NCBI GenBank assembly: GCA_020723855.1
Contig: DYIB01000006.1
Coordinates: 1-38,558 of the forward strand
Direction of reading: 5' to 3'
Length of the DNA stretch: 38,558 nucleotides
Source: Uliginosibacterium gangwonense
GTDB lineage: Bacteria > Pseudomonadota > Gammaproteobacteria > Burkholderiales > Rhodocyclaceae
A program made the position numbers and the translations under genes. Below, in pieces: positions 1 through 38,558 of this stretch. The notes under the pieces are model-generated. The model saw nothing but the letters and a program-made list of their open reading frames with translations. It made no database searches and was not told the origin of the DNA. Every line of letters starts with the position of its first letter. Positions within the stretch are counted from its first letter, which is position 1.

Positions 1-1471
1 CCGGCACCAGGGTGAGGGTGAGGATCAGCGAGCCCGCCATGGCGAAGGTGATGGTGAGCGCCATGGGCTTGAACAGCTTGCCTTCCAGGCCGGTGAGCGA
101 GAACAGCGGCAGGAAGACGACGATGATGATCAGGATGGCGAAGGCAATGGGGTTGATCACCTCGCGCGCAGCCTCCAGGACGACATGGGTACGGTTCACC
201 GTCCTGCCTGCCTGGTGGGAGAGGAGGCGAAAGCCGTTCTCCACCATCACCACGGCGCCGTCCACCATCATGCCGATGCCAATGGCGAGTCCCGCGAGCG
301 ACATGAGGTTGGCCGACAGGCCGAAGTACTGCATGAGCAGGAAGGCGATCAGCATGGACAGCGGCAGCGTGACGATCACCACGACCGCCGAGCGCACCTC
401 GCCCAGGAACAGGAAGAGCACGATCGCCACCAGGATGGAACCTTCCACCAGGGCGCTCTCCGCGGTCTTGAGGGCCTTCTCCACGATCTCGGTACGGTCG
501 TAGGCCGGGTTGATGGAAACGCCGGCCGGCAGCGCCTGCCGCGCCAGATCGAGCTTCTGCTTCACCGCATCCACCACGTTCTTGGCGTTTTCGTTGATGC
601 GGGCAAGCGCGATGCCGAGCGCCACTTCCTTGCCGTCGCGGGTGACCGCGCCGAAGCGCAGGGCCGGCCCCTCCTTCACCTCGGCCACCTCGTGCACGTG
701 GATGGGCACACCCTCGCGCTCGGTGACGACGATGTTGCCGATGTCGGTCGTGTTGGCCACCAGCCCGAGGCCCCGCACCAAGTACTGCTCCTGGCCGAGA
801 TTGACGTACTGCCCACCCACTTGCCGGTTGTTCGCGGCCAGCGCCTCCATTACCGTCTTGAAGGAGAGGCCGTACTTGATGAGCTTCTGCGGGTCTATCA
901 GCACCTGATACTGCTTCTCCTGGCCGCCCCAGGTGGTGACGTCGTCCACCCCCGGCGCTGTGCGCAGCATGAGGCGCACGCTCCAGTCGTGCAGGGTGCG
1001 CAGGTCCATGGCCGAGAGCTTCTTGTCCGCCGACTCCACCGTGTACCAGAACACCTGGCCGAGGCCCGAGCTGTTGGGCCCCAGGCTCGGCTCCCCGTAG
1101 CCCTGGGGCAGGCGCTCCTTCGCCTCCTGCAACTTCTCGCCGACCAGGCGGCGGGCGAAGTAGATGTCCACGTCGTCCTTGAAATAGACGCCGACGTAGG
1201 ACAGGCCGAAGAGGGACACGGAGCGGATCTGCTCGACGCCCGGCAGGCCAGCCATGGCGGTTTCGATGGGTGCAGTGAGGAGTTTCTCAACGTCCTCGGC
1301 GGCGAGTCCCGGCGATTCCGTATAGACGTTGACCTGGTTCGGCGTGACATCCGGGAAGGCGTCCACCGGCACGGTGAGCCAGGCACGGGCGCCGAAGAAG
1401 ACGACGAGCGCGAGGCCCAGCAGGACCAGAAGCTTGTAGCGCAGGGAAAGATCGACGATGTGGTTCAACAT
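1..1471 (-). CDS. czcA: Heavy-metal RND efflux permease, CzcA/CusA family (partial; C-terminus lies beyond window start)
   Basis: Minus-strand translation MLNHIVDLSLRYKLLVLLGLALVVFFGARAWLTVPVDAFPDVTPNQVNV...; RND TM4 motif AIGIGMMVDGAVVMVEN; absent from the ORF list because it is open at the left edge. Confidence 0.93.
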   Translation of the reverse strand, partial: MLNHIVDLSLRYKLLVLLGLALVVFFGARAWLTVPVDAFPDVTPNQVNVYTESPGLAAEDVEKLLTAPIETAMAGLPGVEQIRSVSLFGLSYVGVYFKDDVDIYFARRLVGEKLQEAKERLPQGYGEPSLGPNSSGLGQVFWYTVESADKKLSAMDLRTLHDWSVRLMLRTAPGVDDVTTWGGQEKQYQVLIDPQKLIKYGLSFKTVMEALAANNRQVGGQYVNLGQEQYLVRGLGLVANTTDIGNIVVTEREGVPIHVHEVAEVKEGPALRFGAVTRDGKEVALGIALARINENAKNVVDAVKQKLDLARQALPAGVSINPAYDRTEIVEKALKTAESALVEGSILVAIVLFLFLGEVRSAVVVIVTLPLSMLIAFLLMQYFGLSANLMSLAGLAIGIGMMVDGAVVMVENGFRLLSHQAGRTVNRTHVVLEAAREVINPIAFAILIIIVVFLPLFSLTGLEGKLFKPMALTITFAMAGSLILTLTLVP

Positions 1472-1481
1472 GTCGGCCCCC

Positions 1482-2750
1482 TCAGTGCGCGTGGCCTTCG
1501 CCGAGCTGGGACTTCATGACCCGCGCCTTGAGGGCGTAGGTGCCGGCGGTCACCACCTTGTCGCCGGGGGCGATTCCGTTCTTCACCACGACCCGGCCGC
1601 GCAGCTTATCGCCCAGCTCGACGGGGCGCGGCTCGAAGCCGCCGTGCTCCTCGATGAAGACCGTGGGCTGGCCCTGCATCAGCACGACCGCCTCTTCCGG
1701 CAACACCAGCGCCTTGACCTTGGCCTCCCGGCCGCCTGTGCCATTCGTGCCGATCGCGGCGGTGGCGAACATCTCGGGCTTGAGCCGCCCGTCCGGATTG
1801 GCGACCTCCACCCGGGCCTGCACGGTGCGCGTCTCCTTGTCCACCACGGCGGCAATGTAGGTGAGCTTGCCGCGGAAGGCTTCGTCGGGGTAGGCGGCGA
1901 CAGTGACCACTGCATCCGCCCCGACCTTCACGCGACCGAGGTCCTTCTCGAACAGGTTGGCCTCGATCCATAGTCTGGAGAGGTCGGCCACGGTGAAGAG
2001 CTGCTTGTCCGGCTGGGCCAGCTCACCGAGGATGGCGTGCTTCTCGATGACGGTCCCGCCAAACGGCGTCGTGAGAGGAAAGGTGGACACGGCCTTGCCG
2101 TCAGCGGCAGGTGCAGGATTCACGCCCAGCATGCGCAGGCGGTCTCCGGCAGCCGCGAGCGCCGCCTTCGACTTCTCGTACTCCGCATGGGCGCGTAGGT
2201 GGTCCTTCTGGGCGATGATCTGATCGCCATGCAGCTTCTCGGCACGTTCGAAATCCGCCTTCGCCACCGCGTGCTGGGTCACTGCCTGGAGATAGACCGA
2301 ATGCGCTTCACCCACTTCGAGACTGTCGAGTACGGCCAGTGTCTGTCCGGCCTTCACCTGATCGCCCAGATTGGCGTTGACCTTGACGATGCGGCCGGGC
2401 ACGCGCGGCGCCACGTGGGTGATGCGGTCCTGGTTGGGGCGAATGGTGGCAGTCACCGTCACCTGCTCGCTCACCTCCTGCTCGGCGAGGGCTTCGACCT
2501 TGATGCCGGCAGCCTGGATCTCTTCGGGCTTGAGCTTGAGCTGATCGGCGCCGTCGTGCTTCTCCTCGTGCTTGTCCTCGCCTTCGTGCGCGGGCGCATC
2601 CTTTGCCCCGTGCTTGTCTTCCGCTTTGCCAGCGGCGCTCTGGTAGGCAGTGGCCTGCGGCGGCTCGCTTTTGCCGCAGCCCGCAAGGATCAGGGCCGAC
2701 AAGCCGAGGGCGAAAAGGCCGGCTCGATGCAAATTGAATGCGTTCGTCAT
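1482..2750 (-). CDS. czcB: RND periplasmic adaptor (membrane fusion protein), CzcB family, lipoprotein-like N-terminus
   Basis: MTNAFNLHRAGLFALGLSALILAGCGKSEPPQ... with an LAGC lipobox-like motif, His-rich segment, HlyD-type VAPRVPGRIVKVNANLGDQVKAGQTLAVLDS; start trimmed from the 2828 ORF start. Confidence 0.92.
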   Translation of the reverse strand: MTNAFNLHRAGLFALGLSALILAGCGKSEPPQATAYQSAAGKAEDKHGAKDAPAHEGEDKHEEKHDGADQLKLKPEEIQAAGIKVEALAEQEVSEQVTVTATIRPNQDRITHVAPRVPGRIVKVNANLGDQVKAGQTLAVLDSLEVGEAHSVYLQAVTQHAVAKADFERAEKLHGDQIIAQKDHLRAHAEYEKSKAALAAAGDRLRMLGVNPAPAADGKAVSTFPLTTPFGGTVIEKHAILGELAQPDKQLFTVADLSRLWIEANLFEKDLGRVKVGADAVVTVAAYPDEAFRGKLTYIAAVVDKETRTVQARVEVANPDGRLKPEMFATAAIGTNGTGGREAKVKALVLPEEAVVLMQGQPTVFIEEHGGFEPRPVELGDKLRGRVVVKNGIAPGDKVVTAGTYALKARVMKSQLGEGHAH

Positions 2751-2824
2751 GAATGATCTTTCGCTGCTTGGTTGTTCGAGAGGGTGCAGGCAGGTCGAAT
2801 GGTCGGAAGGCTTCACTGCGCGTC

Positions 2825-4111
2825 TCATTGCCGTGCGCTCCAGCCTGCCGCCTGTTCCAGCTCGACGCGTGTCAGGGCGAGCTCGGTCGTGGCTTCCAGC
2901 ACCTCGCGGCGGGTATCCAGGACTTGTCGGGTGGCAAGCAGGAGTTGGGTGAGACTGATCTCGCCGGCGCGGTAGGCGGCGGCGGACAGGCGCTGGTTTT
3001 CCTGGAGGCGCTGCAGGACGAGCTGCTCGAGCCGTTTCACGCGACCGCGCAGGCTCTCCAACCGCTGCCAGAGGGCAAGGACCGTCGCGCGCGTGTCCCG
3101 AATGGCGGCCTGCCGCTCGATCTGGGTCTGGGTGAGGTCGGTGGTGGCCCTACCGATACCGGCGGCATTGCGGCGGAACAACGGCAGCGGCAGCGAGATT
3201 GAGAGCCCCGTGATCCGCTCGCGCACGTCGCCCGGCCCTTCGCGCCCGGCGAAGAGCCCGACGGTGACGTCCGGATAGGCCGCGGCGCGCTCCAGGCCCA
3301 GACGGCTTCGGGCGGCCTGCTCTTGGTGGTCGAGGGCGCGCAGGCGGGGCCGGCCGGCCGCTGCGGTGAGAAGTTGTTCCAGGGTGTAGGGGATGGCCGC
3401 CTCGGAAGAGAGGGCACCCTGCGCTTCCGGCAGCGTCTCCGCCGGCAGTTGCAGCGTCGCCGCCAGTTCGGCGCGGGCCTGGATCAGTTGCTCACGCGCC
3501 GCTTCGAGCTGGCTTTCGGCACGCCCCATTTCAACCTCGGCGAGATTGGCGTCGAGCTTGGTGTCCTCGCCCGCCTCGAACCGCTTTCTCGCCGCGCCCG
3601 CGGCATCCCGGATCAGACCGACCAACTCGGTCTCCATGGCGGCGCGTGTCTGCAACGCCAGCACGCGGACGAACTTCTGCTCGACCTCGGAGCGCACCTG
3701 CCGGCGCGTCTCCTCGACGCTTTCCTTGAGCGCCGCCAGTCCCTGCTCGGCCGCACCCCGGCGATAGCCCTGTTGTCCGGCGATCTCCAGCGTCTGGGAG
3801 AACTCGGCGCGCCATTCACGCTGGATGTCGTTGCCCAGGCCGGGTTGGGGTACCTTGCGCCGGGCGCGTTCCGCCGCCAGTTGAGGGTTGTTCCAGAGCA
3901 GGCCGCGCGCGTCGGCAAGCTGCCCCTCGGTGGCGGACACGCTGGCTTGGGCCGCCTTGAGGGTGGGATTGGCTTCTTCCGCGAGTTGCCAGGCCCGCTC
4001 CAGGGTCAAGGGCGGAGCATCCGCCCGGGCGGCCAAGGCAGCCGTCGCGAGGGCCAGGGCTGCGGCCAGACGGGCCAGCCGCGCGCAAAGGTGATGGTTG
4101 TTCGAAAGCAT
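2825..4111 (-). CDS. czcC: RND outer membrane factor, CzcC/TolC-like
   Basis: 428 aa with signal peptide; OEP features (LTLERAWQLAEEANPTLKAAQASV, SLPLPLFRRNAAGIGRA). Confidence 0.9.
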   Translation of the reverse strand: MLSNNHHLCARLARLAAALALATAALAARADAPPLTLERAWQLAEEANPTLKAAQASVSATEGQLADARGLLWNNPQLAAERARRKVPQPGLGNDIQREWRAEFSQTLEIAGQQGYRRGAAEQGLAALKESVEETRRQVRSEVEQKFVRVLALQTRAAMETELVGLIRDAAGAARKRFEAGEDTKLDANLAEVEMGRAESQLEAAREQLIQARAELAATLQLPAETLPEAQGALSSEAAIPYTLEQLLTAAAGRPRLRALDHQEQAARSRLGLERAAAYPDVTVGLFAGREGPGDVRERITGLSISLPLPLFRRNAAGIGRATTDLTQTQIERQAAIRDTRATVLALWQRLESLRGRVKRLEQLVLQRLQENQRLSAAAYRAGEISLTQLLLATRQVLDTRREVLEATTELALTRVELEQAAGWSARQ

Positions 4112-4227
4112 ATCGCGTCGTATCTCCGATTGAAGGAACGGGGAGAAATCCGACGGGACGCGCGAGCCTGCACACGCAGGCAGAACCGCAATGGGAAGCT
4201 ATTAGAAGCCGAGAGCGCGCCGCCGGA

Positions 4228-4578
4228 TCAGACGGCGGCGGCCCACTTGGGGCGCTCGGGGCCTTCGAGGCAGATGGAAGGGAAGAAGGTGTTTTCCGCC
4301 AGAACGGCCGGGAAGGCCGGCGGAGACGCCGGAACGTCCAGCGACGAGGGGACGGCCCCGACGCCGCCGAGATGGCAGAACGCGCAGTCGGCGTGGAAGG
4401 ACGAGGCGGGACCGCCGCTCGGATCGCTCTTGTCGGAGGCCTGATGCTGATGCGCGTGGTGCCCGAAGTGCTGCACAGCCGCGCCCTGCTCGTGCTGGCA
4501 ATAGGCGCTCGCTGCCGCCCAGACAGCCTGGAGCGACAGGATCAGCATCAAGATGACGAAGAGAAGGCGTTTGACCAC
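4228..4578 (-). CDS. czcI: CzcI-like small periplasmic protein (copy 1)
   Basis: VVKRLLFVILMLILSLQAVWAAASAYCQHEQGAAVQHFGHHAHQHQ...GPERPKWAAAV; first gene of czcICBA; proposed GTG start at 4578 (ATG alternatives upstream, e.g. 4623). Confidence 0.82.
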   Translation of the reverse strand: MVKRLLFVILMLILSLQAVWAAASAYCQHEQGAAVQHFGHHAHQHQASDKSDPSGGPASSFHADCAFCHLGGVGAVPSSLDVPASPPAFPAVLAENTFFPSICLEGPERPKWAAAV

Positions 4579-4585
4579 GAGTAAC

Positions 4586-4614
4586 AGTGTAGTCGCTCCA
4601 GGGTTTGCGCGCAA
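4586..4614 (-). promoter_or_regulatory. Candidate sigma70 promoter for czcI copy 1: TTGCGC-N17-TACACT
   Basis: -35 at 4609-4614, -10 at 4586-4591; same arrangement at czcI copy 2 (19873-19901); 7 nt from -10 to proposed GTG start. Confidence 0.5.
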
Positions 4615-4643
4615 TCGCGGCATGGATGCCGTGTGAACAAATA

Positions 4644-5156
4644 TCACCGCATCCACATGTACTGCTGGTGCTGCATCATGTGGTCCATCATCATCTGCTG
4701 CATGCCCATGTATTGATCTATCATGTACTGGCGCTGCTTCATCTGCTCCGGGGTGAGCTTGGAGTAGTAGCCGCCCACGTGGCCCCACCCCATCATCGGC
4801 CCGCCCATCATCATGCCGGGTCCCATTCCCGGGCCGCCCATGCAGCAGCCCATTCCGCCACCCGGCCCCCACATGCCGTGCATCATCTGCATGTTGTTCT
4901 GCATGGTCGCCCAGTGATCCTGAAGCAGTTTCTGCCGCGCCTGCGGATCCTGGGTCTGGCGGATCTTTTCCATCTGCTCATGCATCTTCTTCATGTTCTC
5001 CTGCACCTGCGCCATCTGCTTGTCGAACTCCTGGACGTTGGGCGGCTGGGGCTTCGCCTGGGCGCCCTTGTCGGGGGCGGCCGCAGGCTGAGCCAGAACG
5101 GGCATGGCGGTAAACGCGACGGCGGACAACGCAGCGGTCAAGATCATCTTCTTCAT
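4644..5156 (-). CDS. Met-rich periplasmic protein (probable copper-associated)
   Basis: MKKMILTAALSAVAFTAMPVLAQ signal peptide; GPGMGPGMMMGGPMMGWGHVGG and MGMQQMMMDHMMQHQQYMWMR. Confidence 0.8.
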   Translation of the reverse strand: MKKMILTAALSAVAFTAMPVLAQPAAAPDKGAQAKPQPPNVQEFDKQMAQVQENMKKMHEQMEKIRQTQDPQARQKLLQDHWATMQNNMQMMHGMWGPGGGMGCCMGGPGMGPGMMMGGPMMGWGHVGGYYSKLTPEQMKQRQYMIDQYMGMQQMMMDHMMQHQQYMWMR

Positions 5157-5208
5157 GTCGCTTCTCCTCATGGTTACCAACACACACTCGATGACCCGCA
5201 GAGAGCCA

Positions 5209-5455
5209 TCACTTGCGCTTCAGATCCTCGCACTTCTGCAGAAACTCGTCACGGGAGATCTCGCCCTTAGCGTACGACTCGTCCAGATAGTCCAGCGCCG
5301 CCTTGCCGGTTTCCTTTTGCGCACTGCCGGACCGCGCGGAGCTGAAGAACAGGTACTTGGCCGCAGCCAGCACGACCAGAAGGAGGACCAGCCAGAACAG
5401 GGCCATCCCGACCCAGCCCCCACCAATGCCATCCCATCCCGTAGTCCAACATCAT
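5209..5455 (-). CDS. SHOCT-domain small membrane protein; apparent +1 frameshift at the C5 run 5417-5421 (uninterrupted frame is 5209-5406)
   Basis: MMLDYGMGWHWWG in one frame, then MALFWLVLLLVVLAAAKYLFFSSARSGSAQKETGKAALDYLDESYAKGEISRDEFLQKCEDLKRK in another; SHOCT C-terminus. Confidence 0.7.
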
Positions 5456-6195
5456 CGTGCGGGTCCTTTCAACTCGGATTTCCCGACTTGGATGCCGGCC
5501 GCGAATCGGATCGTCGTGGCGCTTGTCGTGTGAAGCCCGTTCATTCTGTTGACGTGAAGCCACCCATACTTGCAGTCAGAACTGAGGAAAGGGCATTCGG
5601 TGGCGGCGTAGCTGTTGCCGACCTTGGTATCGAACGCTGTGGCGATCCGATCGTACTCGCCGATCGGCAAGCCTTCGGCGGCCAGCGGCATCAGCATGGG
5701 GCGGATATCGAGCCTGCCCGCTTCCTGCTCGTCGGCCAGGAGCTTGGCGATGCTGGGGTACGGCGCGAACAGGGCTGGACGGAATGCATTGAGCTGACGA
5801 ACCAGTTTCGACAGCGGTGCATGCACAGGCAGCGCCAAGGTTCTCTTGCGGCCCGACGCGGACTGGCGCAAGCGGGCTGCGGCCACGGCTGTAGCGGAAT
5901 GGCCGGGCGCAATCGTCATGGCCATGCGCCGACCCCCGACCAGGAGCCTAATGAGGCCACCGAACCCCAGCCAGTCGCGCAAAGTGTGTAGGGCGATGGC
6001 ATCGGTCACCTTCATCGCGTGATCATCCAGGACAAAGATTCCGGGCGTTCCGGTAGTCCCCGAGGTCGTAGCGATGGTGTACTTCCCGAGGAAGCGCCCT
6101 CCGACCAGATTCGGGTTGCTGACAAACGCGCGTACTTTCTCGATCGTCACCTCACGGTCCGTGACCATGCGCTGGAATATGCCGTCCTTGTCCAA
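5452..6195 (-). pseudogene. Truncated AMP-dependent ligase / phenylacetate-CoA ligase (CapK)-like fragment
   Basis: TIATTSGTTGTPGIFVLDD is an AMP-binding P-loop-like motif, with NSYAATECPFLSS; lacks a recognisable N-terminus and the C-terminal domain. Confidence 0.65.
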
Positions 6196-6220
6196 CCACA
6201 GGCGCCGCGTCCTTCCATCC

Positions 6221-6367
6221 CTAATGCGGCAGTGGAATGCCGAAGAGTTTCTGGCCGTACTTGCTGAAGGAGGAAGTGAGGTAGCCAGCGACCGTCACCA
6301 GCACCATGAAGACGTAGAACAGGCGGTGGTTGAGGACGGCCGCCACCCTTTCCCACTGGGCGGCCGT
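6221..6367 (-). pseudogene. Cytochrome b561-like internal fragment
   Basis: TAAQWERVAAVLNHRLFYVFMVLVTVAGYLTSSFSKYGQKLFGIPLPH*; resembles one internal helix region of b561, no flanking TM helices. Confidence 0.45.
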
Positions 6368-6783
6368 GCGCGGATAGCGGGCCGGCGGATGCACGCCAAT
6401 TGGGTCCATGGTCATCGCTGTCACTCCGGCGCTCATGGGATGACAACACCCAGGGCGACTCACCGACGGCAATGCCCCAGCTTCTGGTTGGTCTCCGTGT
6501 CTTATGCGTCGTGCTGAATGAAAGTAGGGGCTTCGCTTTACCTTTTCGCCTGACGCGGCGGCTGTCTCTCGTACTCGGTATTCGAAGCTGGAGACCTGAT
6601 CCAAGTCCTTGCCGGAGAGAGTCAGCGAAACGATCGCAAGCCCTTCGGCATCCAGTACACCACGCGCATAGCCTGGCGGCATACCTCCTGCCCGAAATAG
6701 TCCACATACCAGGGGAATTCGGTGCGAGGGCGACCGACGCTCAGGTAACTGCTTACAGAAACAGAGAGCCGAGTCCCGCCGCG

Positions 6784-7138
6784 CTATGCGGCCAACACCC
6801 ACTTGGGCCGTTCGGGACCTTCGGGAAACACGGACGGTAAGGTATGTGGCGGATCGACGGCGACGAAGGCGCCGGGAAGAACGAGGAAGACGGATAAGGC
6901 CGATGGAGCGCGGGGCAATTCAGATGGCAGACACCGCAGTCGGCGTGAGGCAGCAGAGCCCGATTTCCCCGCGCCGTCCTTGCTGTCGGCCGATCACGCC
7001 TGATGCCGATGATCGTGGTGGCCGAAGTGCTGTGCAGAGACACCCTGCTCGTGCTGGCAATACGCGCTCGCTGCTGCCCGGACAGCCCTGGAGCGGCAGG
7101 ATGAACATCAAGAAGACAAAGAGGCTCCGTCTGATCAT
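6784..7138 (-). pseudogene. czcI: Degenerate third czcI copy
   Basis: MIRRSLFVFLMFILPLQ | +1 | (A)VRAAASAYCQHEQGVSAQHFGHHDHRHQA* ... HADCGVCHL in another frame ... VFPEGPERPKWVLAA*; same landmarks as copies 1 and 2 but in broken frames. Confidence 0.8.
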
Positions 7139-7184
7139 GGACACCCTTGCAAATGACGACCCACTTGTTGCTCAATCCGCCTTT

Positions 7185-9512
7185 CTACTCTCCATGATAG
7201 GTGAGCAATCGCAGCGCATTGAGGACGACGACGATCGTCGACCCTTCATGGATGAGCACCGCGACACCGATCCCGGCCCATCCGGACAGCGTGGCCGGGA
7301 TCAGCAAGGCGACCACACCCAGCGAGATGAACAGGTTCTGGCGGATGACTGCGCGGGCGGCGCGGCTCAGGGCGACGGCGAAGGGCAGCTTGGCGAGTTC
7401 GTCACTCATCAGGGCGACATCCGCGGTCTCCAGCGCCACGTCGCTGCCGGCACCGCCCATGGCGATGCCTACCGTGGCGCGGGCGAGCGCCGGGGCGTCG
7501 TTGACCCCGTCGCCCACCATGGCCGCCAGCCCGTGCTCCTCGACCAGGCGGGCCATGGCGGCCACCTTGTCCTCGGGCAGCAGGCTCGCCCGCACTTCGC
7601 TCAGGCCCACCGCCTGCGCCACGGCGCGCGCCACGCGCTCGTTGTCGCCGGTCAGCATGACGGTCTTGACGATACCCAGCGCGCGCAATCGCGCCAGCAT
7701 CTCGCCGACGCCGGGGCGCGGCGTATCCATGAGGCCGAGGAGGCCGGCGTAGCGGCCATCTACTCGCACCAGCATGGTGGTGCGCCCAAGCGTTTCCAGC
7801 CGCTCCACCTGCGCCGCGATGTCCGCGTCTACCGCCTCGCCCGCGAACAGCTTGAGGTTGCCGATCTCGATGCGCCGCCCGCCCAGGCGCGCGCGCATGC
7901 CCTTGCCGGTGACCGCCTCTGCGTCCGACGCGTCCTGCCAGCGCAGACCCCGCTCTCGGGCCGCGGTGACGATGGCCTGGGCCAGGGGATGGCCGCTGCG
8001 GCTCTCTACCGCCGCCGCCAGCGCCAGCAGTTCGCTCTCGGGCAGGTCGAAGGCCACGATGTCCGTCAGGCGCGGCCGCCCCGCCGTGATGGTGCCGGTC
8101 TTGTCGAAGGCGATGGCGGTGAGCCGGCCAAGATTCTCCAGGTGGGCGCCGCCTTTGATGAGCACGCCATCCCGGGCAGCCCGGGCCACTGCCGACAGGA
8201 CCGCGGCGGGCGTGCCGATAGCGAGCGCGCAGGGCGAGGCCGCCACCAGCACCGCCATGGCGCGGTAGAAGGAATCGGCGAAGGGGAAGCCGAGCAGCGG
8301 CGGCAGCGCGATCAGCAGGCCGGCGCCGATCAGCACCGCCGGCACGAAGACGCGCTCGTAGCGGTCGGTGAACAGTTGGGTCGGTGACTTCTGTGTCTGA
8401 GCCTCGGAGACCAGCCGCACCATGCGCGCCAGCGTGCTTTCCGTGGCAAGCCGGGTCACTTCCACCTCCAGCACGCCCTCGCCATTGACCGTGCCGGCGA
8501 AGACGGCGTCGCCGGCGCTCTTGTCCACCGGCACCGATTCGCCGGTCACGGGCGATTGGTCTACGGCCGAGTTGCCCTCGGCGACCTTGCCGTCGGCCGG
8601 CAGGCGCTGGCCTGGCTTGACGATGACCCGGTCGCCGCGCAGCAGCTCCTGCACCGGCACTTCGACCTCGGCGCCGTCGCGCCGGACGAGCGCCGTCTTG
8701 GGTGCCAAGTCGGCCAGGGCCTCGATGGCCCGGCGCGCCCGGTCCATGGCCCGATGCTCGAGCGCGTGCCCGAGGCTGAACAGGAACAGCAGCAGGGCGC
8801 CCTCGGCCCACTCGCCCAGGACGGCGGCGCCGGCGGCGGCGACCAGCATCAAGGTGTCGATGTCGAAGCGCCCCACACGCAGGCTTTGCACGGCATCGCG
8901 CAACGTGAACAAGCCGCCGAACGCATACGCCGCCCAGTAGAGCCCGAGCGACACGGCAGGCGGCGCACCGGCCAGCGAGCCGAGCCAGCCGGCCAGCAGC
9001 AGCGCGCCCGCGGCAAGGCTGAGCACCATCTCCCGATGCTCGGCCCACCTGCTGACGCGGGCTTCATCCGCCACGATGCGGTAGCCCAGCGCCGCGAGGC
9101 GGCGTTCGACCGCCCGGCGCGAGGTCTTCTCGCTGTCGTACTCCAGGCGCAGGCGCTCGGCGGCATAGCTCACCTTGGCCTCCAGCACGCCCTCGAGGCG
9201 GGTAAGCGCATGCTCGATGACCTCGGCGCACGTGGCGCAGTCCATGCCGTCGACGCGCAGGCTCTCGTGCGCGTAACGCTTGCCGAGCGCCGCGCCGGCC
9301 ACTGCCGCCAGCCGGCGCACTTCGGCCAGGCTGAAGCGCTCGGGATCGTAGTGCAGGCACAGGCGCCCCTTGCCGTCTTCGCGCACGACGTGCGCCCGGG
9401 CCATGCCCTTGTCCTGAAGAAGGGAGACCAGGCGCTCGACGCAGGTGTCCTGCTCGTCCGGGATGTGGGGCAGGACGACGGCGAGATCGAGTACGAGCTT
9501 TTCGGTATTCAT
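7185..9512 (-). CDS. P1B-type heavy-metal ATPase, P1B-4-like (SPC and HEGST motifs) with N-terminal HMA domain
   Basis: DKTGTITAG, GDGVNDAPALA, ASPCALAIGTP, LIHEGSTIVVVLNALRLL; N-terminal GMDCATCAEV. Confidence 0.93.
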   Translation of the reverse strand: MNTEKLVLDLAVVLPHIPDEQDTCVERLVSLLQDKGMARAHVVREDGKGRLCLHYDPERFSLAEVRRLAAVAGAALGKRYAHESLRVDGMDCATCAEVIEHALTRLEGVLEAKVSYAAERLRLEYDSEKTSRRAVERRLAALGYRIVADEARVSRWAEHREMVLSLAAGALLLAGWLGSLAGAPPAVSLGLYWAAYAFGGLFTLRDAVQSLRVGRFDIDTLMLVAAAGAAVLGEWAEGALLLFLFSLGHALEHRAMDRARRAIEALADLAPKTALVRRDGAEVEVPVQELLRGDRVIVKPGQRLPADGKVAEGNSAVDQSPVTGESVPVDKSAGDAVFAGTVNGEGVLEVEVTRLATESTLARMVRLVSEAQTQKSPTQLFTDRYERVFVPAVLIGAGLLIALPPLLGFPFADSFYRAMAVLVAASPCALAIGTPAAVLSAVARAARDGVLIKGGAHLENLGRLTAIAFDKTGTITAGRPRLTDIVAFDLPESELLALAAAVESRSGHPLAQAIVTAARERGLRWQDASDAEAVTGKGMRARLGGRRIEIGNLKLFAGEAVDADIAAQVERLETLGRTTMLVRVDGRYAGLLGLMDTPRPGVGEMLARLRALGIVKTVMLTGDNERVARAVAQAVGLSEVRASLLPEDKVAAMARLVEEHGLAAMVGDGVNDAPALARATVGIAMGGAGSDVALETADVALMSDELAKLPFAVALSRAARAVIRQNLFISLGVVALLIPATLSGWAGIGVAVLIHEGSTIVVVLNALRLLTYHGE

Positions 9513-9530
9513 AGCGGCACCAGGCTGGAA

Positions 9531-10070
9531 TCAATGGCGGCCCGAAGTTGGAGACTCCGGCGAAGAACAGGCCGCCAGCAGCTTCACGATCTCTCTATGG
9601 CCTCTTGCCCGTGCGACCCACAAGGCGTTGCGACCTTCCGGCCCGACCGCGTCGCAATGCGCGCCGCCAGCCAGCAGCAGCAACCGGACGATTTCCGAGT
9701 ATCCCTTGTAGGCAGCCAGGAACAGGGGTGAGTCCCCGTCATGGGTGGGAACGTTCGCGTCGGCGCCGTGGGCGACGAGAAAGGCGACGATATCGGCGCG
9801 GCCATTGAAGGCTGCCCAGAACAACGGTGTCCAGCCATGGCGGCCGGGAAGGTCGACGTCTGCACCGCGCTCCAGCAGTTTCGCGGCGATGTCGAAGTGC
9901 CTTCCGTGGATCGCGTAGAAAAACGGGCTGCACCCGTTTTCGTCGAGCCAGTTCAACTCGACGTCCGTCAGGAGCAGCGCCTGTGCGCCCTGACTGTCGC
10001 CCCGCCGGATGGACCGCAGGAGTTCGCCCATCATCGGCGTCATGGCCGCGTTTCCCTCTTCATCCTTCAT
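9531..10070 (-). CDS. Ankyrin repeat protein
   Basis: GWTPLFWAAFNGRADIVAFLVAHGADANVPTHDGDSPLFLAAYKGYSEIVRLLLLAGGAHCDAVG: several ankyrin repeats. Confidence 0.88.
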   Translation of the reverse strand: MKDEEGNAAMTPMMGELLRSIRRGDSQGAQALLLTDVELNWLDENGCSPFFYAIHGRHFDIAAKLLERGADVDLPGRHGWTPLFWAAFNGRADIVAFLVAHGADANVPTHDGDSPLFLAAYKGYSEIVRLLLLAGGAHCDAVGPEGRNALWVARARGHREIVKLLAACSSPESPTSGRH

Positions 10071-10884
10071 TTCGCCCCCCGGGCACGCCAGCCGCCGCCT
10101 CGCGGGCATCCCCGAGGCGGGGTTGATTTCTTCCCTCGCTCGTCAGCCTGGCTGCCCGCCGGCCTCGCAGTGAGCGGCAGGCAAGATCGCCAATCAGCGC
10201 GACACACCAGCAAATCCAGGCCGTGAGCAGCACGTGGGACGCGAAGTGAGCCCCTCGCACCACTTGTGCAAAGCCAGCCAGCAGGCCGAGCAGGAGCGAC
10301 GCAAGAAGGCTCACGCGGGCGAGCGCGGGCCGGCGGACACGCAATGCGAAATAGGCAGCGATCCACATGAATCCGACAGACGCATGCCCGCTTGGCAGGC
10401 ACCGCCCAGGGCCCGGGCTGGGTGGCGCCGGGTCGAACAGGCGGAAGTAGGTACCCGTACCGCCGAATTCCGCCAGGCTCCACGGGCAACTGTGCATGGA
10501 TTGGCCCTTTATCAAGGTCACGGCAAGTGCACTGGCAAGGGATACTGCGGCAACAAAGCTCAACTCGTGCCGCCAGCTCGCAAGCTGGCCAGAATGGCGT
10601 GATCGCCATGCTGCGACTGCAAGCGAGAAAACGACGAGCCATGCCGCTGTCACGAGCAGCTTGAGGCCGTCGTGCAGCACAAGGGACCACAGCGGGTCAT
10701 GGCGCCACGAAAACACCCGATTCGCATCGTCGAAGAACACGCGGCTCAGGGCGAGATCCGCGGAGGAGTAGCGATTCATCGCGACGATGAGCATGCCGCT
10801 GACGGCCATGGCGAGCGCATGGAGGGTCACGGCCTGTTCCCGAAGGCGCGACCGGTCCTCCGTTGCTTGTTGTCGCAGTTCCAT
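10060..10884 (-). CDS. PAP2-family membrane phosphatase
   Basis: CLPSGHASVGFMW and RVVRGAHFASHV-type PAP2 motifs; multiple TM segments. Confidence 0.87.
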   Translation of the reverse strand: MELRQQATEDRSRLREQAVTLHALAMAVSGMLIVAMNRYSSADLALSRVFFDDANRVFSWRHDPLWSLVLHDGLKLLVTAAWLVVFSLAVAAWRSRHSGQLASWRHELSFVAAVSLASALAVTLIKGQSMHSCPWSLAEFGGTGTYFRLFDPAPPSPGPGRCLPSGHASVGFMWIAAYFALRVRRPALARVSLLASLLLGLLAGFAQVVRGAHFASHVLLTAWICWCVALIGDLACRSLRGRRAARLTSEGRNQPRLGDAREAAAGVPGGRNEG

Positions 10885-10889
10885 CGGCG

Positions 10890-12911
10890 TTATGTCTCCG
10901 GGGGGTTCCGATTTTGCGACAACACCGACGGTTCGGCGTGATGGGGTGATTTGAATCCGCCTTGCCGGAACTTGCGGGATGCGGTCTGATAATACGCAAC
11001 GGCCTCCTCCACCAAGGCCGGGTCGATCTTGGCAGGCGTAGCGGCAAGGGTGCGGGGATCAATGGCAAAAGCCTCGACCCTCCGTTTGGGCGACAGCACC
11101 GTCAGCACGCCGTTCTTCAGATATCCCAGTTCCTGATAGTTGCTGACGAATGCCCGTTCGTCGGCCGGCATTCCCCGCACGAACGACTGGCCGAAGAAGC
11201 CGGTCGCTCCGTCCACGCCCAGGATGTCCAGCAGACTCGGGGGCAAGTCGATCTGGCTGATAGTCCGGTCGAACACCCCGGGGGCGACCCATCTGGGCCC
11301 GTAAAATATGAGGGGGATGCGGTAGTCCCGGACGGGCAGCCGGGTCTTGCCCGCCACCGAAGCACCGTGGTCGGCGACGAATACGAACAAGGTCTCGTCG
11401 AACCACGGTTTGCGCTTCGCCTCTTCGATGAACTTGCCGATGGCGTAGTCGGTGTACTTGACCGCCCCCTTGCGCCCACCGGGCGAGGGGATGTCGATGC
11501 GCCCCGCCGGATAGGTGTAGGGCCGATGGTTGGAGGTGGTCATGATATGGGCGAAAACGCGCCTGCCGGTGCCAGCCTGCGTGTCGATCGCGCTGAGCGC
11601 ATTGGCGAACAATGCCTCGTCGGCCACGCCCCAGATGTTTTCGAAGGGGACGGTGTCGTCCGGGAAATCGGTCCGGTCGATCACCTCGTAGTCGTTGGCG
11701 GCGAAATAGGCGTTCATGTTGTCGAAGTAGCCGTATCCCCCATAGAGGAACAGCGTGGCGAAACCCTGGTGCCGCAGCGTCTCGCCCACCGTCGTCAAAT
11801 GGTCATTGTTCGGCCGCCGCACGATGGCCTGCCCGGGCACCGGCGGCGTACCGAGCGACAACGCCTCCAGGCCGCGCACGGTGCGAGTGCCCGTTGCATA
11901 CGCATGTTCGAATTTGAGCCCTTCCCGGGCGAGCCGGTCGAGGTTGGGCGTCAGGCCGGTCGTGGCTCCATAGGCGCCCAGGAAGCTCGCAGACAGGCTC
12001 TCGATCGACACCAGCACCACGTGCCTGGGCGTGCCGGCAATCCGGGCGGGCGGGAACACTGCCCCTTCCGAGGCGAAAGCGGGGGCGCCTGCCTGCCCGA
12101 ATGAGGCGGCTCGACCGCCCCGCGCACGTCGCAGCGCCGCCTCTGCCCTCTCTTGAGGCAGCGTCAGGTAATGCCTGTCGTAGTCGAGCTCGTTGCGTCG
12201 CATGGCCGCTGCGAGGGTGAACAGCCCGTTGCCCCCCAGTTCGTCGGCGTAGGCGTTACCGGAACCCTGCATCTGGTCCAGATCGGCCGCGGCGAGGCTC
12301 AGTGCGGGCACGAGGAGCGCCGCGCCGAGATACCTCCAGCGCGTGCCGCCTGATGGCGCGGCGAGGTCACAGCGGGAGAGCACGGCGCGCAAGGCGTAGG
12401 TCGCCGCCAGCGCACTCACCGCTATGAAGGCGAGAATCCCGGTCACGGGGTAGGACTCGCGAATGTTGCCGAGCACTTCGTGGGTATAGAGCAGGTAGTC
12501 AACCGCGATGAAGTTGAAGCGCGTCGAAAACTCACCCCAGAAGACGATTTCCGCGGCGGCTTCCAACAGGAAGACCGCCAGCGAGAACCAGAGCCACACA
12601 AAGCGCAGGATGCGATGGGGCCGGGAGATCCGCCATCGCGTGGGAAGCAGCGCTTCGTAGAGCCAGACAGGGGCCAACATCACTGCCAGCACCGCCAGGT
12701 CGAACCAGAGGCCTTTCAGCAGGGCGGGCGGCCAGTCGCGCCATGGCATCGCATCTGCGCCGGCCAGCACGCCCAGTGTGACGCGCGTAAGCGTGAAGAC
12801 CGTCAGGCCGAGAGCCAGCGTCAGTACCGGTATCGACGGCCACGGCACCCGCCGCCGACGCGGGGAGCCGTCAGCACCTTCCAACCAGGATGCATCCGGA
12901 CCCCCCATCAT
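10890..12911 (-). CDS. LTA-synthase-like membrane sulfatase / phosphoglycerol-type transferase
   Basis: N-terminal TM domain then VVLVSIESLSASFLGAYG, ATGTRTVRGLEAL, VFVADHGA; start trimmed from 13280 to 12911. Confidence 0.85.
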   Translation of the reverse strand: MMGGPDASWLEGADGSPRRRRVPWPSIPVLTLALGLTVFTLTRVTLGVLAGADAMPWRDWPPALLKGLWFDLAVLAVMLAPVWLYEALLPTRWRISRPHRILRFVWLWFSLAVFLLEAAAEIVFWGEFSTRFNFIAVDYLLYTHEVLGNIRESYPVTGILAFIAVSALAATYALRAVLSRCDLAAPSGGTRWRYLGAALLVPALSLAAADLDQMQGSGNAYADELGGNGLFTLAAAMRRNELDYDRHYLTLPQERAEAALRRARGGRAASFGQAGAPAFASEGAVFPPARIAGTPRHVVLVSIESLSASFLGAYGATTGLTPNLDRLAREGLKFEHAYATGTRTVRGLEALSLGTPPVPGQAIVRRPNNDHLTTVGETLRHQGFATLFLYGGYGYFDNMNAYFAANDYEVIDRTDFPDDTVPFENIWGVADEALFANALSAIDTQAGTGRRVFAHIMTTSNHRPYTYPAGRIDIPSPGGRKGAVKYTDYAIGKFIEEAKRKPWFDETLFVFVADHGASVAGKTRLPVRDYRIPLIFYGPRWVAPGVFDRTISQIDLPPSLLDILGVDGATGFFGQSFVRGMPADERAFVSNYQELGYLKNGVLTVLSPKRRVEAFAIDPRTLAATPAKIDPALVEEAVAYYQTASRKFRQGGFKSPHHAEPSVLSQNRNPPET

Positions 12912-13231
12912 GCTTTCGTGCCCTCGCTGCCGGTCCGGGGCCGGCCGCAGCTGCCGCAGAATTTCGCCCCGGGCGGCATTGATGCGCCGCACGTCGCGCA
13001 TGCGGCGGCGACGAGGGCTGTGCCGCATTGCTGGCAGAAGCGCGCAGCGGCCGCGGTCAGCGCGCCGCAGCTTGGGCACTGCGCCCCAGCCGCGGTTGGT
13101 GTACCCGAGGGCGGGTAGGAGGGGTAGCCGTGGTGACCGTGTCCCCCACCATGATGTCCCGACGAATAGTTGCCGTGGTGTCCGGCCTTGCCGCCGAGCA
13201 GGTTTCCGAACAGGTGTTTCAATATGCCCAT
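12908..13231 (-). CDS. His/Gly-rich double zinc-ribbon small protein
   Basis: MGILKHLFGNLLGGKAGHHGNYSSGHHGGGHGHHGYPSYPP...CPSCGALTAAAARFCQQCGTAL...CATCGASMPPGAKFCGSCGRP; ATGA overlap with the sulfatase gene. Confidence 0.8.
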   Translation of the reverse strand: MGILKHLFGNLLGGKAGHHGNYSSGHHGGGHGHHGYPSYPPSGTPTAAGAQCPSCGALTAAAARFCQQCGTALVAAACATCGASMPPGAKFCGSCGRPRTGSEGTKA

Positions 13232-13276
13232 GTCTCTCCTCCATTCCATGAGAAGTCGATCTGTCCTCGGCGCTGA

Positions 13277-18098
<4,822 letters not shown>

Positions 18099-18107
18099 GG
18101 TCGGTCC

Positions 18108-19433
18108 TTACTGCGAATTCGTTGGGGAGACAGTGGGTTGCGCCAGCGGGCCGAGAATGGCTTCGATGTCGGCCACGGCGCGCTGAACGTCGGCGAGCGC
18201 CCGCACATACTGGCCGCGCGCCTGGAACAGGGTGCGCTGGGCGTCGAGCACATCGAGGAAGGTGAATTTGCCCAGCTCGAAGCCCTTGGTGGTGGTATCC
18301 AACGCTCTTTGCGCGCCGGGCAGGATGTCCTTGCGGATGTAGTCCACCTCTTGGCGGGCGGCATTGAACCGTTCCTGGGCCTGGGCCAGTTCCGAGCGCA
18401 GGCGCACGCCCACGGCCGTCTGCTCGTCGCGGGCCTTGTCGGCGCGCCGCAGGGCCTCCAGAACATTGCCTTGGTTGCGGTCGAACACGGGGATGGGAAT
18501 CGACACGCCGACCAGGGCCACGTTGTCGCGCAATTCCTCTCTTCTTTGGACGCCGGCGCTGATGGTCACGTCGGGGATGCGGCGGGTCCGCTCCAGGCGC
18601 GCAATCGCCTCGCGCCGTTCGACCTCCTGGCGGGCTCGCACCCATTCGGGTGCCGCCTCCACCTGTCTCAAGAGGTCGTCGAAGGCGGGAAGCAGCGGTA
18701 CCGCATCGAGTTGGCCGAGCGCTTGGGTGAAGCGCGGGGAAGGATTCCCCCAGGCCGCAGAGAGGCGCTTGCGGGCGTTGGCGAGCTCGGCCGAGGCTTG
18801 CGTGAGTTCCACCCGCGCTCCCGATTCGGCGATCCGTGCCCGGGTTTCCTCGACGGGAGACACCTTGCCCGCCGTCACCCGCCGCGCGGCGGCATCCAGC
18901 GCCCGGCGTGCCAGTTCCAGCGAACCCTGGGCAAGGCGCTCCCGCTCCTGCGCGGCGAGCACCTCGTAGAAGCCCCGGATCACGGTGGCGCGCACGGCGG
19001 CCAGCCGCGAAGCGAGTTCGGCCTCGGCGACGTCGCGGGAGCGCTCCGCCGCCTCGATGCGGGCGCCCCGCTTGCCGCCGAGTTCTAGAGGCTGTCCGAT
19101 CTGGACGGTGGTCTGGCGGGTGCCCTGTCGGACGTCCTCCATGCCGAGCGAAAACTCGGGATTGCGAAAAACCTGGGCCTGCAGCCGGGTCGCAGCCGCG
19201 GCGTCCACCTCGCGGCGTGCGACGGCAAGGTCCGGGTTCGCCTGCAGCGCGAACGCGAGCGCCGCTTCGAGCGTCAGCGGGCCCGCCGGCTCGACGGCCG
19301 GGGGCTGCGACCGGGTATCTTCGTAGGGTGCCGGGCCTTCGGCGCTTTGGGCCAACAGCGGGCCGGAAATCAATACCGATGCCGCCAGTCCGAGCGGCAA
19401 GACGAGTCCTCTTCGGCTCATCGAATTCTCCAA
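18108..19433 (-). CDS. czcC: RND outer membrane factor CzcC
   Basis: LTLEAALAFALQANPDLAVARREVDAAAATRLQAQVFRNPEFSLGMEDVRQG; signal peptide; OEP coiled coil. Confidence 0.92.
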   Translation of the reverse strand: MENSMSRRGLVLPLGLAASVLISGPLLAQSAEGPAPYEDTRSQPPAVEPAGPLTLEAALAFALQANPDLAVARREVDAAAATRLQAQVFRNPEFSLGMEDVRQGTRQTTVQIGQPLELGGKRGARIEAAERSRDVAEAELASRLAAVRATVIRGFYEVLAAQERERLAQGSLELARRALDAAARRVTAGKVSPVEETRARIAESGARVELTQASAELANARKRLSAAWGNPSPRFTQALGQLDAVPLLPAFDDLLRQVEAAPEWVRARQEVERREAIARLERTRRIPDVTISAGVQRREELRDNVALVGVSIPIPVFDRNQGNVLEALRRADKARDEQTAVGVRLRSELAQAQERFNAARQEVDYIRKDILPGAQRALDTTTKGFELGKFTFLDVLDAQRTLFQARGQYVRALADVQRAVADIEAILGPLAQPTVSPTNSQ

Positions 19434-19514
19434 GGGTTGCGGGAGGAATTCGGCGAGACGAGGGCGCTAAATCAGGAAAGTCCTAGAGGCGCCGACAAAG
19501 CCCGTCCCACCGCA

Positions 19515-19865
19515 TCAAGCGGCGGCAGACCAGTTGGGGCGCTCGGGTTCGTCGGGCGCGAGGTCGGAGAGGCGCGGGAGACGGAAGCATGAAAATTGCG
19601 TCGATGTATCCGGCACGGCGGCATCGGCCGAGGGCAGAACCGTCTTGGAGTCGGACGCGTGGTGGTAGCCGCAGTCGGTGTCGGCCGTTCCGCCCGGATT
19701 TCCTTGCTCGCCGTCACCGGGCGACGCCTTGTGCCGGTGATCGTGATGGCCGAAGTGCCATGCCGCCTGCCCCTGCTCGTGCTGGCAATAAGCGCCGGCC
19801 GCTGCCCAGACAGCCTGGAGCGGCAGGATCAGCATCAGGAGAACGAAGAGAAGGCGTTTGACCAC
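19515..19865 (-). CDS. czcI: CzcI-like small periplasmic protein (copy 2)
   Basis: VVKRLLFVLLMLILPLQAVWAAAGAYCQHEQGQAAWHFGHHDHRHKA...PERPNWSAAA; proposed GTG start 19865 (ATG alternative at 19901). Confidence 0.82.
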   Translation of the reverse strand: MVKRLLFVLLMLILPLQAVWAAAGAYCQHEQGQAAWHFGHHDHRHKASPGDGEQGNPGGTADTDCGYHHASDSKTVLPSADAAVPDTSTQFSCFRLPRLSDLAPDEPERPNWSAAA

Positions 19866-19872
19866 GGGCAGC

Positions 19873-19901
19873 AGTGTAATCGCTCCGGGGTTTGCGCGCA
19901 A
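19873..19901 (-). promoter_or_regulatory. Candidate sigma70 promoter for czcI copy 2: TTGCGC-N17-TACACT
   Basis: Same hexamers, spacer length and 7-nt -10-to-GTG distance as czcI copy 1. Confidence 0.5.
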
Positions 19902-19902
19902 G

Positions 19903-19965
19903 CTAACCGCCGCTTCTTGACCCTGCGCGCGTCGCGGGGAGCAGCCACAGCAGGCTCTCGCTCAT
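19903..19965 (-). CDS. Candidate 20-aa small ORF/leader peptide MSESLLWLLPATRAGSRSGG upstream of czcI copy 2
   Basis: AAGGAG Shine-Dalgarno at 19971-19976, 5 nt from the ATG; ends just upstream of the czcI promoter/start. Confidence 0.25.
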   Translation of the reverse strand: MSESLLWLLPATRAGSRSGG

Positions 19966-20072
19966 GACGGCTCCTTGCCGTTGGCAGGGCAGCCCCTGCC
20001 GACCGGCTTACCCGATCGAGCGCAGTCCGGCCGGATATTGCAGGCGCCAATTGCACGGCACGCGCAAGCAGT

Positions 20073-20465
20073 TCACGGCAGTGCCGCCATCACCCGCTCC
20101 AGCTTCGCGCGCACTTCGCCCGCGATCCCCGCGATTTCGGGGTTGTCCACGAGTTCCAGGACAGCGCGGGGATCCATGAACTCGACGCGCACCTTGCCGG
20201 CCTCGTCCTGGCGCACCACCACGTTGCACGGCAACAGCAGCCCGATCGGCGGCTCGGCGGTGAGCGCCCGGTGCGCCAGCGGCGGGTTGCATGCCCCGAG
20301 GATGCGGTAGGGCGGCATGTCCGCGTTGAGCTTCTTCTTCAGGGTCGCCTGGACATCGATCTCGGTCAGCACGCCGAAGCCTTCCTTCTGCAGTTCCTGG
20401 GTCACCCTTTCGAGCGCGGCGTCAAACGCCAGATTCACCGTCTTGCCGAAACCATACTTGGTCAT
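20073..20465 (-). CDS. DUF302-family protein
   Basis: MTKYGFGKTVNLAFDAALERVTQELQKEGFGVLTEIDVQATLKKKL...YRILGACNPPLAHRALTAEPPIGLLLPCNVVV. Confidence 0.88.
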   Translation of the reverse strand: MTKYGFGKTVNLAFDAALERVTQELQKEGFGVLTEIDVQATLKKKLNADMPPYRILGACNPPLAHRALTAEPPIGLLLPCNVVVRQDEAGKVRVEFMDPRAVLELVDNPEIAGIAGEVRAKLERVMAALP

Positions 20466-20501
20466 TGCGTAGCCTCCTTGGGAGCACATTGATGAAAACG
20501 A

Positions 20502-22412
20502 TCATGTCTTGAGCATGCGTAGCCCGCTGGCGATGACAACGAACTCGCTGATCTCGTGGGCGAGCACGGCGAGCGGCAGGGTAAAGTAGCCGCCTATCGC
20601 GCCCACCACCAGCGCCCCGATCACCAGCGCGGACAGGGCCAGGTTCTGCAGGATCACGCGCCAGGTACGCCGGCTGAGCCCGACCAGGTAGGGTAATCGC
20701 GACAAATCATCGCCCATGAGGGCGACGTCCGCGGTTTCCAGGGCGACATCCGTCCCGGCCGCGCCCATGGCGATGCCCACATGGGCGGCGGCAAGGGCCG
20801 GCGCGTCATTCACGCCGTCGCCCACCATGGCCACGTTGCCGTAGCGGGCATGAAGCTCGACCACCCTTTCGGTCTTCTGCTCCGGCGAAAGTTCCGCATG
20901 CACCTCGTCCACGCCCGCCTGTCGGGCGATCGCGGCAGCAGTGCGCGGGTTGTCCCCGGTGAGCATGACCACCTTGTCGATGCCGGCACGCTTCAGTTCC
21001 GCTACGGCCTGGGCGGCGCCGGGGCGCAGCGGATCGGCGATGGCGATCAAACCCCGCAATTCCCGAGCCGTGCCCACCGCCACGACCGTCTTGCCTTCGC
21101 CCTGCAGGCGCTCGATCTGCGGCATGACGTCGTCGAGCGCGAGACCGAGGTCCATGAAGAGCCTGGGGCTGCCGATGTAGAGTTGTTCGCCATCGACCCG
21201 GCCGCGCGCACCGGCGCCGGTCAGCGACTGAAAGTCTTGCGCCGGGGCGGGGTGGATACTTTCCGCCTCGGCGCGCGCCAGGATCGCTTGGGCCAGCGGG
21301 TGCTGGGAGCGGGCCTCCAGCGCCGCGGCCTGCCTCAGGACTTGCGCCAGCGGGTGCCGGCCGAGCGGCAGCAGGTCGGTCACCGTCGGCCTGCCCATGG
21401 TCAGGGTGCCGGTCTTGTCGAGCGCCACCACCTTCACCCTGGCCAGGTTTTCCAGGTGAATGCCGCCCTTGATGAGCACGCCGTTGCGGCCTGCCGTGCC
21501 GATGGCGGCGACCATGGTGATCGGGATGGAGATCACCAGGGCGCAGGGCGCGGCGGCGACGATGAAGACCGTCGCGCGCGTCAGCCATTCCTGCACCGGC
21601 AAGCCCAGAAGCGGAGGGAGCAGCGCGAGCAGCACGCCGACCATCAGCACGACGGGACTGTAGCGTTTGCCGAAGCGCTCGATCAGGCGCTGGCTGCGTC
21701 CCTTGCTCGCCTGGGCCTCTTCGACCAGGTGGATGATGCGCGACAGGGTGTTGTCGGCGAAGGTCTTGGTGGCGCGCACCACGAGCGCACCCTCGCCATT
21801 GATGGTCGCGGCGAACACCTTCTGTCCCGGCGATTTCTCCACCGGCACCGACTCGCCGGTGACTGGTGCCTGGTTGACGCTGGAGTGGCCGTCGATCACC
21901 TCGCCGTCGGTGGCGATGGCTTCGCCGGGAACCACGATGAAGACGTCGCCGACCCTGAGTTGCTCGACAGGAATACGTAACTCCTCGTTGCCGCGCCGGA
22001 CCAGCGCCGTCTTGGGCGCCAGGTCCATGAGCGCCCGGATGGCCCGGCGGGCGCGTTCGCTGGTGTAACTTTCCGCCGCCTCCGAGATGGAGTAGAGGAA
22101 GACCAGGGTGGCGGACTCCGCCCATTGGCCCATCAGGCCGGCCACGACGGCGGCGGTGGACATGAGCAGCTCGATGCCGACCTCGCGCTCGCGCAGGAGC
22201 TCTTCCAGCGCCTCGCGCATGAAGAACCAGCCGCCGATGACGACGGCGCTGATATAGAGCGTCGCGGACAGGGCAGGGGGCAGGCCGGCGTAGCCGCCGA
22301 GGAACCCAATCGCCAGCAGCACCCCGGAGGCGGCCGAAGTGACCACCTTGGGGTTGCGCCAGAGTTTGGGCGGCTCGACGCTATCCGCAACACAGGCGGT
22401 GGATGCCATCAT
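20502..22412 (-). CDS. P1B-type heavy-metal ATPase with APC (not CPC) TM motif and no N-terminal HMA domain
   Basis: VAAAPCALVISIPITMVAAIG, DKTGTLTMGRP, GDGVNDAPALAAA, LAHEISEFVVIASGLRML. Confidence 0.92.
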   Translation of the reverse strand: MMASTACVADSVEPPKLWRNPKVVTSAASGVLLAIGFLGGYAGLPPALSATLYISAVVIGGWFFMREALEELLREREVGIELLMSTAAVVAGLMGQWAESATLVFLYSISEAAESYTSERARRAIRALMDLAPKTALVRRGNEELRIPVEQLRVGDVFIVVPGEAIATDGEVIDGHSSVNQAPVTGESVPVEKSPGQKVFAATINGEGALVVRATKTFADNTLSRIIHLVEEAQASKGRSQRLIERFGKRYSPVVLMVGVLLALLPPLLGLPVQEWLTRATVFIVAAAPCALVISIPITMVAAIGTAGRNGVLIKGGIHLENLARVKVVALDKTGTLTMGRPTVTDLLPLGRHPLAQVLRQAAALEARSQHPLAQAILARAEAESIHPAPAQDFQSLTGAGARGRVDGEQLYIGSPRLFMDLGLALDDVMPQIERLQGEGKTVVAVGTARELRGLIAIADPLRPGAAQAVAELKRAGIDKVVMLTGDNPRTAAAIARQAGVDEVHAELSPEQKTERVVELHARYGNVAMVGDGVNDAPALAAAHVGIAMGAAGTDVALETADVALMGDDLSRLPYLVGLSRRTWRVILQNLALSALVIGALVVGAIGGYFTLPLAVLAHEISEFVVIASGLRMLKT

Positions 22413-22439
22413 TGTCCTCGTCTCCTTCCGGAAGTCGTG

Positions 22440-22892
22440 TTACTTGGGAAACTTCATCTCGACGGTCTTCTCAATGGGCGGATAGCACACCCCGATCTTT
22501 TCGTTGCACCCCTGATAAGACGCGAACAGCGTGAACCCTTGCGCCTTGGGCGCGCGATCGAGGGCGATCTCCGCCCGTACCGGGGTCTTGTAGATTTCGA
22601 TCAGGCCGAAGAACGGGTCGTTCTTCATTTCTCCGGCGGGAAGGCTTACCTGCCTGATCAGGACGCCGCTGGAATTCTTGAGCGCGAAACGGGTCTTGCT
22701 CTTGTAGAGATAGTGGTTGCTCGCCGGGACGATCTCCGCCACCACGGTGTCCGCGCTCCTGAACGCAACCTTGAGCTTGAAGGCCTCATCGGGCGGAAGG
22801 GGCTGCTCGGCGGCGAAAGCGGCAGACAGCACGCCGAACAGAAGGACGGCGGCCAGCGCCACGGGCGTGACCGGCTTGTAGAATGGTTGCAT
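22440..22892 (-). CDS. Stand-alone DsbD N-terminal-like periplasmic domain protein
   Basis: Signal peptide; LPPDEAFKLKVAFRSADTVVAEIVPASNHYLYKSKTRF...YQGCNEKIGVCYPPIEKTVEMKF as in DsbD N-terminal domain; no TM or thioredoxin domains. Confidence 0.82.
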   Translation of the reverse strand: MQPFYKPVTPVALAAVLLFGVLSAAFAAEQPLPPDEAFKLKVAFRSADTVVAEIVPASNHYLYKSKTRFALKNSSGVLIRQVSLPAGEMKNDPFFGLIEIYKTPVRAEIALDRAPKAQGFTLFASYQGCNEKIGVCYPPIEKTVEMKFPK

Positions 22893-22945
22893 CGGTACGT
22901 ACTCCTGGGTCAGTGGGTCGATCCTTGGGTTCTGGGCTCTATTCG

Positions 22946-23590
22946 TCAGGTTCTCGTTGCCTGCCACAGGCGTATGGTGCCGACCGGTGCGCCGAACCAG
23001 GCCTTCTCCGCGGCATCGGTAAAGCCGGCGTTGTGCAGGCGTGCCGGGAAGATGCCCCGGGCGTGGTCGCGCGTCACGGCGAAGCCGTCGAGCAGGCGCA
23101 CCGCCAGGAAGCGCACGGCGGCGAACGTTGAGTGAGGCCGGCCCCAGTCGGCGACGACGAGCTGCCCGCCGGGGCGCAGCACGCGGCGGATTTCCGCCAG
23201 CACCTGCCGTTTTCCCTGGGGCAGCAGGTGATGGAAGAACAGGCTGGTCACCACCACGTCCGCGGAGCCGTCGGCGAAGGGCAGGTTGCGCGCATCCGCT
23301 TCCCTGAAGGCCGGTGCGGGCACGCCGTCGAAGGATTTCGCCCGCGCCAGATCCAGCGCTTCCTGGTCCAGATCCACGCCGGCAATCCTTGCGTCGGGGA
23401 AGCGCTGGGCCAGCATCCAGGTGAGGGTGCCGGTGCCGCAACCCACTTCGACAATGAGCGCGCCGGGAGACGACGCCACCAGCTCGAGCAGGGCCGGGCG
23501 GAAGCGCGCCTCGGCGGAAGTCCAGGCGACGATCCGGTCGTAGAACCGGGTGAGGGCATGGAAACGCAACGGCGGAACATAGGTGTTCAT
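22946..23590 (-). CDS. SAM-dependent class I methyltransferase (UbiE/Methyltransf_11-like)
   Basis: LIVEVGCGTGTLTWMLAQRFPDARIAGVDLDQEALDLAR...VLRPGGQLVVADWG; ATGA overlap with lspA-like gene. Confidence 0.88.
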   Translation of the reverse strand: MNTYVPPLRFHALTRFYDRIVAWTSAEARFRPALLELVASSPGALIVEVGCGTGTLTWMLAQRFPDARIAGVDLDQEALDLARAKSFDGVPAPAFREADARNLPFADGSADVVVTSLFFHHLLPQGKRQVLAEIRRVLRPGGQLVVADWGRPHSTFAAVRFLAVRLLDGFAVTRDHARGIFPARLHNAGFTDAAEKAWFGAPVGTIRLWQATRT

Positions 23591-24078
23591 GCACTCTCCT
23601 TTCTCGGCGACGCCGCGCTCCCCAACAGGAAAAGCACGACGCCCAGGACGATCGCCGAGTCGGCCAGGTTGAAGGCCGGCCAGTGCCAGCCGCCCAGATG
23701 AAAGTCCAGGTAGTCGAGCACTGCGCCGCGCGCCGCCCGGTCCACCGCATTGCCCAGCGCGCCGCCGAGGATCAGGCTGTAGGCGGCAGCCTCGCGCCGC
23801 CTGCCCACGCCGCGTAGGAGCAGGACGACCAGGCCGGCGGCAACGGCCAGTGCCACAAGTAGGAAGAAGGGGCGCTGCCAGCCGCCGGCGCCGGCGAGCA
23901 GGCTGAACGCGGCTCCCTCGTTCAGGACATGCACGAGATTGAAGAACGGCGTGACCGCTTCGCTGGCCCCGTAGGGCAACCACCCGGCGATCCACAACTT
24001 GGCGCCCTGATCCCCAAGGACGATGCCGGTCGCCGGCACCAGCCAGAGCCATCGCCTGCCGCCGGAGGAACCGATCAT
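23587..24078 (-). CDS. pbrC: Prolipoprotein signal peptidase (LspA family), PbrC-like
   Basis: VLGDQGAKLWIAGWLPYG...NEGAAFSLL...LGGALGNAVDRAARGAVLDYLDFHLGGWHWPAFNLADSAI. Confidence 0.88.
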   Translation of the reverse strand: MIGSSGGRRWLWLVPATGIVLGDQGAKLWIAGWLPYGASEAVTPFFNLVHVLNEGAAFSLLAGAGGWQRPFFLLVALAVAAGLVVLLLRGVGRRREAAAYSLILGGALGNAVDRAARGAVLDYLDFHLGGWHWPAFNLADSAIVLGVVLFLLGSAASPRKESA

Positions 24079-24680
24079 CGTCGCCCTCCGGTTTCCGTTT
24101 CGACATCGCGCCATGCGCCCACGAAGACAGCCAGCACAGCGCTCGCCAGGCCGACCAGGTATCCCGCCGCCACATCGGCGGGGAAGTGCGCGCCGAGCCA
24201 GACCCGTGACAGCCCGACGGCAAGCACGAGCAGCACGGCGGCGCCTCGGCCCCAGGGGCCGAGCAGCGGCCACAGGCTTGCCGCCAGCAGCGCCGAGAAC
24301 GAGGCATGGCCGCTGGGCAGGCTATATCCCCGCTCCCCTGTCCCCACGACATGAACGGTACCTGGGGTCAATACCGCCGCCGGCCGCGGGAAATCCAGCG
24401 CCAGCTTGAGCCCCGCCGTCACGGCGAAGGCGATGGCGGCGCCGACCAGCAGCCGCTTGAGCTGCCGTACCGCGGGGGGCGCCAGGGCGCTGTCCTCGTG
24501 CCGCAGCAGGATCGCGACGACCAGCCAGCTGCCCGCGACCAACGGCAGGTTCCAGTAGCTGCCCATGCGCGAGACCCATTCCATGACTTCGTCAAGCGGT
24601 CCGGGCCGTTGGAGCTGGATGGCCTGAAACAGCCACAGGTTGGCGCCGCCCCAGTCGTAGAGAATCGCCTTGAGCGTCAC
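24075..24680 (-). CDS. pbrB: PAP2-family phosphatase, PbrB-like (GTG start overlapping pbrA stop)
   Basis: LKLALDFPRP, YSLPSGHASFSALLAASL, RVWLGAHFPADVAAGY; lies between pbrA and lspA. Confidence 0.85.
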   Translation of the reverse strand: MTLKAILYDWGGANLWLFQAIQLQRPGPLDEVMEWVSRMGSYWNLPLVAGSWLVVAILLRHEDSALAPPAVRQLKRLLVGAAIAFAVTAGLKLALDFPRPAAVLTPGTVHVVGTGERGYSLPSGHASFSALLAASLWPLLGPWGRGAAVLLVLAVGLSRVWLGAHFPADVAAGYLVGLASAVLAVFVGAWRDVETETGGRR

Positions 24681-27130
24681 TTGCGCAGCAGCCGCAGTCC
24701 GTTGAACACTACCAGCAGGCTCGCCCCCATGTCGGCGAACACCGCCATCCACATGGTCGCCTGGCCGGTGAAGGTCAGCACCAGGAACACCGCCTTGATG
24801 CCGAGCGCCAGCGCGATGTTCTGGGCGAGCACGGCGGCGGTGTGCCGGCTCAGGCGGATGAAGGCGGGCAGCTTGCGCAGGTCGTCGTCCATGAGCGCCA
24901 CGTCGGCGGTCTCCAGCGCCGTGTCGGAGCCGGCGGCGCCCATGGCGAAGCCGATACCGGCCTTGGCCAGCGCCGGCGCGTCGTTGATGCCGTCGCCGAC
25001 CATGCCCACCTGGCCGTAGCGGTCGGCCAGCTCTTCGACCGCCTCCAGCTTGTGCTGCGGCAGCAGCTCGGCGCGCACGTCGTCGATGCCCGCCTGCCGG
25101 GCGATCGCCCGGGCGGTGTGGGTGTTGTCGCCCGTCAGCATCACGGTGCGCAGGCCCAGCCCGTGCAAGTCCTTGAGCACGGCCTTGCTGGTGTCGCGCA
25201 GCGTGTCGGCCACGGCGAAGGCGCCCAGCACCCGCCCCGGTTCCATCACCAGCACGGCCGTCTTGCCCTGGCGTTCCAGCGCATCCAGGCGCGCTTCCAG
25301 TTCGGGCGAGTGGGCATCGAGCTCGCGGGCGAGGCGCTGGTTGCCGAGATGGAGCGTGCGCCCCGCGATGCGTCCCTTCACGCCGCGCCCGGGCAGCGCG
25401 CTGAAATCGGCCGGGTCAAACGGTGGCCCGTCGCCGGCGCCGAAGGCCGCGATCGCCCGCGACACCGGATGGTCCGAGCGCGCCGCCAAGCTGACACCGA
25501 GACGGCGCACCTCGTCGGCCCCTGTGCCGTTCAGGGTGATGAAGTCGGTGACGGCCGGCTTGCCGTGGGTCAGCGTGCCCGTCTTGTCGAAGGCGATGGC
25601 GCGCAGCCGGCGGCCTTGTTCCAGATACACGCCACCCTTGATCAGAATGCCGTGGCGGGCGGCGGCGGCCAGGCCGCTGACGATGGTCACCGGCGTCGAG
25701 ATGACCAGCGCGCAGGGGCAGGCAATGACCAGCAGCACCAGCGCCTTGTAGATCCAGTCGTACCAGGGCAGGCCGAGCACCAACGGCGGCAACAGCGCGA
25801 CCGCCACGGCGACGGCGAAGACGACGGGCGTATAGACCTGGGCGAACTGATCGACGAAGCGCTGGGTCGGAGCGCGGCGGCCCTGGGCTGACTCCACGGC
25901 ATGGATGATGCGCGCCAGCGTCGAATCGGTCGCCGCCGTCGTGACCTGGAACTCGAATTCGCCGGCCTCGTTGATGGTGCCGGCGAAAACGGGATCGCCC
26001 ACCGTCTTCTCGACGGGAATGCTCTCGCCGGTGATGGGCGCCTGGTTGACGGAGGGCTGGCCCGAGATCACGCGCCCGTCCAGCACGATGCGCTCGCCGG
26101 GCCGCACGCGCACGAGGCTGCCGAGGGTGATCACCTTGGCCGGCATCTCGCGCCAGGTGCCGTCCGGCTGGCGCACCAGGCCCGTCTCCGGGGCCAGCTC
26201 CATCAGCTTGCGGATGGCATGGCGCGCCCGGTCGAGGGACAGCGCCTCGATCACCTCGGCCAGGGCGAACAGGAACATCACCATCGCCGCTTCCGGCCAC
26301 ACGCCGATCGCCATGCCACCCGTGACCGCCACGCTCATCAGCGCATTCATGTTGAGGTTGCGGTGCCTGAGAGCGATCCAGCCCTTCTTGTAGGTCTCCC
26401 GCCCGCCGGTGAATACCGCGAGCAGGCTGAGGGCGATCACCAGCCACGGCGGTCCCTGCCACCAGTCCGCCGCCTCGGCCAGGACGGCGGCGACGCCCGC
26501 GACGCCGAGCCAGACCCACTGCTTGCGGGAGAAGACGGGCGCAGCCGGAACCGATGCGGCTTCGCTCGTGCTCGTCTCCACGGTCGCCTCGAAGCCGAGC
26601 GACTTCAGGACCGCCAGCACCTCCGGCAGCGCCGAGGCGGCATGGCTCAACGTGAGGCGACGCTGCATCAGGTTGAACTCCAGATCCGCCACCCCCGCCA
26701 TGCCCGCGAGCTTGCTGCGGATCAGCCCCTCCTCGGTCGGGCAGTCCATCTTGTCGATACGCAGCGCGGTCTTCACCATTGCACTGGCGGGCGATGCGAC
26801 TTCCACCTCGAACCCCAATGCCCGCAACGCCGACAGCGCCACAGGCAGCGTTCCGGCATCGTGGTCCAAGGCGAGCGTCCGTTGCATCAGGTTGAAGGAC
26901 AGCCCATGAATGCCTGGCATCCCCTCAAGCTTGCCGCGGATCAGTCCTTCTTCGGTCGGGCAGTCCATCTTGGCGATCCGCAGCACGGTCCGGGATCCGC
27001 CCGGTTTGCCGGTGGGGGCAACGGAAACGAGGGCCGACCTGCCGCTGCAGCCGCAAGAGGCATTGCCCGCGCTCGTCCTCGAGGCGCAGCCCGAAGCCTG
27101 GTGGACTTGGCTCACGTTTTGCTCCTTCAC
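24677..27130 (-). CDS. pbrA: Pb/Cd/Zn P1B-type ATPase with tandem duplicated HMA domains (PbrA/ZntA-like)
   Basis: Two KMDCPTEEGLIRxKLxGM modules; IACPCALVISTP; DKTGTLTHGKP; GDGINDAPALA; transcribed divergently from a MerR regulator. Confidence 0.93.
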   Translation of the reverse strand: MKEQNVSQVHQASGCASRTSAGNASCGCSGRSALVSVAPTGKPGGSRTVLRIAKMDCPTEEGLIRGKLEGMPGIHGLSFNLMQRTLALDHDAGTLPVALSALRALGFEVEVASPASAMVKTALRIDKMDCPTEEGLIRSKLAGMAGVADLEFNLMQRRLTLSHAASALPEVLAVLKSLGFEATVETSTSEAASVPAAPVFSRKQWVWLGVAGVAAVLAEAADWWQGPPWLVIALSLLAVFTGGRETYKKGWIALRHRNLNMNALMSVAVTGGMAIGVWPEAAMVMFLFALAEVIEALSLDRARHAIRKLMELAPETGLVRQPDGTWREMPAKVITLGSLVRVRPGERIVLDGRVISGQPSVNQAPITGESIPVEKTVGDPVFAGTINEAGEFEFQVTTAATDSTLARIIHAVESAQGRRAPTQRFVDQFAQVYTPVVFAVAVAVALLPPLVLGLPWYDWIYKALVLLVIACPCALVISTPVTIVSGLAAAARHGILIKGGVYLEQGRRLRAIAFDKTGTLTHGKPAVTDFITLNGTGADEVRRLGVSLAARSDHPVSRAIAAFGAGDGPPFDPADFSALPGRGVKGRIAGRTLHLGNQRLARELDAHSPELEARLDALERQGKTAVLVMEPGRVLGAFAVADTLRDTSKAVLKDLHGLGLRTVMLTGDNTHTARAIARQAGIDDVRAELLPQHKLEAVEELADRYGQVGMVGDGINDAPALAKAGIGFAMGAAGSDTALETADVALMDDDLRKLPAFIRLSRHTAAVLAQNIALALGIKAVFLVLTFTGQATMWMAVFADMGASLLVVFNGLRLLRK

Positions 27131-27143
27131 AAGTTAAACCGAG

Positions 27144-27174
27144 ACGATAGAGCCTGTAGCGACTCCGGGGTCAA
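27144..27174 (-). promoter_or_regulatory. MerR-type promoter/operator of pbrA: TTGACC-N19-TATCGT with dyad ACCCCGGAG-TCG-CTACAGGCT
   Basis: -35 at 27169-27174, -10 at 27144-27149, 19-bp spacer typical of MerR-family activators; between divergent pbrA and pbrR. Confidence 0.8.
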
Positions 27175-27183
27175 GCCGATACA

Positions 27184-27660
27184 ATGAAGAATCGGAAATC
27201 GGAGGCGTTGCGTTTTATGCGAATCGGCGAACTCGGGCAGGCCGCAGGGGTGGACGGCGAGACCATCCGCTACTACGAAAGGACGGGACTGCTGCCGCCG
27301 CCTTCTCGGCAGCCGAACGGCTACCGCGACTACGGCCCGGACCATCTGGAGCGGCTGGCCTTCATTCGCCACTGCCGGGCGCTGGACATGCCCCTCGCCG
27401 AGGTCAAGCGTCTGCTCGATTTCGTCGCCCATCCCGAAGCCGACTGCGGCGACATCAACCGGCTGATCGACGCGCAACTCGGGCGGGTGCGGGCACGGCT
27501 CAAGTCCATGCACGCCCTTGAGAAGCAGCTCGTCGCGCTCCGCGCCCGCTGCGAGGCCGGGCACATAGCTGCAGAGTGCGGCATCCTGCATGAGTTGGTG
27601 GCAGCAGCGCACGGCGAGGCCTGCGCGTGCCACGCGGCGCAGTCCGGTGAAGTGCGATGA
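27184..27660 (+). CDS. pbrR: MerR-family Pb/Cd-responsive regulator (PbrR/CadR-like); start may be 27217
   Basis: [67 protein letters not shown]; cysteines at DCGD, RCEAG and ECGIL as in PbrR/CadR. Confidence 0.93.
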
Positions 27661-27993
27661 TGCAGTTGCTCAAGACCACCGTCCTGTTCGTGATCCCCGC
27701 GGTCGCGGAGATCGTCGGCTGTTACTTGCCGTGGCTGGTGGTGAAACAGGGGCGCCCCGGGTGGCTGCTGCTGCCCGCCGCCGTCTCGCTCGCGCTCTTC
27801 GCGTGGCTGCTCACCTTGCACCCCTTCGCCGCGGGACGCACCTATGCCGCCTACGGCGGCGTCTACATCGCCGTGGCGCTGGCCTGGCTGTGGATGGAGG
27901 ACGGCGTCACCCCCGACGCGTTGGGATGCGGTCGGCGCGGGGGTGGCGCTGCTCGGCATGGCGATCATCGCGATGCAGCCTAAGCGCATCTAG
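27657..27993 (+). pseudogene. ynfA: YnfA/UPF0060-family small membrane protein with C-terminal +1 frameshift
   Basis: [25 protein letters not shown] then the frame shifts; shifted frame gives [23 protein letters not shown], the expected fourth TM; ATGA overlap with pbrR. Confidence 0.8.
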
Positions 27994-28023
27994 ACGGTAC
28001 CGGGAAGCGCGTTCAGGGGCACG

Positions 28024-28509
28024 TTACCGCCCGGCCCGGCTGTTTCGGTCGATTTCCCGTTGGTAGGCGAGCTGCTGTGGCGGCCACGTGCTCTTGATGA
28101 AGGCGAGCACGGCGCGGATCTCGTCGTCGGACAGGGTCGTGCCGAAGGCCGGCATGTCGCTTTCGTACCCCGGCGGTGCGAACTTCCCCGGCACCAGCCC
28201 TTCCTTGACGATACCGAAGAGCACGGCGTCCAGATGGTGCCAGGTATGGCCGCTGGCGTCGTGGGGCGGCGCGGGCATGCGCCCGCTGGGCAGACGCTCG
28301 CGCCAGTTGGGCTGCCCTTCCAGTTTCGCGCCGTGGCAGGCGCTGCACTGCATGTCGTAGATGCGCTTGCCCGCGGCGACCAGCGTCTTGTCCGCCAGGT
28401 CGATGGCCGCGGGCGCGTCCCGCTCCGCGACGATGATCGCACCGACGAGAAAGGCCACCGCGCCCGCGAGCAGCCAGCGGAAGACGCGCCCGGAATCGCC
28501 TGTGCTCAT
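28024..28509 (-). CDS. c-type cytochrome, membrane-anchored (paralog A)
   Basis: QCSACHGAKLEGQPNWRERLPSGRMPAPPHDASGHTWHHLD...MPAFGTTLSDDEIRAVLAFI. Confidence 0.9.
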   Translation of the reverse strand: MSTGDSGRVFRWLLAGAVAFLVGAIIVAERDAPAAIDLADKTLVAAGKRIYDMQCSACHGAKLEGQPNWRERLPSGRMPAPPHDASGHTWHHLDAVLFGIVKEGLVPGKFAPPGYESDMPAFGTTLSDDEIRAVLAFIKSTWPPQQLAYQREIDRNSRAGR

Positions 28510-28537
28510 CGCCGATACCCCTTCCCAGCCCGGCCGC

Positions 28538-28978
28538 TCAGAAACTGCCGAAGACCTTCGGCGTCGCGCCCTGCCCCAGGTAGTAAACGTTCAGCGGCGC
28601 GCGCTTCTCGCCCGGCATCCCGGGTGCGCCAACCGGCATGCCGGGCAGGGCGATGCCCTTCACCGGACTGCGCTCCTTGAGCAGACGCTTGACGAACTGC
28701 GCCGGCACCAGTCCTTCGACGACATAGCCGTCGACGATGGCCGTGTGGCAGCCGGCGAGCTTTTCCGGCACGCCGTATTTCTGCTGGATCGAGGGCAGGT
28801 CGGTGGTGTTGATCTTCTCCACCGCGAAACCGTTGGCCTCCATGTGCTTCGCCCAGTCGTCGCAGCAGCCGCAATTCGGGTTCTTGTACAGCTTCACCGG
28901 AATGCCCGCCGCGAGGGCCGGCAGTTGCAGGCCCAGGGTGAGGGTCAGCAGAAGGATTTTGGGGTAACGCATGGTCAT
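28538..28978 (-). CDS. copG: DUF411 / CopG-like copper protein
   Basis: KLYKNPNCGCCDDWAKHMEANGF...GVPEKLAGCHTAIVDGYVVEGLVPA. Confidence 0.9.
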   Translation of the reverse strand: MTMRYPKILLLTLTLGLQLPALAAGIPVKLYKNPNCGCCDDWAKHMEANGFAVEKINTTDLPSIQQKYGVPEKLAGCHTAIVDGYVVEGLVPAQFVKRLLKERSPVKGIALPGMPVGAPGMPGEKRAPLNVYYLGQGATPKVFGSF

Positions 28979-29019
28979 GGCTCCTTGACTTGAGGTTGAA
29001 TCGGAATGGATTCGGGTGC

Positions 29020-29460
29020 TCATCGCGCCTCGGAAGGGTAGGGTTCGCCTCGGCTCTCCGCCTCCTGAAAGCGCCGCTGCTCAGGCGTCCACAGGGTCTT
29101 GAGATAGTCGATCACGGCCCGGATCTCCGCCGGCGCGAGCGTCCGGCCGAAGGCGGGCATGGTGAGCCGCTGGGTCTTGTTGAAGGGATCGCGCCAGCCG
29201 TCCCTGACGATCCGGTACAGCATGCCGTCGGCGTGCTTCCAGGTGTGCCCCTCGCGGTCGTGGGGCGGCGCGGGCATCTCTCCGTGTTCGTCCGGCCGCT
29301 GCCAATTGGGTGCGCCCTCGGCCCGGCTGCCATGGCAGGAGGCGCACTGCGTCTGGTAGACGCGACGGCCCGCGTCCAACTCTTGTGTGGAGGCAAGCGG
29401 GGATTCACCGGCACGAGCGGCGGTACCCAGGATCAGGGCGAGGGCCAGGAGGCTACGCAC
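29020..29460 (-). CDS. c-type cytochrome (paralog B; GTG start)
   Basis: VRSLLALALILGTAARAG signal peptide; QCASCHGSRAEGAPNWQRPDEHGEMPAPPHDREGHTWKHAD...MPAFGRTLAPAEIRAVIDYL. Confidence 0.88.
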   Translation of the reverse strand: MRSLLALALILGTAARAGESPLASTQELDAGRRVYQTQCASCHGSRAEGAPNWQRPDEHGEMPAPPHDREGHTWKHADGMLYRIVRDGWRDPFNKTQRLTMPAFGRTLAPAEIRAVIDYLKTLWTPEQRRFQEAESRGEPYPSEAR

Positions 29461-30325
29461 CGACCCGCTCCCAGGTCTTGGCGCCGTCGCCGCTACGGAA
29501 CAGGTCGCCATCGCCTGCCACTGCATAGACGATACCGTCGGGCGTCACAGCGAGTGCCCCAATAGCAGCGACCGGAGTACTTATGCGCGACCATTGCTCG
29601 CCGCCGTCGGCGCTGAGAAACAGCCCGTCCTCCGTCGCAGCATAGACGGTGCGGGGTTGGCGCGGATCGTAGGCGATGGCCCTCACCGGACGTCCGAGCT
29701 CGCCCGCATCGCGCCAGCCGCAGAAGCAATCCATGGCCCGGCGCACCCCTAGGCCGGTAGCAGCGAAGAGCCAGCCGGTCTGCATGCTGCCCGGCATGTT
29801 CGAGTGCACGAAGCGCAGGATCCCGCTGCGCGGCCCTGCATCCATCAGCTGCCAGCGCCGTCCGCCGTCCTGGCTGCGGAAGAAGCCGTGCCCGGTTACG
29901 TACGCGAAGACCGTGTCGGGCTGCTCCGCATGGGTGGCAAGCGCGGTGACGTTGCTACCGGGCAGACCCTCGTTGCGCGCCGACCAGTTGCGGCCGCCGT
30001 CGTCGCTGCGCAGCACGCCGATGCCCGGGCCGGCGACGTAGATGGCGCCCTTGTCTCCCGCGGATACGGCGACCGATGCGATGCTCCGCGGCGCCGCGAG
30101 GGGTGACAGCTTCACGGGTGCCCAGTGTCGCCCGCCGTCATCGCTGCGCGAGAGGGCGTCGCCACGGGCCTTGAGCAGCGTCCCCGTCGCGCCGTCAAAG
30201 GCGAGGGCGACCGCTTCACCCGCGCCCGGTGCCGCTGCGGCCGCGAGGCCAGGCAGCCCGAGCAGGCCGACCAGCAGCGCAGCGCCGGCGAGCCAGCGCA
30301 CCAGCGCCGTGACGACGAGTTTCAT
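29453..30325 (-). CDS. BNR/sialidase-like beta-propeller protein (Ycf48-type repeats)
   Basis: Repeated SDDGGRHW, SDDGGRNW, SQDGGRRW, SADGGEQW; signal peptide. Confidence 0.87.
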   Translation of the reverse strand: MKLVVTALVRWLAGAALLVGLLGLPGLAAAAAPGAGEAVALAFDGATGTLLKARGDALSRSDDGGRHWAPVKLSPLAAPRSIASVAVSAGDKGAIYVAGPGIGVLRSDDGGRNWSARNEGLPGSNVTALATHAEQPDTVFAYVTGHGFFRSQDGGRRWQLMDAGPRSGILRFVHSNMPGSMQTGWLFAATGLGVRRAMDCFCGWRDAGELGRPVRAIAYDPRQPRTVYAATEDGLFLSADGGEQWSRISTPVAAIGALAVTPDGIVYAVAGDGDLFRSGDGAKTWERVGA

Positions 30326-30666
30326 TTGGCCTCCTTGATCCGGTCGGCGTACTTGGCGGCGATCTCACCCATCTTCTGCATCATCTCCGCGTGCATCTGG
30401 AATTCGAGCTTTTCGTTGCCGGGCGGCAGATGGGGCATCGCCGTGTTCCCCGACATGGCGCCACCCATCATCTTCCGACACGACTCCATCATGCCGTCGC
30501 CCATCATCCCGTGGCCCATCATGCCCCGACCCATCGGCATCTCGCCCATGCCCGGCATTCCCGGCCCGGGCTTCGCCTGCCCCTGATCTGCGGCGCCCGC
30601 CAGACCGACAGCACCCGAAACCGCCACTGCCCCCAGCAGCGCCGCCACCATCCGTTTGCTCATCAT
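30322..30666 (-). CDS. Met-rich periplasmic protein
   Basis: MMSKRMVAALLGAVAVSGAVGLAGA then GPGMPGMGEMPMGRGMMGHGMMGDGMMESCRKMMGG. Confidence 0.8.
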   Translation of the reverse strand: MMSKRMVAALLGAVAVSGAVGLAGAADQGQAKPGPGMPGMGEMPMGRGMMGHGMMGDGMMESCRKMMGGAMSGNTAMPHLPPGNEKLEFQMHAEMMQKMGEIAAKYADRIKEAK

Positions 30667-30737
30667 TTGGATCTCCTTCGTTGAGTTGAAATGTGCAGCG
30701 AGGCTTTCGCCGCAGTAAGAAAAAATGGGCGCGTGGC

Positions 30738-31481
30738 TCATCCGATCTTCCCCAGGATCGGAAAGCGTTCGAGCAGCCAGTAACTGAACTCCGTCAGCTT
30801 GCCCGTCACCATCGCGACACCCATCGCGACCATGACTGCACCCGCTACGATCTGCAGCGGGCGTCCCGCATGGCGCAGCGCCTTGAGGCGGCCGACCAGC
30901 TGGCGCATGAACACTGCCGAGAGCACGAAGGGCACGCCCAGGCCGAGGGCGTAGGCCGAGAGCAGCGCGATGCCGCCGGACACCGAGCCCTGCATGGCGC
31001 TGGCCGTGAGGATGGCGCCCAGCACCGGTCCGATGCAGGGCGTCCAGCCGAAGCCGAAGGCGATGCCGAGCAGGAGCGCGCCGGCCGGATGCCCGCCGGC
31101 CATGTGCGGATGGAAGCGCAAGTCCCGGTGAAACCACGTGACGTGTCGGAACAGCCCGAGCATGAACAGGCCGAAGGCGATGACGATGACGCCGCCGACG
31201 ATGTTCGCCTCGTGGCGGTAGCGCAGGAGCAACTGGCCGAGCGCGGTGACGCTGGCCCCGAGGGCGATGAACACGGCGCTGAACCCCAGCACGAAGAACA
31301 CACTCATGACGCCGGCGTGGGCTCGCGTACTCGCGCTCATTTGCAGCTGCGTGCCATGCAGCGACTGCCCGGCGATGTAGGACACATAGGCTGGTACCAG
31401 GGGTAGCACGCACGGCGAGAGGAAGGAGACGAAGCCGGCCGCGGTTGCGCCGGCCAGTCCCAGGGCGGACGTCTCGATCAC
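30738..31481 (-). CDS. ccdA: CcdA/DsbD-type thiol-disulfide transmembrane transporter (GTG start)
   Basis: GFVSFLSPCVLPLVPAYVSYIAG...FGFGWTPCIGPVLGAIL; GGAGGAG upstream of the GTG. Confidence 0.9.
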   Translation of the reverse strand: MIETSALGLAGATAAGFVSFLSPCVLPLVPAYVSYIAGQSLHGTQLQMSASTRAHAGVMSVFFVLGFSAVFIALGASVTALGQLLLRYRHEANIVGGVIVIAFGLFMLGLFRHVTWFHRDLRFHPHMAGGHPAGALLLGIAFGFGWTPCIGPVLGAILTASAMQGSVSGGIALLSAYALGLGVPFVLSAVFMRQLVGRLKALRHAGRPLQIVAGAVMVAMGVAMVTGKLTEFSYWLLERFPILGKIG

Positions 31482-31521
31482 GGCAAGCTCCTCCCGTTGC
31501 CTTGGCCCGGACCCGGTTTCA

Positions 31522-32337
31522 TCATGGTTTCCCCCCGAGCACTCGCCGGATGGCCGCATCGAGGGCCTCGGCCGGCTGCGCGCCGACGACCCATTCGCTG
31601 GCGCCATTGCGGTTATTGCGCACCACCGTGGCCGGAGTGCCGGATACGCCTGCGGCGTTGCCGTCCGCAACGTCTTCGTCCACCCGCTGGGCGATCTTCG
31701 GATCGTCCAGGCAGCGGGAGAATTCCTCCGACTTGAGGCCCAGCTCGGCCGCGATCGCCCTCTCGGATTTGCCTTCTGGCAGTCCCTCGCCGTTCGAGCG
31801 CGTGTTCGCGAAGACGGCATCGACGTATCTCCAGAAGACCTCGTTGCCGCCCAGCTTCGCTGCGCACTCGCTGGCGATGGCTTCGCGCTGCGCCGCCGGA
31901 TCGTGGAAGCCGAGCGGAAAGTGGCGATAGACCCAGTTAACCCGGCCGCCGTGGCGCTCGAGCAGGGATGCGGGGGTAGCGTGAAAGCGTTTGCAGTACG
32001 GGCACTCGAAGTCCGAGTATTCGATCAACGACACTTCCGCGCTCGCCTGGCCGCGGACGTGGTCGCGCCCGGGCACGACCTTGCGCGCTCGCTTGGCGCG
32101 CTCCGCCGCTTGGGCCTGCTGCTGTGCCTGCGCCTTGCGCCGCGCGTCCTGCTGGCGTTCCGCCACACGTGCGAGTGCCCGTTCTACGGCGCGGTCGAGG
32201 GTTCCGTCGCTCTCGATCTTGCGCACGATGGCATCGACCAGCGCAGGATCGGGAGCCGCACCCGCCCCGGAGTCGGCTGCCCGAGCCGAGGCAGCCAGGG
32301 CGGCGGCGAGCAGCGTTGCGAGAACCTGCCTCCTCAT
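31522..32337 (-). CDS. DsbA-like thioredoxin-fold protein
   Basis: VSLIEYSDFECPYCKRFHAT...FPLGFHDPAAQREAIASECAAKLGGNEVFW...AAGVSGTPATVV. Confidence 0.9.
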   Translation of the reverse strand: MRRQVLATLLAAALAASARAADSGAGAAPDPALVDAIVRKIESDGTLDRAVERALARVAERQQDARRKAQAQQQAQAAERAKRARKVVPGRDHVRGQASAEVSLIEYSDFECPYCKRFHATPASLLERHGGRVNWVYRHFPLGFHDPAAQREAIASECAAKLGGNEVFWRYVDAVFANTRSNGEGLPEGKSERAIAAELGLKSEEFSRCLDDPKIAQRVDEDVADGNAAGVSGTPATVVRNNRNGASEWVVGAQPAEALDAAIRRVLGGKP

Positions 32338-32648
32338 GGCGTCTCCTCCCGCTGCGCCGCGCCCTGCCGGGGCGGGCCACCGTTGCCGCCATGGCACTTG
32401 CCGCCCAGCCGGTTGGCGCACAAGCCTGCCGCGCACATGGCAGCGCAGGGGAGCAGGCCGACGGCGAACGAGGTCAGCCCCGCTGCCGCCAGCCAGTCCC
32501 ATCCAAAAAACAGTCTGGTGGTGACACCGGCAACCGTGAAGCCGATCAGGACGGTGCGCCGATCGAGTCTGGCGCGGGAGCCGATGAGCGGAAGACCGCG
32601 TCTTTCCGGCGGGCTGATGATGACTTGTTCCGATGTCTTCACGGTCAT
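32334..32648 (-). CDS. Small membrane protein of unknown function
   Basis: 104 aa with 2 predicted TM stretches, Cys/His-rich tail (CAAMCAAGLCANRLGGKCHGG); ATGA overlap with the DsbA-like gene. Confidence 0.6.
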   Translation of the reverse strand: MTVKTSEQVIISPPERRGLPLIGSRARLDRRTVLIGFTVAGVTTRLFFGWDWLAAAGLTSFAVGLLPCAAMCAAGLCANRLGGKCHGGNGGPPRQGAAQREETP

Positions 32649-32688
32649 TTCTCCTTTGCGTGATAATGCGTTCGAGGTTCGCTCCCCA

Positions 32689-34206
32689 TCATGCAGACGG
32701 CCCAGTGCCGAACCGGCAGTTGCGCATCATGCCGCCGTCCTCGTGCTCGAGGTTGTGGCAGTGGTACATGAAGAGGCCCGGCTCGGTCGGCGCCACCAGC
32801 ACGCGCACCCGCTCGCCCGGGAAGATGAGAAAGGTGTCCTTGAACCCGGCGTCGACCAGGCCCTCACGCAGGTCCGCGGGCGCGTCCCCCCGGCTGCGCT
32901 CCAGGATGCGAAAGCGCACGCCGTGGATGTGCATGGGATGGGGCATGGCCATGCCGCCGCCGTCGTTGGCGAAGGTCCACACGGTGCCCTCGCCGAGGGG
33001 CAGGCGCTCGTCGTCGGCCACCGCCTCCATCTCGAAGCGGCGACCGTTCAGGAAGCCCTGCATGTGGCGGAAGGCAAGGCGTGTGTATAACTCGTGCCGT
33101 CCCTGCGGCGGCGCCTCCGAGGGCGGGAGGCGCAGTGTTTCGCGGGGCGTGCGCGCGGCGGCGGCCACCGTAAAGCGCGCGAGAGTCATTTCCTTGCCCT
33201 GGGCGGGACCCATCATGCCGCTCATCATTCCGCCCATGCCCCGGCCCATCATGCCGCCCATCATGTCCATCATCCCCACGTCGGCGAATTCACCGCTCAG
33301 GAGGGTGATCTCGGCACCGGGGCGGCGCTCGCCGAAGTCCTCCAGCAGTTCCACGCGCTCGAAGGGACCGAGGACGACGTATGGCCGAGTCTGAACACCC
33401 TCGCCAGCGGAGAGCAGGCCGTTGTCAGTGGCGATGACGCGCAGCGGGCGCCCGTCGGACCAGGCGAGCTTGTAGATGCGCGCATTCGATACGTTGGCGA
33501 GCCGCAGCCGCCAGGGCCGCGGCGTGACCATGAAAGCGGCGTCCGGAGCGCCGTTCACCAGCACGGTGTCGCCCAGCACGCCGTTCATGTCGTCCATCAT
33601 CATTCGCTTCAACACGAACTGGTCGTCGTCCACGCGCCGGTCTTGAATGACGAGACTCAGCTCGTGCTCGGGCCCCGGCAGGCCGTAGGCGCGCTCCTCG
33701 GCCTCGCGCACGATCACCAGTCCGGCCAAGCCCCAGTAAACCTGGGCGCCGGTGCGGCCGTGGGGATGGGGGTGGTAGAGATAGGTGCCGGCGGGATTGC
33801 GTACGGTGAATTCATAGACGTACTCCCCGCCCGGGCCGACGGCGAAGCGCGGGTGGCCGTCGGCGGTTTCGGGCACGATCATGCCGTGCCAGTGGATGAT
33901 GGAAGGCTCGGCCAAGCGGTTGCGGAACTCGATGCGCACTCGCTCGCCGCGACGCAGTTCTAGCGTCGGCCCCAGGTAGCCCGGGGAGGGTTTGAGGCCG
34001 TCGGCGCGACCGTGCAGCACCTGCCCGAAGTACCTCAGCACCGCGGTCTTGGCGCCCGGCCACAGGGGGAGTTCGGCGCGCTGGGCGGTGAGCCTCAGGA
34101 CCAGATCCGGCTCGGCCGCCGCCAGCGCACGCCTGATCGGCGCTGGCACAGCCACCAGTCCCGCCCCGGCGCCCAGGGATTGCAGTACGTTGCGTCGTGT
34201 CCACAT
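32689..34206 (-). CDS. Multicopper oxidase (CueO/CopA-like) with Tat-like signal and Met-rich loop
   Basis: MWTRRNVLQSLGAG; copper ligand motifs IHWHG, YHPHPHG, HPMHIHG, YHCHNLEHEDGGMM; Met-rich MMDMMGGMMGRGMGGMMSGMMG. Confidence 0.95.
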   Translation of the reverse strand: MWTRRNVLQSLGAGAGLVAVPAPIRRALAAAEPDLVLRLTAQRAELPLWPGAKTAVLRYFGQVLHGRADGLKPSPGYLGPTLELRRGERVRIEFRNRLAEPSIIHWHGMIVPETADGHPRFAVGPGGEYVYEFTVRNPAGTYLYHPHPHGRTGAQVYWGLAGLVIVREAEERAYGLPGPEHELSLVIQDRRVDDDQFVLKRMMMDDMNGVLGDTVLVNGAPDAAFMVTPRPWRLRLANVSNARIYKLAWSDGRPLRVIATDNGLLSAGEGVQTRPYVVLGPFERVELLEDFGERRPGAEITLLSGEFADVGMMDMMGGMMGRGMGGMMSGMMGPAQGKEMTLARFTVAAAARTPRETLRLPPSEAPPQGRHELYTRLAFRHMQGFLNGRRFEMEAVADDERLPLGEGTVWTFANDGGGMAMPHPMHIHGVRFRILERSRGDAPADLREGLVDAGFKDTFLIFPGERVRVLVAPTEPGLFMYHCHNLEHEDGGMMRNCRFGTGPSA

Positions 34207-34223
34207 CGCTCTCGTACTCCTCT

Positions 34224-34814
34224 TCAGGGTTTCGCGCCTGCCGATAAGTGCTTGCGGATTTCCGCGACCGAGGGCGGCGCATCCCACTCGGCCGGCCCCA
34301 CCTTGCGCCAGACCTCGCGGCCTGCCTGATCCACCAGCAGGGTGGTCGGTATGCCGATCGTGCCCAGCGTGGAGGTGATGCTTGTCGTGGGATCGATGTA
34401 GAGCGCGAGAGACTTGATGCCGTACTTGAGGTAGAACTCGCGCACCAGATTGGCGTCCTGGTCGATCGACACCGCCACCACCTCGAAGGCGGGACCGCCC
34501 AGCTCTTTCTGGAGACGATCGAGGGCGGGCATCTCCTTGCGGCAGGGTACGCACCAGGTGGCCCAGATATTGAGCAGCACCACCTTTCCGCGAAAGTCGG
34601 CAAGCGACAGTGCTCTTCCTTCCCCGTCCTGGAACCCGACGGCCGACAGCGGCAACGGTTCAGATCGGGCATCGCTCGCCGCCTCCCGCCTATCGAGACT
34701 AATGTAGGTACCGAGTCCCGCGGCGATCAGCAGGGCGCCACCCACGACAATGATCAGAAGGCGCACAGCGCGCCGTTTTCGTTGTAAATCGCTCGCAGCG
34801 GTATCGACGTGCAT
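34224..34814 (-). CDS. TlpA-like membrane-anchored thioredoxin
   Basis: NIWATWCVPCRKEMPALDRLQKEL...GTIGIPTTLLVDQAG. Confidence 0.9.
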   Translation of the reverse strand: MHVDTAASDLQRKRRAVRLLIIVVGGALLIAAGLGTYISLDRREAASDARSEPLPLSAVGFQDGEGRALSLADFRGKVVLLNIWATWCVPCRKEMPALDRLQKELGGPAFEVVAVSIDQDANLVREFYLKYGIKSLALYIDPTTSITSTLGTIGIPTTLLVDQAGREVWRKVGPAEWDAPPSVAEIRKHLSAGAKP

Positions 34815-34816
34815 GG

Positions 34817-35410
34817 CTATTTCCGCAGGCGTTCGATCATCGGTATCAGCTTCTCCCTGACGAATTCAGACGTCAGCGGACCGATGTGTTTGTAGGCGAT
34901 GCGGCCATCTCGGCCGACGACGAAGGTCTCCGGCACCCCATAGACGCCCCAGTCGATGCCCACGCGCCCGTCCAGATCGGCGCCGGTGCGGGTGTAGGGG
35001 TCGCCCCATTCGTCGAGCCAGCGCGCGGCATCCTCCGGCTTGTCCTTGTAGTTGAGGCCGTGAATCGGCACGACGCGGCGGCGCGCGAGATCGACGAGAA
35101 CGGGATGCTCCTCGCGGCAGGCGACGCACCAGGATGCGAAGACATTCACGAGGGACACCTCGCCCTTGAGGTTGTCACCCGACAGGCCCAGCGTGCGTCC
35201 CTTCACCGGCGGCAGGTCGAAGGTGGGGACAGGCTTGCCGATCAGCGGCGAAGGAATTTCGCGCGGGTTGAGGAACAGACCCACCCCGAGCACCAGGACC
35301 AGGAGGCCGAACAGGGCGAGTGGGAGCAGGAAAGCCGTTCGTCGCGCCCCGCTCCGAGACGGGGATTCCTGCGTCGAAGCGGTCGCATTGGGTGTGTCGG
35401 ATGTGTTCAT
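34817..35410 (-). CDS. CcmG/DsbE-like thioredoxin
   Basis: LIGKPVPTFDLPPVKG...NVFASWCVACREEHPVL...DWGVYGVPETFVVGRDG. Confidence 0.92.
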   Translation of the reverse strand: MNTSDTPNATASTQESPSRSGARRTAFLLPLALFGLLVLVLGVGLFLNPREIPSPLIGKPVPTFDLPPVKGRTLGLSGDNLKGEVSLVNVFASWCVACREEHPVLVDLARRRVVPIHGLNYKDKPEDAARWLDEWGDPYTRTGADLDGRVGIDWGVYGVPETFVVGRDGRIAYKHIGPLTSEFVREKLIPMIERLRK

Positions 35411-36072
35411 TCGCAGTGGTTCCGGATGAAGGCGGAGATCTCGGCCGGCTCGGCGAACACGACCTGTGCGCGGTCGCCGCCCATGCCGGCGCCGACGATC
35501 ACCGGCTGGCCGCGGCGCGGGCCGTGCGCCGAGGAGTCGGTCTTGAAGCGCAGGTTGAATTCCCAGAAGGCGTGCTGCGTACCGTCGCCGAGCGTGACCC
35601 GATAGGTGTCGCCGCAGTGAGTGATGGCGCTCACTCGGTCGCCCGCGCCGGCCGCCCTGAGGTCGGGCAGGCCGGGCATTTTCGGCGCGGCGATTTTCCC
35701 CCCCGATACGGCCTGCAGATAGGCGATCAGGTCAGCGCGGAGGTTGGCCTCGGGCAAGCCGCGGAAGGCCATCGTGGTGCCCGGAACGACCGCCTCGGGC
35801 TTGCGCAGCCAGGCGTCTAGGGTCTGCGCGTCCCACACCACGCCCGACTTGCGCAGCGCCTCTGAATAGCGCCGGAATCCGTCGGCCGTGCCGGCTCGGC
35901 GGCCGAAGACGCCCGCAAGGCTGGGGCCGGTGCGGTGATCTCCGGGCGCCAGCGAATGACAGCCAGCGCAGGCGCGGAACGCCTGGGCGCCGCGCGCCGC
36001 GTCGCCCGAGGCGAACACGGCGGCCGAGGACACGAGGACGGCCAGGGCCGCGAACCAGCGATGCAGGATCAT
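35407..36072 (-). CDS. c-type cytochrome with C-terminal extension
   Basis: FRACAGCHSLAPGDHRTGPSLAGVFGRRAGT...VPGTTMAFRGLPEANLRADLIAYL plus ~90-aa non-cytochrome tail. Confidence 0.88.
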   Translation of the reverse strand: MILHRWFAALAVLVSSAAVFASGDAARGAQAFRACAGCHSLAPGDHRTGPSLAGVFGRRAGTADGFRRYSEALRKSGVVWDAQTLDAWLRKPEAVVPGTTMAFRGLPEANLRADLIAYLQAVSGGKIAAPKMPGLPDLRAAGAGDRVSAITHCGDTYRVTLGDGTQHAFWEFNLRFKTDSSAHGPRRGQPVIVGAGMGGDRAQVVFAEPAEISAFIRNHCE

Positions 36073-36620
36073 GATTGCTCTCCGTTGTCGTTCACATGAG
36101 GGGCCGCGGGGCCGACCGCCGGTTCTGCGCGGCGCCGGGCCAGCCCCAGCGCCGCCGGCGGCACCAGCGTCCATTGCAGCAGCGGCGCCACGCCGATGGG
36201 GACGAGCGGCAGCACCGGCATCGCCGGCGTGTAGGTCCAATGCCCTAGGAGCAATGCGTTCCGCCATTCGCTGAAGGCGGTGTAGGCGATGCCGAGCACC
36301 ACAGTGATCACCCCGATCCGCTGCCAGTGCCAGCGCCGGTAGGCCCCGGCGCGGGTGGCGACGAGGGCAGTAAGCAGCGCGAGCATGCCGATCAGCACGT
36401 CGCCCGCCGTGCAGTGCAGGACGGCATAGGCGATGGTGCGGGGCAGCGCCTCGTGCCACAGGGCATAGAGGGGAAGCTGCATCAGCTCCCACGCCAGATT
36501 CAGCACCGCCAGCGTCGGGGCATAGCGGACTAGCAGGAAGCGCCACGCCGCCGGGTCGGCGCTCCACGCCGCGGCGTTCGGCCGCGCGGCACCCGGATCG
36601 GAAGGTATCGTCGCGTTCAT
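36069..36620 (-). CDS. Multi-TM membrane protein of unknown function
   Basis: NLAWELMQLPLYALWHE...LHCTAGDVLIGMLALLTAL; 4-bp overlaps on both sides. Confidence 0.75.
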   Translation of the reverse strand: MNATIPSDPGAARPNAAAWSADPAAWRFLLVRYAPTLAVLNLAWELMQLPLYALWHEALPRTIAYAVLHCTAGDVLIGMLALLTALVATRAGAYRRWHWQRIGVITVVLGIAYTAFSEWRNALLLGHWTYTPAMPVLPLVPIGVAPLLQWTLVPPAALGLARRRAEPAVGPAAPHVNDNGEQS

Positions 36621-37219
36621 GGGTGCAGCAGCAGAGCGAGATCGTGGGCGATGGTCTCGGGCGCGGCATCGCCGGAGATGTAGAGCCGCAGCCGCCCCTG
36701 AGGATCGAAGGCGAAGATCGCGGACTGATGGTCGACGGTGTAGAAGCCCGAAGCGTCGGGCGCCTGGCGCGCGAAGAAGACCTTGAAGTCCGCCGCCATG
36801 CGCGCCACCTCGGCCTCGCTGCCGCGCAGGCCGAGGAAGTCCGGACGAAAGGCGGGAACGTACTGCGCCAGCACCGCCTGCGTGTCCCGGGCCGGGTCCA
36901 GCGTCACGAACAGGCCCTGGACTCGCTTGCCCTCCTCGCCCAGGAGATCGATGCCCTGGGCCATCTTTGCCAGCGTCGTCGGGCAGACGTCCGGACAGTG
37001 GGTATAGCCGAAGAAGAGAAGCACTGCCCTGCCTTGGAAGTCCGCCAGGCGGCGCGGCCGGCCTGAGTGGTCGGTGAGTTGGAAGTCGCGACCCCAATCG
37101 ACGCCGGTGATGTCGGTGGAGCGAAAGGACTCCGCCTTCTTTCCGCAGGCCGGCAGCGCAAGAGTCAGCCCCGCCAGGGCGCCGAGGCGGAGCAGCTCAC
37201 GCCGGCGCAAGTCAGTCAT
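36617..37219 (-). CDS. sco: SCO1/SenC copper chaperone
   Basis: FFGYTHCPDVCPTTLAKMAQ...FYTVDHQSAIFAFDPQG. Confidence 0.93.
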   Translation of the reverse strand: MTDLRRRELLRLGALAGLTLALPACGKKAESFRSTDITGVDWGRDFQLTDHSGRPRRLADFQGRAVLLFFGYTHCPDVCPTTLAKMAQGIDLLGEEGKRVQGLFVTLDPARDTQAVLAQYVPAFRPDFLGLRGSEAEVARMAADFKVFFARQAPDASGFYTVDHQSAIFAFDPQGRLRLYISGDAAPETIAHDLALLLHP

Positions 37220-37679
37220 GGCGCCCTCCGTGCGCGTGAGGACCGTCGACGACGGGCAGGCTCAGGCTGATGATCCGGTTCGCGCCTCCGGCCTCGGTCA
37301 CTGTGAGGCGCAGCGCGACGGTGCCGCCCGGGCGCAGCTTGCCCCGCAGCCCGAAGAGCATGAGATGCGTGCCGCCGGGCGCCAGCTGGACCGGACGCCC
37401 CGCTGGCAGGTCGAGGGCCTCCAGCCGGCGCATGCGCATGACGTCGCCCTGCATCGACATCGTGTGGATCTGGACCGAATCGGCCACGTCGGATTCGGCG
37501 GCAACGACACGCGCGCCCTTCGGGCTTTCCAGCACCATGTACGCGGCTGCAACGGTTTGTCCAGGCACCGGGGCGACAACCCGCGCCTCATCGACTTTCA
37601 GCGCGTCCGCGGCAAAACCCGGCTGGGCGAGCGCGATGGCGCCGAACAAGAACATCGTCAGAAACTTCCTCTTCTGCAT
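37212..37679 (-). CDS. PCu(A)C periplasmic copper chaperone
   Basis: IHTMSMQGDVMRMRRLEALDLPAGRPVQLAPGGTHLMLFGL matches the H-x-M...M...H-x-M copper motif. Confidence 0.93.
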   Translation of the reverse strand: MQKRKFLTMFLFGAIALAQPGFAADALKVDEARVVAPVPGQTVAAAYMVLESPKGARVVAAESDVADSVQIHTMSMQGDVMRMRRLEALDLPAGRPVQLAPGGTHLMLFGLRGKLRPGGTVALRLTVTEAGGANRIISLSLPVVDGPHAHGGRHD

Positions 37680-37694
37680 GCGTTTGACATCTCC

Positions 37695-37769
37695 TCGTCG
37701 AGAGAAACGACGACCGATACGCAGCTATCCGCGCAACGGTCCCGGCGAAATCCGGTCGCTGCGTATCGG
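37695..37769 (-). repeat. Two abutting inverted repeats (6-bp and 12-bp perfect stems) upstream of the PCuAC gene
   Basis: TCGTCG(37695-37700)/CGACGA(37708-37713), then CCGATACGCAGC(37714-37725)/GCTGCGTATCGG(37758-37769). Confidence 0.8.
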
Positions 37770-37839
37770 CGAGTCAAGGCAGGCGGGGCGCGCTCAGCGG
37801 CCCATGGGCCACCGACCGAGCGTTCCGCCTAGGTGAGGA

Positions 37840-38193
37840 TCAGAGGAGACGGGGAGGTCGCCAGACCCCGAACGGATCGGGAGCGGCGATGAGAGGAGAG
37901 ACGCCGGTCCGCTGCTGCGCATCGGCAGTCATGGCTGGCATGGGCACAGCGGACGGCTGCATGAACTGAACGCCGCCGCATCCGCTGGCAACGCTACAGT
38001 GCGTCGCGCAGGCGTCGCCCGGCAACTGTCCGGAGCCACCGGAATGGTCGCAGCACGGACTCGACGCGCCCGCCTCTTCCATACTCATGTCTGCATGCGC
38101 AGGGCAGGCCTCCGGCACGACCGCAGCCGCGAGCCCGTAGGTCGGAACCGCGATGCTCAACAGCAGAATAAGAAGCAGGTGCCAGATGCGCAT
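37840..38193 (-). CDS. Cys/His/Met-rich small secreted protein, first gene of the copper operon
   Basis: Signal peptide; ACPAHADMSMEEAGASSPCCDHSG...CATHCSVASGCGG...PFGVWRPPRLL. Confidence 0.7.
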   Translation of the reverse strand: MRIWHLLLILLLSIAVPTYGLAAAVVPEACPAHADMSMEEAGASSPCCDHSGGSGQLPGDACATHCSVASGCGGVQFMQPSAVPMPAMTADAQQRTGVSPLIAAPDPFGVWRPPRLL

Positions 38194-38558
38194 GTAAGAA
38201 GGGCAGATTCTTCTTGTTGCGAAGAACTTATGTTGCAGGGCCGAATATTATCAAATTGCCGTTTTACGCACCATCGACAAGCCTGGAACTGGAAAGTTCG
38301 CCGGTTCGACTTCTCCGACGGAGTTCTGGCTGGCCGAATGGAATTCATGATAAGTGCCATTATCAAGAACGCCATTTTTCGCCGACAAGTTGGGCAATGG
38401 AGAATCGCCGTGCTGGAACGCCAAGCAAATCATGACCTTGGGCGAGCTTCCGGGCGCGCCCGGCTGTCGTTGCCGTTATGATCGGGCACGGCACCTGGTT
38501 GCTCGGGGTGAGGGTACCGGTCTCCAGCAAGTGCACAGACGATGCACTAACGGTACGC

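Follow-up and report, generated by a model that had tools for sequence, protein, structure and literature searches.

The leader gene and the copper operon

The window, by which we mean the whole 38,558-nt stretch of Uliginosibacterium gangwonense DNA that was analysed, carries near its right-hand end the ORF P0001 (37840–38193, minus strand), encoding a CutF/CopL-like leader protein of 117 aa with a signal-peptide-like N-terminus, a Cys/His-rich middle and the end FGVWRPPRLL followed by the stop codon. Read directly, the protein is MRIWHLLLILLLSIAVPTYGLAAA...CATHC...FGVWRPPRLL, the N-terminus being, as judged by eye, hydrophobic and then AAA. The middle contains a putative copper-binding CxxHC motif, C62-A-T-H65-C66 (37996–38010, minus strand), the counterpart of C69xxH72C73 in Rhodobacter capsulatus CutF, and its second Cys lies 45 residues before the Arg of WRPP. 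The R112-P113-P114 codons of WRPP (37852–37860, minus strand) form a putative ribosome-arrest motif; in the window and in all of the homologs described below, RPP is followed by three residues up to the C-terminus.

The leader agrees with several of the published rules for CutF-like proteins (PMC9973294), being shorter than 150 aa (117 aa), with Pro-Pro within the last 15 residues and a central Cys motif; the PCuAC gene follows 160 nt downstream. The leader gene itself is matched by no Pfam or NCBIfam family: P0001 is not matched by the CopL family NF033807, and DUF2946 (PF11162) gives no match up to E 1 in six leaders. Instead of the CruR-type CxxC and RAPP, the leader carries CxxxC and WRPP. 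The leader of the closest homolog, G1132, aligns with NF033807 over nearly the whole model, albeit at 18.3 bits, below the curated cut-off of 40. An HMM of six full leaders of the window type ranked CopL-type leaders first among 4949 ORFs taken from the other fetched loci (4e-16, 5e-12, 4e-5 and 3e-4). Since the HMM places CopL-type leaders at the top and the G1132 leader aligns along NF033807, we assign the protein to the CutF/CopL kind; as judged by its sequence, the Cys-rich gene is one encoding a leader of the CutF/CopL/CruR kind.

The first putatively regulated gene encodes a PCu(A)C copper chaperone (37212–37679, minus strand; Pfam PF04314, 6e-30), whose relatives suggest a host in the Burkholderiales. 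It is followed by genes for SCO, cytochrome c, DsbE- and TlpA-like thioredoxins and a CueO-like multicopper oxidase, as well as for a DsbA-like protein, more cytochromes, DUF411, two P-type ATPases and a protein with a DsbD N-terminal domain. The sequence-only reading of this DNA had counted 14 genes downstream of the leader–PCuAC gap, which it took to be the only large gap in the operon. The ORF list corrects both points: 17 further minus-strand ORFs, which may form one operon, extend down to 20502, and there are other gaps of 186 nt (32503–32688), 108 nt (31414–31521) and 926 nt (23751–24676), the 186-nt gap being without special structure (z +0.79).

Upstream of the leader lies a candidate operon promoter, the sigma-70-like TTGTCG-18-GATAAT (38359–38388, minus strand; a consensus match only). 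Within 38341–38388 (minus strand) the site overlaps a dyad, TGATAATGGCACTTATCA, which is a candidate operator for the whole operon. Further upstream of the copper operon, beyond the window on contig C53 (L077, 1964–15522), are genes for integrases, an actin-like protein, a TrfA replication initiator and a type IV coupling protein, together with mer genes (MerE, MerR family, mercuric-reductase-like). The integrases, TrfA, the coupling protein and the mer genes suggest that the copper operon resides on a plasmid-like or integrative contig.

Structure of the intercistronic RNA

The gap between the leader gene and the PCuAC gene spans 160 nt (37680–37839), and the minus strand is the coding strand. 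The sequence-only reading had described three inverted repeats here, and we located all of their arms where it had placed them. Element (i), GGCCCATGGGCC (37799–37810), is flanked by CGCTC (37791–37795) and GAGCG (37818–37822); while it is present as described, it proves to be the inner portion of a longer hairpin with an outer AGGCGG/CCGCCT stem that had gone unnoticed. This hairpin, stem I (37780–37831, minus strand), is separated from the leader stop only by the 8-nt linker UCCUCACC (37832–37839, minus strand). The perfect 12-bp inverted repeat CCGATACGCAGC/GCTGCGTATCGG (37714–37725/37758–37769, 32-nt loop) lies within a 13-bp hairpin, stem II (37713–37770, minus strand), which is strong in the window. 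Abutting the 12-bp repeat, stem III (37695–37713, minus strand) pairs TCGTCG (37695–37700) with CGACGA (37708–37713) across a 7-nt loop and, as had been proposed, runs into the PCuAC Shine-Dalgarno (SD) sequence: GAGGAG (37691–37696, minus strand) overlaps the stem by 2 nt.

The minus-strand gap RNA folds at -79.6 kcal/mol (z -3.38), with none of 200 shuffles as stable, which bears out the expectation of genuine RNA structure. When the leader tail is included (37680–37872), the domain reaches -96.4 kcal/mol (z -3.99, 0/200 shuffles as good) and its minimum-energy structure coincides with the centroid structure. The gap RNA matches no Rfam family. We rejected an origin of the gap as a repeat or mobile element, since a genome search at E 0.001 showed it to be single-copy.

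An 11/12 copy of the stem II 5' arm, CCGATGCGCAGC, occurs inside the leader gene (37914–37925, minus strand), and the stem II 12-mer has four matches in the window at up to one mismatch, compared with 0.33 expected. Leader positions 37914–37930 could pair with 37709–37725 at -27.9 kcal/mol, as against -25.5 kcal/mol for stem II. By these calculated energies the pairing is a possible competitor of stem II; it is absent from the predicted minimum-energy fold.

Conservation in homologous loci

Whole-genome searches added six loci from five other genera of the family, which makes, with the window included, seven loci (six of them distinct) in six genera. In all of them the leader ends in G[I/V]WRPPRxx and is followed by a gap of 160–197 nt and then by PCuAC, and the genes further downstream are largely those of the same operon. 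One locus, G139, begins inside the leader, so that only the last residues, AGIWRPPRIL, are visible. The homologous leaders carry CxxxC or CX5C, with 45–46 residues between the aligned Cys and the Arg. No close locus beyond the seven was found in the order and class, nor in the genera of the carrier genomes G139, G094, G1108 and G952; the plasmid databases contain no leader match, merely distant PCuAC and multicopper oxidase (MCO) matches. The distribution is patchy, with a single carrier species in each of the four carrier genera that were searched, which would suit a mobile island. Genome G1108 has two diverged copies of the leader–PCuAC operon on separate contigs (L073 and L076).

In an alignment of the seven gaps, stem I is kept in all seven loci, starting about 8–10 nt past the leader stop (z -1.2 to -3.8), while its loop sequence differs. 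Standard pairs are formed by 83% of the alignment cells, as compared to 40–48% when the partner is slid. Compensatory substitutions are found in stem I but are few, with both sides changed at 4 of 17 pairs, and the 12-bp stem is not conserved. Since the shuffle control is moderate (6/500 for pairing, 38/500 for pairs with double changes), we regard the covariation of stem I as suggestive rather than strong; seven homologs, six of them distinct, are too small a set for firm covariation. The 12-bp repeat was rejected as a conserved element, the stretch that holds stem II scoring z -3.1 in the window and +0.4 to -0.7, near zero, in the homologs.

More generally, RNA structure after stops of CopL/CruR-type genes shows a small excess (median z -0.8 vs -0.2, p 0.007), and because this excess is small we do not consider stem I to be a universal feature. 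Two loci of another genus with RAPP-type leaders before PCuAC (L046 and L049) have very long GC-rich hairpins just past the stop (z -7.8 and -4.5, respectively), without a T run.

Predicted pairing of the leader end with the PCuAC Shine-Dalgarno

In the predicted fold, the last three sense codons of the leader, CGU CUC CUC (codons 115–117; 37843–37851, minus strand), act as an anti-SD: they are complementary over 9 bp to the PCuAC SD region GAGGAGAUG (37688–37696, minus strand) and pair with it. This predicted closing helix encloses stem I, the 13-bp stem and the small stem III, giving a four-helix domain. The SD has an unpaired probability of 0.00, and opening it costs 7.8 kcal/mol, falling to 2.3 kcal/mol when the footprint of a ribosome at WRPP is masked. 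Only 4/100 shuffles of the leader end match the native leader end in this respect, and 4% of C+U-matched windows pair with the ribosome-binding site (RBS) as strongly as the anti-SD does. The leader tail is essential to this result: in the gap-only fold, SD occlusion in the window is ordinary and not above shuffles, and it becomes unusual only once the tail is included. Two simpler proposals were rejected, namely that the 160-nt gap alone occludes the SD (shuffles are as good) and that pairing of the SD with the C/U-rich linker is a general rule (it is strong in 4/7 gap-only folds, but not in that of the window).

The closest homolog, G1132, closes a domain of the same topology with other bases and a different RBS (z -3.50 for the domain): its leader end, CUGG CGACCUC CCCGC, forms a duplex with the RBS stronger than that of 99.5% of matched windows, although the SD-opening cost is unremarkable compared to shuffles. 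SD occlusion above shuffles was not seen in the other loci tested. In the more distant loci the duplex ranks at 15–60% among matched windows, and whole-domain folding of two of them gives z -1.4 and +0.4; across loci the position of the best SD partner shifts between -48 and +9 of the leader stop. Because these distant homologs show little or none of the effect, we limit the claim: the modelling supports a closing helix in the lineage to which the window belongs, but not universally.

A proposed copper-responsive leader-peptide switch and its alternatives

We see about an even chance that the gap supplies the RNA part of a leader-peptide switch responding to copper, in which ribosome stalling at WRPP frees the PCuAC SD. 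The short, exported Cys-rich leader encoded by the first gene would be sensed during its own synthesis. With no ribosome at the leader end, CGU CUC CUC would pair with the PCuAC SD and close the four-helix domain, so that PCuAC would be poorly translated. Binding of copper to CxxHC of the nascent chain would stall the ribosome with the Pro codons of WRPP in the P and A sites, and the footprint of the stalled ribosome would hide the three anti-SD codons, leaving the SD free and allowing PCuAC and the later genes to be made. If the geometry resembles that of CruR, P113 would occupy the P site and the leading edge, ~15 nt ahead, would end at the end of codon 117; a ribosome at WRPP would then lie over precisely the anti-SD codons without touching stem I.

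The computations themselves provide the leader family, the motif spacing, the hairpin shared by the loci and, for the window and G1132, the prediction of a closing helix; copper as the ligand, the stalling, the direction of the response and the effect on later genes are what we infer. That the downstream genes are copper genes counts for the switch, as do the likeness of the leader to CutF and the fixed distance of stem I from the stop; against it count the lack of base-for-base conservation of the closing helix, the difference of WRPP from the arrest-proven RAPP and RGPP, the small number of homologs and two published points taken up below, the absence of stalling by the CutF end in a reporter and the view of Roy et al. 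on long gaps. The sequence-only proposal of a cis-acting, copper-linked RNA element controlling the downstream genes is well supported in its outline. It had missed the anti-SD in the leader codons, however, and overlooked that the probable sensor is the nascent leader protein; the conserved RNA part is stem I and not the 12-bp repeat.

We tentatively suggest a compact variant of the switch, quite possible if short of probable, in which the anti-SD is written into the last leader codons, right beneath the footprint of a ribosome arrested at WRPP, and the gap hairpins serve to join the leader end and the distant SD. In such an arrangement the arrested ribosome would do the switching on its own and the unwinding of a separate stem-loop would be needless, which would answer how a stalled ribosome acts across a 160-nt gap.

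The main rival is a CruR-like Rho attenuator, as a C-over-G stretch recurs at the leader end in all six loci scored. According to this explanation, which we consider possible but rather unlikely, a rut site in the 3' half of the leader stays shielded as long as a ribosome is stalled at WRPP, and the end of the stall leads to Rho termination in the gap, the hairpins then being pause or 3'-end-protecting elements. In the window, a stretch of rut-like composition (C 46%, G 21%) covers 37830–37907 (minus strand); in each of the six loci the strongest such stretch of leader and gap falls between about -70 and +8 relative to the leader stop and ranks among the strongest of the locus, and the CruR rut site has been mapped to such a stretch inside cruR. 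The near-equal gaps (162 nt for CruR, 160 nt here), the identical Cys-to-Arg spacing of 45 residues and the stable hairpin directly past the stop in 7/7 loci point the same way. The stretch is not unique, however, as six other same-strand regions reach its level in 38.5 kb, and it may reflect the amino-acid composition of the leader. Rho attenuation is also disfavoured by CxxxC and WRPP standing in place of CxxC and RAPP and by the missing DUF2946 match, and it offers no account of why leader and SD are exactly complementary in the window and G1132. SD unmasking and Rho attenuation could also act together.

Stable hairpins just past a stop codon, one of them conserved (stem I), are what would be expected if they solely stabilised or processed the polycistronic mRNA, uncoupling leader decay from operon decay, and the leader took no part in sensing; this we find improbable, as it gives no account of the conserved CutF/CopL-like leader, of its three-residue tail or of why leader codons pair with the SD. 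The perfect dyads double as DNA palindromes and could form an operator or an internal PCuAC promoter, but such a DNA-level element is very improbable: the gap has no sigma-70-like site, by a simple consensus, so that the internal promoter named as an alternative to RNA structure was not found, and the dyad sequence is not conserved in homologs. Least credible of all is a metal-binding riboswitch with the RNA itself as copper sensor. A stable structured RNA does precede the copper genes, but it has no Rfam match, its sole conserved part is a simple hairpin with a varying loop, the inner stems are not conserved and a probable protein sensor is encoded directly upstream.

Copper-sensing leader peptides are reportedly widespread, and CutF activates whereas CruR represses; by which route leaders with long gaps reach the start site of the next gene is the question that this locus addresses. 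It yields a base-level prediction, codons 115–117 against the PCuAC SD. If the leader-peptide switch is real, a single leader peptide would control a large copper operon, with as many as 17 genes, on a contig that resembles a plasmid.

Comparison with known systems

This kind of switch is already known and the window locus would be a further case, the gap being most likely the second half of the switch. In cutFOG of R. capsulatus (PMC9973294, PMC8456105), CutF is a 118-aa protein with C69xxH72C73 and the end PEPEGPPPRL (PMC8456105). In response to copper, which slows its export, it opens in cis a structure that shields the SD; with an intact SD-shielding stem it requires its Cu-binding motif, Pro-rich end and signal peptide, but without that stem none of them, and the CutF end caused no stalling in a reporter (PMC9973294). 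The window leader is similar in its near-equal length (117 vs 118 aa), CxxHC motif and Pro-Pro-Arg-Leu end, and in its place as the first gene of a copper operon with a PCuAC chaperone and a multicopper oxidase; SD shielding is predicted strongly in the window and, as a duplex, in G1132, but not above shuffles in the other homologs. It differs in having PCuAC as the next gene, across a 160-nt gap with several hairpins, and in carrying WRPP instead of the GPPP of CutF; moreover, the anti-SD is predicted within the final codons of the leader, whereas that of CutF belongs to a stem-loop of the gap. CopL (NF033807), the cis-acting leader of Xanthomonas copper oxidase genes, shares the protein architecture, as well as the xRPPx end seen in the fetched CopL-like leaders, but precedes a different gene; the G1132 leader scores under the curated cut-off and the window leader has no match.

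In Bordetella pertussis CruR (DUF2946), 45 residues separate CxxC from RAPP, which stands three residues before the C-terminus; the gap measures 162 nt and the regulation is Rho-based (PMC9426467). The arrest of CruR, with two Pro codons in the P and A sites, was located by toeprint (PMC12992588). Roy et al. consider gaps this long to be incompatible with translational coupling (PMC9426467). Both leaders are encoded by the first gene of a copper operon, and both have the 45-residue spacing, the three-residue tail, a long structured gap and a C-over-G stretch in the leader, whereas CxxC and RAPP are particular to CruR, in which copper represses through Rho. Finally, the RAPP/RGPP arrest peptides (PMC12992588, PMC10951233) are likewise small proteins with a near-terminal Pro-Pro, whose genes precede, among others, those for PCu(A)C; in the window leader the Arg directly precedes Pro-Pro (WRPP), rather than being followed by Ala or Gly as in Arg-Ala/Gly-Pro-Pro.
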